Shown here one piece after another: positions 1 through 64,000 of a DNA stretch of 64,000 nt. The notes beneath the pieces were generated by a model. The model was given only the letters and a program-made list of their open reading frames with translations, did not search any database and was not told where the DNA came from. Location of the stretch: contig NZ_JAGHQU010000007.1 of assembly GCF_017744135.1 (NCBI RefSeq), forward strand, positions 62,001 to 126,000, written 5' to 3'. The DNA comes from Endozoicomonas sp. G2_2. Lineage in GTDB: Bacteria; Pseudomonadota; Gammaproteobacteria; Nevskiales; Salinisphaeraceae. The first letter of the stretch is position 1. Every line of letters starts with the position of its first letter. A program made the translations under genes and the position numbers.

Positions 1-434
1 TCCTTGTAGTGTTCGAAGAAGTGGTGGATCTTGTTCTTCAGCCGATCGTCGATGTCGTCGAGGTCCTGCACGTCCTTGTAGTAGTCGGTGCTGATCTTGT
101 CGGTGGGTACGCACAGGATCTTGGCGTCCAGGCCGGACTCGTCCTCGGTGCCCAGCACCGCCACCGGGCGGCACTTGATCACCGCACCCGGCACGATCGG
201 CTCGGGGGTGAGCACCAGCACGTCGACCGGGTCGCCGTCGTCATACAGGGTCTTCGGTACGAAGCCGTAGTTGGCCGGATAGTGCATGGCCACGTTCATG
301 AAGCGGTCGACCATCAGGCAGTTGGTGTCCTTGTCGACCTCGTACTTCACCGAGCTCGAGCCTTCCACGATCTCGATGATGACGTTGATTTCATCGGGCG
401 GATTCTTGCCCGGGGTGAGTGCTTCATAACCCAT
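1..434 (-). CDS. ppa: Inorganic pyrophosphatase, family I (3' end outside window)
   Basis: Hydrolyses cytoplasmic pyrophosphate to two phosphates, pulling PPi-releasing reactions forward. The visible 144 residues follow the bacterial family I enzyme throughout: VDRFM near 42-46, YPANYGFVP at 52-60, and the metal-binding signature DGDPVDV at 66-72. The frame ends in HHFFEHYK, where about 30 further residues are expected, so the gene is cut by the window edge and not broken. The ATG reads MGYEALTPGKN. It lies 98 bp downstream of the PPi-dependent phosphofructokinase on the same strand, so a PPi-consuming kinase and a PPi hydrolase are neighbours and may be co-transcribed. Confidence 0.95.
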   Translation of the reverse strand, partial: MGYEALTPGKNPPDEINVIIEIVEGSSSVKYEVDKDTNCLMVDRFMNVAMHYPANYGFVPKTLYDDGDPVDVLVLTPEPIVPGAVIKCRPVAVLGTEDESGLDAKILCVPTDKISTDYYKDVQDLDDIDDRLKNKIHHFFEHYK

Positions 435-532
435 TGCGAAACCCCTGTAATGGTGAGTTGAGCTTAAATCGAGGGCCGCCAGTGTAACCGAACAGGCACG
501 ACGCCCGCGTCCGTGCCTGGCAGCGTCGGTCG

Positions 533-1795
533 CTAGACCTCGAAACCGTCCGCCAGTTTCTTTTCCACGGCCACGTTCTTCAGGCGTGCGTACTGCGGCA
601 GGCCGTCGGCATAGGGCGGATAGGATTCGCCCGCAATCAGCGGCTTGAGATAGCGGCGTGCGGCATCGGTGATATGGAAGCCGTCCTCGCTGATGAACTC
701 GCGCGGCATCATCTTCTCGACGTTGGCGACCTCGTCCAGCGGTGCTTCGCCGATCGACCATTCATAGGGTTCGTCGGATTCGCGCACGATCGAGACCATG
801 ATCCCGGACTTGCCGGCTACCGCATATTCCACCGCCGCCCGGCCGACCGCATAGGCCTGCTCGACATCGGTCTGGGACGCGATATGCCGTGCGGCGCGCA
901 TGAGATAGTCGGCGATCGCGTAGTGATACTTGTAGCCGAGCTTGTTCTTGATCAGCTCGGCCAGCGTCGGTGCCATGCCGCCGAGCTGCTTGTGGCCAAA
1001 GGCATCGGTGCTGCCCGCATCGGACAGGAACTCGCCGTCGGCGTTACGCACGCCTTCAGAGGAGACGATCGTGCAGTAGCCGTGGCGTTTGACGGTCTCG
1101 TCGACCTTGGCGAGGAATTTCTCCTCGTCGAAGGCGATTTCCGGGAACAGCAGCACGTGCGGATCCTGGCCCTCAGCCTCGCTGGCCAGCCCGCCGGCGG
1201 CAGCCGTCCAGCCGGCATGCCGGCCCATGACTTCGAGGATGAAGACCTTGGTCGAGGTCTTGCACATGCTGGCCAGGTCGAAGCCGGCCTCGCGGATGGA
1301 CACGGCCGTGTACTTGGCCACGCTGCCGAAGCCCGGCGAGCAGTCGGTATGCGGCAGGTCGTTGTCCATGGTCTTGGGCACATGGATCGCCTGGATCGGA
1401 TAGCCCATCTTCTCCGACAGCTGGCTGATCTTCAGGCAGGTGTCGGCCGAGTCGCCGCCGCCGTTGTAGAAGAAGTAGCCGATGTTGTGCGCCTTGAAGA
1501 CCTCGATCAGGCGCTCGTACTGTTCGCGGTTGTCCTCCAGGCCCTTGAGCTTGTAGCGGGCGCTGCCGAAGGCCCCGGCCGGCGTGTGCTTGAGCGCGGC
1601 GATGGCGCCTGCGGACTCGGCCGATGTGTCGATCAGGTCTTCGGTGAGTGCCCCGACGATGCCATCCCGCCCTGCGTAGACCTTGCCGATCTTGTCGCCG
1701 TGCTCGCGCGCGGCTTCGATCACGCCGGCGGCCGACGCGTTGATGACGGCGGTTACGCCGCCGCTCTGGGCATAAAAGGCATTCTTCACGGTCAT
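533..1795 (-). CDS. pfp: Pyrophosphate-dependent 6-phosphofructokinase
   Basis: Catalyses the reversible phosphorylation of fructose 6-phosphate with PPi, working in glycolysis or gluconeogenesis. The 420-residue protein has the PFK fold. Two positions mark the phosphoryl donor: GGGDS at 112-116 carries Asp where ATP enzymes have the second Gly of GGDGS, and PKTMDND at 140-146 carries Lys where ATP enzymes have Gly (PGTIDND). Both are hallmarks of PPi-type enzymes. EVMGRHAGW, another conserved family motif, is also present. The start is the ATG giving MTVKNAFYAQSGG, the usual N terminus. It is divergent from adk across 186 bp, with ppa downstream. Confidence 0.93.
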   Translation of the reverse strand: MTVKNAFYAQSGGVTAVINASAAGVIEAAREHGDKIGKVYAGRDGIVGALTEDLIDTSAESAGAIAALKHTPAGAFGSARYKLKGLEDNREQYERLIEVFKAHNIGYFFYNGGGDSADTCLKISQLSEKMGYPIQAIHVPKTMDNDLPHTDCSPGFGSVAKYTAVSIREAGFDLASMCKTSTKVFILEVMGRHAGWTAAAGGLASEAEGQDPHVLLFPEIAFDEEKFLAKVDETVKRHGYCTIVSSEGVRNADGEFLSDAGSTDAFGHKQLGGMAPTLAELIKNKLGYKYHYAIADYLMRAARHIASQTDVEQAYAVGRAAVEYAVAGKSGIMVSIVRESDEPYEWSIGEAPLDEVANVEKMMPREFISEDGFHITDAARRYLKPLIAGESYPPYADGLPQYARLKNVAVEKKLADGFEV

Positions 1796-1857
1796 GGGTT
1801 CATCCTGGGCTGATCAGATGGACGCAAAGGATACGTTAGACGGACGGGTCTCGAAAA

Positions 1858-1886
1858 TTGACTTGCCTTATGGGAATCATTAACGT
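1858..1886 (+). promoter_or_regulatory. Possible sigma-70 promoter for adk
   Basis: TTGACT at 1858-1863 is followed, after 17 bp, by TAACGT at 1881-1886 in the divergent pfp/adk spacer. The -35 is good and the -10 matches only three of six consensus positions, so this is a weak inference. Confidence 0.35.
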
Positions 1887-1981
1887 CGAGCGTTCGCTTG
1901 CGCGCGCCCGGTGGCGGCCTGCGCGCATCGATGCCGAATATCCCGATTTCAATAACGTCATTAGCCGTTCGCGGAGAGATC

Positions 1982-2539
1982 ATGCTGAAAATCGTGCTGC
2001 TGGGTGCGCCCGGCTCGGGCAAGGGAACGCAGAGTGAGAAGCTGGTGGCCGAATTCGGCGTACCGCAGATTTCGACTGGCGACCTGCTGCGCAGCGCGGT
2101 GGCCAATCAGACCGAACTCGGCCAGAAGGCCAAGGCCGCGATGGATGCCGGTGAACTGGTGTCCGACGATATCGTGGTCGGCATGATTCGCGAGCGTCTC
2201 AAGCAGGACGATACCGAGAACGGGTTCATTCTCGACGGCTTCCCGCGCAGCCTCGATCAGGCCAAGGCGCTCGACGGTCTGCTCGACGACATGAATCGCC
2301 CGCTGCAGGGCGTGGTGCATATCAAGGTCGATAACGAGGAGATCGTGCAGCGCCTGATGGCGCGCGGTCGCTCGGACGACAACGAAGAGACCATCCGCAA
2401 TCGTCTCAAGGTCTATCAGGAACAGACCCAGCCGCTGGTGAAATTCTACGAGGACAAGGGGCTGTTGACGGCAGTGGCCGGCGTCGGCGAGATCGACGAC
2501 ATCTATGCCCGAATCAAGGCCGCGCTGCCGGCGGGCTAA
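1982..2539 (+). CDS. adk: Adenylate kinase, short form
   Basis: Interconverts ATP+AMP and 2 ADP in the cytoplasm. The P-loop GAPGSGKGT lies at residues 8-16, followed by STGDLLR, the AMP-site segment DGFPRS and the ARGRSDDN segment that closes over the nucleotide. At 185 residues it lacks the long zinc-finger-like LID of the roughly 214-residue form, as in xanthomonads. An in-frame upstream ATG at 1898 would add 28 residues not typical of the family. The ATG at 1982 has a GGAGA ribosome site just upstream and gives MLKIVLLGAPG. A strong terminator follows, inside the convergent rnd gene. Confidence 0.95.
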   Translation: MLKIVLLGAPGSGKGTQSEKLVAEFGVPQISTGDLLRSAVANQTELGQKAKAAMDAGELVSDDIVVGMIRERLKQDDTENGFILDGFPRSLDQAKALDGLLDDMNRPLQGVVHIKVDNEEIVQRLMARGRSDDNEETIRNRLKVYQEQTQPLVKFYEDKGLLTAVAGVGEIDDIYARIKAALPAG

Positions 2540-2573
2540 GCGCAGTCAGGGCGCCGACGCGGCGCCGCACGCG

Positions 2574-3722
2574 TCAGTTGTCCGATACGCCGAAGCCGTC
2601 CGCGGCTTCGGCGTTTTTTATGGCTTCGAGCACGGCCGTGCCCGCAACCTCGGCGCGCCAGCCCGAAAGCAGGCGAACGTCGCGCTCGCCGTCGACCATG
2701 GCGGCGATTTCCTTGCGGCTGGCCAGCGCGGAGGCGGCGATGCCGGTGTCTTCTGCGCAGCGATTGAGCGTATCCATGCCGGCCTTGATACGCCGTTTCT
2801 CCGCGTTGCTCGGCGGTTCCGGTTGGGGTGCCAATGGTGTCGGCGTGTGCGCGGCAGCTGCCTGTACACAGGCGAGCAGGGCGTCGCCATGCCGGCTCGC
2901 CGTCTTGCCGGGTAGCGCGCGGATCGCGGTCAGGCCGTCGACATCCTGCGGGCGGCGTCGAGCGATCTCCATCACAGCATCGTCGGGCAGAATCCAGCGG
3001 CGTGGGCGATCGGCGGCCATGGCTTCGCGTTCGCGCCAGTCGGTGATCGCGCCGAGTGCCTGCTGCTGGGCGGCGCCGAGCTTGTGCCAGCTCTTGATGC
3101 GTCGCCAGGCCTGGGCCGTGTCCACTTCGAAACGCGCCGGCTCGACCATGCGTTCGAAATCCGCGGCGAGCCAGTCCTCGCGTGCCTGTTCGACGAGCTT
3201 TTCGCCGATCATGTGGTAGGCCAGCGCGAGATACCGCACGTCGTCCGCCGCGTAGTCGAGCGCGCCCGCGGGCAGGGGGCGTTTGCTCCAGTCGGTGCGT
3301 GTATGGGTCTTGGCCAGGTCGACGTCGAGCAGCGCCTTGATCAGGCGGGCGTAGCCCATCTGGTCGTCGAGGCCGATCAGCGGTGCGGCGACCTGGGTAT
3401 CGAACAGGGGCGCCGGCAGCGTGCCGAAGCGCTGATAGAGCACCTCGAGATCCTGTTCGGCGGAATGAAACACCTTGAGTACCGCCGGATCGCCGAGCAG
3501 ATCGGCCAGCGGGGTCAGATCGTCGATGACGAGTACGTCGACGAGCCCGACTTCCTCGGCGTCCGCGATCTGGACCAGGCACAGCTTCGGGTAATAGGTG
3601 GATTCACGCAGAAACTCCGTATCGACGACGATCCAGTCGCGCGCACGCATGCGCTCGCAGAAGGTGGCCAGGGTCGCGGCGTCGGTGATCGTGGCGACGT
3701 GCTCGGGCGGCTTCGGTATCAT
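2574..3722 (-). CDS. rnd: Ribonuclease D
   Basis: A 3'-to-5' exoribonuclease that trims tRNA precursors. The 382-residue product has the DEDD exonuclease domain: ExoI around DTEF at 34-37, ExoII in HSAEQDLEVL and ExoIII in YAADDVRYL. HRDC-like helical domains follow. The start chosen is the ATG giving MIPKPPEH; another in-frame ATG 30 bp upstream (MKAKLIRADG) is possible but has no clear ribosome site. Upstream and divergent is the membrane protein gene at 3768. The last codons coincide with the intrinsic terminator of the convergent adk transcript. Confidence 0.93.
   Translation of the reverse strand: MIPKPPEHVATITDAATLATFCERMRARDWIVVDTEFLRESTYYPKLCLVQIADAEEVGLVDVLVIDDLTPLADLLGDPAVLKVFHSAEQDLEVLYQRFGTLPAPLFDTQVAAPLIGLDDQMGYARLIKALLDVDLAKTHTRTDWSKRPLPAGALDYAADDVRYLALAYHMIGEKLVEQAREDWLAADFERMVEPARFEVDTAQAWRRIKSWHKLGAAQQQALGAITDWREREAMAADRPRRWILPDDAVMEIARRRPQDVDGLTAIRALPGKTASRHGDALLACVQAAAAHTPTPLAPQPEPPSNAEKRRIKAGMDTLNRCAEDTGIAASALASRKEIAAMVDGERDVRLLSGWRAEVAGTAVLEAIKNAEAADGFGVSDN
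2588..2619 (+). terminator. Intrinsic terminator of adk inside the 3' end of rnd
   Basis: CGCCGAAGCCG at 2588-2598 pairs perfectly with CGGCTTCGGCG at 2603-2613 around the loop TCCG, and six T follow at 2614-2619. It is a textbook plus-strand terminator about 50 bp after the adk stop. The same bases encode residues near the C terminus of RNase D on the other strand. Confidence 0.85.
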
Positions 3723-3767
3723 GCCGTCTGCTCTAATAAGCTTCGCTTTCATAAGGATGCGTCGTCC

Positions 3768-4298
3768 ATGGTTTTTGCGCGCCGGGTGATCGAACTGATG
3801 CTGCTGCGTCTCGGCCCCCAGGATATGCCCGGGGATTCGACGACGCTGTTCGGCAGTGCTGCAGCCTATTGTATCCTGCTGTTTCTGCAGGTCGGGCTGA
3901 TCATGCCTGCCGGGCCCGCGGTACTGCAGGCCGTGCTCGCCACCGGGCTGCTCGCCCTCTACGTGCGCACCCTGTTGCGTATCCGCAAGTTGCCCAATCG
4001 CTACAACCAGACCGCGATTGCCCTGTTCGCCTCCGGCGCAGTGTTGACGCTGATCATGCTGGCGCCGACCCATGTGATGGCGCCGTATCTCAACGCGATT
4101 GCCGAAGCGAGCGACCCGCAGAGCGTCCCCATGCCGCCCAGCTTCGTGACCCTGGCCTATGTCGCGCTCGGGATCTGGGGGCTGGCGATCTACAGCCATG
4201 TCTATCGCAACGCCCTGGACGGCAGTTTGTGGCTCGGCGTGGGGGCCGCAATGGCCTTCGAAGTGCTGCTTCTGGTCGTTTTCTCGGTGCTGGGCTGA
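3768..4298 (+). CDS. Uncharacterised inner-membrane protein upstream of mpl
   Basis: I do not recognise a named family. The 176-residue product begins MVFARRVIELMLLRLGPQDMPG. It then shows four clearly hydrophobic stretches: about residues 29-46, 47-66, 83-103 and 127-175, the last long enough for two segments. A loop rich in Pro and Ser lies around 110-125. There is no cleavable signal peptide and no catalytic motif. The stop overlaps the mpl start by one base (TGATG), so the two are translationally coupled and it may serve envelope or murein-recycling functions. That role is inferred from position only. Confidence 0.8.
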   Translation: MVFARRVIELMLLRLGPQDMPGDSTTLFGSAAAYCILLFLQVGLIMPAGPAVLQAVLATGLLALYVRTLLRIRKLPNRYNQTAIALFASGAVLTLIMLAPTHVMAPYLNAIAEASDPQSVPMPPSFVTLAYVALGIWGLAIYSHVYRNALDGSLWLGVGAAMAFEVLLLVVFSVLG

Positions 4299-5659
4299 TG
4301 CACGTCCATATTCTGGGAATCGGCGGCACGTTCATGGCCGGGGTGGCGCTGTTGGCGCGGGCTGCCGGGCATACCGTGACCGGTTCCGACGCCGGTCTGT
4401 ATCCGCCCATGAGTACACAGCTGGCCGATGCCGGCATCGATGTCATGGACGGCTACGACGCCGCACATCTCAAGCCGGCGCCGGATCAGGTGATCATCGG
4501 CAACGCGATGACGCGCGGTAATCCGGCCGTCGAATACGCCCTCGACGCCGGTCTGCGCTATGTCTCCGGTCCGCAGTGGCTGGCCGAGAACGTGCTCGAC
4601 GGCCGCTGGGTACTGGCCGTCGCGGGCACGCACGGCAAGACGACCACCTCGAGCATGCTCGCCCACGTGCTGCAGTATGCGGGCATGGCGCCGGGCTATC
4701 TGATCGGCGGGATCGCCGCCGATCTCGGTCAGTCAGCCGCGATGGGCCAGAGCGACTTCTTCGTCGTCGAGGCCGATGAATACGACACCGCCTTCTTCGA
4801 CAAGCGCTCGAAGTTCGTGCACTACCGTCCGCGTACGTTGATTCTCAACAATCTCGAGTTCGACCACGCCGATATATTCGACGATCTCGAGGCGATCAAG
4901 CGCCAGTTCCATCATCTGGTTCGTACCGTGCCGGCCGCCGGGCAGATCGTGCACAACGGCGCCGACGCGGAACTCGACGACGTGCTCGCTCGCGGCTGCT
5001 GGACGCCGACCGTGGCGTTCGACGGCGCGAGTGCCCAGGGCTGGCATGCCGAGCCGCTCGCGGTCGACGGCACGCGTCTGGCGATTCGTCACCAAGGCGA
5101 GCGCGTGGGTGAACTCGAGTGGGCCCTGACCGGCGAACACAACGCCGCCAATGCGCTGGCCACGATCGCCGCCGCTCGCCATGTTGGCGTGACGCCGACT
5201 GTGGCGATCGAGGCGCTGTCGGTATTTCGCGGTGTCAAACGGCGCATGGAACTGCGCGGAACACCCAACGACATCCGGCTTTTCGACGATTTCGCCCATC
5301 ACCCCACCGCCATTCGCACCACGCTCGCCGGCCTGCGTGCGGGCCACCACGGCGGTCGCATCCTCGCCGTGTTCGAGCCGCGCTCGAACACCATGCGCCG
5401 CGGCGTGCATGCGAAAACGCTCGCCGCGAGCTTTGCCGATGCGGATCACGTGTTCGTCTATGACGCGGATCTTGACTGGGACGCAGCGGCGGTATTCGAG
5501 AACCTGGGCGAAGGCCTGACACGCCGCTCGGATCTCGAGGAACTGGTCGCCGATGTCGCCGCCGCGGCAAAGCCAGGTGACACCGTTGTGGTGATGAGTA
5601 ACGGCGGGTTCGGCGGCATCCACGGCAAGCTGCTCGCCGCGCTGGCACAGCAGACATAA
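4298..5659 (+). CDS. mpl: UDP-N-acetylmuramate:L-alanyl-gamma-D-glutamyl-meso-diaminopimelate ligase
   Basis: Murein recycling enzyme: joins the recovered tripeptide L-Ala-gamma-D-Glu-meso-DAP to UDP-MurNAc, bypassing MurC, D and E. The 453-residue protein is a Mur ligase: N-terminal dinucleotide-like HILGIGGTFMAG, the ATP loop AGTHGKTTT at 109-117, the central EADEYD segment and a C-terminal domain with DDFAHHPTAI. Mpl and MurC share this plan. The family-typical start MHVHILGIGGTFM, the SGPQWLAE segment and the separate MurC at 49 kb support Mpl. It overlaps the upstream membrane gene by one base and ends at a symmetric terminator. Confidence 0.94.
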   Translation: MHVHILGIGGTFMAGVALLARAAGHTVTGSDAGLYPPMSTQLADAGIDVMDGYDAAHLKPAPDQVIIGNAMTRGNPAVEYALDAGLRYVSGPQWLAENVLDGRWVLAVAGTHGKTTTSSMLAHVLQYAGMAPGYLIGGIAADLGQSAAMGQSDFFVVEADEYDTAFFDKRSKFVHYRPRTLILNNLEFDHADIFDDLEAIKRQFHHLVRTVPAAGQIVHNGADAELDDVLARGCWTPTVAFDGASAQGWHAEPLAVDGTRLAIRHQGERVGELEWALTGEHNAANALATIAAARHVGVTPTVAIEALSVFRGVKRRMELRGTPNDIRLFDDFAHHPTAIRTTLAGLRAGHHGGRILAVFEPRSNTMRRGVHAKTLAASFADADHVFVYDADLDWDAAAVFENLGEGLTRRSDLEELVADVAAAAKPGDTVVVMSNGGFGGIHGKLLAALAQQT

Positions 5660-5683
5660 AAAAACCGCCGAAGCGGTTTTTTT
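5658..5683. terminator. Bidirectional terminator after mpl
   Basis: Seven A plus CCGC pair with GCGG plus seven T around the loop CGAA, directly overlapping the mpl stop codon. It is symmetrical, so it can stop mpl transcription on the plus strand and also transcripts arriving from the convergent EF-hand gene. Confidence 0.85.
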
Positions 5684-5706
5684 ATTCTCCCCAGGGAGCG
5701 GGAGAG

Positions 5707-5780
5707 TTTCGCCAAGGCCGAGCCGGACCACGTCGAGGCACGAGGGGGGACCGGGAGACGCCGGCCCGACCCAAGCGAAA
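5707..5780. repeat. Hairpin repeat, copy 1 of 3
   Basis: The ends are inverted (TTTCGC and GCGAAA). Inside them GGCCGAGCCGG can pair with CCGGCCCGACC with two mismatches. The apical part is a G-rich core, from CCACGTCGAGG through a run of six G to ACCGGGAGACG. The core is nearly identical in the next two copies. It resembles repetitive extragenic palindromes in size and position, but I cannot assign it to a named family. Confidence 0.85.
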
Positions 5781-5819
5781 GTATTGGCCGGAGCCACGAT
5801 GACTCCGAGCCGTTGTAAA

Positions 5820-5893
5820 TTTCGCTTTGGCCGGACCGAACCACGTCGAGGCACGAGGGGGGACCGGGAGACGCCGGCCCGACCAAGCGAAAA
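5820..5893. repeat. Hairpin repeat, copy 2 of 3
   Basis: Begins 113 bp after copy 1. It has the same core with six G, and ends TTTCGCTT and AAGCGAAA. Its inner stem pairs the GGCCGGACCG region with the CGGCCCGACC region. Bases differing from copy 1 lie mostly in the stem, not in the core. Confidence 0.85.
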
Positions 5894-5899
5894 CTGGGC

Positions 5900-5928
5900 C
5901 GCTCATCCAGTGAATGAGCGTTTTTTTT
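5900..5928 (+). terminator. Terminator-like hairpin between repeat copies
   Basis: CGCTCAT at 5900-5906 pairs perfectly with ATGAGCG at 5914-5920 and eight T follow. It has the form of a plus-strand intrinsic terminator 240 bp beyond the mpl terminator, where no further plus-strand gene is visible. Confidence 0.7.
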
Positions 5929-5930
5929 AA

Positions 5931-6005
5931 TTTCGCCAAAGCTGGGCCGAACCACGTCGAGGCACGAGGGGGGGACCGGGAGACGCCGGCCCGACCAGGC
6001 GAAAA
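5931..6005. repeat. Hairpin repeat, copy 3 of 3
   Basis: Begins 111 bp after copy 2, directly after the T-run of the hairpin at 5900-5928. It has the same core with seven G. Its ends TTTCGCC and GGCGAAA show a paired change relative to copy 2 (TTTCGCT and AGCGAAA), so the terminal stem is kept while its sequence changes. Confidence 0.85.
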
Positions 6006-6036
6006 CTTGTGTGCAGCAACGGCTGCGAAAAAACTC

Positions 6037-6318
6037 CTATTCCTTGTCGCTGTCCTGCGACGCCTTCATGTCTTCTATGTAGGCCTGAAACTCTTCTTTC
6101 GTGACCTTGCCGTCGCCGTCCGAATCCATGTCGTCGAACGTGGCTTCCCATGGCGTGCCCATGACTTCTTCGGGCGAAAGCGCGCCATCGGCGTCTGCAT
6201 CCATCGTGGCCCAGGAAGCAGCGGCGGTCTCTGCGGCGAACGCCTGGCTTGTCGACAGTGCGGTTCCGAAGGGAATCGCGAATGCCATGCCGGCGACCAC
6301 TGCGTAACGTCTTTTCAT
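6037..6318 (-). CDS. Exported EF-hand calcium-binding protein
   Basis: A 93-residue protein with a signal peptide: a basic start MKRR, a hydrophobic stretch to about residue 22, and a cleavage site after AFA near residue 28. Two canonical 12-residue EF-hand loops follow, DADADGALSPEE at 40-51 and DSDGDGKVTKEE at 65-76, each with Asp at positions 1, 3 and 5, Gly at 6 and Glu at 12. It probably binds Ca2+ in the periplasm as a buffer or sensor; the partner is unknown. It lies 286 bp downstream of glrR on the same strand, behind its own sigma-54 promoter. Calcium binding is inferred from the motifs only. Confidence 0.88.
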   Translation of the reverse strand: MKRRYAVVAGMAFAIPFGTALSTSQAFAAETAAASWATMDADADGALSPEEVMGTPWEATFDDMDSDGDGKVTKEEFQAYIEDMKASQDSDKE

Positions 6319-6357
6319 GAATCGACTGCAATTCGTTTCATATCTGAGTGGGGCTAG

Positions 6358-6373
6358 AGCAACCCCCGTGCCA
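6358..6373 (-). promoter_or_regulatory. Sigma-54 promoter of the EF-hand gene
   Basis: The minus strand reads TGGCACGGGGGTTGCT, with -24 at 6373-6368 and -12 TTGC at 6362-6359. The invariant GG and GC are separated by exactly ten bases. This is a full match to the TGGCAC-N5-TTGC consensus. The start site would fall near 6347, giving a leader of about 29 nt before the EF-hand ATG. No strong ribosome site is visible in that leader. Confidence 0.85.
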
Positions 6374-6468
6374 GAATATAAAATCCTTTTTATTACAGTG
6401 TCTTAGGTGACGCCTGCGCCTCCCGGGAAAGGGTGTGGGCCACAGGGTGCCGAAATACGGCAAAAATG

Positions 6469-6486
6469 CGTTGCCGTCAGGCGACG
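6469..6486. promoter_or_regulatory. GlrR-type palindrome, site 3 (nearest the promoter)
   Basis: CGTTGCC-GTCA-GGCGACG, a relative of the perfect site at 6533. Its centre is about 130 bp upstream of the predicted sigma-54 start. It overlaps a second inverted pair (ACGGCAA at 6457, TTGCCGT at 6471). Confidence 0.5.
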
Positions 6487-6522
6487 AATCCGGGGTATAT
6501 CACGCAAGACGCTGAAATATAT

Positions 6523-6550
6523 AAATAAAAAATGTCGCCGATTGGCGACA
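6523..6550 (-). terminator. Intrinsic terminator of glrR
   Basis: On the minus strand TGTCGCC and GGCGACA form a 7-bp stem with the loop AATC, followed by TTTTTTAT. It lies about 55 bp after the glrR stop. The stem is the same sequence as GlrR-type site 1, so this DNA may do two jobs. Confidence 0.75.
6533..6550. promoter_or_regulatory. GlrR-type palindrome, site 1 (perfect)
   Basis: TGTCGCC-GATT-GGCGACA is an exact match to TGTC-N10-GACA, the motif reported for GlrR at the enterobacterial glmY promoter. Its centre is about 195 bp upstream of the predicted sigma-54 start, a normal distance for an enhancer site. Confidence 0.6.
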
Positions 6551-6576
6551 TAAAAGCGAGGGCGCCGTCTTGTCGG

Positions 6577-6594
6577 TGTCGCCAAACGGCAACG
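6577..6594. promoter_or_regulatory. GlrR-type palindrome, site 2 (degenerate)
   Basis: TGTCGCC-AAAC-GGCAACG keeps the left half and the inner GGC of site 1. Its centre is 44 bp from site 1, about four helical turns. It lies 11 bp beyond the glrR stop codon. Confidence 0.5.
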
Positions 6595-6604
6595 CGGCGG
6601 GGCG

Positions 6605-7966
6605 TCAGTGCTTGTAGTCGGCGGGGTCGATCTCGTGCCGGTTGAGCAGCTTGTAGAACTCGGTTCGGTTGCGCTTGGCCAGGCGTGCGCTGCGGGCGAC
6701 GTTGCCTTCCGATATGCGCAGCAGCTGAATCAGGTAGTCACGCACGAAAGCATCGCGTGCCTCGGCCAGCGGTTGCAGCGTCGGGGTCTTGGTGCCCGGC
6801 CGGTCGCCGTGGCCCGCCAGTGCCTTGTCGACCGCCTGCGGAGAAATGACGTGTCCCCGCGTGAGCGCGACGTTCTGCTCGACCACGTTGGACAGCTGGC
6901 GGATATTGCCGGGCCAGTGATGCTGGCACAGCCGTTCCATGGCATCCGGCGAATAGACGCGTGCCCTGCGGCTGCTGCGCCGTGCGATGCCGTCCAGAAA
7001 ATGACGTGCCAGCGGGGCGATGTCTTCCGGGCGTTCGCGCAGGCTGGGCAGGGCGAGCGTGACCACGGCGAGGCGGTAATACAGATCCTCGCGAAACTGT
7101 TGTGCGTCGATGGCCTGCGAGAGGTTGCGATGGGTGGCCGATATGACCCGCACGTTCACCGGCAGCGAGCGTTGCGAACCCACGGGCCGGACTTCGCGTT
7201 CCTGAAGCACACGCAGCAGTTTCACCTGCAGTGCGAGTGGCATGTCGCCGATTTCGTCGAGAAATACGGTACCGCCCTCGGCGCTGCGAAACAGGCCCTG
7301 TTGCGCCTGCTTGGCATCGGTGAACGCACCTTTCTCGTGGCCGAACAGCTCGGATTCGAGCAGCTGCTCGGGCATGGCGCCGCAGTTGATGGCCACGAAT
7401 GCATGGCCTGCGCGCGGGCTCGCGTCGTGTAGTGCGCGGGCCAGCACTTCCTTGCCGGTGCCGGACTCGCCGGTGATCAGCACGCTGGTTTCGGTCTCCG
7501 CCACCAGCCGCGCTTCTTCGAGCAGGCGGTGCATGAGCGGCGAACGGGTGACGATGCGCGAGCGCCAGACTTCGCGCCAGTCGCCTCCGGCCACGCCGGC
7601 CTGTTCGAGAGCCTGATCCACCCGTGCGAGCAACACGTCCTTGTCGACCGGCTTGGAGAGAAAATCCAGCGCGCCACGCTGCGTGGCGGTGACCGCTTCG
7701 GGAATCGTGCCGTGGGCGGTAAGCAGGATCACGGGCAGGGTAGGACGCTCGTGGCTCAGTCGTTGCAGCAGGTCGATGCCGTCCATGCCGTCCATGCGCA
7801 GATCGGTGATCACGCATTCCGCGTCGTAGCTGTCCAGCGCGCGCAGCGCCGCCGCACCGCTCTCGGCCGACTCGACCTCGTGGCCGGCGCCCTCCAGGCG
7901 CAGGGCGAGCAATCGTCTGAGGCTCGGGTCATCATCGACGAGCAGAATCTTGCCTTGGCGCGCCAT
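6605..7966 (-). CDS. glrR: Sigma-54-dependent response regulator GlrR (QseF)
   Basis: Partner of the kinase GlrK. It activates sigma-54 promoters; in enterobacteria the best-known target is the sRNA glmY. The 453 residues show a receiver domain (acidic pocket D11/D12, phosphoacceptor D55, K105) and an AAA+ domain with Walker A GESGTGKE at 166-173. The sigma-54 contact loop GAFTDA at 213-218 has Asp where the canonical loop has Gly. A C-terminal helix-turn-helix ends ARLAKRNRTEFYKLLNRHEID, close to GlrR. It is last in the glrK-lipoprotein-glrR operon, 5 bp after the lipoprotein gene, and is followed by the terminator at 6523-6550. glnB, found next in enterics, is absent. Confidence 0.92.
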   Translation of the reverse strand: MARQGKILLVDDDPSLRRLLALRLEGAGHEVESAESGAAALRALDSYDAECVITDLRMDGMDGIDLLQRLSHERPTLPVILLTAHGTIPEAVTATQRGALDFLSKPVDKDVLLARVDQALEQAGVAGGDWREVWRSRIVTRSPLMHRLLEEARLVAETETSVLITGESGTGKEVLARALHDASPRAGHAFVAINCGAMPEQLLESELFGHEKGAFTDAKQAQQGLFRSAEGGTVFLDEIGDMPLALQVKLLRVLQEREVRPVGSQRSLPVNVRVISATHRNLSQAIDAQQFREDLYYRLAVVTLALPSLRERPEDIAPLARHFLDGIARRSSRRARVYSPDAMERLCQHHWPGNIRQLSNVVEQNVALTRGHVISPQAVDKALAGHGDRPGTKTPTLQPLAEARDAFVRDYLIQLLRISEGNVARSARLAKRNRTEFYKLLNRHEIDPADYKH

Positions 7967-7971
7967 GGCGG

Positions 7972-8604
7972 TCAGGAGCCGGATTCGCTGAGCCGATCCT
8001 CGATATCCGCCAGCTCGCGCAGTTTGCGATGGGCTTCGTCGAGCTCTCTCTCGAGTGCGCGCACGCGTTCGGTTTCGCCGCCGGCCGGGCGGGCCGCGCG
8101 TTGCGTGGCCGACGGTGTGTCGCGGCGGGCGATCTGCGGCGTCGCAGGCGTATCGGGATGGCGCGTGAGCTCGGTATACAGACGCGCGAACTCACTCAGA
8201 TACTGGCGCGCTGCCGGGCTCCACTGCGCGTCGTCGGCGTCGAGCGCGCGCTGCGCATAGCGTGCGGCTTCGTCCGGCGTGTAGCGGCGCTGGCCCGGGG
8301 TGCCAAAAGCCAGGGCCAGGCGGGCATAGCTCAATGCGCCCGGTGAGGCGCTGGCCTGCGCACGGGCCTGGCCGACTGCCTCGGCGCGGGCCTCCGGCGT
8401 GGCGTCGTCCAGGCGTGCGGCGTACTCGAGCAGGTCGAGCACCGGATCGCGCGCCGGCGTGATCGAGGCCGCGGGCGAGGACTCGATCCGGTCGGCCTGA
8501 GCGGCCTTCGCGTGCCGGGGCGAGTTCGCGCAGCCCGCAGCGATCGTGCCCGCGAGCGCGACGGCCAGGGCCAGGCTCAGGCGTGTCGGGTGATCAAAGC
8601 GCAT
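7972..8604 (-). CDS. qseG: QseG-like outer-membrane lipoprotein of the glr operon
   Basis: A 210-residue lipoprotein between the kinase and regulator genes, the place of QseG (YfhG) in enterobacteria, where it contacts the sensor kinase. The N terminus MRFDHPTRLSLALAVALAGTIAAGC has a signal peptide and lipobox (AAGC, Cys25). A helical region with YARLALAFGTPGQRRYTPDEAARYA follows, typical of this family. A charged C-terminal coiled-coil (RVRALERELDEAHRKLRELADIEDRL) ends it. It overlaps the glrK end by 11 bp and glrR follows 5 bp later, so translation is coupled. A longer in-frame ORF upstream lies inside glrK and is not used. Confidence 0.82.
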   Translation of the reverse strand: MRFDHPTRLSLALAVALAGTIAAGCANSPRHAKAAQADRIESSPAASITPARDPVLDLLEYAARLDDATPEARAEAVGQARAQASASPGALSYARLALAFGTPGQRRYTPDEAARYAQRALDADDAQWSPAARQYLSEFARLYTELTRHPDTPATPQIARRDTPSATQRAARPAGGETERVRALERELDEAHRKLRELADIEDRLSESGS

Positions 8605-10093
8605 GACGATCCGGTATCTCGACGCTGAATTGCGCGCCGCCGCCCGGCGCGTCGTCGACGTCGATACGGCCGCCGTGGGCCTGGACGCATTCGCGCACCA
8701 CCGACAACCCAATGCCCGTGCCGCGCAGCGCGCCCTGGGCGCTCGCCTGGGTGGTGGCGCTCTGGTAGAAGGCGTCGAATATCGCTGCGCGCTCGGCCAC
8801 GGGCACGCCGGGGCCCTGGTCGCAGACACGCACGAGCGTGGCCTGCGCCAGGCGCCCGGCTTCGAGCGCGACGGTGGAACCCGCCGGCGCGAACTTCACC
8901 GCGTTCGCGAGCAGATTGTCGATGATCAGATGCATACGGTCCCGGTCGGCCGTGACGTGTATCGGCTGGCCCGGCGTCGTGACGTCGAGCTTCTTCCCCT
9001 CGATCGTGAGCCGCTGCCGGGCCACGATCGCCTCGAAAAGCGCGTTCAGATCGAAGCGCTCATATTCGAGTTTAGCGTGTTGTTGCTGCCAGGCTGCAAA
9101 GTCGAGCAGGTTGTCGATGAGCTTGGCCAGCTCGAGGCTGTTCTGCTGCAGTATTTCCGCGACATCCGCCTGTGCGCTCGTGAGTTCCCCGACCGTGCCA
9201 TCGCGCAACAGTTCCGCGCCCTCGCGGATGCTCGCCAGCGGCGTCTTGAGCTCGTGCGACATGTGGCGGATGAACTGCTGCTTTTCGTTTTCCAGGGTCG
9301 CCAGGCGCCGGCGCATCCAGTCGAGGCGCGCCCCGAGCGCGTCGAGTTCGGCGGTTGGCGCGAACACCCGGATCTGCTGCGAGAAGTCGCCATCGCCCAG
9401 CCGGGTGACCGCGCCCGAGATCTGGCGCAACGGGCGCGATATGACGGCCACGAAGAAGGCGGTCAGCGCCAGTACGCCCGGAATGAGCGCGAAAACGCAC
9501 AGCAGCAGAAAGGTGCGCGCGTCGGCGGCGGTGGCCTGCAGGCGGGCGAGTTCGCGGTCGATGAACAGGTTGCCCTGGTCGGTGATCAGATCGGTTTCGC
9601 GCTGCATCTTGCCGATCTCGCCGATCAGCCCGCCGACCTCTCCCGGCTGCGCCGACGCAAGCTGCCGGGACAGCGTGCGCGCCTCACGGCGCAGGGCGTC
9701 GAGGTTCCAGTCGGGCAGCGTGTCGAGCTGCAGCCCGCCGAGCGCATCGAGCATCGCGTCGAACTCCCGGGTCTGGCGTTCGAAGCGGTCGATCAGCTCC
9801 TCGCTTTCGAGCACGCCGTACTGACGGGCGCTGCGTTCCATGCCGATCAGCAGGGTGCTCAGCCGCTTGCTGTAGCGGGTGACCTCCACGCCCTGCAGCA
9901 CGAGGCGTTCGCTCTGGTCGGTAAGCCGATCCACGTACAGCACGCCGAACACGATGGCCACGATCAACGGCAGCGCGACCAGGCCGAAGCTGGTCAGCAG
10001 CAGGCCCGTGATCGAGCGGGGCCGGATGAACAGCCCGCGGCGTGGATTTTGAGCGCGGCCGGCGTCGGGGCCAGCGACAGCAGGTCGTGACAT
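8594..10093 (-). CDS. glrK: Sensor histidine kinase GlrK (QseE)
   Basis: Inner-membrane sensor kinase phosphorylating GlrR. The 499 residues show a TM helix at about 31-52 (LLLTSFGLVALPLIVAIVFGVLY), a helical periplasmic domain of about 140 residues, and a second TM near 195-215 (FLLLCVFALIPGVLALTAFFVAV). A HAMP linker (ISRPLRQISGAVTRLGDGDF), an H-box with the phosphorylated His (HMSHELKTPLASI), an N-box (DNLLANAVKFAP) and G-boxes (DQGPGVP, GTGIGLSVV) follow. The start MSRPAVAGPD was preferred over an upstream in-frame ATG at 10177 that adds 28 atypical residues. It is divergent from pmbA across 96 bp, with no sigma-54 promoter or TGTC-N10-GACA site visible there. Confidence 0.9.
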   Translation of the reverse strand: MSRPAVAGPDAGRAQNPRRGLFIRPRSITGLLLTSFGLVALPLIVAIVFGVLYVDRLTDQSERLVLQGVEVTRYSKRLSTLLIGMERSARQYGVLESEELIDRFERQTREFDAMLDALGGLQLDTLPDWNLDALRREARTLSRQLASAQPGEVGGLIGEIGKMQRETDLITDQGNLFIDRELARLQATAADARTFLLLCVFALIPGVLALTAFFVAVISRPLRQISGAVTRLGDGDFSQQIRVFAPTAELDALGARLDWMRRRLATLENEKQQFIRHMSHELKTPLASIREGAELLRDGTVGELTSAQADVAEILQQNSLELAKLIDNLLDFAAWQQQHAKLEYERFDLNALFEAIVARQRLTIEGKKLDVTTPGQPIHVTADRDRMHLIIDNLLANAVKFAPAGSTVALEAGRLAQATLVRVCDQGPGVPVAERAAIFDAFYQSATTQASAQGALRGTGIGLSVVRECVQAHGGRIDVDDAPGGGAQFSVEIPDRHAL

Positions 10094-10189
10094 GGCGCCT
10101 AGCATACCGTGACCGCTGCCATACGTTGCGTGTGCCAAGCCCGCGGCGCTAGTGTTCGCGCCATACTTTCTCGTCAAAGAGACGCCTGC

Positions 10190-11563
10190 ATGGCCAAGCG
10201 CCAGGATATCGAAACCACATCGGCCGCCGACGATCGCAGTCTGCCCGAGCTGGACTGGCTCAAGGATCGCGCCGGCGAACTGCTGGCGCAGGCGAAATCG
10301 GGCGGTGCGGACGAGGCCGAAGTTGCGCTATCGGCCTCGCGCGCGCTGTCCGTGAGCGCGCGGGCCCGCCAGCGCGAGTCGATCGAACACGAAGGCGATC
10401 GCAACGCCAGCATTACGGTGTATTGCGACAAGCGTAGCGGCAGCGCCTCGACCACCGATCTCACGCCCGACGGGCTGCAGGCCGCGCTCACACAGGCACT
10501 CACGGTCGCTCGTTTTACCGAGGCCGATGCCTTTGCCGGGCTTGCCGACGCCGAGCAGATGGCCGATGGCTGGCCCGATCTGTCGCTGTTTCATCCCTGG
10601 GGGCTGAGCGCGAATGGCGCGCTCGAGATGGCGCTCGCTCTGGAGGCGGCTGCGCTCGACCACGATCCGCGCATTGTCCAGACCGAAGGTGCGACGGTGG
10701 CCAGTCAGGACGGCGTGAGCGTGTACGGCAATAGCCACGGCTTCATCGCCGGCGAGCGTGCCAGTCGGCAGGCGATCAGCTGTCAGCCGCTGGCCAGTGC
10801 CGGCAGCGGTATGCAGCGCGAGATCGCTTTCTCGCAGGCACGCCATGCCGATGACCTCGAGGATGTCGCCGCCATCGGCCGCCTCGGCGCCGAGCGGGCG
10901 CTGGCCCGACTGGGGGCGAAAACGCCGCCGACCACCACCGCGCCGGTGCTGTTCACGCCGCGCGTGGCGCGGAGCCTCTGGAGTCACCTGATCGGTGCGA
11001 TCAGCGGCGGCACGCTCTATCGCAACGCCAGTTTCCTCAAGGATCGGATCGACGAGACGATCGCCGTCGACCGGCTCACGCTCACCCAGCATCCCCACCG
11101 TCCACGCGGGCTGGCCAGTGCCGGTTTCGACGGCGACGGTGTAGCCACCGCCGAGCGCACGCTTGTCGAGGCCGGCGTGCTGCGCGGTTATCTGCTTTCG
11201 GCGTATACCGCCCGCCGCCTGGGTCTGACGAGTACCGGCAATGCGGGCGGCGTATTCAATCTCGACGTCGCACCGGGCGTCGACGATTTCGATGCGCTGG
11301 TGGCCGGCATGGGTCGCGGTCTGGTGGTGACCGAACTGATGGGCCAGGGCGTGAATCTGGTCAACGGCGACTATTCCCGCGGTGCGGCAGGTTTCTGGGT
11401 CGAGAACGGCGAGATCGCTTACCCGGTCGAGAACGCCACGATCGCCGGCAATCTTGCCGATATGTATCGCAATATCGAGGCGTTTGGCAGTGATGTGGAA
11501 CGCGGTAGCGCGCTGCGTACGCCGTCGGTTCTGGTGGGGGCGATGACGATTGCGGGTAGTTAA
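10190..11563 (+). CDS. pmbA: Metalloprotease-related protein PmbA (TldE)
   Basis: Subunit of the TldD/TldE protease that degrades unfolded or modified peptides; in enterobacteria it matures microcin B17 and acts on the CcdA antitoxin. The 457 residues follow the family: N-terminal domain with ALSVSARARQRESIEHEGDRN, and C-terminal beta domain with GLASAGFDGDGV, TGNAGGVFN, GLVVTELMGQGVN and the ending TPSVLVGAMTIAGS. PmbA lacks the HExxxH zinc motif carried by TldD, and none is seen. The start MAKRQDIE has AAAGAG just upstream. It is alone on the plus strand and converges on mgtE across a 920-bp gene-free stretch. tldD is not in this window. Confidence 0.92.
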   Translation: MAKRQDIETTSAADDRSLPELDWLKDRAGELLAQAKSGGADEAEVALSASRALSVSARARQRESIEHEGDRNASITVYCDKRSGSASTTDLTPDGLQAALTQALTVARFTEADAFAGLADAEQMADGWPDLSLFHPWGLSANGALEMALALEAAALDHDPRIVQTEGATVASQDGVSVYGNSHGFIAGERASRQAISCQPLASAGSGMQREIAFSQARHADDLEDVAAIGRLGAERALARLGAKTPPTTTAPVLFTPRVARSLWSHLIGAISGGTLYRNASFLKDRIDETIAVDRLTLTQHPHRPRGLASAGFDGDGVATAERTLVEAGVLRGYLLSAYTARRLGLTSTGNAGGVFNLDVAPGVDDFDALVAGMGRGLVVTELMGQGVNLVNGDYSRGAAGFWVENGEIAYPVENATIAGNLADMYRNIEAFGSDVERGSALRTPSVLVGAMTIAGS

Positions 11564-11694
11564 TGTTTAGCGCTTGAGGCTTGCCTTGCGCCAGTGGATT
11601 TGAGTCGTTGATTCAAGAGGCTTTCGGTACTGGCTACGCGTTTTGCGCACTCGCGAGTTTGTCGTTTCTTTTGTTTCGCACTGCTGTGCGACTC

Positions 11695-11722
11695 ACTTTC
11701 TTTTGCTTGTCCAAAAGAAAGT
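11695..11722. repeat. 11-bp hairpin of the left arm
   Basis: ACTTTCTTTTG at 11695-11705 and CAAAAGAAAGT at 11712-11722 pair perfectly around the loop CTTGTC. The right arm has the same hairpin with two compensated base-pair changes. Confidence 0.85.
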
Positions 11723-11753
11723 AAGCAAAGGAAAAGGACACCCGGGCACAGCG

Positions 11754-11770
11754 CCGGCGCAAAGCGCCGG
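11754..11770. repeat. GC hairpin of the left arm
   Basis: CCGGCGC-AAA-GCGCCGG. Its right-arm counterpart lies at 12184-12200 with the outer C-G pair replaced by T-A. The same stem sequence recurs at 11849-11865. Confidence 0.8.
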
Positions 11771-11778
11771 TTCACTCC

Positions 11779-11887
11779 GACACGCAGCGGCGACGGGATG
11801 CGTACAGAACTCGGATCGCTTTGGCGATCCTCAGACATGCTGTACGCACCGGCGCAGTGCGCCGGACACCCGTCGCCACTCCGTGTC
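11779..11887. other. Five-helix multibranch fold inside the element
   Basis: Nested perfect pairings: GACACG 11779-11784 with CGTGTC 11882-11887; GGCGACGGG 11789-11797 with CCCGTCGCC 11869-11877; GCGTACAG 11800-11807 with CTGTACGC 11840-11847; GGATCGC 11813-11819 with GCGATCC 11824-11830; CCGGCGC 11849-11855 with GCGCCGG 11859-11865. Together they make an RNA-like junction of 109 nt. Confidence 0.7.
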
Positions 11888-11955
11888 TCCGTCGCCGTGC
11901 AACGGGCTGGAATACAGAAACAAAGCGCGCGGCAAGAGTCGCCTTTGCCGTGTTA

Positions 11956-11996
11956 GCCGAAATCCAACACGCGACTTGGTTCTCGTTGGATTCGGC
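11956..11996. repeat. Central hairpin between the two arms
   Basis: GCCGA-A-ATCCAAC at 11956-11968 pairs with GTTGGAT-TCGGC at 11985-11996, a 12-bp stem with one bulged A, near the middle of the element. Confidence 0.7.
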
Positions 11997-12091
11997 GGAT
12001 GCGCAGGCGGACGTGAAGGAACGCGACCTTGAGCGAGCGACAGCGAGCTTGTCTGTATTGGGTCCCCTTGGGCGCAGCGCCGAGCAGTGGA

Positions 12092-12167
12092 GGCCGAAAG
12101 AGAAAAAGACAGACGGATGTCTGAGTCGCGCGCAGCGCGGCGAGTTTCCGGCTGTCCTCTTTCGGCC
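12092..12167. repeat. 11-bp long-range stem in the right half
   Basis: GGCCGAAAGAG at 12092-12102 pairs perfectly with CTCTTTCGGCC at 12157-12167. It encloses CAGAC-GGAT-GTCTG at 12110-12123 and a GC hairpin near 12127-12142. Confidence 0.7.
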
Positions 12168-12229
12168 GGAGCCGCGCAGGGCATCGGCGCGAAGCGCCGA
12201 CGCAAGACAGGGCGTCTTTTGTTTTGGCT

Positions 12230-12257
12230 ACTTTTATTTGGGCGAGCAAATAAAAGT
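12230..12257. repeat. 11-bp hairpin of the right arm
   Basis: ACTTTTATTTG at 12230-12240 and CAAATAAAAGT at 12247-12257 pair perfectly around the loop GGCGAG. It is the counterpart of the left-arm hairpin at 11695-11722. Confidence 0.85.
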
Positions 12258-12483
12258 GGCTCGCACAGCAGTGCGAAACCCCAAGCCAAAACTCATCCGC
12301 GCCGTTGATTCACAACCCACGATTCTAAACCGCCATTGACCCCTCGTCGGCTGAAGTCGAGCGTGGCTTATTGTTTTCTGCACAAAAGCGCGATACATCG
12401 AGCCGGCCCGGCCTCGTCCGTTCACTCAAATGGCATCGCTCGGTGAGCGGCGACATCAAGGCGAATAGGTCGCGCCCTCGCCA

Positions 12484-13848
12484 TCAGCGCAGCAGAAAGA
12501 GTGTCCCGAGTCCGAGGAAAGCCCCGAACCCGATGACGTCGGTAATGGTCGTCAGCACCACCGAGCCGGCGAGCGCCGGATCGATTCCCATCTTCTTCAT
12601 CGCCAGTGGGATTGCCACGCCCGCGATGGCGGCGCCGATCTGATTGACCACGAGTGCGGCGGCGATGATCACGCCCAGGGTCGGGTTGCCGAACCAGACC
12701 TGCGCCACCACGCCGACCACGACCCCCCAGAGCACGCCGTTGATGACGGCCACCGCCAGTTCCTTGATCAACAGCGTCTTGGCGTTGCCGAAACCGATCT
12801 GGCCGAGCGACAGGCCGCGAATCATCAGGGTGAGCGTTTGCGAACCGCCGATGCCGCCCATGCTCGCCACGATGGGCATCAGCACGGCGAGGGCAACCAC
12901 CTGGGACAGTGTGGCCTCGAACAGGCCGACGACCTGTGCCGCCAGAAAGGCGGTGAGCAGATTCGCGCCCAGCCAGGTTGCACGGCGGCGCGCGCTACGC
13001 GCGATGGGCGCGAACACGTCTTCCTCCTCGTCGAGACCGGCCATGCTCATGATCGAGTGCTCGGCTTCGTCGCGGATCACGTCCACCACGTCGTCGATGG
13101 TGATACGCCCGACGAGCTTTTCGTTCTCGTCGACGACCGGCGCCGAGATCAGGTCGAGGTCCTGAAAGCGCTTGGCGACCTGGGCCGCGGCCATGTCCAC
13201 GGGCAGCGCCTCGAGGTCGGTGTTCATGACCTCGGATACGTCGCGCTCGGGGTCGAGCGTGACCAGCTTGGCCAGCGAGAGCATGCCCAGATACCGCCCG
13301 TAGCGCGAAACCACGAACAGCGATTCGGTATCGTCGGGCAGCGTGCCGCGTTGTTGCAGATATCGGCTGACCACGTCGAGCGACACGTCCGGACGCACCG
13401 TGATCGTGTCGTTGTTCATCAGGCCGCCGGCGGAATCCGACGGATAGGACAGCACGGCCTCGAGACGTTCGCGGTTGTCGACGTCCATCGAGTGCAGCAC
13501 TTCGCGCGTGACCTGCTCGGGCAGATCCTCGATGAGATCGGCGAGGTCGTCGATCGGCATGCCCTCGGTGGCGGCCAGCAGGACTTCGTCGTCGAGGGCG
13601 TCGATCAGCTCGGCACGCACTTCGTCGTTGACGTGCAGCAGCGTCTCGCCGTGATCGTCCTCGGGGACCAGACGCCAGACGAGCTCTCGCTTGGTCCGCG
13701 GGATCGATTCGAGAAGCAGGCCGATCTCGGCCGGATGCAGCGAATGCAGCAGCGGCTTGAGCCGGCGCATGCGCCCGGATTCCAGCGCCTCGTTGAGATG
13801 CGCGAGCCGCGATTCCATCTGATCTTCAGTGGTCTTGGCGTCGCTCAT
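12484..13848 (-). CDS. mgtE: Magnesium transporter MgtE
   Basis: Mg2+ channel/transporter of the inner membrane, gated by its cytoplasmic domains. The 454 residues show the N domain (helical superhelix, 1-135), two CBS domains (about 135-265, with SAGGLMNNDTITV, VVSRYGRYLGMLSL and ISAPVVDENEKLVGRITIDDVVDVI), the plug helix and five TM helices (about 290-450). Conserved MPIVASMGGIGGSQT and the ion-pathway segment SVVLTTITDVIGF are present. It is the last gene of the long minus-strand run, 83 bp after ptsI, and converges on pmbA. Placement after ptsI suggests co-transcription with the PTS genes. Confidence 0.94.
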   Translation of the reverse strand: MSDAKTTEDQMESRLAHLNEALESGRMRRLKPLLHSLHPAEIGLLLESIPRTKRELVWRLVPEDDHGETLLHVNDEVRAELIDALDDEVLLAATEGMPIDDLADLIEDLPEQVTREVLHSMDVDNRERLEAVLSYPSDSAGGLMNNDTITVRPDVSLDVVSRYLQQRGTLPDDTESLFVVSRYGRYLGMLSLAKLVTLDPERDVSEVMNTDLEALPVDMAAAQVAKRFQDLDLISAPVVDENEKLVGRITIDDVVDVIRDEAEHSIMSMAGLDEEEDVFAPIARSARRRATWLGANLLTAFLAAQVVGLFEATLSQVVALAVLMPIVASMGGIGGSQTLTLMIRGLSLGQIGFGNAKTLLIKELAVAVINGVLWGVVVGVVAQVWFGNPTLGVIIAAALVVNQIGAAIAGVAIPLAMKKMGIDPALAGSVVLTTITDVIGFGAFLGLGTLFLLR

Positions 13849-13931
13849 GGGGGCGCGGTATCCAGGCAGGGAGGTGGCCTCTAGAAAATAGCAGAAAAAT
13901 CCGGATTTTCCTGCGTTTTCTTAACGAATTG

Positions 13932-15671
13932 TCAGCCGCCGAGCTGCTCGCTCAAGGTCTCGAGCGCGTCGCGATAGGCATGCGAGTCGGTCAGCGCGAG
14001 AATCTCGCGCGTACGCGTTTTCAGCGCGGCGACGTCGGCACCCATGATCGCGCGCTTGACCTCGAGCACGCTGGCCGGATGCATGGAGAACTCGGTCAGC
14101 CCGAGGCCGAGCAGCAGCGCGGTGTAGCGCTTGTCGGAGGCCATTTCGCCGCACATGGATACGCTGATGCCGGCGGCCTCGCCGGCTTCGATGGTCATGC
14201 GAATGAGCTGCAGCACCGCCGGGTGCAGCGGATCGTAGAGATAGTTGATCTCGTCGTCGATACGATCCATCGCGAGCGTGTACTGAATGAGGTCGTTGGT
14301 GCCCAGCGAGAAGAAATCGCAGTACTGCGCGAGCAGCGGTGCGGCCAGCGCGGCCGCGGGGACTTCGATCATCGCGCCCACCGGCAGGTTGGCGTCGAAA
14401 TCCAGGCCGTCGCGGCGCAGCTCGTCCTTGAGCTCGCTGATCAGGTGGCGCGTCTGGCGCATTTCCTGGATGTTGGAGACCATCGGCAGCATCACCCGCA
14501 GGTCGCCCTCGGCCGACGCCCGCAGCAGCGCGCGCAGCTGGGTACGGAACAGGTCCGTCTCCTTGAGACAGAGACGGATGGCGCGCAGGCCCAGCGCGGG
14601 GTTGCTGGACGTCTTGCCGGTATCGCGGCCGATCGTCTTGTCGGCGCCGAGGTCGAGTGTGCGGATGGTGACCGGCCCGTCGACGGAACGCAGCACGCGG
14701 CGATAGGCCGCAAGCTGCTCTTCCTCGCCCGGCGTCTCGTCGCGATTCATGTACAGGAATTCGGTGCGGTACAGGCCGACGCCCTCGGCGCCGACCTCGG
14801 CCGCGTCCGCGCTGTCGTCGGGCAATTCGACGTTGGCCAGCATACGAATGCGAACGCCGTCGGTGGACAGCGCCGCCTCGTCCTTGAGCATGCCGAGCAT
14901 GCGCCGATAGCGGGCGTCTCGTTTCTGGCGATGACGATAGAACTCGAGCGCCGCGGCGTCCGGGCCGGCCAGTACATGGCCGGCCTCGCCGTCGACGACG
15001 ACGGTCTCGTCGTCGAGCAACATGCGGCGTGCGTTGTGCATGCCCACGATGGCCGGTATGCGCAGGCTGCGCGCCAGAATCGCGGAGTGCGACAAGGGGC
15101 CGCCGTGCTCGGTCACGAACGCGGCGACGCCCTGTTGATGCAGCAGGATGATGTCGGCAGGCGTGAGTTCGTCGGCGACGATGACCGGGGGCGGCGCATC
15201 GTCGGCCTCGCTGGTCTCGATGGTGCGCTCCTGCTTGAGCAGGATACGCTGGATGCGCGCGGTCACGTGGGCGACATCGTCGCGGCGCGTGCGCAGATAG
15301 CTGTCGTCCATCTGGTCGAACACCGCGGTGAGGTGCTCGGCCTGCATCTTCAGCGCCCATTCGGCGTTGCACTGGTGCTTGCGAATCAGTGACGCCACCG
15401 TGTCGGTGAGCGCGCTGTCCTGCATCATCAGCAGATGGGTTTCGATGAACGCACCGATCTCGGACGGTGCGTTGGCCGGGATCTGTTCACGAATATCGGC
15501 CAGCTGGGCGCGCGCGTCCGTGAGCGCGTTCCCGAAACGCTCGACTTCGGGCTCGATGTTGTCGGGCGCGATCGAATACTCGGGGATATCCAGATCGGTA
15601 CCGTGCACGCGATGCACGGCGCCGATCGCGACCCCGCGCGAGACACCGATTGCCGCCAGCCAGAGACTCAT
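13932..15671 (-). CDS. ptsI: Phosphoenolpyruvate-protein phosphotransferase (enzyme I)
   Basis: First step of the PTS: takes phosphate from PEP on a His and passes it to HPr. The 579-residue product has the N-terminal HPr-binding helices, the phosphohistidine segment GGPLSHSAILARSLRIPA, and the C-terminal PEP-binding barrel with GVGLYRTEFLYMNR, FSLGTNDLIQYTLA and SMCGEMASD. The start MSLWLAAIGVSRG was chosen; an in-frame ATG upstream at 15770 would run into ptsH and adds 33 unrelated residues. It lies 34 bp after ptsH. With no sugar-specific EIIB or EIIC nearby it probably feeds EIIA-type regulators. Confidence 0.94.
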   Translation of the reverse strand: MSLWLAAIGVSRGVAIGAVHRVHGTDLDIPEYSIAPDNIEPEVERFGNALTDARAQLADIREQIPANAPSEIGAFIETHLLMMQDSALTDTVASLIRKHQCNAEWALKMQAEHLTAVFDQMDDSYLRTRRDDVAHVTARIQRILLKQERTIETSEADDAPPPVIVADELTPADIILLHQQGVAAFVTEHGGPLSHSAILARSLRIPAIVGMHNARRMLLDDETVVVDGEAGHVLAGPDAAALEFYRHRQKRDARYRRMLGMLKDEAALSTDGVRIRMLANVELPDDSADAAEVGAEGVGLYRTEFLYMNRDETPGEEEQLAAYRRVLRSVDGPVTIRTLDLGADKTIGRDTGKTSSNPALGLRAIRLCLKETDLFRTQLRALLRASAEGDLRVMLPMVSNIQEMRQTRHLISELKDELRRDGLDFDANLPVGAMIEVPAAALAAPLLAQYCDFFSLGTNDLIQYTLAMDRIDDEINYLYDPLHPAVLQLIRMTIEAGEAAGISVSMCGEMASDKRYTALLLGLGLTEFSMHPASVLEVKRAIMGADVAALKTRTREILALTDSHAYRDALETLSEQLGG

Positions 15672-15705
15672 GTCGGCGCGCGGCGATTGCGGGCGAACAA
15701 CACCA

Positions 15706-15975
15706 TTACTGACCTTCGCCGAAGCGGTCGCGCACCAGCTCCTCGAGCGCGTCGAGCGCGGCTTCGGCATCGGCGCCCTCGGCGCTGACGTCGATACGCG
15801 AGCCGCGCGCGGCGGCGAGCATCATCACGCCCATGATCGATTTGCCCGATACCTCGCGGCCGTCCTTGGCGACCCGGATGTCGGCCTCGTACTGCGAGGC
15901 GACGGTCACGAACTTGCTGGCGGCACGGGCGTGCAGGCCGAGCTTGTTGACGATGGCGAATTCGCGGGTGGGCAT
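15706..15975 (-). CDS. ptsH: Phosphocarrier protein HPr
   Basis: Small PTS phosphocarrier of 89 residues. His15 lies in the active motif GLHARAA and Ser46 in the regulatory motif KSIMGVMML, so it can accept phosphate from enzyme I on His and from HPr kinase on Ser. HprK is encoded 1.5 kb upstream in the same run, which makes regulated Ser46 phosphorylation likely. It sits between the EIIA-Man gene (48 bp upstream) and ptsI. Confidence 0.95.
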   Translation of the reverse strand: MPTREFAIVNKLGLHARAASKFVTVASQYEADIRVAKDGREVSGKSIMGVMMLAAARGSRIDVSAEGADAEAALDALEELVRDRFGEGQ

Positions 15976-16023
15976 AACGTGGATCGTATCGGTTGAGAAG
16001 AGAAAGAAGTGCCGGGTGTCGTG

Positions 16024-16419
16024 CTAGCGCTGCGCCTGCGGGCAGGCCATCACGCCGGCGCGGCCGGCCTCGATGGCGGAATCCGCCAGGTCGTCGAGGG
16101 CGAGCTGCGGGTAATTGTAGACGCGCACGAGCATCGACAGATTGATGCCGGCAACCACTCGCGCGGCGTTGCTGCTGGCGGCGCGGGTGGCGATGTTGCT
16201 CGGCGTCGAGCCGAAGGCATCGGTGATGATCAGCACGCCGTCGCCGTCGTCGAGGCGTTCCAGCGCGGCGGCCGCGGCCTCGCTGCGCTCGTCCGGGTCA
16301 TCGTGGCGGTGCACTTCGAGCACCTCCGTGGGCCGTGACAGATCACCGATCATGCCGGTGACCGTCTCGACGAAATGCGAGCCCAGTTTGCCGTGGGTGA
16401 TCAGCAGTACGCCGATCAT
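16024..16419 (-). CDS. PTS EIIA component, mannose family
   Basis: A 131-residue single-domain EIIA-Man protein. MIGVLLITHGKLG holds the phosphorylatable His9, followed by GDGVLIITDAFGSTPSNIA, the conserved second half of the active site. No EIIB, EIIC or EIID partner is in the window, so it is probably a regulatory phosphoacceptor and not part of a sugar importer; that is inference. It lies between rapZ (36 bp upstream) and ptsH (48 bp downstream), an order seen in many beta- and gammaproteobacteria. Confidence 0.9.
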   Translation of the reverse strand: MIGVLLITHGKLGSHFVETVTGMIGDLSRPTEVLEVHRHDDPDERSEAAAAALERLDDGDGVLIITDAFGSTPSNIATRAASSNAARVVAGINLSMLVRVYNYPQLALDDLADSAIEAGRAGVMACPQAQR

Positions 16420-16455
16420 GACCGGACTCCCGTGGGCCGCGCCCGAGCGCGTGCT

Positions 16456-17313
16456 TCAGTGCAGTTCATTGTGTCGTACCAGCGTCTGGGCATAGGTCTC
16501 GCGCAGTCGGCGGGCCAGCTGTTCGATGATATAGACCGAGCGGTGCTTGCCGCCGGTGCAGCCGACGGCAATCGTGACATAAGCGCGGTTTTCGCGCGCG
16601 AAGGCGGGCAGCCAGCGTGCGAGAAAACCGTGGATGTCGTCGAGCATGGCGCCGGTTTCCGGCTGTGCCTCGAGATGCTCGGCGACCGGCGCATCGAGGC
16701 CGGTCAGCTCGCGCAGTTCGGCGATCCAGTGCGGATTGGGCAGGCAGCGCACATCGAAGATGAAGTCCACCGCCTGGGGCAGGCCGTACTTGAAGCCGAA
16801 CGACTGCAACAGGATTGACAGCTCGCCGGTGGTGCCGCCTTCGACCCGGTTGCGGATGATGTCGCGCAACTGATGGATATTGGTCTGGCTGGTGTCGATG
16901 GAGACATCGGCGGTATCCGCGATCGGCTCCAGCAGCTTGCGGTCGGCGTCCACGGCGTCGATGAGCGAGGTGTCGGCATCGGTGAGCGGATGCTTGCGGC
17001 GGGTCTCGGAATAGCGCCGCAGGATGGTTTCCTTGTCGGCGTGCAGGTAGATCACCTCGATATCGATGCCGCCGTCGCGCAGGGCCTGGATCCGGTCGGG
17101 AAAACCCGCGATCTCGCCGCGCCGCGAGCGGGCGTCGATTCCCACTGCCAGCCGGTCGAAGTCCAGGCCCTGGCGGTGCAGCGTATCGGCAGACACCTCG
17201 CTTAGCAGGCCCAGCGGCAGGTTATCGATACAGTAGTAATTCAGGTCCTCGAGCATGTGCAGCGCGACCGACTTGCCGGAACCGGCCAGCCCGCTGACGA
17301 CGATCAGGCGCAT
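16456..17313 (-). CDS. rapZ: RNase adapter protein RapZ (YvcJ family)
   Basis: Nucleotide-binding protein; in E. coli it delivers the sRNA GlmZ to RNase E and is titrated by GlmY, controlling GlmS and so amino-sugar supply for murein and LPS. The 285 residues have Walker A GLAGSGKS at 8-15, YYCIDNLPLGLL, and the C-terminal RNA-binding domain with QSFGFKYGLPQAVDFIFDVRCLPNPHW and IAVGCTGGKHRSVYIIEQLA. It sits 133 bp after hprK. The presence of glrKR and rpoN in the same window is notable because they drive glmY in enterobacteria. Confidence 0.93.
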   Translation of the reverse strand: MRLIVVSGLAGSGKSVALHMLEDLNYYCIDNLPLGLLSEVSADTLHRQGLDFDRLAVGIDARSRRGEIAGFPDRIQALRDGGIDIEVIYLHADKETILRRYSETRRKHPLTDADTSLIDAVDADRKLLEPIADTADVSIDTSQTNIHQLRDIIRNRVEGGTTGELSILLQSFGFKYGLPQAVDFIFDVRCLPNPHWIAELRELTGLDAPVAEHLEAQPETGAMLDDIHGFLARWLPAFARENRAYVTIAVGCTGGKHRSVYIIEQLARRLRETYAQTLVRHNELH

Positions 17314-17446
17314 GACTCACCCTTGCGATGGAAGATGCCCGACGGGCGACGATGCCCGTATTGTGGCGAAGCATTCGACTGCACGCGAGCGCGGCCCTGC
17401 GAGACAGCGCCGGCGCGCGTGGTGAACAGCGCGCCGGATGCCGGAC

Positions 17447-18454
17447 TCATGGCGTGTCCGACGGGGTGTCGGGTTCGCCGGGGCCCATGGCCAGGCGCTG
17501 GCGCTCGGCGAACTGCTCGTCGCTGAATTGCCCTTGCATGCGCAGCAGATGGTCACGACAGGCGGCTTCGACCAGTACGGACAGGTTGTGTCCCACGGCC
17601 ACCGGCAACGTGATTTCCGGGATTTCCACATCCAGCAGCGTGCGTACCGTACGGGTGCCGGTCAGCCGGTCCGGGACGTGGGCGACGCCGGATTCCGGCC
17701 GTACCAGGCGGATGATCAGCCCGAGCTGCTTGCGGCGCTTGATGGCCGCCTCGCCGAACATCGCGCGGATGTTGAGGATGCCCAGGCCACGCACCTCGAG
17801 AAAATCCTGCAGCACCGGCGGGCAGCCGCCGTTGAGATCGTCGGGGCCGAGCAGGGCGAATTCGGGCGCGTCGTCGGCCACCAGCCGGTGGCCGCGGTTG
17901 ATGAGTTCCAGCGCCAGCTCGCTCTTGCCGACCCCGGAGTCGCCGGTAAGCAGCAGGCCGATGGACAGCACTTCGAGAAAGACGCCGTGGACGGTGATCT
18001 GGCGTGCCAACGCCTCGCCGAGGAAATGACGCAGCCGGTAGGCCGCCCGGTGGGCGCTGGCGGCGGTTTCGAAGATCGCGATGCCCGCCGTGTCGAACGC
18101 TTCGCGTACCGGTGCGATGAGCGAGCGCCCATCGGCGACGACGACCAGCTTGGTCGCACCCGAGGTCACGCGGTCGAGCACGTGGCGAAGCTGGTCGGTA
18201 TCAACGCTGTCCAGGTAGCCGGTTTCGGGTTCGCCGATCACCTGGACCTGCGGCGGATGGATGAAGTTGAGATAGCCCACCATCGGCACCCGGCGGCCCG
18301 ACACGCGGGTCGGGCCCAGGGTCGCGCTGCCGCCAGCGGTGGGGGCCGGCCATTGCAGCCCGAGCGAGGATTTCAGACGCGCAAACACGTCCTCGACCGC
18401 GACCCGGCGTGTGGCCAGGTCTTCGTCGAAGAGATCGTCGCCGGACAAGGTCAC
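17447..18454 (-). CDS. hprK: HPr kinase/phosphorylase
   Basis: Phosphorylates and dephosphorylates Ser46 of HPr in the cytoplasm. The 335-residue protein has an N-terminal domain (GGSATLGPTRVSGRRVPMVGYLNF...), Walker A GDSGVGKSE, a following VADDAPEF segment, and the HprK signature region with IIRLVRPESGVAHVPDR and LPVAVGHNLSVLVE. The start is GTG, read MTLSGDDLFDED, 14 bp after the ptsN stop; the N terminus is somewhat longer than in Firmicutes. With ptsH, ptsI and two EIIA genes it forms a regulatory PTS. Confidence 0.92.
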   Translation of the reverse strand: MTLSGDDLFDEDLATRRVAVEDVFARLKSSLGLQWPAPTAGGSATLGPTRVSGRRVPMVGYLNFIHPPQVQVIGEPETGYLDSVDTDQLRHVLDRVTSGATKLVVVADGRSLIAPVREAFDTAGIAIFETAASAHRAAYRLRHFLGEALARQITVHGVFLEVLSIGLLLTGDSGVGKSELALELINRGHRLVADDAPEFALLGPDDLNGGCPPVLQDFLEVRGLGILNIRAMFGEAAIKRRKQLGLIIRLVRPESGVAHVPDRLTGTRTVRTLLDVEIPEITLPVAVGHNLSVLVEAACRDHLLRMQGQFSDEQFAERQRLAMGPGEPDTPSDTP

Positions 18455-18468
18455 GCCGCGGCTGGCGT

Positions 18469-18933
18469 TCAGGCGTCGCCGGTGTCGCGTGCGACCAGAG
18501 TCTTGTGCAGGGTCTCGTCGTCTGCGGCGTCGCGCAGTTCGGCGAGCGCCTGACCTTCGGAAAAGATCTCGGCCAGCTTGCGCAGCAGGTTGAGATGCTC
18601 TTCCGTGGATTTTTCCGGGACCAGCAGGCCGAACACGAGATCGACCGGCTGTTCGTCGTTGGATTCGAAATTGACGGGCTGAGGCAGGCGCATGAAGGCA
18701 CCGATGCAGTCATCGATGCCTTTCATGCGCGCATGTGGAATGGCCACCCCGTCGCCGATGCCGGTGCTGCCGAGTTTTTCGCGGGAAATCAATCCGTTGA
18801 ATATTTCGCTGGCGGTCAGATACGGGGTGCCCTGGGTCAGTATCTCGGCCAGCTGCTCGAGCGCGCGTTTCTTGCTCTGGACGTCGTCGGCTAGACGTAC
18901 ACGTTCCGGAGCGACGATATCGGCGATGTTCAT
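18469..18933 (-). CDS. ptsN: Nitrogen-regulatory PTS EIIA (EIIA-Ntr)
   Basis: EIIA of the fructose/mannitol family acting as a regulator of K+ uptake and other targets according to its phosphorylation. The 154 residues carry His67 in GIGDGVAIPHARMKG and the C-terminal LVFGLLVPEKSTEEHL. The start MNIADIVAPERV is typical; an ORF extension upstream overlaps hpf and is not used. It lies 31 bp after hpf, in the conserved rpoN-hpf-ptsN order. In other gammaproteobacteria ptsO (NPr) closes this group; here HprK and true HPr take that place. Confidence 0.93.
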   Translation of the reverse strand: MNIADIVAPERVRLADDVQSKKRALEQLAEILTQGTPYLTASEIFNGLISREKLGSTGIGDGVAIPHARMKGIDDCIGAFMRLPQPVNFESNDEQPVDLVFGLLVPEKSTEEHLNLLRKLAEIFSEGQALAELRDAADDETLHKTLVARDTGDA

Positions 18934-18964
18934 AAACTTCCTTCTAGACGATGCAGTAAAGCGT

Positions 18965-19291
18965 TCAACCGGCGTCGAGGTTGACGTGCCGCGCCTGCCG
19001 GTTGTGGTGATCCTTTTCCTTTTCCTTGTGCTTGAGCGTCTGCCGATCAAGCTTGTCGACCATGCAGTCGATCGCGGCGTACATGTCCTCCTTGGTGGAC
19101 TCCGCGTGCAGCGTTGCGCCGCGCACCTGCATGGTGACTTCGGCCTTGTGGCGAACCTTTTCGACTTCGAGCACGACCTCGGCATCGATCACGTGATCGA
19201 AATGACGCTCGACGCGTTCCATCTTTGAAGCCACATAGTTGTGCAGGGCTTCGGTCATGTCGATGTGATGCCCGGAGATGTTCAGGTTCAT
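18965..19291 (-). CDS. hpf: Ribosome hibernation promoting factor, short form
   Basis: Binds the 30S decoding region in slow growth and helps form 100S dimers. The 108 residues show the whole HPF/YfiA domain: MNLNISGHHIDMTEALHNYVASKMERVERHF, VEKVRHKAEVTMQV, and AESTKEDMYAAIDCMVDKLDRQ. A charged tail follows (KHKEKEKDHHNR). The C-terminal domain of long HPF is absent, as usual in gammaproteobacteria. It is 42 bp after rpoN and 31 bp before ptsN. Confidence 0.94.
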   Translation of the reverse strand: MNLNISGHHIDMTEALHNYVASKMERVERHFDHVIDAEVVLEVEKVRHKAEVTMQVRGATLHAESTKEDMYAAIDCMVDKLDRQTLKHKEKEKDHHNRQARHVNLDAG

Positions 19292-19333
19292 CGTGTACTC
19301 CTTGTCGGCTTGGGGAATCGCATGAAAGAGGGG

Positions 19334-20788
19334 TCAGCCGGCCTGTCGACGGCGCTCGTGGGAAGGCGCGATCGACAGGGCTTCGCGGTACTTGGCCACG
19401 GTGCGACGTGCCACCTTGATGCCGTTGTCCAGCAGCATGTCGGCCAGCTTGCTGTCCGACAGCGGCTTGCCGGCGGTTTCTGCCGCGACCATGCGCTTGA
19501 TCATCGCCTGGATGGCGGTGGCCGATGCGCTGCCGCCGTCGGTGGTCGACACGTGGCTGGAGAAGAAATACTTGAGTTCGAAGATGCCGCGCGGCGTCTG
19601 CATGTACTTGTTCGCGGTCGCGCGTGACACCGTGGACTCGTGAATCTCGAGCTGCTCGGCCACGTCGCGTAGCACCAACGGCTTCATCGCCTCTTCGCCG
19701 TATTCCAGGAACGCGCGCTGGGCCTCGACAATCGTCTGGGCAACCTGCAGCAGCGTGTCGTTGCGGCTCTTGAGGCTGTTGAGGAAAAACCGCGCTTCCT
19801 GCAGATGCGATTTCAGCGTGGTCTGGTCGGCGCTCTTGTCGGCGCGCTTGATCAGCGCGAGGTACTGGCTGTTGATACGCAGGCGCGGCGCGATGTCGGC
19901 ATTCAGCGAGACCTGCCAGCGCGCGGACTGCCGCGTGACAAAGACCTCGGGCACCACGTAGCTCGATTCGTGGTCGCTGAAGGCTTCACCGGGGTGCGGT
20001 TGCAGGGTCTGGATCAGGGCGATTGCCTGCGCCAGTTCCTCGACCTCGATGCCCAGACGCCGCGCCACCGGGGCGCGATCGCGCGAGGCGAGGCATTCCA
20101 GCGGTTCGTTGTCCACAATGCGCAGGGCGATATCGCGTGCCGGCGTGCACTCGGGCATCTGGTGCAGCTGAATGCTCAGGCATTCCGCCAGCGATCGGGC
20201 CGCCACGCCTGGCGGGTCGAACTGATGCAGCTCGACCAGAACCGCCTCGACCGCGGCGGCGTCGGTGTCGAACTCGTCGACCAGCCGCGCGCTGAGTTCC
20301 TTCCAGTCGTCGAGCAGGCCGTGTTCGTTGATCGCGTCGATCAGGTGATCCGCGATCGCGCGCTGCGTGTCGTCGAAGCGGTGCATGTCCGCCTGCCAGG
20401 TCAGATGCGCATGCAGGTCGGGCGTGCTGGTCAGGTTGGCCTGACGATAATCCCAGTAGTCGTCGTCCTCGCTGCTCGGCGCCGGGGCGGGCGCGGCGCT
20501 GCCGGCGTAGATATCGTTCCAGTCGGCATCGACCGGCAGATTCTCGGGAATCTCGGCTTCGCTGCCGCTGCTGGAGCGCTCGGTCTCGGTGGTTTCGGCC
20601 TTGGTCGCTTCTCGGGTATCGATCTCGCCGTGGCCTTCGTCGGCCTCGAGCATGACGTTGGATTCCAGCGCCTCCTGGATTTCGGTCTTCAGATCCAGGG
20701 TCGAGAGCTGCAGCATGCGGATCGCCTGCTGCAGCGCAGGCGTCATGGTCAGGCTCTGCGAGAGATTGAGGTTCAGCGACTGTTTCAT
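19334..20788 (-). CDS. rpoN: RNA polymerase sigma-54 factor
   Basis: Alternative sigma factor needing AAA+ activators such as GlrR. The 484 residues show region I ([33 protein letters not shown]), which holds transcription until activated, an acidic region II, the core-binding part, the helix-turn-helix ([24 protein letters not shown]) and the RpoN box [10 protein letters not shown] near the end, which reads the -24 element. It overlaps lptB by 4 bp and is followed by hpf. The same window holds a sigma-54 activator and a consensus sigma-54 promoter at 6358. Confidence 0.96.
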
Positions 20789-21552
20789 AGTCGGAAATCC
20801 TCGCCGAGGTAGACCTCCCGTACCTTGCGATCCGCCAGGATCTCGTCGCCGGTACCGTCGGCGATGACCGCGCCGTCGCTCAGGATATAGGCGCGTTCGC
20901 AGATGCCGAGCGTCTCGCGCACGTTGTGGTCGGTGATGAGCACACCGATACCGCGATTCTTCAAATGCGTGATGATGCCGCGGATGTCGCCGATCGAGAT
21001 GGGGTCGATGCCAGCGAAGGGTTCGTCGAGCAGCATGAACTGTGGCTCGGCGGCCAACGCGCGGGCGATTTCCACACGCCGGCGTTCACCGCCGGACAGG
21101 TTGATGCCCTTGGAATCGGCGATATGCCCGATCGAGAGTTCGTCGAGCAGGGCCGCGAGCTCACGGTCGATATCCGCCTTGGTAAGGCCGGGGCGCACCT
21201 GCAGGATGGCGCGGATGTTGTCCGACACCGACAGTTTGCGGAATACCGAGGCTTCCTGCGGCAGGTAACCGATGCCCAGCTGTGCCCGCGTATGCATGGG
21301 CAGACCGACGAGGTTGCGCTCGCCGAGCGTGATGCGGCCCGAATCCGGCGTGACCAGGCCCACGATCATGTAGAAGGAGGTGGTCTTGCCTGCGCCGTTG
21401 GGCCCGAGCAGGCCCACGACTTCACCCTGGGCCAGCGACAGGCTGACGTCCTGTACCACCGCGCGCCCTTTGTAGCGCTTGCTCAGGTTTTCGGCCACCA
21501 GCCGCTGGCCGGTCGCCGCCGCGGTGGCGGTGCGCGCGGCGGTGCTGCTCAT
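20785..21552 (-). CDS. lptB: LPS export ABC transporter ATPase LptB
   Basis: Cytoplasmic ATPase of the LptB2FGC complex that extracts LPS from the inner membrane. The 255 residues have Walker [10 protein letters not shown], the Q-loop region [13 protein letters not shown], signature [15 protein letters not shown], Walker [14 protein letters not shown] and the switch His in [12 protein letters not shown] short Ala/Thr-rich extension ([17 protein letters not shown]) precedes the family N terminus. It overlaps lptA (4 bp) and rpoN (4 bp). LptF and LptG are not in the window. Confidence 0.95.
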
Positions 21553-22082
21553 GACTGACCGTCCCCGTTTTTCGGCTGGATCGTGATGCGTACGCGTTCG
21601 CTGCTGCCGGATCCGCGTTCTGCCTGGGTGCGGCCGGTGTCGACGTTGTGGCGGATCAGCTGGCCGTGTATCTCGTCACCGCCGCGGCGCACCACGGCGT
21701 CGCCGCGTAGCAGTACGGTGGAATTGCTGTTGGTGTACTCGATCTTGCTGGAATTACCGGTAACCACGTCGTCGCCTTCGCGATCCGGCTGCTTGTCCAG
21801 GCGCGCGGGGCTGCCGTCGAGTACGGCCTTCACGTTACCGCGATCGTTGATGCGGGTGATCACCAGGCGATGGCCGGTGAGCGTAAGCCCGCCGCGGGTG
21901 AGCACCACGTTGCCCGTGTAGGTGCTCACGCCTTCCTGCTGGGACAGATCGGCGTCGTTGGATTCGATATGAATCGGCAACGCTTTCTGCTGCGCAAAGG
22001 CCGTGGTGCCGGCCATCAGCACGAGACCGAGTGCGAGAGTGGCGGCGAGGCGCAGCCTACGGCGTGTAGGTGACTTGTACAT
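21549..22082 (-). CDS. lptA: LPS transport periplasmic protein LptA
   Basis: Periplasmic bridge carrying LPS between LptC and LptD. The 177 residues have a signal peptide ([24 protein letters not shown], cleavage near AFA/QQ) and an OstA-type beta-jellyroll ([35 protein letters not shown]...). Its ATG lies 26 bp inside lptC, so the pair is translationally coupled, and it overlaps lptB by 4 bp. Confidence 0.93.
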
Positions 22083-22608
22083 TGTTCAGCAGCCTCAGCT
22101 TGTCCGTTTTCAGGTTGACCTCCATGCCGTCACCTTCGACACGCTGGCCCGGTTCCACCGCGGTCACATGGGCCTCGGTGTCGATACGATCGGCATCGGG
22201 GCGTACCCAGGCATTGTCCGTTGTGATGTCGACGACGTTGCCGTTCGCCTTGGGATGGCGGCCCTTTACGCCATCGTAGAGATAGATGTCGCGCTTGCCC
22301 GGAGGCACGCGGCCATGCTTTGCGGTGACGTCCCAGTAGGTCTTCGTACCTGCCAGGTAGTGTACGTCAATATCCGTCATGCGAGCCGAGTCGTCCGGGA
22401 AGTGCAGGGTCTCGGCCAGCGTCATGCGGTAATCGAGGCCGCCGTTCTCGTTCATCTGATGCACGACGGCTTCGGTCATGTAGTAGTCGCTGTTGTCCGG
22501 CGTCTCCAGCCGCGGCTCGCTCGGCGTGCCGATGGCGGGTGCATCGAGCGCGCGGATGCCGAGCAGCACCGCGGAGATCACGAGCAGGACGGCGACGATT
22601 CTGAGCAT
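22057..22608 (-). CDS. lptC: LPS export protein LptC
   Basis: Bitopic inner-membrane protein handing LPS to LptA. The 183 residues have one N-terminal TM (MLRIVAVLLVISAVLLGIRAL) and a periplasmic jellyroll with SDYYMTEAVVHQMNENGGLDYRMTAE-like strands and the C-terminal [18 protein letters not shown]. An in-frame ATG 60 bp upstream would add residues that reach into the kdsC end; MLRIVAV is the family start. It is 23 bp after kdsC. Confidence 0.9.
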   Translation of the reverse strand: MLRIVAVLLVISAVLLGIRALDAPAIGTPSEPRLETPDNSDYYMTEAVVHQMNENGGLDYRMTLAETLHFPDDSARMTDIDVHYLAGTKTYWDVTAKHGRVPPGKRDIYLYDGVKGRHPKANGNVVDITTDNAWVRPDADRIDTEAHVTAVEPGQRVEGDGMEVNLKTDKLRLLNNVQVTYTP

Positions 22609-22631
22609 GGCCCGGTTCTCCTGATCGGTGT

Positions 22632-23156
22632 CTAGTGCGCGTTTCGCGCGGCGATGATCAGCTCGCACGCTTCGCGGACCGCGCCCTGGCCGCCGTTGAA
22701 GCGGCTGACCCAGTGCGCGGTGTCGATGACATCATCGACCGCATCGGCCACGCAAAGTGCCAGACGTGCCTGGCGCATGAGTCCGAGGTCGGGCAGGTCA
22801 TCCCCCATTACGGCCGCCTGATCGGGGGTGAGTTCCAGCTCGGCGAGCAGGGCTTCGAAATCGAGCTGCTTGTCGCGGCTGTCGAGATAGATGTAGTCGA
22901 TGCCCAGGTCATGCAGGCGCGCCGCAGCAGCCGGCGACGGTCGGCCACTGATCGCGGCCACAGCCACGCCCGCGGCCTGCAGGCGCTTGAGCCCGAGGCC
23001 GTCGCGTACGTGCATGGTCTTGATCTCCTCGCCGTGGTCGTAGAGATAAAGCTTGCCGTCGGTCATCACGCCGTCGACATCGAACACGGCCACGCGCACA
23101 TCGGCGGCGCGCTGCTGGAGCTCGTCGGCGCTGATTGATGTCTTGTCCGTGCTCAT
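22632..23156 (-). CDS. kdsC: 3-deoxy-D-manno-octulosonate 8-phosphate phosphatase KdsC
   Basis: Removes phosphate from Kdo-8-P in the synthesis of LPS inner core. The 174-residue HAD-family protein has motif I DVDGVMTDG with the nucleophile Asp, motif II in AISGRPS, a Lys in the DSRDKQLDFEAL stretch and motif III MGDDLPDLGLM. It has no cap domain, as in the tetrameric KdsC group. It overlaps kdsD by 4 bp, so two Kdo steps are coupled to the lpt export genes. Confidence 0.95.
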   Translation of the reverse strand: MSTDKTSISADELQQRAADVRVAVFDVDGVMTDGKLYLYDHGEEIKTMHVRDGLGLKRLQAAGVAVAAISGRPSPAAAARLHDLGIDYIYLDSRDKQLDFEALLAELELTPDQAAVMGDDLPDLGLMRQARLALCVADAVDDVIDTAHWVSRFNGGQGAVREACELIIAARNAH

Positions 23157-24130
23157 ATCACCCCGGCGCGCAGGAGATCCTGCATGTTGAGGGCCCCGAT
23201 GGGCCGGTTGTCCGCGTCGACCACCATCAGGGCGCCGCCACCGATACGATGCGTTTCGAGCAACCGTACCGCTTCGGCGGCGAGCATGTCCGCGGTCACG
23301 GTCTTGGGCGACCGCGTCATGAACTCGGCGATGGTCGCCTGTTTGATGTCGATGTCCCGATCCAGTGTGCGGCGCAGATCGCCGTCGGTAAACAGACCGG
23401 CGAGCCGGCCGTTGCCGTCGGTCACCCCGGTCATGCCCAGGCCCTTGCTCGTCATCTCCAGCAGGGCATCGCGCAGTGCGGCGTCGTCGTCGACCAGCGG
23501 CAGTGCATCGCCGGTATGCATGATGTCGGCGACGGTTACCAGCAGGCGGCGGCCGAGCGATCCGCCGGGATGCGAGCGGGCGAAGTCTTCGGCGGTGAAA
23601 TTCCGGGCTTCGAGCAGTGCGATCGCCAGCGCGTCGCCCATGGCCAGGCAGGCGGTGGTCGACGAGGTCGGTGCCAGTTCCAGCGGGCAGGCTTCCAGTT
23701 CCACGCCCACGTCCATATGCACGTCGGCACGCCGCGCGAGGGTGGACTCGGGCTTGCCGGTCATGGCGATCAGCGGCACGCCGAGGCGCTTGAGCAGCGG
23801 CAGGATGGTCAGGATCTCGCCGGTCTCGCCCGAGTTCGACAGCGCGAGCACGACATCCTGAGGCGTGATCATGCCCAGATCGCCGTGGCTGGCTTCGCCC
23901 GGATGCACGAAGAACGCCGGCGTGCCCGTGGAGGCGAGCGTGGCCGCGATCTTGCCGCCGATATGGCCGGACTTGCCCATGCCCGTGACCACCACGCGCC
24001 CTTCACATGCGAGCAGGCGCTCGGCGGCAGCGGCGAAGGTGTCGTCTATCCGGGTCTCGAGAGCGGCGACGGCCGCCGCTTCGATGCCGATCACGCGTTG
24101 GCCCGCGCGAATGATCTCGTGGCTGTTCAT
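23153..24130 (-). CDS. kdsD: Arabinose-5-phosphate isomerase KdsD
   Basis: Converts ribulose 5-phosphate to arabinose 5-phosphate, the first dedicated Kdo precursor. The 325 residues have a SIS domain (EGRVVVTGMGKSGHIGGKIAATLASTGTPAFFVHP, ALSNSGETGEI) and a C-terminal CBS pair (VADIMHTGDALPLV; EFMTRSPKTVTADMLAAEAVRLLETHRI). It is the first gene of the minus-strand run that continues to mgtE. A TAGAAT sits at 24142-24137 only 6 bp from the ATG, so if used it would give an almost leaderless message. Confidence 0.95.
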   Translation of the reverse strand: MNSHEIIRAGQRVIGIEAAAVAALETRIDDTFAAAAERLLACEGRVVVTGMGKSGHIGGKIAATLASTGTPAFFVHPGEASHGDLGMITPQDVVLALSNSGETGEILTILPLLKRLGVPLIAMTGKPESTLARRADVHMDVGVELEACPLELAPTSSTTACLAMGDALAIALLEARNFTAEDFARSHPGGSLGRRLLVTVADIMHTGDALPLVDDDAALRDALLEMTSKGLGMTGVTDGNGRLAGLFTDGDLRRTLDRDIDIKQATIAEFMTRSPKTVTADMLAAEAVRLLETHRIGGGALMVVDADNRPIGALNMQDLLRAGVI

Positions 24131-24240
24131 GGCTTCATTCTAGCCCAGCCGCAAGCCGCCAAGATATTGCTGCCACAGTCTTTGCGCCGAGCACGGTTGC
24201 GATGCGCGTGGTTGTCATATGCAGGTTTTGCGCCAGGCCG

Positions 24241-24246
24241 TATAAT
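24241..24246 (+). promoter_or_regulatory. -10 box upstream of the ABC exporter genes
   Basis: A perfect TATAAT 32 bp before the ATG. The best -35-like sequence, TTGTCA at 24212-24217, is too far away (23 bp), so recognition of the -35 may be weak or activator-dependent. Confidence 0.5.
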
Positions 24247-24277
24247 GCGCGCCCTTTTGATTATCGAGCGCGGCTGC

Positions 24278-25207
24278 ATGAGTGAACCGGCCATTGCCAT
24301 TCGGAACGTCGAAAAGCGCTATGCGAGCACGCATGCGCTCAAGGGCGTGTCGTTCGATATCCGGCGCGGTGAATACTTCGGCCTGCTGGGGCCGAACGGG
24401 GCCGGAAAATCGACCTTGATCAGCATCATCGCGGGTTTGACGCATGCCAGTGCCGGCAACGTCGCCGTGCTCGGGCACGACGTGCGTCGCGATTTTCGCC
24501 AGGCACGGCGGGCGCTCGGTGTGGTGCCGCAGGAACTGGTCTATGACCCGTTTTTCCCGGTGCGCGAGATGCTGCGCATCCAGGCCGGCTACTACGGCTG
24601 CGGTCGCGACCACTGGCCGTGGATCGACGAACTGCTCGAGCGTTTGGATCTGACCGACAAGGCCGAGGTGTCGATGCGCGCACTGTCCGGCGGCATGAAG
24701 CGGCGCGTGCTCATCGCGCAGGCGCTGGTGCACAAGCCCGATGTGGTCATCCTCGACGAGCCGACCGCGGGTGTGGACGTGGAGCTGCGGCGCACGCTCT
24801 GGCATTTCACCCGCGATCTGAATGACGCCGGGCATACGATCGTGTTGACCACGCACTATCTCGAAGAGGCCGAGGAGCTCTGCGACCGCATCGCGATTCT
24901 CGATCATGGCGAGTTGTCCGTGCTGGAAGACAAGCGCGCGCTGCTCAACCGTCACCCCTATCGATTCCTGTCGTTGGAGCTGTCCGGTAATGGCGGACCG
25001 CTGCCGGAATCGGTCGAGCGGCTGATCGAGGATCGCCATGAGGACACGCTGGAGCTCAAGCTGGAGCAGGGCCGCGATTTCATCGCCGACGTGATGGAGG
25101 CGATCCGCGGCGCAGGCTATCGCATCCAGGATGTACGTACGCGCGAGCCTTCGCTGGAGAACATCTTCGTCGAGCTCACCACCGATCACGACAAGGACGC
25201 GGCATGA
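24278..25207 (+). CDS. ABC-2 exporter ATPase (YadG-like)
   Basis: ATP-binding subunit of an ABC-2 type exporter. The 309 residues have Walker A GPNGAGKST, the Q-loop GVVPQELVYDPFFP, signature LSGGMKRRVLIAQAL, Walker B VVILDEPTAGVDVELR and the switch His in LTTHYLEEAEEL. A C-terminal accessory domain ends with REPSLENIFVELT, typical of the YadG/CcmA group. The substrate is unknown. It overlaps the permease gene by 4 bp. In many proteobacteria this pair stands between the mla lipid-transport genes and ibaG-murA; the mla genes are missing here. Confidence 0.9.
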   Translation: MSEPAIAIRNVEKRYASTHALKGVSFDIRRGEYFGLLGPNGAGKSTLISIIAGLTHASAGNVAVLGHDVRRDFRQARRALGVVPQELVYDPFFPVREMLRIQAGYYGCGRDHWPWIDELLERLDLTDKAEVSMRALSGGMKRRVLIAQALVHKPDVVILDEPTAGVDVELRRTLWHFTRDLNDAGHTIVLTTHYLEEAEELCDRIAILDHGELSVLEDKRALLNRHPYRFLSLELSGNGGPLPESVERLIEDRHEDTLELKLEQGRDFIADVMEAIRGAGYRIQDVRTREPSLENIFVELTTDHDKDAA

Positions 25208-25959
25208 ACTGGCAGGGTTGCTTCACGCTGTTCTTCAAGGAAATTCGGCGGTTCTACAGCGTGATACTGCAGACCGTCGGTGCGCCGGTCGTGACCGCAC
25301 TCTTATATATGGTGGTGTTCGGCCAGGTGCTGCAGGGGCAGACGATTCAGGGCGTGCCGTCGTCGGCATTTCTGGTGCCGGGGCTGATGATGATGAGCAT
25401 CATCCAGAACTCGTTCGCCAATACGTCGTCGAGCCTCACGCAGTCGAAGATCAACGGGAATCTGGTGTTTCTGCTGATGACGCCGCTGTCGGCCTTCGAG
25501 ATCTACCTGGCCTATATCAGCGCGTCGCTGGTGCGCGCGACGCTGGTAGCCGTCGTGCTCTATCTGGTCACGCAGTTGTTCGTCACCGTGCCCATCACGC
25601 ATCCGCTGCTGGTGCTCACGATGCTGGTGTTTGGCGGCGGCACGCTCGCGGTCATGGGGCTGATCGCCGGGATTCTGGCGAACAAGTTCGACCATCTGGC
25701 GGCGTTCCAGAATTTCTTCATCATGCCGCTGTCGTTTCTGTCGGGCGTGTTCTATTCGATCCACTCGCTGCCGGAGTTCTGGCAACACGCGTCGCGCTTC
25801 AATCCGGTCTTCTACATGATCGACGGCTTTCGTCAGGGATTCTTCGGTGTCGGCGACAGTGACCCGCTGCGCAGCGTGATCGTGGCGGGCGTGTTTTTCG
25901 TGCTCGTATCGTCGATCTGTATCACCATGCTCTCGCGCGGCTACAAGATCCGCGGCTGA
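25204..25959 (+). CDS. ABC-2 type exporter permease (YadH-like)
   Basis: Membrane subunit partnering the ATPase just upstream. The 251 residues show the ABC-2 permease plan: a cytoplasmic start, about six TM helices and the conserved motif near LSFLSGVFYSIHSLPEFWQHASRFNPVFYMIDGFRQGFFG. ATGA overlap with the ATPase gene implies coupled translation. The transported molecule cannot be told from sequence; envelope lipids or glycans would fit the neighbourhood. Confidence 0.9.
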   Translation: MNWQGCFTLFFKEIRRFYSVILQTVGAPVVTALLYMVVFGQVLQGQTIQGVPSSAFLVPGLMMMSIIQNSFANTSSSLTQSKINGNLVFLLMTPLSAFEIYLAYISASLVRATLVAVVLYLVTQLFVTVPITHPLLVLTMLVFGGGTLAVMGLIAGILANKFDHLAAFQNFFIMPLSFLSGVFYSIHSLPEFWQHASRFNPVFYMIDGFRQGFFGVGDSDPLRSVIVAGVFFVLVSSICITMLSRGYKIRG

Positions 25960-26038
25960 TCGCGCGGACTCCGTTTAACCGGGTTCGCAATGCGCGCTCG
26001 TGCTAGCATTTCGCGCCCGAATTCAATCAGTGACTATC

Positions 26039-28248
<2,210 letters not shown>

Positions 28249-28249
<1 letters not shown>

Positions 28250-29556
28250 TGCGGCGTCTCGCGACAGATCAGCCGGATTTCGAGGTCGCCTTCGCGGCCC
28301 TGATCGATCACGACACCCCGGCACAGGCCGAGATCGACAGCCGCGTCGCGGCGATCATCGCGGATGTACGCGCACGCGGCGATGCCGCACTGATCGAATA
28401 CACCCGCGAACTCGACGGCCATCCCGCCACGGACATGGCCGCGCTGGAGATCGACCCGGCACGCCTGCAGGCTGCTCTCGACGCGATGCCCGACGCGCCA
28501 CGCGCTGCGCTGGAGACGGCAGCCGCGCGTATCACGCGCTATGCCGAATCGCAGGCGATCGAAGCGCACAGCTTCGAGGACGAGTACGGCAACCGGCTCG
28601 GCCACGTCGTGCGCCCGATCGAGCGCGCCGGCATCTATGCGCCGGGCGGCAAGGCAGCCTATCCGTCGAGCGTGCTGATGAATGCGCTGCCCGCGCGAGC
28701 GGCCGGCGTGTCCGAGATCGTGATGATGTCGCCGGCGCCAAACGGCGAGGTCAACGACTGGGTGCTCGCCGCGGCCGCACTGGCCGGCGTGCATCGCTTC
28801 TTTACTATTGGCGGTGCGCAGGCCGTGGCCGGGCTGGCCTACGGCACCGAAACCGTGCCCCAGGTGGACAAGATCGTGGGGCCGGGCAATGCCTATGTCG
28901 CGGAAGCCAAGCGGCAGGTTTTTGGCCGGGTGGGCATCGAATCCGTCGCCGGGCCGTCCGAAGTGCTGATTCTTGCCGACGGCAGCGGCAATGCCGACTG
29001 GGCCGCGCTGGACCTGTTTGCCCAGGCCGAGCACGGCGAGGATTCGCGCGCGCTTCTCATCAGCCCGGATGCGGGGTTTCTCGATGCGGTCGACGCCGCG
29101 GTCGAGCGGCTGATCGCTGCCCAGCCGCGCGGCGACATCATCCGCGCCTCGCTGGCCAACCATGGTGCGCTGATTCACGTTGCGGACATGGCCGAGGCGG
29201 TCGCGCTGTCGAACCGGATCGCGCCGGAGCATCTCGAGCTGGCGGTCGATGCGCCCGAGGCTTTGATCGACGGTATCGTGCATGCCGGGGCGATATTCAT
29301 GGGGCATCGCACGCCGGAAGCGTTCGGAGACTACTGCGCGGGCCCGAACCATGTGCTGCCCACTGGTCGGACCGCCCGGTTCTCGTCCGCGCTGGGCATC
29401 TACGATTTCCAGAAGCGGCTGTCGGTGATCCACGCCAGCGAGCGCGGCGCGGCCGCGCTGGCACCGGTCGCGGCCGAGCTCGCGCGCGGCGAAGGCCTGT
29501 ATGCACATGCCGAATCCGCCGCGGTACGCGGTCGCATCACCGATACCGACGCCTGA
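28249..29556 (+). CDS. hisD: Histidinol dehydrogenase
   Basis: Zinc enzyme for the last two oxidations of histidine synthesis. The 435 residues carry [19 protein letters not shown], the catalytic and Zn-site stretch [22 protein letters not shown] and [20 protein letters not shown]. The ATG overlaps the hisG stop (TGATG). Where hisC often follows, the next genes are petABC, 130 bp on and behind their own promoter. Confidence 0.96.
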
Positions 29557-29581
29557 ATAGGGCGGCGGTACATATTGGCTA

Positions 29582-29590
29582 TGCTATACT
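29582..29590 (+). promoter_or_regulatory. Extended -10 promoter for petABC
   Basis: TGCTATACT: a TATACT hexamer at 29585-29590 preceded by the TG of an extended -10, about 97 bp before petA. No good -35 is seen at the usual distance, which is common for this promoter class. Confidence 0.5.
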
Positions 29591-29686
29591 TTTGCGACTC
29601 CTATCGGCGTCACGCCACGCCGTGGATCACGCACCCTTAAGAAAAATCGAACCGGCAATACTGCCCTGCTCGAAGAGGTTTTACGC

Positions 29687-30286
29687 ATGAGCAAAGAGGG
29701 GGTCGACGTCGGCAAGCGCCGATTTTTGACCACCGCCACCGCAGCCGTCGGTGGCGTGGGCGCGGCCTTTGTGGCCACACCGTTCGTCAAGTCCTGGATG
29801 CCGAGTGCGCGCGCCCGGGCCGCTGGCGCACCGGTAGAGGTCAACATCGCCGCTCTGGAAGAAGGCGCGCTCGTGAGCGTGACCTGGCGAGGCAAGCCCG
29901 TGTGGGTGGTGCGCCGCTCGCAGGACATGCTGGATACGCTGGAGCAGGTCAAGCCCGAGCTGGCGGATCCCGAATCGCAGACGGATCAGCAGCCCGAGTA
30001 CTGCCGCAACCCGCATCGCTCGATCGAGCCCGCGGTGCTCGTGATGGTGGGCATCTGCACACACCTGGGCTGTTCGCCGAAGTTCCGGCCCGATGCCGGT
30101 GGTGGTCAGCTGTCCTACAGCGGCTTCTTCTGCCCCTGCCATGGTTCCAAGTTCGATATCGCAGGCCGCGTCTATTCGGGCGTGCCCGCGCCGCTGAACA
30201 TGGTGGTGCCGCCGCATCGCTATGAGGGCGACGACCTTATAGTGGTGGGTGAGGATCCGAACCAAGGCGGCGAGGAGGCTGCGTAA
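29687..30286 (+). CDS. petA: Ubiquinol-cytochrome c reductase, Rieske iron-sulfur subunit
   Basis: Electron carrier of the cytochrome bc1 complex. The 199 residues show a twin-Arg-like KRRFLTTATAAVGGVGAAFVATPFV anchor, and the 2Fe-2S ligands in CTHLGC and CPCHGS, with the conserved Gly/Pro loop APAPLNMVVPP-like segment after them. It is first of petABC and petB follows directly with no gap. It points to aerobic respiration through cytochrome c. Confidence 0.96.
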   Translation: MSKEGVDVGKRRFLTTATAAVGGVGAAFVATPFVKSWMPSARARAAGAPVEVNIAALEEGALVSVTWRGKPVWVVRRSQDMLDTLEQVKPELADPESQTDQQPEYCRNPHRSIEPAVLVMVGICTHLGCSPKFRPDAGGGQLSYSGFFCPCHGSKFDIAGRVYSGVPAPLNMVVPPHRYEGDDLIVVGEDPNQGGEEAA

Positions 30287-31522
30287 ATGGCAAGCAGGTT
30301 CATGAACTGGGTCGATGCCCGCTTTCCGGCTACTCAGCTGTGGAACGAGCACATCGGCGAGTACTACGCCCCCAAGAATTTCAACGTCTGGTACTACTTC
30401 GGCTCGCTGGCGATGCTGGTGCTGGCCAACCAGCTGCTGACCGGTATCTGGCTTGCCATGTTCTACAAGCCGTCTGCCGCTGCGGCGTTCGGCTCGGTCG
30501 CCTACATCATGCGCGATGTGGAGTGGGGCTGGCTCATCCGCTACATGCATTCCACGGGTGCGTCGTTTTTCTTCATCGTCGTCTATCTGCACATGTTCCG
30601 TGCGCTGCTGTACGGCTCGTACCGCAAGCCGCGTGAACTGCTGTGGATCTTCGGCTGCCTGATCTTTTTGGCGCTGATGGCGGAAGCCTTCATGGGCTAC
30701 GTGCTGCCGTGGGGCAACATGTCCTACTGGGGCGCCCAGGTGATCATCTCGCTGTTCTCGGCCATTCCGGTGGTCGGCGAGCAGCTCACGACCTGGATTC
30801 GCGGCGACTTCGTGATTGGCGATGCGACGCTCAACCGGTTTTTCGCGCTGCACGTCGTGGCCCTGCCGTTCGTGCTGGTGGGACTGGTGATCGCGCACAT
30901 CATGGCGCTGCATCACGTCGGCTCGAACAACCCGGACGGCATCGAGATCAAGGCCAACAAGGGCAGCGACGGCCATCCGGTCGACGGCATTCCCTTCCAT
31001 CCGTACTACACGGTGAAGGATCTGTTCGGCGTGGGTGTGTTCCTGACGCTGTTCGCAGCGGTGATCTTCTTCGCGCCCGAATTCGGTGGCTTCTTCCTGG
31101 AACCGCCGAACTTCACCGAAGCCAATCCGTCGGTCACGCCAGAGCATATCGCCCCGGTGTGGTACTTCACGCCGTTCTACGCGATGTTGCGTGCGATCAA
31201 CTTCCAGCTGTTCGGTATCGACGCCAAGCTGCTGGGCGTGATCACCATGTTCGGCGCGGTGCTCATCCTGTTCGTGCTGCCCTGGCTGGATCGCAGCAAG
31301 GTCAAGTCGATCCGCTACAAGGGCATCATCTTCAAGGTGATGCTGGCGGCGCTGGTGGTGTCGTTCCTGATTCTGGGCTATATCGGCACGCAGGCGCCGA
31401 GCCCGCTGCTTACCACGATCGCGCAGATCTGTACCGCGATCTATTTCGCCTTCTTCCTGTTGATGCCGTTCTACAGCGTGCTCGACAGGACCAAGCCGGT
31501 TCCGGAAAGGGTGACGGGATGA
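30287..31522 (+). CDS. petB: Ubiquinol-cytochrome c reductase, cytochrome b
   Basis: Core quinol-oxidising subunit. The 411 residues have eight to nine TM helices. Two His pairs bind the hemes, in helix B (YMHSTGASFFFIVVYLHMFRA) and helix D (RFFALHVVALPFVLVGLVIAHIMALHHVG). The Qo-site PEWY motif is replaced by PVWY in IAPVWYFTPFY, so Glu is not at its usual place. It overlaps petC by 4 bp. Confidence 0.95.
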   Translation: MASRFMNWVDARFPATQLWNEHIGEYYAPKNFNVWYYFGSLAMLVLANQLLTGIWLAMFYKPSAAAAFGSVAYIMRDVEWGWLIRYMHSTGASFFFIVVYLHMFRALLYGSYRKPRELLWIFGCLIFLALMAEAFMGYVLPWGNMSYWGAQVIISLFSAIPVVGEQLTTWIRGDFVIGDATLNRFFALHVVALPFVLVGLVIAHIMALHHVGSNNPDGIEIKANKGSDGHPVDGIPFHPYYTVKDLFGVGVFLTLFAAVIFFAPEFGGFFLEPPNFTEANPSVTPEHIAPVWYFTPFYAMLRAINFQLFGIDAKLLGVITMFGAVLILFVLPWLDRSKVKSIRYKGIIFKVMLAALVVSFLILGYIGTQAPSPLLTTIAQICTAIYFAFFLLMPFYSVLDRTKPVPERVTG

Positions 31523-32268
31523 TGCGCCAGCTGTTCATTGCGCTGTTTCTGATGATGCCGCTGGCCGCCATGGCCGCGGGTGGCGAATCCGTTCCGTTCC
31601 ACCATGAAACCAATCTGGGCAACCAGGCTTCGCTCCAGCGCGGCGCCAAGATGTTCATGAACTACTGCTCGGGCTGTCATTCGCTGCAGTACATGCGTTA
31701 TCAGCGGATTTCCGAGGACCTGGAAATTCCCGAGGAGGTGATGGAGAACAATCTCATCCTGACCCGGGGCAAGATCCACGACACGATCCAGGGCACGATG
31801 TCCAAGGAAAAGGCGGCCGAGTGGTTCGGCAAGGCGCCGCCGGATCTGACGCTCACCGCGCGCGAGCGCGGCGCGGACTGGATCTACAGCTTCCTGCTCG
31901 GTTTCTATCTCGACGACTCGCGCCCCTCGGGCGTGAACAACGTGGTGATGAGCAATACCGCGATGCCGGCCGTACTGGCGCCGCTGCAGGGGTTCCAGGT
32001 GCTCAAGCATGAAGAGGAGGGCGAATCCGAGGGCGACGGGCATGGCGGTGGCCATGGCGAGCCGCAGTTCGAACTCGTCCAGGAAGGGCAGCTGAACCCG
32101 GCCGAATACCGAGCCGCGGCGGCCGACCTCACCAACTTCCTCGTCTACGTCGGCGAGCCCGTGAAGCTCGTGCGGTATTCGCTCGGCTTCAAGGTGATCG
32201 TGTTCCTGCTGTTGTTCACCGCACTCGCCTACATGCTCAAGAAGGAGTTCTGGCGCGATGTCCATTAG
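31519..32268 (+). CDS. petC: Ubiquinol-cytochrome c reductase, cytochrome c1
   Basis: Heme c subunit passing electrons to soluble or bound cytochrome c. The 249 residues have a signal peptide (LFIALFLMMPLAAMAAGG), the heme motif CSGCH, the axial-Met region MSNTAMP, a His/Gly/Glu-rich loop (EEEGESEGDGHGGGHGEP) and a C-terminal TM anchor (VIVFLLLFTALAYMLKKEFW). It starts with two Met codons; the first overlaps the petB stop. sspA follows 22 bp later. Confidence 0.94.
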   Translation: MMRQLFIALFLMMPLAAMAAGGESVPFHHETNLGNQASLQRGAKMFMNYCSGCHSLQYMRYQRISEDLEIPEEVMENNLILTRGKIHDTIQGTMSKEKAAEWFGKAPPDLTLTARERGADWIYSFLLGFYLDDSRPSGVNNVVMSNTAMPAVLAPLQGFQVLKHEEEGESEGDGHGGGHGEPQFELVQEGQLNPAEYRAAAADLTNFLVYVGEPVKLVRYSLGFKVIVFLLLFTALAYMLKKEFWRDVH

Positions 32269-32290
32269 AGGACCGCGCGCCGCATAGCCC

Positions 32291-32920
32291 ATGGCCAACC
32301 GTAGCGCCACGATCACGCTCTATTCGCGCCCGGCCTGTGTACACAGCCACCGGGTACGGCTCGTCATGGCTGAAAAGGGCGTGGCGAGCTACGAGGTCGT
32401 GGAACTGCGCGAGGACGAGGAAAGCGAGGATCTGCTCGAGCTCAATCCGTACAATACGGTGCCGACGCTGGTCGATCGCGATCTCGTGGTTTACGACCCG
32501 CGTATCATTCTCGAGTATATCGACGAGCGCTATCCGCATCCGCCGCTCATGCCGGTGGATCCGGTGCTGCGTGCGCAATACCGGCTCGCGATATTCCGAA
32601 TGGAGTCGGATCTGTACGCGCTGTGCGACGATCTCGAATCCACGCCGGCCGTCGCCCGCAAGGCCCGCGAGCGCATGACCGAACTGCTGACGCAGCTGGC
32701 GGCGGAGTTCTCGCCGCGGGAGTACATCGGCGAGGAATTCTCACTGGTGGATTGCACGCTGGCGCCGATTCTCTGGCGGCTCGATCACTACGGCGTGAAG
32801 CTGCCCGAGCGCCACGGCAAGCAGCTCAGTCGCTATGCGCAGCGGCTGTTTGCCCGCCCGGCATTCGCCGAGAGTCTGTCGGCGATCGAGGCCGACATGG
32901 GCCAGGGCGACGCCGGCTGA
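32291..32920 (+). CDS. sspA: Stringent starvation protein A
   Basis: RNA-polymerase-associated protein of glutathione-transferase fold that modulates stress-phase transcription. The 209 residues show the N-terminal thioredoxin-like part with SRPACVHSHRVRLVMAEKGV and LNPYNTVPTLVDRDLVVYDPRIILEYIDERYPHPPLMP, then an all-helical C-terminal part (SLVDCTLAPILWRLDHYGVKLP). It follows petC and precedes sspB by 30 bp, the normal petABC-sspAB order. Confidence 0.94.
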   Translation: MANRSATITLYSRPACVHSHRVRLVMAEKGVASYEVVELREDEESEDLLELNPYNTVPTLVDRDLVVYDPRIILEYIDERYPHPPLMPVDPVLRAQYRLAIFRMESDLYALCDDLESTPAVARKARERMTELLTQLAAEFSPREYIGEEFSLVDCTLAPILWRLDHYGVKLPERHGKQLSRYAQRLFARPAFAESLSAIEADMGQGDAG

Positions 32921-32950
32921 AGTGACTTCAGAGAGCAGAGGTTTTCCATC

Positions 32951-33376
32951 ATGGCCGAACTGACTTCCCGCCGGCCGTATCTCATCCGCGCCCTATACGA
33001 CTGGGTGCTGGACAATGACCTGACGCCGCATCTGCTCGTCGCCGCGGACGCCGAGGGCGTCGACGTGCCGCGCGAGTTCGTGACCGAGGACGGCAAGATC
33101 ACCGTCAACATAAGCCCCGGCGCCGTGCGCGGCCTGTCGCTGGATAACGAGCTGGTGAGCTTTTCTGCCCGCTTTTCGGGGCAAAGTTACAACGTCAGCC
33201 TGCCGCCGGGTGCCGTTCTCGCGCTCTATGCGCGGGAAAACGGCGAAGGCATGCTTTTCGGCGAGGTGGAGACGCCGCCGACGCCGCCCGAGGGTGGGCC
33301 GGGCGACACCGCCGACGGCGAGGGTGACGGCGGCGACGGGGCGAAAAAGCGCCCGCACCTGAAAGTCGTCAAGTAG
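32951..33376 (+). CDS. sspB: ClpXP adaptor SspB
   Basis: Binds ssrA-tagged peptides and hands them to ClpXP. The 141 residues have the substrate-binding domain (SRRPYLIRALYDWVLDNDLTPHLLVAA, VTEDGKITVNISPGAVRGL, FSARFSGQSYNVSLPPGAVLALYARENGEGM). A flexible Gly/Asp/Pro-rich linker then ends in the ClpX-binding tail KKRPHLKVVK. It converges on diaA, with 36 bp between the stops. Confidence 0.94.
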   Translation: MAELTSRRPYLIRALYDWVLDNDLTPHLLVAADAEGVDVPREFVTEDGKITVNISPGAVRGLSLDNELVSFSARFSGQSYNVSLPPGAVLALYARENGEGMLFGEVETPPTPPEGGPGDTADGEGDGGDGAKKRPHLKVVK

Positions 33377-33412
33377 CGGCGCTTTCTGCGCAGAACGGCT
33401 GTAATTTGCCCG

Positions 33413-34372
<960 letters not shown>

Positions 34373-34379
<7 letters not shown>

Positions 34380-34440
34380 ACAAATCCGCGCCGAGCACTG
34401 CCTGGATTTACTAGGAGCGACAAGACAAGGCGTATGAAAC
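34373..34440. repeat. Nested inverted repeats between lpoA and yraN
   Basis: GTTTCATAC at 34373-34381 is the complement of GTATGAAAC at 34432-34440. Inside them AAATCC at 34382-34387 complements GGATTT at 34404-34409. It may form a hairpin near the yraN start in the lpoA-yraN message. Function unknown. Confidence 0.4.
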
Positions 34441-34454
34441 AGCGACAGGCCGCC

Positions 34455-36350
34455 CTAGCGTGTGGCCCACGGGTCGCGCGACGAGGTGTCGTTGCGGGCA
34501 TCGCTCATCGAAGGCATCTCGACCAACTGCGGTTCGCCGTTGCGGAACACGGCCCACGCCAGATAGCGACGGATCGTGCCGTCGGGATTGACCTTGAGCA
34601 CGCCGCTCATGCCTTCGAAGACATCGCCGCCGGAAAGCCCCTGTGCGGCGATGCGGTCGGTCAGGCGCCAGGCATCCATGCCCATGGCGAACAGCCGCTT
34701 GTAGTGCTTGGCGGTCGTGCCGTAGCGCTGCTCGGCCTCGGTCCGACGGGTCTCGAGGAAGTTGCCCTGACCGATAACCCAGGGCATGTCGGCAAAGCCG
34801 ACGCCGTTGAGGTCGATATCGTCACCGGCGTTCACGGTGCCGGTATAGGCATGCGAGGTCGTGAACATCGGCAGATTGCGGGCGCGGTAGTAGCGCAGCT
34901 GGCTGCGGATCAGGCGTGCCTGGTCGGGCTGGCCGGCCACGAAGATGAAGTCGGCGCCGCTCCGGTTGCGCAACACCGCCTGAATCGGGTCGCGGTGGTC
35001 CGGCTCGCTAGGTTCATAGGTCGCATAGTTGACCAGCTGACCGCCACGCTGCTCGAACGCCTCGCGGAAAGCGTCGAACACGCGACTGCCCCAGCCACCA
35101 CTGGGCACGAGCGCCAGCGCGCCGCGGTGGCCCTCATCGGCCGCATGGCGGGCGACCTCGCGGGCCTCGTCTTCCGGGGCCAGGGCGAACTGGTAAAAGC
35201 CCGGGCGCGCATCGGGGCTGTCGCTGTAGTTCAGCCCCACGGTCGGGATCCGGCTGTTGAGACGCGACATCTCGGCAACCTTGGGCTTGTCGAGTGGGCC
35301 GACCAGAACGCCGACGCGGTCGCTTTCGGCGCGGCGTTGCAGGTCGGTGGCCGACATCGTGTTGGTGTCGTAGATCATCGGCCGCGAGGACGCCGTGTCG
35401 TCGTTCTCGTAGGCGAACATGAAGCCGTCGCGTATGGCCTTGGCGGCATTCTCGAACTTGCCCGTCAGCGGCAGGGCGAGGGCAACGCTGTCGTTCTGCG
35501 GACGCGGCGCCTCACCGAAGGCCTGCTGCCCGGGTTCGCGTTGCGCCGGCGAAGTGGCAGGGCGGTAGTTGAAGCGGTCCTCGAGCACCGCGCGTGTCGC
35601 GGGATGCTGTGCGAAGCGCTGCTCCCAGTCGCGCAGGGCGCGATCGCGTTCGTTGCGGCTCGACCAGCGGCGCTGGCCGATATCGGCCAGCGCCAGCCAG
35701 CCGATCGTCGTCTGGTCGGCATCGCGGGCCGCCGGGCTCTGCGGGCCCTGGCCGAGCGAGATGGCGTCCAGCGCCTTGTCGTAAATGGTGTTGTCGTTGC
35801 CGCGAAGCATCTGGTCGTCGATCAGCCAGACGCCGCGCTGCACAAGCGCGCCGATGCCCGCGATCAGATTGTTCTGCTCGAAATGCAGCTGCGCGCGTTT
35901 TTCCCACACGCGTTCGGCGATTTCGGGCGCGGTGCCGCTGGAGGGCGGCGGCAGGCGGTCGAGCGCCTGCGACGGCGGCAGGCTGGCGATGCTGATCTCG
36001 CGCCGCGCGAGTTCGTAGCGACCCCGGTCGAGCCGCTGCAGCGACGACGGCGTGAAGCTGTCGAGAATCTGCTGGGCCATAGACACGTTACCGGCCTGCG
36101 CGGCAGCCAGTCCGGCCTCGAAGCGCAGGCGCCGGCTGCGATCCGGGTTCGACTCGCGGCTCGATGCCTGCATGTAGAGCTCGGCTGCGCGCGCATAGTC
36201 GCCGGCGGCGATTGCCTGCGTCGGGCTGCTTGCCGGCGCGGGCGCGGCATCCGGGCTGGTCTGGCGCATCTGTTGTGCGCAGCCGCCCAGCGTCAGCGCG
36301 AACAGGAAAAGGGCGAAGACGCCGAGCGAAGGCTTTCGTGAAACGATCAT
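34455..36350 (-). CDS. lpoA: Penicillin-binding protein activator LpoA
   Basis: Outer-membrane lipoprotein that stimulates PBP1A. The 631 residues have a signal peptide and lipobox (LFLFALTLGGC, Cys24), a helical N-terminal domain with TPR-like repeats, and a C-terminal periplasmic-binding-protein-like domain (SVALALPLTGKFENAAKAIRDGFMFAYENDD, VGVLVGPLDKPKVAEM, FIFVAGQPDQARLIRSQLRYYRARNLPMF). It is divergent from rsmI across 96 bp, as in E. coli, and followed by yraN after 75 bp. Confidence 0.92.
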   Translation of the reverse strand: MIVSRKPSLGVFALFLFALTLGGCAQQMRQTSPDAAPAPASSPTQAIAAGDYARAAELYMQASSRESNPDRSRRLRFEAGLAAAQAGNVSMAQQILDSFTPSSLQRLDRGRYELARREISIASLPPSQALDRLPPPSSGTAPEIAERVWEKRAQLHFEQNNLIAGIGALVQRGVWLIDDQMLRGNDNTIYDKALDAISLGQGPQSPAARDADQTTIGWLALADIGQRRWSSRNERDRALRDWEQRFAQHPATRAVLEDRFNYRPATSPAQREPGQQAFGEAPRPQNDSVALALPLTGKFENAAKAIRDGFMFAYENDDTASSRPMIYDTNTMSATDLQRRAESDRVGVLVGPLDKPKVAEMSRLNSRIPTVGLNYSDSPDARPGFYQFALAPEDEAREVARHAADEGHRGALALVPSGGWGSRVFDAFREAFEQRGGQLVNYATYEPSEPDHRDPIQAVLRNRSGADFIFVAGQPDQARLIRSQLRYYRARNLPMFTTSHAYTGTVNAGDDIDLNGVGFADMPWVIGQGNFLETRRTEAEQRYGTTAKHYKRLFAMGMDAWRLTDRIAAQGLSGGDVFEGMSGVLKVNPDGTIRRYLAWAVFRNGEPQLVEMPSMSDARNDTSSRDPWATR

Positions 36351-36446
36351 TGAGTCAGGCTCCCAGGTTTGCGCGCCAGATCCCCCATGCGCGCGGTCGT
36401 GACCGGCATAATATCAGCGCCACCCCTTTTGAGTCGTGACACGCCC

Positions 36447-37292
36447 ATGCCGTCGACGTCCGCAACGCTGTGGATCGTGGCCACACCGATCGGCAATCTC
36501 GAGGATTTCAGCCCGCGTGCGAGCCGCACGCTGGCGCAGGTCGACGTGATCGCGGCCGAGGACACGCGCTACAGCGGCCGATTGACCCGCCACCTCGGCA
36601 TCGATACGCCGATGATCTCGCTGCACGAGCACAATGAACAGGCGCGTATCGAACAGGTCATCGACCGGCTCGCGGCCGGCGAATCCGTGGCCCTGATCAG
36701 CGACGCCGGCACGCCGTTGATCAGCGATCCCGGCTATGCGCTGGTGCGTGCCGTACGCGAGGCCGGCTTCGCTGTTCAGGCCGTGCCGGGGCCCTGTGCG
36801 GCGATCGCGGCGCTGTCGGTGGCCGGGCTGCCGAGCGATCGCTTTGTGTTCGAGGGCTTTCTGCCGTCGAAGGCCGGTGCGCGCCGTGCGCGTCTCGAAG
36901 CGCTGGCCGACGAGACACGCACACTCCTTGTATACGAATCGAGTCATCGCATCGAGAAGTCGGTGACCGATATCGCGGCGGTCATGGGTGCCGGGCGCGC
37001 GGTGGGGCTGTGCCGGGAACTCAGCAAACTCCACGAGCAGAGCGTGGTCATGGCGGCGTCCGAGCTGGCCGTGTGGCTTGCGGCGGACGACAACCGACGG
37101 CGCGGCGAATTCGTGCTCGTGATCGAAGGCGCGCCACCGATCGAGCGCGCGGACGCCGACATTCCACTCGACGCGTTGCTCGCCGAACTGCTGTCGCTGA
37201 CCGGAACCAAGCAGGCGGCCAAGGCCGCGGCACGCCTGACCGGCCGGCCCACCAACGAGATCTACGCCCGGGCGCTGGCGCTCGGCGAGTGA
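36447..37292 (+). CDS. rsmI: 16S rRNA 2'-O-ribose C1402 methyltransferase RsmI
   Basis: Methylates C1402 in the 16S decoding centre. The 281 residues match the tetrapyrrole-methylase-like family: LWIVATPIGNLEDFSPRA, VIAAEDTRYSGRLTRHLGI, SLHEHNE, VALISDAGTPLISDPGYALV, VPGPCAAIAALSVAGLPSDRF and LVYESSHRI. The start MPSTSATLW was chosen over an ATG at 36369 that adds 26 atypical residues. It is the usual divergent neighbour of lpoA. rnpB follows. Confidence 0.94.
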   Translation: MPSTSATLWIVATPIGNLEDFSPRASRTLAQVDVIAAEDTRYSGRLTRHLGIDTPMISLHEHNEQARIEQVIDRLAAGESVALISDAGTPLISDPGYALVRAVREAGFAVQAVPGPCAAIAALSVAGLPSDRFVFEGFLPSKAGARRARLEALADETRTLLVYESSHRIEKSVTDIAAVMGAGRAVGLCRELSKLHEQSVVMAASELAVWLAADDNRRRGEFVLVIEGAPPIERADADIPLDALLAELLSLTGTKQAAKAAARLTGRPTNEIYARALALGE

Positions 37293-37339
37293 TCGGGCGT
37301 CGGTATGGCCGTGCGGGCCTCGGGGTGGCGCCAGAGTGC

Positions 37340-37345
37340 TAGAAT
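37340..37345 (+). promoter_or_regulatory. -10 box of rnpB
   Basis: TAGAAT at 37340-37345, about 8 bp before the first paired base of the RNA. The -35 region is GC-rich and not convincing. Confidence 0.5.
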
Positions 37346-37351
37346 CCGCGC

Positions 37352-37706
37352 TCGGAGTCGGCCACGCAGCCGCGGTGCCCGCTCGCGGGCACGGAGGAAA
37401 GTCCGGGCTCCACAGGGCAGGATGCCAGGTAACCCCTGGGAGGCGTGAGCCTACGGAAAGTGCAACAGAGAGTAGACCGCCTATGGCCTGTTCGCAGGCC
37501 AGGCAAGGGTGAAACGGTGCGGTAAGAGCGCACCGCGCGTCCGGCAACGGTTCGCGGCACGGTAAACCCCATCCGGAGCAAGACCAAATAGGAGGACGAC
37601 GTGCGGCCCGCACAGTCCTCGGGTAGGTCGCATGAGGTGTACGGCGACGTACATCCCAGATGAATGGCTGCGCCAGACAGAACCCGGCTTATCGGCCGAC
37701 TCCGAA
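37352..37706 (+). ncRNA. rnpB: RNase P RNA (bacterial type A)
   Basis: Catalytic RNA that removes tRNA 5' leaders. The ends pair (GGAGTCGGCC at 37354 with GGCCGACTCC ending at 37703). Conserved segments appear in order: GAGGAAAGTCCGGGCTCC at 37394, AGAGTAGACCGCC, GGTGAAACGGTGCGGTAAGAGCGCACCG, the GGTAAACCCCATCCGGAGCAAGACCAAATAGG stretch, and AGATGAATGGCTGC with ACAGAACCCGGCTTATCGG. The GGATT-class 3' helices and length of about 355 nt fit type A. Exact ends are estimated. Confidence 0.95.
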
Positions 37707-37999
37707 TCCACCCCGGCCATTTGCCCCACTTTGGCCCTTTCATGGTCCGCCTTGTGGGATGACACCCCACTTGCGCAAATCGCGCGCCGATTTTCATTCC
37801 ACCGCGATAGCTGCGGTGGCGCAGTCGTTGGGGCATAAAGCCTTTTGCAGCGGTTCGAGGCTCATAAAATCGTCGAGAAAAAAGCGGTAAAACCCTAAAA
37901 AACAAAGCAAAAAATCGACCTCGATTTTCGGCTCAAATCGCTATCGGAAGGCGTCAGAAATCACTGTTTTGCTGAGATTTTTTCGCTTCCGGCTTGTGC

Positions 38000-38029
38000 T
38001 TGACACTCTGAAGCGGCGCTGCCTATAGT
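38000..38029 (+). promoter_or_regulatory. mra promoter (start of the dcw cluster)
   Basis: TTGACA at 38000-38005, an 18-bp spacer, and TATAGT at 38024-38029. It is the best sigma-70 promoter in the window and lies 58 bp before the mraZ start. It probably drives most of the division and cell-wall cluster. Confidence 0.8.
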
Positions 38030-38038
38030 GGCGCCGAG

Positions 38039-38063
38039 GGGTAGGAAGTGGGGCAAAGTGGTT
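38039..38063 (+). promoter_or_regulatory. Candidate MraZ operator
   Basis: TGGGG at 38049-38053 and TGGTT at 38059-38063 are spaced by ten bases, with GGGTA in register at 38039. MraZ binds direct TGGGN-type repeats separated by 5 bp in its own leader, so autoregulation is likely. The outer two boxes are imperfect. Confidence 0.5.
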
Positions 38064-38087
38064 CAACGGCGATAAAGAGGCCGCACC

Positions 38088-38549
38088 GTGTTCAAGGGGT
38101 CGCATCCGGTCACTATCGATGCCAAGGGTCGTATTGCGATCCCGGCGTCGTATCGCCAGTCGTTGATCGACGACTGCGCGGGCCGGATGGTCGTCACCCA
38201 GCACTGGGACGGCTGCCTGCTGATCTACCCGCTGTCCGAGTTTCAGGCGTTTGAGCAGAAGCTGTTGGCGAAGGGCGGGCTCGATCCGAAGGTGAGAAAT
38301 ATCCAGCGTTTTCTGATTGGCAATGCGCGCGATGTCGAGATGGACCGGCAGGGTCGCCTGCTGTTGCCGTCGAATCTGCGCGGCTACGCCAGTCTGGAAT
38401 CCAAGGCGGTGCTGTCCGGCATGGGCAATCTCTTCGAGCTGTGGGACGAGGCGACCTACCACGCCCGTTCTGCCGATATCGCCGCGCAGCTGGCTGAGGA
38501 CGCCGCCAAGGGCGAACTCCCCGACGTTCTGATGGATCTCAGCCTGTGA
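38088..38549 (+). CDS. mraZ: Transcriptional regulator MraZ
   Basis: AbrB-like DNA-binding ring protein regulating the dcw cluster. The 153 residues show two tandem halves with the signature DAKGRIAIPASYR and DRQGRLLLPSNLR. The start is GTG (MFKGSHPVTIDAKGR) with AAAGAGG seven bases upstream; no better ATG exists. It is first of the cluster, 33 bp before rsmH. Confidence 0.95.
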   Translation: MFKGSHPVTIDAKGRIAIPASYRQSLIDDCAGRMVVTQHWDGCLLIYPLSEFQAFEQKLLAKGGLDPKVRNIQRFLIGNARDVEMDRQGRLLLPSNLRGYASLESKAVLSGMGNLFELWDEATYHARSADIAAQLAEDAAKGELPDVLMDLSL

Positions 38550-38582
38550 TCCCGTTCATCAATCATCGCCGTACATAAAGCC

Positions 38583-39551
38583 ATGAGGATCGCCGCCGAA
38601 ATGCCGCAGGCCGAACATCAACCGGTACTGCTCGACGCCGCGTTGGCGGGACTTTCGCTGCGCGCCGATGGCGTCTATGTGGACGCCACATTCGGTCGCG
38701 GCGGCCACAGCGGCGCGATCCTGTCGCAGCTCGGCGCGCAAGGGCGGCTGGTCGCCTTCGACCAGGATCCCGATGCCGAGGCCCACGCCCGGGAACTGGC
38801 AGCCGTCGATTCGCGTCTGACCTTCGTGCGTGCTTCCTTCGCCGAAATGGCCGAACGTGTCGAGGCGCTTGGCCTGATGGGGCGCATCGATGGCGTGCTG
38901 TTCGATCTGGGTGTGTCTTCGCCACAGTTCGATGTCGCCGAGCGCGGTTTTTCCTTTCGTCATGCCGGTCCGCTGGACATGCGCATGAATCCGGACGCCG
39001 GCGAGCCGCTTTCGGCGTGGCTGCACCGGGCCAGTCACGGTCAGATCGCGTCGGTGATCAAGCGCTATGGCGAAGAGCCGATGGCCGGGCGGATCGCGGC
39101 TGCCATCGTCGACGCGCGTGCGAAGGCGCCGATCGCCGATACCCGTCAACTGGCCGATATCGTCGCCGGTGCCATTCCCGCGCGGGTGCAGGCGGGCAAG
39201 CGCATTCATCCGGCCACGCGCACCTTTCAGGCGTTCCGTCTGCATATCAACGACGAGCTCGAAGCGCTCGATCGCGCCCTCGAGGGGGCGTTCGACGTGC
39301 TCGCACCCGGCGGGCGGCTGGCCGTAATCAGTTTTCATTCGCTGGAGGATCGGCGCGTGAAGCGTTTCATCCGCCACCAGGCGCGTCCGCCGGCGCCCCC
39401 GGTGCCGATGGCGCCGGCCGTCGATCCGGCCCTGCGCGAGATCGGCAAGCCGGTGCGTGCCGGCGCCGACGAGCTGACACTCAACGCGCGGGCGCGCAGT
39501 GCGATTCTGCGCGTGGCCGAGCGCACCGATGCGCCGAAGGTGACGGCATGA
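38583..39551 (+). CDS. rsmH: 16S rRNA m4C1402 methyltransferase RsmH (MraW)
   Basis: N4-methylates C1402 of 16S rRNA, the same nucleotide RsmI modifies on the ribose. The 322 residues show the SAM site VYVDATFGRGGHSGAIL, FDQDPDAEA, GVLFDLGVSSPQFD, and the family segments KRIHPATRTFQAFRLHINDELEAL and VISFHSLEDRRVKRFI. The ATG at 38583 or the ATG at 38601 (MPQAEHQPV, with GAGGAT upstream) may be used. It overlaps ftsL by 4 bp. Confidence 0.94.
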   Translation: MRIAAEMPQAEHQPVLLDAALAGLSLRADGVYVDATFGRGGHSGAILSQLGAQGRLVAFDQDPDAEAHARELAAVDSRLTFVRASFAEMAERVEALGLMGRIDGVLFDLGVSSPQFDVAERGFSFRHAGPLDMRMNPDAGEPLSAWLHRASHGQIASVIKRYGEEPMAGRIAAAIVDARAKAPIADTRQLADIVAGAIPARVQAGKRIHPATRTFQAFRLHINDELEALDRALEGAFDVLAPGGRLAVISFHSLEDRRVKRFIRHQARPPAPPVPMAPAVDPALREIGKPVRAGADELTLNARARSAILRVAERTDAPKVTA

Positions 39552-39817
39552 CGCGCCAGCTGGTGACAATCGCGACACTGTCGCTTGCGATTCTCGTGAG
39601 CGCGGTGGCCGTCGTCCAGGCCAAGCACAAGACGCGCGAGATGGCGCACGAGCTGCAGCTGGAGCGCGTCGAGCGCGACAAGCTGTCTACCGAATGGGCG
39701 CAGCTGCAGCTCGAGGAGAGCGCCTGGGCCAATCCCGACCGCGTGGCTCAGGTGGCACGCCGTGAACTGAGCATGGTGCAGCCCCGCAACTACGTGGTGC
39801 TGGAGTCGCAGCGATGA
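39548..39817 (+). CDS. ftsL: Cell division protein FtsL
   Basis: Small bitopic divisome protein that forms a coiled coil with FtsB and bridges FtsQ to FtsWI. The 89 residues have one TM (LVTIATLSLAILVSAVAVVQA) and a heptad-rich periplasmic helix (KTREMAHELQLERVERDKLSTEWAQLQLEESAWAN). The end is the conserved RVAQVARRELSMVQPRNYVVLE. Identity rests on this layout and on position between rsmH and ftsI, with ATGA overlaps on both sides. Confidence 0.92.
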   Translation: MTRQLVTIATLSLAILVSAVAVVQAKHKTREMAHELQLERVERDKLSTEWAQLQLEESAWANPDRVAQVARRELSMVQPRNYVVLESQR

Positions 39818-41547
39818 GCCGTCGCTCAGAGAACACCAAACTGACGGCGCCGCCGCGCTGGCGTGCGCACTTTGTGCTCGGCCTGTTCGGCGTCTTCGCC
39901 GTGGTGCTCGCCGCGCGCGCGTTCGACCTGCAGGTGCTCGACCAGGCGTTTCTGGCCAAGGAGGGCGACAAGCGCCATCTGCGAACCGTTTCCGTTCCGG
40001 CTGGTCGTGGCGTCATCAAGGACCGCAACGGCGAGCCGCTGGCGCTATCGGCGCCAACGGAGTCCGTCTGGGCGGTGCCCGGCGCGGTGCTCGAGGCGCC
40101 CGAAAAACTCGCGCCGCTGGCCCGGCAGCTGAACATGTCGGTGGCCGACCTGCGCAAGCGCCTGGAGAACTACAAGAGTCGCCAGTTCCTTTACCTGCGT
40201 CGCCAGCTGGCGCCGGCAGACGCGCGCGCCGTAATGGCGGTCGACGCGCCGGGCATCTTCCTGCAGCGCGAATACAAGCGCTATTACCCGGCCGGCGAGG
40301 CCGCGGCCCAGATCGTGGGCATGACCAATATCGATGGCCGCGGCCAGGAAGGCCTCGAGCTGGATCGCGACGCCTATCTTCACGGCGAGCCGGGCAGCCG
40401 CCGCGTGGTCAAGGACCGTGTCGGCCGTGTCGTGGAGGATCTGGCCGAGTTCAATCCGCCCCAGGCGGGTCACGACCTGCGCCTGACGATCGACTCGCGG
40501 ATGCAGTATCTGGCCTACCGCCATATCAAGTCGGCTGTGATCAAGAACGATGCCAAGGGCGGCATGGTCGTCATGCTCGATCCCGCGACCGGCGAGCTGC
40601 GCGCGGTGGCGTCGTACCCGAGCTTCAACCCCAACGACCGCGGTTCGATCGACGCCTCGGGCGTGCGCGCGCGAGCCGCGACCGACGTCATGGAGCCGGG
40701 CTCGACGGTCAAGCCGCTGCTGTTGTCGCAGGCGCTCGACAGTGGTCTGTACGACACCGACGACGTGATCCACACCAAGGGCTGGTTCATGGTCGGGCGC
40801 CTGACCGTCAAGGATTTTCGCAATTACGGCGACGTCGATTTCGCCAAGATCCTGCAGAAGTCGAGCAACGTGGGCGCAGCGCACGTCGGCCTTGAAATGG
40901 GCAGCGAGAACGTCTGGAAGGGCTATAAGGAGTTCGGTTTCGGTGACATCACCGGCAGCGGCTTCCCGGGCGAGCGTTTCGGCGTGCTCAACGACTTCTA
41001 CGAGTGGAACAAGGTCGAGACGGCCACGGCGTCCTACGGCTACGGCATGGCGGTAACCGCCTTCCAGCTGATCCGTGCCTACGGGGCGATCGCCGACGAC
41101 GGCATGCTGCGCAGCCTGCGTCTCGTACAGGGCGACGGCGCGAACATGCATTCGCCGCCGAAGCGGGTGCTCAAGCCCGAGACGGCGCGCACCATGCGTC
41201 ACCTGCTCGAAGGCGTCGTGTCGCCGGCGGGTACCGCCACCCGCGCCGCGATTCCCGGCTATCGCGTGGCCGGCAAGACCGGCACCGCGCGCAAGGCCGG
41301 CAGTGGCGGTTACAACGAGAATCGGCACCAGGCCCTGTTCGTGGGCATGGCGCCGGCCGAAAAGCCGGCGCTCGTCACGCTGGTGATGCTTGACGAGCCC
41401 AAGAAGGATGCCTACTACGGCGGTGCGGTCGCCGCGCCGGTGTTCGCGGCGGTCATGCGTGATGCGCTGCGGCTGCTGCGCGTGCCGCCGGACAACCCCG
41501 GCGTGCTCACCGCGTCGGCCGGTGAAAGCTCGGGGACGGGTACGTGA
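39814..41547 (+). CDS. ftsI: Septal peptidoglycan transpeptidase FtsI (PBP3)
   Basis: Class B penicillin-binding protein crosslinking septal murein together with FtsW. The 577 residues have a short cytoplasmic start, one TM (about 19-37), a pedestal domain with AGRGVIKDRNGEPLALS and YYPAGEAAAQIVGMTNIDGRGQEGLE, and the transpeptidase domain. Catalytic motifs are STVK at 297-300 (Ser297 nucleophile), SSN at 350-352 and KTGTA near 484. It overlaps ftsL by 4 bp and murE by one. Confidence 0.95.
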   Translation: MSRRSENTKLTAPPRWRAHFVLGLFGVFAVVLAARAFDLQVLDQAFLAKEGDKRHLRTVSVPAGRGVIKDRNGEPLALSAPTESVWAVPGAVLEAPEKLAPLARQLNMSVADLRKRLENYKSRQFLYLRRQLAPADARAVMAVDAPGIFLQREYKRYYPAGEAAAQIVGMTNIDGRGQEGLELDRDAYLHGEPGSRRVVKDRVGRVVEDLAEFNPPQAGHDLRLTIDSRMQYLAYRHIKSAVIKNDAKGGMVVMLDPATGELRAVASYPSFNPNDRGSIDASGVRARAATDVMEPGSTVKPLLLSQALDSGLYDTDDVIHTKGWFMVGRLTVKDFRNYGDVDFAKILQKSSNVGAAHVGLEMGSENVWKGYKEFGFGDITGSGFPGERFGVLNDFYEWNKVETATASYGYGMAVTAFQLIRAYGAIADDGMLRSLRLVQGDGANMHSPPKRVLKPETARTMRHLLEGVVSPAGTATRAAIPGYRVAGKTGTARKAGSGGYNENRHQALFVGMAPAEKPALVTLVMLDEPKKDAYYGGAVAAPVFAAVMRDALRLLRVPPDNPGVLTASAGESSGTGT

Positions 41548-43034
41548 TGGCGCTCGCTGCTGCCAACATGCCGCCGCGTGCGTTGCCGGCGCTGCTGGCC
41601 GGTCTGGCCGACGATGTGCCGGACATGAACATCGCCAGCGTGGCGATCGACAGCCGCAGCGTCCGTGATGGCGGGCTGTTTCTCGCCTATCAGGGTACGC
41701 AGGGTCATGGTCTGGACCATGTCGAGGATGCCGTGGCCCGCGGCGCCCGGGCGGTGGCCTGGGACGCCGATACGCGCCCAACATTGAGCGTGCCCGATAT
41801 TCATGTCGCCGGCCTCGCTGCGCAAGCCGGCCCGATCGCGGCCCGGTTCTACGGCGATCCGTCGCATCGCTTGTTCGCGGCCGGGGTCACCGGTACCGAC
41901 GGCAAGACGTCCTGTGCGTGGATGCTCGCTCAAGCCTTCGCCGCACTGGGTCAGCGTTGCGGCTACATGGGCACGCTCGGTTTCGGTTTTGCCGACGATC
42001 TCGCGGAAGCCACGCACACGACGCCGGGGCCGGTGGGCGTGCAGGACTGGTTGGCCCGCTTCGTCGCCGCGGATGCCGACGCGGTCGCCTTCGAAGTCTC
42101 GTCGCATGCGCTCGATCAGCATCGTGTCGACGGCGTGGCCTTCGACGTCGCCGTGCTGACACAGCTCGGTCGTGATCATCTCGACTATCACGGCGACATG
42201 GACCGCTATGCCGCCGCAAAACAGCGTCTGTTCGCCTTCCCCGGGCTCGGCACGGCGGTTCTCAACGGCGACGATGCACATGGGCGGGCTTGGCTCGCCT
42301 CGCTCGATGCGGCGGTGGAGCCGGTCGTTTACGGCTTTGGCGATATGGCCGCACTCGGCGCGCGTCATGTGCGCGTTATTTCCGCGCAGCCCCATGCGAA
42401 CGGTCTGCAGCTGGAACTACAGACCAGCTGGGGCAGTGCGCGCGTCGAAAGCCCGCTGGTCGGGCGTTTCAACGCCATGAATCTGGCCGCCGTGCTGGCG
42501 GTGATGCTGGCGCGCGATATCGATTTCGATGCCGCCATCGAAGCACTCGCGCAGGTCACTACCGTGCCGGGCCGTATGCAGCGTATCGACGCGAGCGCGG
42601 ATCAGCCGCTGGTCGTCGTCGACTATGCCCATACGCCGGGCGCGCTTACCCATGCCCTCGAAGCCGTACGGGCGCACGCCGATGGCCGCGTTCTGTGTGT
42701 ATTCGGTTGCGGCGGCGATCGCGACCGCGGCAAGCGCGCCTTGATGGGGGCAGCAGCCGAAACGGCCGACGCCGTCTGGCTGACCGATGACAACCCGCGT
42801 AGCGAGATGCCGGCTGACATCGTGCGCGATATCCGTGCCGGCATGACTGAAAAGGCCAATGTGACGATCGAACATGACCGGCGCCGCGCCATCCGCGCGG
42901 CCATCGCGGCCGCCAGGCCCGGCGATGTGGTGCTGATTGCCGGCAAGGGGCATGAAACCACACAGCAGGTCGGCGCCGACAAGCGACCCTTCGACGACCG
43001 GATCGAGGCGCGCCGCGCCCTGGAGGCGGCATGA
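41547..43034 (+). CDS. murE: UDP-MurNAc-L-Ala-D-Glu:meso-DAP ligase MurE
   Basis: Adds the third stem residue. The 495-residue Mur ligase has the N-terminal substrate domain (IDSRSVRDGGLFLAYQGTQGHG), ATP loop GVTGTDGKTS, EVSSHALDQHRVDGV, and DYAHTPGAL. DNPRSEMPADI is the signature selecting meso-diaminopimelate rather than lysine. KGHE near the end is also conserved. The ATG lies in TGATG with the ftsI stop; a GTG three bases earlier is possible. Confidence 0.95.
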   Translation: MALAAANMPPRALPALLAGLADDVPDMNIASVAIDSRSVRDGGLFLAYQGTQGHGLDHVEDAVARGARAVAWDADTRPTLSVPDIHVAGLAAQAGPIAARFYGDPSHRLFAAGVTGTDGKTSCAWMLAQAFAALGQRCGYMGTLGFGFADDLAEATHTTPGPVGVQDWLARFVAADADAVAFEVSSHALDQHRVDGVAFDVAVLTQLGRDHLDYHGDMDRYAAAKQRLFAFPGLGTAVLNGDDAHGRAWLASLDAAVEPVVYGFGDMAALGARHVRVISAQPHANGLQLELQTSWGSARVESPLVGRFNAMNLAAVLAVMLARDIDFDAAIEALAQVTTVPGRMQRIDASADQPLVVVDYAHTPGALTHALEAVRAHADGRVLCVFGCGGDRDRGKRALMGAAAETADAVWLTDDNPRSEMPADIVRDIRAGMTEKANVTIEHDRRRAIRAAIAAARPGDVVLIAGKGHETTQQVGADKRPFDDRIEARRALEAA

Positions 43035-44413
43035 ACGGCCGCCTGTCCGATATGGCGACGCTGCTCGGCGCGAATCTGAGCGGAAGCGATAGCGATTACG
43101 CGGGTGCGAGCATCGACACCCGCCGGCTGGCCCGCGGCGCGCTGTTCTTCGCGCTGCCGGGTGCACGCGTGGACGGTCACGATTTCGTCGCGCGCGCGGC
43201 CAGTCTCGGCGCTGCCGGTGCGGTGGTGACGCACGAAGTGGATTCGCCGCTGCCCCAGATCGTGGTTGCCGATGTGGAAGCCGCGCTGCAGCAGGCCGGC
43301 GCCGAAGCCCGTCGCCGCTTCGGCGGTGCGGTGATCGGTGTGACCGGTAGCAACGGCAAGACGACGGTCAAACAGATGCTGGCCGCGATTCTCCGTGAAG
43401 CCGGCTCGGTACTGGCCACCGAAGGCAATCTGAACAATCATCTTGGCGTGCCGCTGACGCTGATGCGTCTGAACGACAGCATCAACCGCGCCGTGATCGA
43501 AATGGGGGCCTCCCATGCCGGCGAGATCGCGATGCTGGCCGAGATGGCGCAGCCGCAGGTTGGCGTGGTCACAAACGCCGGTCTCGCCCATATCGAAGGT
43601 TTCGGCAGTCGCGAGGGCGTGGCGCGGGCCAAGGGCGAGATGTTCTCGAGCCTGCTGGACGACGGCACCGCGGTGATCAACGGCGACGACGAATTCGCAC
43701 CGCTCTGGCGGGAACTGGCGGGTTCGCGGCGGCAACTCGTGTTCGCGCGCGGCAAGGCGGATAACGTCGATGTGTTCGCAAGCGACGAAGCCCTCGATGC
43801 CGGCGAAAGCCGTTTTACCCTGCATACGCCGACCGGCGCCGCCGCGGTCACGCTGCCGCTGGCGGGCAGCCATAACGTCAGTAATGCGCTGGCGGCGGCC
43901 GCTGCCGCGAGCGCGATCGATCTCGATGCCGACCTGATCGCGCGTGCGCTCGGCGGCATGAGTGCGGTGTCCGGCCGCATGGCCGTGACCGCGGGCCGCC
44001 ACGGCACGCGCATCATCGATGACAGCTACAACGCCAACCCCGGTTCGCTGGCCGCCGCCCTCGGCTGGCTGGCCCAGCAGGACGGCACGCGCTGGGCGGC
44101 GCTGGGCGACATGGGCGAGCTCGGCGACATCGCCGAAGATGCGCATCGCAACGCCGGTCTGGCCGCCCGCGATGCGGGCATCGAACGTCTCTGGGTGACC
44201 GGTGAACTCAGCCGCCTGACGGCCGAGGCCTTCGGTCCGGGCGCGCAGTGGTTCTCCACCCACGGTGAGCTGATCGCTGCGCTGGAAACCGCACTGTCGG
44301 TACGGCGCAGCGAGGCCACGCTGCTGATCAAGGGGTCGCGGAGCGCGCGCATGGATCGGGTCGCCGACGCACTCGCCGCCGAGCAGGGCGCGAAGGCGGG
44401 TGCGTCATGTTGA
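43031..44413 (+). CDS. murF: UDP-MurNAc-tripeptide:D-Ala-D-Ala ligase MurF
   Basis: Adds D-Ala-D-Ala to finish the soluble murein precursor. The 460-residue protein has [25 protein letters not shown], the ATP loop [39 protein letters not shown] and the C-terminal [23 protein letters not shown] and [10 protein letters not shown] follow in the normal places. It overlaps murE (4 bp) and mraY (7 bp). Confidence 0.95.
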
Positions 44414-45489
44414 CCTTCATCGCGGAATGGCTGGAGCCGCTCTACAGCGGCTTTCGCGTATTTCAGTTCATCACGCTGCGCGCGATTCTGGGCGTGCTGA
44501 CGGCGATGGTGTTCTCGTTCGTGTTCGGTCCGATCATGATTCGCAAGCTGACCTTTCACCAGATCGGTCAGTACGTGCGCGACGATGGTCCGCAGAGCCA
44601 TCTGGTCAAGGCCGGTACGCCGACCATGGGCGGCACGCTGATCATCGCGGCGGTGCTGGTCGCGACGCTTCTCTGGGGCGACCTCGGCAATCGCTGGGTC
44701 TGGCTGGCGATGCTGGTCACGTTCGCTTTCGGCACGATTGGCTTCATCGACGACTATCGCAAGCTCAAGTTCGGCAACAGCAAGGGCCTGTCGGCGAAGG
44801 CCAAGTACGGCGCGCAGACGCTGGTCGGCCTCGTTGCCGGCCTGTGGCTGTATGTCGGCGCCACCAGCGCGGCCGAAACCAGCGTGCTGATTCCGATGCT
44901 CAAGGACGTATCGATTCCGCTCGGCGCGGGCTACATCCTGTGGAGTTATCTCGTGATCGTCGGCTCCAGCAATGCGGTCAACCTTACCGACGGCCTGGAC
45001 GGGCTGGCGATCATGCCCTGCGTGCTCGTCGCCTCGGCGCTGGCTGTCTTCGCGTACGTGAGCGGCAACGCCGTGTTCTCCGACTATCTGGGCTTTGCCT
45101 ATATCGAGGGCGTGGGCGAGCTGTCGATCTTCTGTACCGCGATCGGCGGCGCGGGGCTGGGCTTTCTCTGGTTCAACGCCTATCCGGCGCAGGTGTTCAT
45201 GGGCGACGTCGGTGCGCTGGCGCTGGGCGCGGCACTCGGCGTGGTGGCCGTGGCCGTGCGCCAGGAGCTCGTGCTGCTGGTCATGGGCGGCGTGTTCGTG
45301 GCCGAAACGGTGTCGGTGATCCTGCAGGTCGCCACTTTCAAGATGACCGGCAAGCGCATGTTCCGCATGGCGCCGCTGCATCACCATTTCGAACTCAAGG
45401 GCTGGGCCGAGCCCAAGATCATCGTGCGATTCTGGATCGTCACGCTGGTGCTCGTGCTCATCGGTCTGTCCACGTTGAAGATCCGATGA
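44407..45489 (+). CDS. mraY: Phospho-N-acetylmuramoyl-pentapeptide transferase MraY
   Basis: Integral membrane enzyme making lipid I from UDP-MurNAc-pentapeptide and undecaprenyl phosphate. The 360 residues have about ten TM helices. Family segments are [39 protein letters not shown] with the catalytic Asp pair, [34 protein letters not shown] and [13 protein letters not shown], with three His near the Mg site. It sits between murF and murD, overlapping both. Confidence 0.96.
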
Positions 45490-46826
45490 GCGGCCTGCGC
45501 GAACAACTCGCCCACGCCGCCGTGCTGGTGGTCGGCTGTGGTCTGTCCGGCGTTTCGGCCGCGCGTTTCGCTGTGGCCTGCGGCGCGCGGGTACGCGTCG
45601 TGGATTCGCGCGATGTGCCGCCGGGCGCGGAGGCGCTGCATCGCGACTGCCCGCAGGCCAGCCTGATCGTGGGCGAATTCAGCCCGGCGGTGCTCGAGGG
45701 CATGACCCATATCGTGGTGTCCCCGGGCGTGGATCTGCGCGAGCCGCTGATCGCCGCAGCCCGTGAGCGCGGCATGGACGTGATCGGCGATATCGAATGG
45801 TTCGCCCGCGTGGTGAATGCGCCGGTGGTCGCCATCACCGGCTCGAACGGCAAGTCCACCGTCACCGCCTGGGTGGGCGAGATCGCTCGCGCCGCCGGAT
45901 TGAAGGTGGCGGTCGGCGGCAATTTCGGCACGCCGGCCCTGGATATGCTCGCCGACGATATCGAGCTCTATGTGCTCGAGCTGTCCAGCTTCCAGCTAGA
46001 GCTGACCGAGTCGCTGGCCGCGCGCGCCGCGACCGTGCTGAACGTCAGCGCCGACCATATCGATCGCCACGGCGATATCGAACATTACGCCGCGCTCAAG
46101 GCGCGCATCTTTCACGGGTCCCAGGTGGCCGTGGTGAACGCCGACGACGCGCGCGTCGCGGCGATGCCGACCGACAGCGCGACCGTGCTTCGGTTCGGCC
46201 ACACGGCGGATGCCGACTATCGTCTGATCGATGCCGAGGGCGAGACCGCGCTGGCACGCGGCGAACATGCGTGGCTGGCCTGTCACACGCTGCGCCTCGC
46301 CGGCCGCCATAACCACGCCAATGCGCTTGCGGCATGGGCGCTCGCAGAGGCGGCGGGCATCGACGAAGCCGCGATTCGTGAGGGATTGCAGGCTTTTGCC
46401 GGCCTGCCGCATCGCTGCCAGACGGTCGCCGATATCCGCGGCGTACGCTGGATCAACGATTCCAAGGGCACCAATCTGGGCGCACTGATGGCATCGCTGG
46501 CCGGCATGACCACGCCGGTCGTGCTGCTCGCGGGCGGTCAGGCCAAGGGTGCGGATTTCACGCCGCTGGGGCCGCTGGCCGCTGACAAGGCGCGTGCCGT
46601 GATCGTGTTCGGCCAGGACCGTGAAAAGCTCGCGGTTGCCGTGACCGATCATGCGCCGGTGCACCGCGTGGAAACCCTGCGCGAAGCCGTGGCCGAAGCC
46701 GCGAACATCGCCGAGCACGGCGATACGGTGCTGTTCTCGCCCGGCTGTGCCAGCTTCGACCAGTTCGACAACTACGTGCATCGGGGCGAAAGTTTCGTCG
46801 CGGCGGTACAGGAGCTTGCAGCATGA
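45486..46826 (+). CDS. murD: UDP-N-acetylmuramoyl-L-alanine:D-glutamate ligase MurD
   Basis: Adds D-Glu to UDP-MurNAc-L-Ala. The 446 residues show [29 protein letters not shown] loop [59 protein letters not shown] and [12 protein letters not shown]. The ATG overlaps the mraY stop by 4 bp. A long open frame extends far upstream through mraY but is only a shadow there. Confidence 0.95.
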
Positions 46827-47974
46827 CGCGCTTGCTCGGCACCCTCAGCCTGCCGCGTGTGCGCCCCGACGCGGCGTTGCTGATCGCGCTGTCGCTGATC
46901 ATCGGCATCGGCCTGGTGATGGTCGGCTCGGCATCGGTCGCGGTTGCGGACCGGCTGACAGACGATCCGATGTACTTCTTCTATCGGCAGGCCATCTTCG
47001 CGCTGATCGGTCTGGTCGCGGGCTTCACGGTTCTGCACGTGCCGCTGCGGGTGTGGCAGGCCAACACGTTCACGCTGCTCGGCGCGGGTCTCCTGTTGCT
47101 GCTGCTCGTGCTGATTCCGGGCATCGGCCATGCGGTGAACGGCGCGCGTCGGTGGATCGACATCGGCCCGGTGGCGATGCAGGCATCGGAGCCGGCGCGC
47201 TTCTGCCTGATTCTCTACGTTGCCGGCTACGCGGCCCGGCGCCAGTTCGATCTGGCGACCAGCTGGGGCGGGCTGTTCCGGCCCATGTTCTTCATGGCGC
47301 TGGCCAGCTTCCTGCTGCTGCTGGAGCCGGACTTCGGCGCCGCCGCGGTCATGGTCGCGGTCGCCGCGATCGTGCTTTTCCTTGCCGGGGCGCGCCTGAT
47401 CTACCTGCTCGTGCTCGGCACGCTGGCCGGCGCGGCGGTGGTCGGGCTCGTGCTGTCGTCGCCGTATCGTCTGGCGCGTCTGGTGAGCTTTGCCGACCCC
47501 TGGGCGCATCCCTACGCGAGTGGTTTCCAGCTGACCCAGTCGCTCATTGCGATCGGCCGCGGCGAAGTGGCCGGCGTGGGGCTGGGCAATTCGGTGCAGA
47601 AGCTGCTCTACCTGCCGGAAACGCACACCGACTTCCTGTTCGCCATCTATGCCGAGGAGTTCGGCCTGATCGGCGCGCTGCTGCTGATCGGCCTGTTCGC
47701 CGTGGTGGTCTGGCGCGGCTTCGTCATCGGCCGGCGGGCGCTCGTGGCTGATCAGCTGTTCGCCGGTTTCGTGGCCTACGGCATGTCGGCCTGGCTGGTG
47801 TTGCAGGCGTTTCTGAACATCGCGGTGAACATGGGCCTGTTGCCGACCAAGGGCTTGACGCTGCCGTTGATGAGCTACGGCGGCTCCAGCCTGGTGATGA
47901 TGTGTGTTTTGTGCGCGTTGCTGATCCGCGTGGATCTGGAAACGCGCGTGCCGGAAAAGAGGAGCCGTCGATGA
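46823..47974 (+). CDS. ftsW: Septal peptidoglycan polymerase FtsW
   Basis: SEDS-family glycosyltransferase that polymerises lipid II at the septum with FtsI. The 383 residues have about ten TM helices. Segments PDAALLIALSLIIGIGLVMVGSAS, INGARRWIDIG (here VNGARRWIDIG), MQASEPARF, LEPDFGAAAVM, GFQLTQSLIAIGRGEVAGVGLGNSVQK, LPETHTDFLFAIYAEEFG and the last helix GGSSLVMM follow the family. It lies between murD and murG with 4-bp overlaps, which fits FtsW rather than RodA. Confidence 0.95.
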   Translation: MTRLLGTLSLPRVRPDAALLIALSLIIGIGLVMVGSASVAVADRLTDDPMYFFYRQAIFALIGLVAGFTVLHVPLRVWQANTFTLLGAGLLLLLLVLIPGIGHAVNGARRWIDIGPVAMQASEPARFCLILYVAGYAARRQFDLATSWGGLFRPMFFMALASFLLLLEPDFGAAAVMVAVAAIVLFLAGARLIYLLVLGTLAGAAVVGLVLSSPYRLARLVSFADPWAHPYASGFQLTQSLIAIGRGEVAGVGLGNSVQKLLYLPETHTDFLFAIYAEEFGLIGALLLIGLFAVVVWRGFVIGRRALVADQLFAGFVAYGMSAWLVLQAFLNIAVNMGLLPTKGLTLPLMSYGGSSLVMMCVLCALLIRVDLETRVPEKRSRR

Positions 47975-49077
47975 ACGCCGCGGCGACTCGAAACGCGAAC
48001 GGCATGCCGCATGTGCTGATCATGGCGGGCGGCACCGGCGGTCATGTGTTCCCGGCGCTCGCGGTGGCGAAGGCGCTGATCGAACGCGGCGCGCGTGTGT
48101 CCTGGCTGGGCACCGAGGCCGGCATCGAGGCGCGGCTTGTGCCGGCCAACGATCTGGAGCTGCACACCATCGACGTGGCCGGCCTGCGCGGCAAGGGCGC
48201 ACTCTCCTGGCTCGTGGCTCCGCTGCGACTGGCACGCGCCTGTCTGCAGGCGCTGGGCGTGGTGCGCAAGCTCGCGCCGCAGCTCGTCGTCGGCATGGGT
48301 GGGTTTGCCTCCGGCCCCGGCGGTCTGGCCGCGCGTCTGAGCGGCCGTCCACTGCTGATCCACGAACAGAATGCCGCGCCGGGTCTGACCAATCGTCTGC
48401 TGGCGCGGATCGCGAACACGGTATTGCAGGCATTTCCCGAGACGTTCTCGGGCGACAAGGCGCGCAGCGTGGGCAACCCCGTGCGCCGCGAAATTCTTGA
48501 TCTGCCGGCACCGGCCGAACGCTTCGCCGACCGCGACGATGCCATCCGCCTGCTCGTGCTCGGCGGCAGTGGCGGGGCGCTCGCGATCAACGAACGCGTT
48601 CCGGCCGCGCTGGCCAAGCTGGCGCCGGATACGCGGCCGCAGGTACGGCATCAGGCGGGCCGCACGCTCGAACAGGCCGAGGCCGCCTACGCTGCGGCAG
48701 ACGTCGGCGCGGACGTGAGCGCCTTCATAGACGATATGGCCGCGGCCTACGCCTGGGCGGATGTCGTGATCTGCCGCAGCGGCGCGCTCACCGTCGCCGA
48801 ACTCGCCGCGGCCGGCGTCGGCGCATTGCTCGTGCCGTACCCGTATGCCGTCGACGATCACCAGCGCGCGAACGGCGCGTATCTAGTGAATGCGGGGGCG
48901 GCCACGCTCATCGACCAGTCGGCGCTTACGGTCGATCGTCTTGCCGACGAGATCGCGCATCTGTGTGCTGATCGCGCCGCGTTGTTGCAGCGCGCCGAGG
49001 CAGCACGTGCCGTGGCCTGGCCGCGTTCGACCGACGACATCGTCGCCGCCTGTCTCGACACCGCGGAGGCCGCATGA
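47971..49077 (+). CDS. murG: Lipid II synthase MurG
   Basis: Peripheral inner-membrane GT-B enzyme that adds GlcNAc to lipid I. The 368 residues show MAGGTGGHVFPALAVA near the N terminus, VGMGGFASGPGGLAA, LLIHEQNAAPGLTNR, LVLGGSGGALAINE, and the UDP-GlcNAc loop CRSGALTVAELAAAGVGALLVPYPYAVDDHQRANG. The ATG (MNAAATRNANGMPH) has AAGAGGAG seven bases upstream, inside ftsW; an earlier in-frame ATG at 47902 is not needed. Confidence 0.95.
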   Translation: MNAAATRNANGMPHVLIMAGGTGGHVFPALAVAKALIERGARVSWLGTEAGIEARLVPANDLELHTIDVAGLRGKGALSWLVAPLRLARACLQALGVVRKLAPQLVVGMGGFASGPGGLAARLSGRPLLIHEQNAAPGLTNRLLARIANTVLQAFPETFSGDKARSVGNPVRREILDLPAPAERFADRDDAIRLLVLGGSGGALAINERVPAALAKLAPDTRPQVRHQAGRTLEQAEAAYAAADVGADVSAFIDDMAAAYAWADVVICRSGALTVAELAAAGVGALLVPYPYAVDDHQRANGAYLVNAGAATLIDQSALTVDRLADEIAHLCADRAALLQRAEAARAVAWPRSTDDIVAACLDTAEAA

Positions 49078-50528
49078 CCGACGCGCAGACTCGCAGCAAC
49101 GGCAACGACTTCCAGCCGCTCGCGGAACGGCCGATGCGGCGCGTTAATACCGTGCACATGGTGGGCATTGGCGGCGTCGGCATGGCCGGCATCGCCAGCG
49201 TGCTGCTCAACCTCGGTTACAACGTGACGGGCAGCGATATCAAGGACGGCGTGACCACGCAGGCGCTGGCCGCCCAGGGCGCCACCATATTCATCGGCCA
49301 TGTCGCCGAGAACGTCGAGGGCGCGGATGTGGTCGTGGTCTCGACCGCCGTGGCCGCAGACAATCCCGAAGTGGTGACCGCCCACGACCGGCTGGTGCCG
49401 GTGGTGCGCCGGGCCGAGATGCTCGCCGAGCTGATGCGCTTTCGCTACGGCATCGCGGTCGCCGGCACCCACGGCAAGACAACGACCACCAGCCTGGTCG
49501 CCGCGCTGCTGGCCGGGGGCGGTCTGGATCCGACGTTCATCGTCGGCGGCAAGGTGCTGGGCGCCAACAGCAACGCGCGTCTGGGCGAAGGCCCGTATCT
49601 CGTGGCCGAGGCCGACGAGTCCGACGCGAGCTTTTTGCTGCTCACGCCGATGATGGCGATCGTCACCAACATCGACGCCGATCACCTGGAAACCTACGGC
49701 GGCGAGTTCTCGCGCCTGACCGATACCTTCGTCGAATTTCTGCATCACCTGCCGTTCTATGGTCTGGCGGTGCTGTGTGCCGACGATCCGGTCGTGCGCT
49801 CGATCCTGCCGGATGTTGGGCGTCCGATCGTGACCTACGGCATCGAACACGACGCCGACATCATGGCCGAGAATCTGACCTTCGACGGCACCGGCACGCG
49901 CTTCACCCTGCGCCGTGCCGGCCACGACGGCTACGACGTGCACCTCAACCTGCCGGGCAAGCACAACGTGCTCAACGCGCTGGCGGCCGCGGCAGTGGCG
50001 CACGAACTGGGTGTGGACATGCCGGCGATCGGGCAGGCGCTGTCGCAGTTCGCGGGCATCGGCCGGCGCTGCGAAGTGCACGGCGAGATCACGGTCGGAG
50101 ATCGCCAGGTTCTGCTGGTCGACGATTACGGCCACCACCCGCGCGAGCTCGTGAGCATCATCGGCGCGGCGCGCAACGCGTGGTCGGAGCGTCGCCTGGT
50201 CGTGGTGTTCCAGCCGCACCGTTTCTCCCGGACCCGGGATCTTTTCGACGACTTCTGCCAGGTGCTGGCGGAACTGGACGTGCTCGTGCTTTGTGAAGTC
50301 TATGCGGCGGGCGAAACGCCGGTGGCCAATGCCGATGGTCGCGCCCTGGCGCGCGGCGTGCGCGCCCGCGGCAAGGCCGACCCGGTATTCGTCGACGATG
50401 TACAGCGGTTGGGCGAGGTGCTGCCGGGCATCCTGCGCGACGGTGATGTGCTGCTCACTCTCGGTGCCGGCGATATCGGCGCCGTGGCCCAGCAGATGGC
50501 GCGAACCGGCAAGGGAGGTGCGGCATGA
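49074..50528 (+). CDS. murC: UDP-N-acetylmuramate:L-alanine ligase MurC
   Basis: Adds the first amino acid of the stem peptide. The 484 residues show VHMVGIGGVGMAGIASVLL, the ATP loop VAGTHGKTTTTSLVA, VAEADESDASFL, TNIDADHLETYGG, LPGKHNVLNALAA, FAGIGRRCEVHGE and VDDYGHHPREL. murB, which often stands between murC and ddl, is missing; ddl follows directly with a 4-bp overlap. Confidence 0.95.
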   Translation: MTDAQTRSNGNDFQPLAERPMRRVNTVHMVGIGGVGMAGIASVLLNLGYNVTGSDIKDGVTTQALAAQGATIFIGHVAENVEGADVVVVSTAVAADNPEVVTAHDRLVPVVRRAEMLAELMRFRYGIAVAGTHGKTTTTSLVAALLAGGGLDPTFIVGGKVLGANSNARLGEGPYLVAEADESDASFLLLTPMMAIVTNIDADHLETYGGEFSRLTDTFVEFLHHLPFYGLAVLCADDPVVRSILPDVGRPIVTYGIEHDADIMAENLTFDGTGTRFTLRRAGHDGYDVHLNLPGKHNVLNALAAAAVAHELGVDMPAIGQALSQFAGIGRRCEVHGEITVGDRQVLLVDDYGHHPRELVSIIGAARNAWSERRLVVVFQPHRFSRTRDLFDDFCQVLAELDVLVLCEVYAAGETPVANADGRALARGVRARGKADPVFVDDVQRLGEVLPGILRDGDVLLTLGAGDIGAVAQQMARTGKGGAA

Positions 50529-51484
50529 GCACTGTTCGCGTGACCGATCCGGCCGACTTCGGCCGTGTCGCGGTACTCATGGGCGGCTGGTCCGCCGAGC
50601 GCGCCGTGTCGCTGGATTCCGGCGCGGCCGTCGGCGCGGCCCTGAAGCGTCGCGGCGTCGATACGACGCTCATCGATGTCGACCGCCAACGCGTGCTCGG
50701 CCTGGCCGAGGAAGGTTTCGACCGTGTGTGGCTGGCCTTGCACGGGCGCGGCGGTGAGGACGGCGTGGTCCAGGGCGCGCTCGAGCTGCAGGGCCTGCCT
50801 TATACCGGCAGTGGCGTGCTCGCGAGTGCGCTGTCGATGGACAAGGTGCGGACCAAGGCGCTCTGGGCAGCCCAGGGCATTCCCACGCCGGCGCATCGTC
50901 TGCTCGATGCGCATACGGATTCGAAAGCCGTGGTCGACGCGCTTGGTCTGCCGCTGATCGTCAAGCCGGTGCACGAGGGTTCGACCATCGGCATCAGCAA
51001 GGTCGAGCGCATCGAGGATCTCGACGCCGCGCGCGCCGAAGCGGCGAAGTACGACCGCGAGGTGATGGCCGAGCAGTTCGTCGACGGGCCGGAATACACG
51101 GCCAGCATTCTCGACGGCCGCGCGTTGCCGCTGATTCATATCGAGCCGTCCAGCGGTTTTTACGATTACGAAGCGAAATACGTCGCCAACGACACGCTCT
51201 ACCACTGCCCCTGCGATCTCGAGCAGGGCCGCGAGGCCGACCTCCAGCGGCTGGCGCTGCGGGCTTTCGAGATCACCGGTGCGACCGGCTGGGGCCGCGT
51301 CGACTTCATGCTCGACGACGCCGGCCAGCCCTGGTTTCTGGAACTCAACGCCATTCCCGGCATGACCTCCCATTCGCTGGTGCCCATGGCAGCCCGCGCG
51401 GCGGGAATGGATTTCGACGAACTGGTGTGGCGCATTCTCGCGGCCACGACGAGTCACAAGGAGAAAGATCATGAACTGGCGTGA
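50525..51484 (+). CDS. ddlB: D-alanine:D-alanine ligase
   Basis: ATP-grasp enzyme making D-Ala-D-Ala. The 319 residues show VLMGGWSAERAVSLDSGAAV, LHGRGGEDGVVQGALELQGLPYTGSGVLASALSMDK, KPVHEGSTIGISKV, and the metal/ATP-binding end RVDFMLDDAGQPWFLELNAIPGMTSHSLVP. It is named ddlB for its position in the cluster. The C terminus overlaps ftsQ by 14 bp. Confidence 0.95.
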   Translation: MSTVRVTDPADFGRVAVLMGGWSAERAVSLDSGAAVGAALKRRGVDTTLIDVDRQRVLGLAEEGFDRVWLALHGRGGEDGVVQGALELQGLPYTGSGVLASALSMDKVRTKALWAAQGIPTPAHRLLDAHTDSKAVVDALGLPLIVKPVHEGSTIGISKVERIEDLDAARAEAAKYDREVMAEQFVDGPEYTASILDGRALPLIHIEPSSGFYDYEAKYVANDTLYHCPCDLEQGREADLQRLALRAFEITGATGWGRVDFMLDDAGQPWFLELNAIPGMTSHSLVPMAARAAGMDFDELVWRILAATTSHKEKDHELA

Positions 51485-52217
51485 TCCCCGACGCTGGCGC
51501 GATGTGGTGCTGGGCGCGGGCCTGCTGATGGGTGTGGCCGCCTGCACCTGGCAGGGCATCAAGCCCGAGGGCGAAGAGACCCGGCATCTGTATATCAGCG
51601 GCGACGCCGCGCATGTCAGCGATGACCGTATCGCCGCCATCGCCTCGCCGTATCTGGACGCATCGTTCTTCGACGTCGACCTGGAGGGCTTGCAGGCCGA
51701 GTTGTCGAATCTGGCCTGGCTGCGCGAGGTCAAGGTCTCGCGCCACTGGCCCGACGGCGTCGTGGTGCGCGTGAGCGAGCACGAGCCGGTCGCGCTGTGG
51801 GGCGAGCAGGGGCTTCTCGCACGCGACGGGCAGGTGTTCACGCCGACCCAGGGCACGCGCCCGGAAGGACTGGTGCAACTGGGCGGCCCCGACACCGCCG
51901 GCATGAAGGTCTATGAGCAGTATCAGGCGCTGTCGAAGACGCTGGCGGGTCGGGATGTGAAGCTCGCGAGCCTGACGCTCGACGCCCGCGGCTCGTGGAC
52001 GGCCATGCTCGAAGACGGCCTGGAGCTGCGCCTCGGGCGCGATGAACTCGATGCCCGCGTGCAGCGTTTCGTGCGCTACGCGCTGGGCGACCCGCAGGCC
52101 CGCGGCAAGCTCGCCGAAGCGGGCTACGTGGATCTGCGCTACAGCGACGGTTTTGCGGTCGGCGGCACGCGTGCCGCCACCGCCGATCAGGAGAAGGGTG
52201 ATGAGCAAGCGGCCTGA
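51471..52217 (+). CDS. ftsQ: Cell division protein FtsQ
   Basis: Bitopic divisome scaffold. The 248 residues have a POTRA domain (RHLYISGDAAHVSDDRIAAIASPYLDASFFDVDLEGLQAELSNLAWLREVKVSRHWPDGVVVRVSEHEPVALWG) and a beta domain ending RGKLAEAGYVDLRYSDGFAVGG. The N terminus is unusual. After an 11-residue basic stretch the hydrophobic segment is only about 14-16 residues (VVLGAGLLMGVAAC) and ends in VAAC, which looks like a lipobox with Cys25. The start has AAGGAG six bases upstream, so the start seems right. It overlaps ddlB by 14 bp and ftsA by 17 bp. Confidence 0.92.
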   Translation: MNWRDPRRWRDVVLGAGLLMGVAACTWQGIKPEGEETRHLYISGDAAHVSDDRIAAIASPYLDASFFDVDLEGLQAELSNLAWLREVKVSRHWPDGVVVRVSEHEPVALWGEQGLLARDGQVFTPTQGTRPEGLVQLGGPDTAGMKVYEQYQALSKTLAGRDVKLASLTLDARGSWTAMLEDGLELRLGRDELDARVQRFVRYALGDPQARGKLAEAGYVDLRYSDGFAVGGTRAATADQEKGDEQAA

Positions 52218-53436
52218 CCAGAATCTCGTCGTCGGCCTCGATATCGGCACCTCGAAGGTCGCCTGCATCGTGGCCGAAGTGAACGAGGGCAAGCTCGAGA
52301 TCATCGGTCTGGGCAGCGCGCCTTCGCGCGGCATGAAGAAGGGCATGGTGGTCAATATCGAGTCGACCACCGATTCCATCCGCCGCGCGGTCGAGGAGGC
52401 CGAGCTGATGGCCGGCTGCCGGATCCAGTCGGTGCACTGCGGTATTTCCGGCGCCCATGTGCGGTCGCTGAATTCGCATGGCATCGTGGCGGTGCGCAAC
52501 AAGGAAGTCACCGAGTCCGACATCGAGCGCGTCATCGACGCGGCCTGCGCAGTTGCCATACCGGCGGATCAGAAGATTCTGCACGTGCTCCCGCAGGAGT
52601 TCGCGGTCGATGACAACGAAGGCATTCAGGAGCCGGTCGGCATGTCCGGTGTGCGGCTGGAAGCCAAGGTGCATATCGTCACCGGCGCGGTGACGTCCGC
52701 CCAGAACATCCAGAAGTGCGTGGCCCGCTGCGGGCTGGAAGTCTCCAAGCTCTCGCTCGAGCAGCTGGCATCCAGCTATGCGGTGCTGGCCGACGACGAG
52801 AAGGACCTCGGGGTGGCGCTGGTCGATATCGGCGGCGGCACGTCGGATATCGCGGTGTTCGTCAACGGCTCGATCCGCCACACGGCGGTGATCCCGATTG
52901 CCGGCGACCAGGTCACAAACGATATCGCCGTGGCCCTGCGTACGCCGACCCAGCACGCCGAAGGCATCAAGATCCGCTACGGCTGTGCGCTGCCCGAGCT
53001 CATCGAGGACGACGACGCCATCGAAGTGCCGAGCGTGGGCGAGCGCCCGCCGCGGCGGCTGTCGCGCTATACGCTGGCCGAGGTCATCAAGCCGCGCTAC
53101 GAAGAGCTGTTCATGCTCATCCACAAGGAGCTGGTGCGATCCGGTTTCGAGGATCTGCTGGCCGGCGGCGTGGTGATCACGGGCGGTTCTTCCAAGATGG
53201 AAGGCCTGACCGATCTCGCCGAAGAAGTCTTTCACATGTCGGTTCGTCTGGGCACGCCGCAGCGTGTTCAGGGGCTGTCTGACGTGGTCAAGAATCCGAT
53301 CCATGCCACAGGCGTCGGCCTGCTGGAATTCGGTAACCGCTCCCAGCCGCGGCCAGGGCTGGACTTGTCCAACAACGACAACTCTTTCGCCCAGGTCTGG
53401 GAACGGATGAAGGCCTGGTTCCAGGGGAATTTCTAG
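52201..53436 (+). CDS. ftsA: Cell division protein FtsA
   Basis: Actin-like membrane tether for FtsZ. The 411 residues show VVGLDIGTSKVACIVAEV, the 1C domain region (VDNIESTTDSIRRAVEEAE-like stretch), ALVDIGGGTSDIAVFVNGSIRHTAVIPIAGDQVTNDIA with the second phosphate loop, and GVVITGGSSKMEGL. The C-terminal amphipathic helix VWERMKAWFQGNF is the membrane-targeting end. The start lies 17 bp inside ftsQ. ftsZ follows after 96 bp. Confidence 0.95.
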   Translation: MSKRPDQNLVVGLDIGTSKVACIVAEVNEGKLEIIGLGSAPSRGMKKGMVVNIESTTDSIRRAVEEAELMAGCRIQSVHCGISGAHVRSLNSHGIVAVRNKEVTESDIERVIDAACAVAIPADQKILHVLPQEFAVDDNEGIQEPVGMSGVRLEAKVHIVTGAVTSAQNIQKCVARCGLEVSKLSLEQLASSYAVLADDEKDLGVALVDIGGGTSDIAVFVNGSIRHTAVIPIAGDQVTNDIAVALRTPTQHAEGIKIRYGCALPELIEDDDAIEVPSVGERPPRRLSRYTLAEVIKPRYEELFMLIHKELVRSGFEDLLAGGVVITGGSSKMEGLTDLAEEVFHMSVRLGTPQRVQGLSDVVKNPIHATGVGLLEFGNRSQPRPGLDLSNNDNSFAQVWERMKAWFQGNF

Positions 53437-53488
53437 TTTCGATCAACGAGGGGAATGAGCCGGCAACCGCCGGTTTCAACTCAAAAGG

Positions 53489-53506
53489 TTTTTCCGCAAG
53501 GAAAAA
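53489..53506 (+). promoter_or_regulatory. Hairpin with GCAA tetraloop in the ftsZ leader
   Basis: TTTTTCC pairs with GGAAAAA around GCAA, a GNRA-type loop, 26 bp before the ftsZ ATG. There is no T-run after it. A smaller CCGG-CAAC-CGCCGG-type hairpin precedes it. It may stabilise the ftsZ message or tune its translation. Confidence 0.5.
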
Positions 53507-53532
53507 GCACGGCAACCAAGAAGAGGTGCATC

Positions 53533-54678
53533 ATGCCAGAAGTATTTGAATTCGCAGATCAGAAGACCGACAAAGCGGTCATTAAGGTCATTGGCGTCGG
53601 CGGTGGCGGCGGTAACACCATCAACCAGATGGTGAACGGCGGTATCGAAGGCGTCGATTTCATCTGTGCCAACACCGACGCCCAGCATCTGGAACGCTGC
53701 GATGCCGACGTGCTCGTGCAGCTCGGCATGAACGTCACCCGCGGCCTGGGCGCGGGCGCCGATCCGGCCATCGGCCGCCAAGCTGCCGAAGAGGATCGCG
53801 ATCGCATTCGTGAATCCATCGAAGGCGCGGACATGCTGTTCATCACCTGCGGCATGGGCGGCGGCACCGGCACCGGCGCGGCGCCGGTGGTAGCCGAGAT
53901 CGCCCGCGAAATGGGCATCCTGACCCTGGCCGTGGTCACCAAGCCGTTCCCGTTCGAGCGCGGCAAGCGCATGGACATCGCCAAGCAGGGTATCGAGGAG
54001 CTGGGTCGCTTCGTCGATTCGCTGATCGTGATCCCGAACGAGAAGCTGCTGACCGCGCTCGGCAAGGCGACCACGCTGAAGAACGCCTTCCAGGCGGCCA
54101 ACAACGTGCTGCACAACGCGGTGCAGGGCATCTCCGACCTGATCACGCGCCCGGGTGTGATCAACGTCGACTTCGCGGACGTGCGTCGCGTGATGTCGGT
54201 GCAGGGCATGGCCATGATGGGCCGCGCCACCGCCGTGGGCGACGACCGTGCCCGCGAGGCCGCCGAGGCCGCGCTGGCTTCGCCGCTGCTCGACGACCTG
54301 TCTCTGCATGGCGCCCAGGGCCTGCTGGTCAACGTCTCCGGTGACGAGAACCTGGGTATCCACGAGTTCCAGATCGTCAACGAAGTCATCGCCGACATGG
54401 GCGCGGACAACGCCGAAGTCATCGTCGGCATGGCCGAAGACCCGAACATGGGCGACGAGATCTGCGTCACCGTGGTGGCGACCGGCCTCGGCCATCAGGC
54501 CCAGGAACGCGAAGCCATCCGTGCCGTCAAGCGCGACGCCGGTGGCCAGATGCGTTACGAGGATCTCGACCGTCCGACGGTCATTCGCAATCGTCCGCAG
54601 CAGTCCTCGCGCGAGAACGCAGCGGTCGACATGGACTACTTCGACGTCCCGGCCTTCCTGCGCAATCAGGCGGACTGA
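53533..54678 (+). CDS. ftsZ: Cell division protein FtsZ
   Basis: Tubulin-like GTPase that forms the Z ring. The 381 residues show the nucleotide-binding start VIGVGGGGGNTINQM, the tubulin signature GGGTGTG at 109-115, the catalytic T7 loop NVDFADVRRVM and the conserved C-terminal peptide DVPAFLRNQAD, which binds FtsA, ZipA and ZapD. The start MPEVFEFADQ has AGAGGTG upstream; a longer frame from 53455 is rejected. ZapD is encoded 7 kb away. Confidence 0.97.
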   Translation: MPEVFEFADQKTDKAVIKVIGVGGGGGNTINQMVNGGIEGVDFICANTDAQHLERCDADVLVQLGMNVTRGLGAGADPAIGRQAAEEDRDRIRESIEGADMLFITCGMGGGTGTGAAPVVAEIAREMGILTLAVVTKPFPFERGKRMDIAKQGIEELGRFVDSLIVIPNEKLLTALGKATTLKNAFQAANNVLHNAVQGISDLITRPGVINVDFADVRRVMSVQGMAMMGRATAVGDDRAREAAEAALASPLLDDLSLHGAQGLLVNVSGDENLGIHEFQIVNEVIADMGADNAEVIVGMAEDPNMGDEICVTVVATGLGHQAQEREAIRAVKRDAGGQMRYEDLDRPTVIRNRPQQSSRENAAVDMDYFDVPAFLRNQAD

Positions 54679-54697
54679 AGACCTCGATGCAGGGAAA

Positions 54698-54774
54698 CTG
54701 CCAGAGCCGGCCTGCGGGCCGGCGGCAGTGGATCGCGCGTCGGTCGGTGGTAGCCGTGCACTGCCGACCGACGC
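54698..54774 (+). terminator. Paired hairpins after ftsZ
   Basis: GCCGGCC-TGCG-GGCCGGC at 54706-54723 is flanked by CTGCC/GGCAG. Next, an 11-bp perfect stem GCGTCGGTCGG at 54737-54747 pairs with CCGACCGACGC at 54764-54774. Neither has a long T-run, so termination may be partial or Rho-assisted. Confidence 0.5.
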
Positions 54775-54955
54775 CTCTGTGTTAATCTAAGCGGCTTTGT
54801 GGGCGGGGCTTCGGGCCTGCTCCAGACGCGACAGCAAAGGCGCGGCGGGTTAAGGCGAAGTTAAGCCATTGTGCATAAAGTATCTGTCCATCAGGTGACG
54901 ACTTTGTGACATGGCGCGCCTAGCGTTACTGGACCGCCACAAGGACAAGAATTCG

Positions 54956-55873
54956 ATGCTTAGACAACGCACCCTCAAGAATCCCATCCGGGCGACCGGT
55001 GTTGGCCTGCATACCGGTCAGAAGGTCTACATGACCCTGCGCCCGGGCGAGGCGGACATGGGCATCGTGTTCCGTCGCACCGACTGTTCCCCGATGAAAG
55101 AGTTCCGCGGCGACGCCTTCAAGGTCGGCGACACCACGCTCGCGACCACGCTGGTCGATGACGGCGTGCGTGTGCAAACCGTCGAGCATCTGCTTTCGGC
55201 CATGGCCGGCCTGGGTATCGACAATGCGATTGTCGAACTCTCCTCCGACGAGCTGCCCATCATGGATGGCAGTGCCGGGCCGTTCGTGTTTCTGATCCAG
55301 TCGGCCGGTATCCAGGAACTGGACGCGCCGAAGAAGTTCATTCGCATCAAGCGCTCAGTACAGGTTACCGAAGACGACAAGTGGGCCCGGTTCGATCCGT
55401 TCGACGGCTTCAAGGTCAGCTTCTGTATCGATTTCGACCATCCGGCCTTCGATTCCGACACGCAGTCGGCGACGGTGGATTTCTCCACGACCTCGTTCGT
55501 GAAAGAAGTCAGCCGTGCGCGGACTTTCGGTTTCATGCGGGATATTGAATTCCTGCGCTCGAACAACCTTGCCCGGGGCGGCAGCATGGACAACGCGGTC
55601 GTGCTCGACGACTACCGCGTACTCAATGCCGACGGGCTGCGCTACGACAACGAGTTCGTGCGCCACAAGATTCTCGACGCTATCGGCGACCTTTATCTGC
55701 TCGGTCACGGCCTGATCGGCAGTTACTCGGGTTACAAGTCCGGACACGCGCTCAACAACAAGCTGCTGCGCGCGCTGCTGTCGGACGAAAAAGCCTGGGA
55801 AGAAGTCACCTACGAGGACATCGAGGACTCCCCGATTTCCTACATCAACGCGCGGCCGGTCGCTGCCGCGTAG
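54956..55873 (+). CDS. lpxC: UDP-3-O-acyl-N-acetylglucosamine deacetylase LpxC
   Basis: Zinc deacetylase and first committed step of lipid A synthesis. The 305 residues show [47 protein letters not shown] with Zn ligand His78, [23 protein letters not shown], and [15 protein letters not shown] with further Zn and catalytic residues. The ATG has AAGGAC upstream; an ATG 45 bp earlier adds 15 atypical residues. The stop directly abuts the dciA stop on the other strand. Confidence 0.96.
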
Positions 55874-56323
55874 TCACTGTTCGGGGCCGCGACCCGCGGC
55901 CGCGAGCCGTTCGAGTGCACCGGCGAGCTCGCTGTCTTCGATATAGCGGGCGCTACGCCGGATATGCGTACGTGCCGTGTCGCTCATGAAGCGGGGCACG
56001 GGTGCCGGTGCCACCGGGTTCGGATCCGGTCGAACCTTTATTTCCACCTGTTCGATATGCAGGCGCATGCGCTGAGCAAGCGCCTGGGCGATGCTAGGCT
56101 GCATATACCGCAGTCGTGTTGCCCACCCGCCATGGGTGACATGCAGCCGCAGCCGGTAATTGTCGTAGGCGGCCACCCGGACATGCGCGCCCGCGGCCTC
56201 GGGCAGGATCTCGAGGATCGCCCTGCGCATGCGTTCGAGAAATCGCGCGCGCCCGATGAGGTCGGCAATGTCCGGTGTCGCTGTATGCAACAGGGACTGG
56301 ATTGAGCGCGGTGTCGTCCCCAT
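55874..56323 (-). CDS. dciA: DUF721 protein, DciA-type replicative helicase loader
   Basis: By family (DUF721) and position between lpxC and secA, as in pseudomonads, this is DciA, which loads DnaB helicase in bacteria without DnaC or DnaI. The 149 residues show SIQSLLHTATPDIADLIGRARFLERMRRAILEILPEAAGAHVRVAAYDNYRLRLHVTHGGWATRLRYMQPSIAQAL, the KH-like DUF721 fold, and a proline-rich C-terminal tail. The start MGTTPRSI has GAGGAT upstream; a frame from 56380 is possible. It converges on lpxC with no base between the stops. Confidence 0.85.
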   Translation of the reverse strand: MGTTPRSIQSLLHTATPDIADLIGRARFLERMRRAILEILPEAAGAHVRVAAYDNYRLRLHVTHGGWATRLRYMQPSIAQALAQRMRLHIEQVEIKVRPDPNPVAPAPVPRFMSDTARTHIRRSARYIEDSELAGALERLAAAGRGPEQ

Positions 56324-56386
56324 GATCGATCCTCGGGCGACGGTTTTGATCCGTCCAAGCGTATCAGGCAGCCCGCTCAATCGTCA

Positions 56387-56416
56387 CTGAAAGGCGTGTC
56401 GGGCCTGCGGTATCAT
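56387..56416 (+). promoter_or_regulatory. Possible secA promoter
   Basis: CTGAAA at 56387-56392, an 18-bp spacer and TATCAT at 56411-56416 in the divergent dciA/secA spacer. No secM-like gene precedes secA here. Confidence 0.35.
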
Positions 56417-56483
56417 GCCCCTTTTGGATCGCGCGTGGAGCGGGCACGCGGGCGCGATTCGACGGGCCAGACGACGAGGGTTC

Positions 56484-59282
<2,799 letters not shown>

Positions 59283-59289
59283 GGCAGCA

Positions 59290-60504
59290 ATGGCAGTCAA
59301 TCTCCGCGCACCCGCGCGTATCGAACCTGTTGCCGGTGCGGAATGGGCGGTCGGCGAGGCCGCGATCAAGAAGCCCGGCCGCAACGACATCGCGCTGCTC
59401 AAGCTGGCCGACGATGCCACTGTTGCCGGCGTCTTCACCCGCAACGCATTCGCGGCAGCGCCGGTACGCCTGGCGCAGAAGAATCTCGCCGGTGGTCGTA
59501 TCCGGGCATTGCTGGTCAACAGCGGCAATGCGAACGCCGGCACCGGCCGGCAAGGCGATGCCGACGCCCAGGCGTGCTGCGTGTCCGCGGCCGAGGCACT
59601 CGGCATTTCGCCCGAGCAGGTGTTGCCGTTCTCGACCGGCGTGATCGGCCAGGCGTTGCCGCTCGATCGCATGCGACACACCATCGATACCCTCGGTGGG
59701 CGTCTGGAAAGCGACGGCTGGCTCGATGCAGCGCGCGCCATCATGACCACGGACACGGTGGAAAAGGGCGCGTCGCGGGCCGTGGATATCGGCGGCGGCG
59801 AGCGCATCATGCTTAGTGGTATCGCCAAGGGTTCCGGCATGATCCGCCCCGACATGGCGACCATGCTTTCCTTCATTGCCACCGACGCCCGTATTGCCGC
59901 CGACGATCTCGACGTTGCCCTGCGCGAGGCGATGCAAGGCTCCTTCAACGCGATCTCGGTGGACGGCGATACCTCGACCAACGACGCCTGCATCGTGTGC
60001 GCGACCGGCCGATCCGCGAAGCTCACACCGAAGAGCGCGGCCTGGCCATTGTTCGTCACCGCGCTTACCGATCTCTCGCGAGAGCTGGCCCAGGCGATCG
60101 TGCGCGACGGCGAAGGCGCGACCCGTTTCATAACGCTCGCCGTGACCGGTGCACGCGATGTCGCGGAGGCGCGGGAAGTGGCGTTCACGGTGGCGCATTC
60201 GCCGCTGGTCAAGACCGCCTGTTTCGCTGGCGATCCGAACTGGGGGCGTATTCTGGCCGCCGTGGGCCGAGCGCCGGTCGCCGACTTCGCTATCGATCGC
60301 GTGGCGATCGCGCTGGATGATGTCGCGATCGTGGCCGATGGCGAGCCGCGCGAGGACTACGCCGAGGCCGATGCCGCGGCGGTGATGGCGCAAAGCGAAT
60401 ACACCATCGGCATCGACCTGGGGCGCGGCGAAGCGTGCACCACGGTATGGACGTCCGATCTATCTTACGAGTACGTGCGTATCAACGCCGAGTACCGCAG
60501 CTAA
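59290..60504 (+). CDS. argJ: Bifunctional ornithine acetyltransferase / N-acetylglutamate synthase ArgJ
   Basis: Recycles the acetyl group in arginine synthesis. The 404-residue precursor cleaves itself at KGSGMIRPDMAT-ML, with Thr191 becoming the nucleophile of the beta chain. Other family parts are LLVNSGNANAGTG, FSTGVIGQ, SFNAISVDGDTSTND, FAGDPNWGRILAAVGR, and the end YTIGIDLGRGEACTTVWTSDLSYEYVRINAEYRS. It begins 7 bp after secA and is followed 4 bp later by the Nudix gene. Confidence 0.96.
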   Translation: MAVNLRAPARIEPVAGAEWAVGEAAIKKPGRNDIALLKLADDATVAGVFTRNAFAAAPVRLAQKNLAGGRIRALLVNSGNANAGTGRQGDADAQACCVSAAEALGISPEQVLPFSTGVIGQALPLDRMRHTIDTLGGRLESDGWLDAARAIMTTDTVEKGASRAVDIGGGERIMLSGIAKGSGMIRPDMATMLSFIATDARIAADDLDVALREAMQGSFNAISVDGDTSTNDACIVCATGRSAKLTPKSAAWPLFVTALTDLSRELAQAIVRDGEGATRFITLAVTGARDVAEAREVAFTVAHSPLVKTACFAGDPNWGRILAAVGRAPVADFAIDRVAIALDDVAIVADGEPREDYAEADAAAVMAQSEYTIGIDLGRGEACTTVWTSDLSYEYVRINAEYRS

Positions 60505-60508
60505 CCCA

Positions 60509-61480
60509 ATGGATTCGGAACAGGCGGAACGCCCGCCGATCGATATCGCGGTCGGTATTCTGGTGGATGCGCGTCAGCGGCTGCTGATCGCCCAGCGTCG
60601 TCCGGGTACGCCCGGGGCCGGCTTCTGGGAATTTCCCGGCGGCAAACGTGAGGGTGATGAACCCATGGCGGACTGCCTTGCGCGTGAGCTGGGCGAAGAG
60701 ATCGGCGTGCGCGATTGTGTCGCCCGGCCTCTGATCCGTTTCAGCCACAGCAAGGGCGAGAGGCCGGTGCGGCTGCACGTATCCCGTATCGACGACTGGC
60801 AGGGCGATGTCGCCGGCCTGGAGGGCCAGCAGCTGGCCTGGGTGTCTCGCGAGGCGTTGCGCGATTACCGGCTCCTGCCGGCGACGGACGTCATTCTCAA
60901 CGCGTTTGATCTGCCGGCGCGCTATGCGATCACGCCGGCGCACAGCGCGACCGATACCGACAGCTGGTGGCGATCCTTTAGAACGCTGTTGTCGAGTGGC
61001 CCTATGCTGGTGCGCCTGCGAGACCAAGGCCTCGATGACGCGGCGTATGAACGACTGGCGGCGGACGTCGTCGAGGCCGCGCATGCCCACGGCGTGCGCG
61101 TACTCGTGGACCGCTCTGTCGATCTCTGTCGTGCGGTCGGCGCCGACGGGCTGCACTGGCCGGTCGCACGCCTGATCGACAAGGGCCGTCCCGATGATCT
61201 GGACCCGGCAGGGCTTGTCGCCGTGTCCGCGCATACGCACAGCGATCTGGCGATGGCCGCACGGCGGGGGGCCGACTTCGCCGTGCTGTCGCCCGTGGCT
61301 GCGACCACCACACATCCCGGCGCGGCCCCGCTGGGCTGGGATGGCTGGGCGGCAGCCCGTGCCGATCATGCCCTGCCGGTCTATGCGCTCGGCGGTCTCG
61401 GGCCGGATGATATGGCCACCGCCCAACGGCACAACGGCCAGGGTGTGGCCGCAATTCGCGGGTTCTGGCCCGCGGGCTGA
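60509..61480 (+). CDS. MutT-type Nudix hydrolase fused to a ThiE/TenI-like domain
   Basis: The 323 residues join two domains. Residues 1 to about 135 are a MutT-like Nudix hydrolase (8-oxo-dGTP clean-up is the classical role) with a complete box GKREGDEPMADCLARELGEEIGV. Residues about 165-320 are a thiamine-phosphate-synthase-like barrel with VRVLVDRSVDLCRAVGADGLHWP, VAVSAHTHSDLAMAARRGADFAVLSPV and PVYALGGLGPDDM. The barrel is widespread as a MutT partner in proteobacteria and its activity there is unsettled. The place beside secA and argJ is the normal mutT locus. Confidence 0.9.
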   Translation: MDSEQAERPPIDIAVGILVDARQRLLIAQRRPGTPGAGFWEFPGGKREGDEPMADCLARELGEEIGVRDCVARPLIRFSHSKGERPVRLHVSRIDDWQGDVAGLEGQQLAWVSREALRDYRLLPATDVILNAFDLPARYAITPAHSATDTDSWWRSFRTLLSSGPMLVRLRDQGLDDAAYERLAADVVEAAHAHGVRVLVDRSVDLCRAVGADGLHWPVARLIDKGRPDDLDPAGLVAVSAHTHSDLAMAARRGADFAVLSPVAATTTHPGAAPLGWDGWAAARADHALPVYALGGLGPDDMATAQRHNGQGVAAIRGFWPAG

Positions 61481-61500
61481 CCGCGCTTCGCCTGCGCGCC

Positions 61501-61707
61501 CTAGTGCGGCAGGCCGCCGCCGTCGGGGTCCTGGCCGGTGCCGGGCGCCGAGCCGCTCGGGTCCGGAATGCGATTGCTTTCGTCGAGCCAGTCGCCCAGA
61601 TCGATGAGCTTGCAGCGCTTGGAACAGAACGGCCGGTAGGGGTTGTCGGCGGCGATGCGCGACGGCTTGCCGCATTGCGGGCAATCGATAGTCTTGGCTT
61701 CGGTCAT
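61501..61707 (-). CDS. yacG: DNA gyrase inhibitor YacG
   Basis: Small zinc protein that binds gyrase B. The 68 residues show two pairs of Zn ligands, Cys9/Cys12 in CPQCG and Cys28/Cys32 in FCSKRC, followed by LIDLGDWLDESNRIP, as in the family. A Gly/Pro/Asp tail ends it. It lies between the convergent Nudix gene and zapD, in the pilD-coaE-zapD-yacG order. Confidence 0.93.
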   Translation of the reverse strand: MTEAKTIDCPQCGKPSRIAADNPYRPFCSKRCKLIDLGDWLDESNRIPDPSGSAPGTGQDPDGGGLPH

Positions 61708-61777
61708 CGTGTCGCTGGATGCTGGTGAGACAGAACTTGTGCGCGGGCCGGGCCCGCTGCGCGGCAGGCGGTGCGGG

Positions 61778-62554
61778 TCAGAACCGGCAGCAGGCCATGC
61801 GGAACTCGATCGGCGCCTGTGACTGGCGTACCCGCAGCTTCTTGTCCTGGTATTCCATGAATCGGATCGTGGCGCGATGCCGGCCGGCGCTGATTTCCGG
61901 GAAGACACTCGCATCGCCCAGCATCACCCGGATCAGCTGGGTTCCGGCTTCCGTGTTGTGTACGAGTACGCCGGCCTTCGCGGTGAACGGTGCCGGGCGC
62001 GTGCTGTCGCGCAGCAGCCGCAGGAGGGTGGCGATCGCCTGTTCGAACGGTGCGATATGGCCACACCAGGCGGCCAGGTCGCGGCTTTGCCGGTCGCTGT
62101 CCTGGGACAGCCAGTGCTGATAGGTCGGCAGATCGAAACTGCAGTTGCCGCCCGGAATCGGACTGCGGTTGTTCAGGCTGTTGAGCAACTCGTTGTCGCG
62201 GATCAGGTAGGAGGCGAACTGCGGCGGCATGCGCTGCATCTCGCGCCCGAGGTTGTCGAGTTCCTCGAGGACCTGGCGCAGCGCCTTGTCGTCGACATCC
62301 TCGCGATCGGCGAGCTTCTCGAGCGACGCATAGCGACCGCCGAGTTCCTTGCTGACCTCGGCGCGGGTGTCGTAGCGCGACATCACGTTGAGGATATCGA
62401 GCAGGGCGTCGAGCGCGGCGCGCCGGCCCCAAACGCTCTCATCGGCCTGGTGGTAGCGCAGGCGCGCGATGAGATGCTCCAGGCGCAGGAAGGTTCTTAT
62501 GCGTTCATTGAGCGGTTGCTCGTAACAGAACATGCCGTTGTCCGCCACAGACAA
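61778..62554 (-). CDS. zapD: Z-ring associated protein ZapD
   Basis: Crosslinks FtsZ filaments through their C-terminal peptide. The 258 residues show YEQPLNERIRTFLRLEHLI, an alpha-helical N-terminal domain, NSLNNRSPIPGGNCSFDLPTYQHWL and a beta C-terminal domain ending MACCRF. The length fits the usual 247-260. It has yacG downstream (70 bp) and coaE upstream (100 bp). Confidence 0.93.
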   Translation of the reverse strand: MSVADNGMFCYEQPLNERIRTFLRLEHLIARLRYHQADESVWGRRAALDALLDILNVMSRYDTRAEVSKELGGRYASLEKLADREDVDDKALRQVLEELDNLGREMQRMPPQFASYLIRDNELLNSLNNRSPIPGGNCSFDLPTYQHWLSQDSDRQSRDLAAWCGHIAPFEQAIATLLRLLRDSTRPAPFTAKAGVLVHNTEAGTQLIRVMLGDASVFPEISAGRHRATIRFMEYQDKKLRVRQSQAPIEFRMACCRF

Positions 62555-62654
62555 CCCTCTTTGAAATGAATCGGGCGTTCAGTCTATGCCCCACGGCCGG
62601 ACAGGCAAAGTCGCCGTACCGCGCCGGGCGTCGTCGAAACAGTCGGCGCGCGTG

Positions 62655-63296
62655 TCAGCCCGGCAGGTGCAGTGGCGGCAGGTCGGCCACTTCGCCCTGG
62701 GCAAGACGCAGATAGCCGGCGTGCAGGGCCGCCGCGAGATCGGCGATATCCTTGCGTGGCCCGGTGTTGATGAGCACGTCGTCGGCCATGGCGAGACGTT
62801 CGCTACGTGCGTCCTGGGCGGCGATCATGCGTCGCGCCAGATCCTCGTCGATGTCGTCACGCGACATCAGCCGTTCCATCTGCACGACTTCCGGTGCATC
62901 GACGACCAGCACACGGTCCACCAGGTCGATCATGCTGGATTTGACCAGCAGCGGCACCACGAGCAGGCAGTAGTCGGATTGCGCCGCGTCGCGCCGGCGG
63001 GCCAGTTCGGCGCGAATGCGCGGATGGGTGATGCCTTCGAGATCAGAACGCGCCTGCGCATCGGCGAATACGATCTCGCGCAGATCGCGACGCTTGAGGC
63101 GACCGCCGTCGTCCACGATCTCGGCGCCGAAACGCTCGACGATCTCGGCCAGTGCCGGCTGACCCGGCTCGACGATGTCGCGAGCGACGACGTCCGCATC
63201 CACGATGGTCACGCCCAGCCGCTGGAAGGCGCTGGCGACCAGGGATTTGCCACTGGCGATACCGCCGGTGAGACCGACGGTGAGAGTACTCGGCAT
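62655..63296 (-). CDS. coaE: Dephospho-CoA kinase
   Basis: Last step of CoA synthesis. The 213-residue P-loop kinase has GGIASGKS at 11-18, IVDADVVARDIVEPGQPAL, THPRIRAEL, LLVVPLLVKSSMIDLVDRVLVVDAPE and RLMSRDDIDEDLARRMIAAQ. The start MPSTLTVGLTGG was chosen over a longer frame to 63557 that runs into the prepilin peptidase gene. It lies 112 bp after pilD on the same strand. Confidence 0.94.
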   Translation of the reverse strand: MPSTLTVGLTGGIASGKSLVASAFQRLGVTIVDADVVARDIVEPGQPALAEIVERFGAEIVDDGGRLKRRDLREIVFADAQARSDLEGITHPRIRAELARRRDAAQSDYCLLVVPLLVKSSMIDLVDRVLVVDAPEVVQMERLMSRDDIDEDLARRMIAAQDARSERLAMADDVLINTGPRKDIADLAAALHAGYLRLAQGEVADLPPLHLPG

Positions 63297-63408
63297 CCTT
63301 AGCGTCCTTTGCGACCGGGTGGGGCCGCTCGTTTGGGGCGTCGATGCATCAAGCCGCAGCACGGCGCTCGTGACGAGCTCGCAAGCGCGACTTCGGCAAC
63401 CATCGGCA

Positions 63409-64000
63409 TCAACGCAATCCGGCAAGCGATAAATAAGCGCCGCTGATTGTATCGCCTGCCACCAGCGCCAGCCAGCCGGCAATCGCGAGCCATGGACCGA
63501 ACGGCATGGGCTTGCCGCGTTCGAGTGTGCCGGTAGCCATGAGCGCGCCGCCGACAATCGCGCCGGCCAGCGAAGCCATCAGCAGCACCATGGGTAGCGC
63601 CTGCCACCCTAGCCAGGCGCCGATCACCGCGAGCAGCTTGAAGTCGCCGTAACCCATGCCTTCCTTGCCCGTCACCAGACGAAAGGCCTGAAAGACGAAC
63701 CAGAGAATCAGATAGCCCGCCGCTGCGCCGATGATCGCCGTGGCCGGATCGACCAGCGCATAGCCGGCATCGTGGCCCAGGCTGATCAGCAGACCGAGCC
63801 AGAGCAGCGGCAGGCTCAGCGCGTCCGGCAGAAACTGGGTGTGCCAGTCGATCATCGCGGCGGCTAGCAGCGTCCAGGTGAACACCAGCGCGAACAGCGT
63901 GAACGGCAAGGCGCCGAATGTCGCCAGCACGACCAGGGCAAGCACGGCGCTGAACAGTTCGATGGCCGGGTACTGCAGCGAGATCGGGTGGTTGCAGTTT
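63409..64000 (-). CDS. pilD: Prepilin peptidase / N-methyltransferase PilD (5' end outside window)
   Basis: Aspartic protease that cleaves and N-methylates type IV prepilins and type II secretion pseudopilins. The visible 197 residues begin at the zinc-site stretch (CNHPISLQYPAIELFSA), then membrane helices with the first catalytic Asp in AMIDWHTQFLPD and the second in GMGYGDFKLLAVIGAWLG. PFGPWLAIAG follows near the end. The frame is open to the window edge, so about 90 N-terminal residues are missing. Its neighbours upstream would be pilC and pilB in the usual order. Confidence 0.93.
   Translation of the reverse strand, partial: NCNHPISLQYPAIELFSAVLALVVLATFGALPFTLFALVFTWTLLAAAMIDWHTQFLPDALSLPLLWLGLLISLGHDAGYALVDPATAIIGAAAGYLILWFVFQAFRLVTGKEGMGYGDFKLLAVIGAWLGWQALPMVLLMASLAGAIVGGALMATGTLERGKPMPFGPWLAIAGWLALVAGDTISGAYLSLAGLR

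Follow-up and report, generated by a model that had tools for sequence, protein, structure and literature searches.

The REPINs and BIMEs of Pseudomonas and E. coli are dispersed, intergenic inverted doublets whose hairpins show compensatory changes; in the sections of the source on which we draw (PMC3116915), singlets are regarded as remnants and 71 bp are given between the 16-mers of a GI doublet. The P. fluorescens repeats R0, R2, R178 and R200, in the portion of PMC2718517 that concerns them, are likewise dispersed, several with stem-loops and with a tail-to-tail bias, and measure 50-352 bp; R178 has an internal 11-bp inverted repeat (Silby et al. 2009). MITEs, too, are non-coding and repeated, with inverted ends. 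A further system to be compared is TwoAYGGAY (Rfam RF01731), which Weinberg et al. (2010; PMC2864571) describe, in the relevant part of their paper, as probably an RNA and probably without a cis-regulatory role, its RNA nature being assumed both there and in Rfam. CsrA binding has been suggested for it in part of another paper (PMC4333381), and the passages on TwoAYGGAY considered from these two papers mention neither arms nor inverted pairs.

The element analysed here is real, widespread and strongly folding; it belongs with the dispersed hairpin repeats, and one fragment of it is already catalogued under another name, TwoAYGGAY. As in REPINs and BIMEs, a repeated palindromic unit forms an inverted doublet outside genes, here at 29 of the element's 30 loci in its own genome, and its hairpins carry compensatory changes. 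REPINs and BIMEs are short units of about 100 bp, however, whereas this element is about 670 bp long with several hairpins on each side. Nor, in its own genome, was an arm seen beside the two matches to the RAYT family Y1_Tnp, and a RAYT is not present wherever the repeat occurs, 8 of the 47 genomes that bear it being without a match to Y1_Tnp. Because it differs in size and in its relation to RAYT, we liken the element to a large REPIN but do not file it as one. By its length, the element would be distinct from the P. fluorescens repeats. Unlike MITEs, it has a structured interior. No target-site duplication was visible by eye, among relatives that are highly diverged, and no parent IS was found near its loci; the 19-bp identical ends of its modules recall the terminal repeats of MITEs, yet the outer 25-35 bp differ between left and right. 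No description of the whole element was recognised in searches of open-licence PMC papers, in which six strings representing its motifs also had no occurrence.

Anatomy of the element

The window, by which we mean the whole 64,000-nucleotide stretch of DNA that was analysed, carries the element between an ORF ending at 11563, which we take to be pmbA/tldE-like, and a minus-strand ORF ending at 12484, presumably mgtE-like, so that it is intergenic. Its two inverted arms (11673-11736 and 12216-12279) are 64 nt each and 81% complementary, and they match perfectly over their outermost 19 nt (11673-11691 against the reverse complement of 12261-12279). A preliminary description of this DNA had pointed to these perfect ends and inverted similar arms, to an 11-bp hairpin with a 6-nt loop in each arm, and to compensatory changes in the stems. 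All of this is borne out, both hairpins being present and the paired changes directly readable in the sequence. The extent given at that time, 11673-12279, proved too short: homology among the genomic copies spans ~11648 to ~12314. The element is thus of ~667 bp and, as alignment of the copies shows, is composed of two homologous multi-hairpin modules, ~230-250 nt each, inverted and flanking a variable spacer. Its parts are as follows.

11648-11672, plus strand: left outer end, with a consensus of about CACTCACGAGTTTGTCGGACCTTTT in the genome's copies, differing from the right outer end (flanks of 29 left arms; conservation fades beyond)
11673-11920, plus strand: left module (29 left modules aligned: 13 of 62 consensus pairs changed on both sides)
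11673-11782, plus strand: left arm, comprising hp1, hp2 and hp3; matches covariance model R1 at 119.7 bits, the sequence itself being in the model's building set
11921-12049, no strand assigned: central spacer, little conserved among copies (alignment of 30 loci)
12050-12279, minus strand: right module, homologous to the left module and inverted (28 right modules aligned: 14 of 61 consensus pairs changed on both sides)
12172-12279, minus strand: right arm; matches R1 at 124.2 bits, again as a member of the building set
12280-12314, minus strand: right outer end; the copies in the genome have about TTTGGATCAACGGNGCGGGTGNATTTTNACTTGGG when read inward (from the flanks of 30 right arms)

Read inward, the left module consists of hp1, hp2, hp3, a long multi-branch stem and then a GAATACAG-type end. 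In both modules hp1 reads TCGCAC...GTGCGA and hp2 is an 11-bp A/T-rich stem, after which come an A-rich tail closing with CACCC or similar, hp3 and the long stem. AACTCG and CTCARACA flank the inner hairpin in both modules (in the left module these constant motifs of the multi-branch stem enclose a variable hairpin), and both have an AATACAG-type end. The folding energy of 11673-11927 as single-stranded DNA is -78.5 kcal/mol, where shuffles average -46.1 (sd 3.5; z -9.2), and 50 of the 176 modules collected from this genome and from other genera gave a mean z of about -6 on either strand (12 shuffles each).

With Rfam 15 at the gathering score, RNase P was the only match in the whole window (an RNase P RNA of class A at 37354-37707, plus strand), and the region 10000-14000 around the element gave nothing of weight at E up to 10. 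The preliminary statement that neither a protein gene nor a transposase lies inside the element is supported, none having been found, and its intergenic placement holds. ORFs do overlie it; the translations shared among loci, in recognised clusters of 49, 12 and 7 loci among others, are the element itself read in chance frames, and a hidden protein was rejected on this basis after clusters in more than five loci had been considered. At the ORF at 11560-11838 (minus strand) and at many other loci, such frames yield the recurring peptide FLCLLSFGxAKES..., and peptides of this kind are likely to be mis-annotated as proteins in databases.

Copies, covariation and spread

A nucleotide search of the genome (3.7 Mb; best 40 of 79 candidates) gave 30 loci, most of them covering most of the query at 72-89% identity. 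The further copies that the preliminary description had proposed looking for therefore exist, and a single local feature is ruled out. The arm covariance model R1 found 59 arms, as 29 inverted pairs and one lone arm, and no additional solitary arms among the best 150 of 4542 candidates scored; since the model was built from those same 59 arms (the left arm of L013 is absent), the count confirms rather than extends the set of loci.

Matched changes in the stems had earlier been read as selection for folding. In the alignment of 29 left modules (A2), whose consensus structure was derived from the very sequences tested, 13 of the 62 consensus pairs are changed on both sides, as against 9.4 in shuffles (2 of 500 as high). 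Of the cells in this alignment 98.2% are paired, compared with 33-45% in slid controls, and the score is 0.143 versus 0.053 in shuffles. Pair types number 17, fewer than the 19.4 of the shuffles, 491 of 500 of which reach that number or more. From the corresponding alignment of right modules (A3), L015 and L019 were left out on account of internal deletions. Across other genera, 67 arms from 43 hand-picked loci (A5) show changes on both sides at 23 of 26 pairs, in an alignment that was fitted to the model and so is biased towards its structure, and in which kinship among the sequences inflates the counts. There 97.1% of cells are paired, the slid control, which keeps relatedness, giving 42-56%, and the score of 0.373 compares with 0.109 in shuffles (0 of 500 as high). 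Covariation among homologues, within the genome and across genera alike, thus supports the earlier reading; it is decisive, and the element's fold has clearly been preserved by evolution.

In six copies (L005, L014, L018, L021, L022 and L023) the left type of hp2 stands on the right side, a pattern expected of conversion between arms. In another copy (L016, ~1470-1530) the left outer end occurs twice in tandem, ~31 bp apart, adjoining the element.

The supposition that similar hairpin-rich spacers occur in other gammaproteobacteria was correct, as covariance-model and pattern searches demonstrate. The covariance model detected arms in 47 of 61 genomes (this one and 60 relatives), among them all 13 congeners. 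With the best 63 candidates per genome scored, 0 to 61 arms were found in each, none being found in 14 of the 61, and counts near 60 (G000, G040) are lower bounds. In a survey of the phylum, 64 of 398 genomes had an arm match (best 9 candidates each): the genome itself, 48 from its class and 15 from other classes, the last being weak and tentative (E 3e-7 to 6e-4). Arm numbers and absences in these searches are lower bounds, since only the best candidates per genome were scored. About three-quarters of the 61 close genomes carry, in up to dozens of arms, an element that Rfam does not list in its entirety.

One exact pattern matched at least 120 stretches in named genomes. Among the 80 listed are representatives of Xanthomonas, Stenotrophomonas, Lysobacter, Dyella, Polaromonas, Acidovorax, Variovorax, Methylomonas, Silvimonas, Pasteurella and Aggregatibacter, together with MAGs labelled Desulfobulbus (one entry) and Selenomonadaceae (two entries from one MAG). 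The arms of the latter, a sheep-rumen MAG (L150, L154), may reflect either transfer or mis-binning. A single Aggregatibacter query found nothing in 20,395 records of E. coli. Inward-facing arm pairs within 700 bp numbered 20 in 29 loci, 12 in 29 and 18 in 59 in other genomes, the weaker matches of one locus set (29 of 81) being left out and the 59 loci being drawn from the 80 listed stretches of the at least 120 matched overall. Among the strong arms tallied, 71 had no partner within 700 bp (some of them at locus ends), six pairs faced outward and one was on the same strand. Phage records gave 0 of 50,697 for one query, plasmid records 14 of 72,556 for one query and 1 for another, and viral contigs 0 and 1 for two exact patterns; on account of this rarity, for the queries used, carriage by phages or plasmids was rejected.

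Genomic context and turnover

The genes flanking the element's own-genome copies are convergent at 15 loci, tandem at 12 and divergent at 2 (29 of 30 assessable with a simple ORF score), and in other genera at 14, 17 and 4, respectively (35 assessable, 4 more not). Among gaps of at least 100 bp used as a baseline, 3 of 18 in the window and 3 of 27 in other loci are convergent. Pooled, 29 of 64 element loci are convergent versus 6 of 45 baseline gaps (p 0.0004), the baseline being a rough one in that the ORF caller mis-called pmbA in the window.

Enrichment between convergent genes is what might be seen if the element were a bidirectional terminator or a stabiliser of mRNA 3' ends, with read-through from the preceding gene transcribing each module in the same sense, and there are 5 terminator-like sites in 11540-12500 where shuffles have 1.7 (sd 1.4). 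We nevertheless regard such a function as unlikely. The element far exceeds a terminator in size, its conserved motifs beyond hp1 would be left unexplained, and tandem genes flank 12 of the 29 own copies that could be assessed; moreover, some congeners manage without the element between pmbA and mgtE, where their spacers are of tens of bases.

The element is not tied to fixed loci. Between pmbA and mgtE, 12 of 13 congeners yielded no arm at the threshold of E<0.001, and 37 to 1791 bp separate the flank matches; a diverged right arm survives in G012, and G011 retains a remnant of hp1. The copy at L010 is common to the congener G005, at 76-79% identity, with no arm there in G003 and G007. At the position of L003, none of the three congeners has an arm; G005 has an end remnant, and in the other two the right flank was not found. 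At that of L024, no arm is present in three of three congeners and other DNA is found instead. Neither of these is a clean empty site, because the congeners have other DNA at both and, for L003, the right flank was not found in two of them. The sharing of L010 with G005 and the remnants in G011 and G012 indicate a slow turnover, and some of the pattern may be due to losses; copies seem to be gained and lost at a low rate. Movement is something that we infer; no target-site duplication or clean excision was found, none being visible by eye in the flanks or in the spacers of congeners, where relatives are highly diverged.

Slow turnover, a mostly chromosomal location and the convergent bias would all be compatible with a structural site of the chromosome, immobile and kept by selection, that binds gyrase, IHF or condensin or acts as a supercoil sink. 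Such a role is very improbable in our view, given that arms range from 0 to 61 within one order and that none was found in 14 of the 61 genomes (best 63 candidates each).

At least four mini-elements are present in G005, of ~90 bp or most of that, each comprising the left outer end, one hp1 palindrome and the right outer end (for example L301, G005:C41:36005-36094). They are probably deletion products; none was seen in the own genome among the best 40 of 65 candidates scored. In the pmbA/mgtE spacer of G012, a sequence of ~270 bp (L230, 719-988) with inverted ends GGGCCTGTTGATGTTTCG...CGAAACGTCAACAGACCCTA, lying by eye in a gene-like stretch, is perhaps another MITE-like repeat.

Around 169 loci no gene was seen to recur as a neighbour, as judged from examples of the 14 largest clusters. 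Cargo or a transposase between wide-set arms was also rejected, as the intervening DNA holds, by eye, nif-type genes in L126 and ordinary chromosomal genes in L150, with no gene in common. Y1_Tnp is matched in 39 of 47 arm-bearing and 6 of 14 armless genomes or, without the 14 genomes of the genus, in 25 of 33 and 6 of 14 (p 0.045). The own genome's two Y1_Tnp matches have no arm in the 4.5 kb and 3.0 kb around them (arm sequence searched), and one of the eight arm-bearing genomes with no such match has 61 arms. RAYT was rejected as sole driver because of those eight genomes.

RNA, DNA and the relation to TwoAYGGAY

Wobble pairs are scarce in the variable stems. The variable pairs of hp1 and hp2 include 0.6% G-T and 0.7% A-C, compared with 9.5% and 0.3% in the RNase P of 26 relatives (L249 and L271-L273 left out), a comparison that is not fully even in that the structures come from RNAalifold, which admits G-U but not A-C. 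At pairs 2-7 of hp2, 158 sites yield 907 Watson-Crick pairs, 5 G-T, 5 A-C and 31 other. Hairpins of the AYGGAY type, admitted only with 3 of 4 inner pairs Watson-Crick, yield 205 Watson-Crick, 2 G-T, 0 A-C and 1 other in 208 cells. At the outermost pair of hp2 that was counted there is an excess of A-C, 55 versus 1 G-T, which would be G-T on the opposite strand. Stems that swap full Watson-Crick pairs with few wobble steps are as expected of palindromic DNA. The preliminary description had left the choice between RNA and DNA open; the scarcity of wobble leans towards hairpins selected as DNA, without settling it. Against a DNA reading stand two RNA-like features, the constant unpaired motifs and the G-T pairs of hp3 (13.4%, mostly a single pair); the right modules have 3.3% G-T, also from one pair. 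By energy, 168 of 176 modules fold better outward, but composition accounts for 8.8 of the 10.3 kcal/mol advantage (shuffles, 50 modules) and no conclusion about strand is therefore drawn.

The preliminary description had also proposed comparison with catalogued families, with a divided outcome: there is no Rfam match above threshold at the element, but the inner hairpins of its relatives elsewhere are RF01731. Specifically, this family matches the inner part of the second (type-II) module in other genera at 7 of 20 and 2 of 18 loci (9 of 38), and all nine matches adjoin an arm on its inner side, with a slight overlap in two cases, and lie on the strand opposite to the inward reading. An independent search for RF01731, with E up to 0.001 allowed, located it in 12 of the 185 genomes examined from the class, 10 of them above the cut-off (best 14 candidates each), often in multiple copies and in inverted pairs. 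At E<1e-5 an arm is carried by 18 of 30 RF01731 loci, which come from 7 of these 12 genomes, a figure that includes the overlapping L317 and L329, the arm adjoining the latter having an E of 2.4e-5; loci from the remaining 5 genomes have none at that threshold. TwoAYGGAY and the element therefore share the two inner hairpins of type-II modules of other genera, as well as multiple copies and inverted pairs in several genomes. They differ in that the window has no RF01731 match, nor has the rest of the own genome or the congener G003, and in that the Rfam matches are the inner part, lacking arms and partner module.

These matches, the arms beside 18 of 30 of the independently found loci, the multi-branch fold with its constant unpaired motifs, the common G-U at the base of hp3 and an outward strand that folds slightly better than composition predicts in 33 of 50 modules would find an explanation if the element were a structured RNA, either a pair of convergent non-coding RNA genes or structures in 3'-UTRs, which might titrate CsrA in type-II modules. 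We consider this rather doubtful, as wobble pairs are nearly absent from the strongly varying stems, inverted pairs place the motif on both strands, a consensus scan of 11540-12500 reveals no sigma-70-like promoter, and neither the own genome nor G003 matches RF01731.

The reading that we prefer, and to which we would give about an even chance, is that of an old, chromosomal, dispersed non-coding repeat, REPIN/BIME-like and non-autonomous, whose DNA hairpins would be served by an enzyme acting in trans. The hairpins may act as single-stranded or extruded DNA recognised by this putative enzyme. The element would behave as a very large REPIN or BIME, occasionally moved or converted between copies, and would settle where it is least harmful, behind genes and often between convergent ones. 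A broader proposal, which we offer tentatively as a possibility, is of a hitherto undescribed superfamily whose members, DNA-hairpin elements with lengths of hundreds of bases, would occur throughout the Gammaproteobacteria (as defined in GTDB, including beta-proteobacteria). The multi-branch fold would be the substrate of the putative trans-acting enzyme, and the TwoAYGGAY 'RNA' would be a fragment read on the other strand. If the element does function at the DNA level, TwoAYGGAY, which Rfam lists among probable RNAs, should be interpreted anew, and there may be a new enzyme to discover, one that recognises hairpins in DNA. The wobble test, with RNase P as yardstick, could in turn sort RNA from DNA among other orphan 'structured RNA' families.

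Two minor observations concern Rfam families near or related to the arms. G020 holds many TwoAYGGAY copies; the two viewed (L316, L328) are without an arm and have another shared frame, and possibly represent a third module type. In L095, a Guanidine-II riboswitch (992-1041) lies ~460 bases from an arm, which is probably coincidental.
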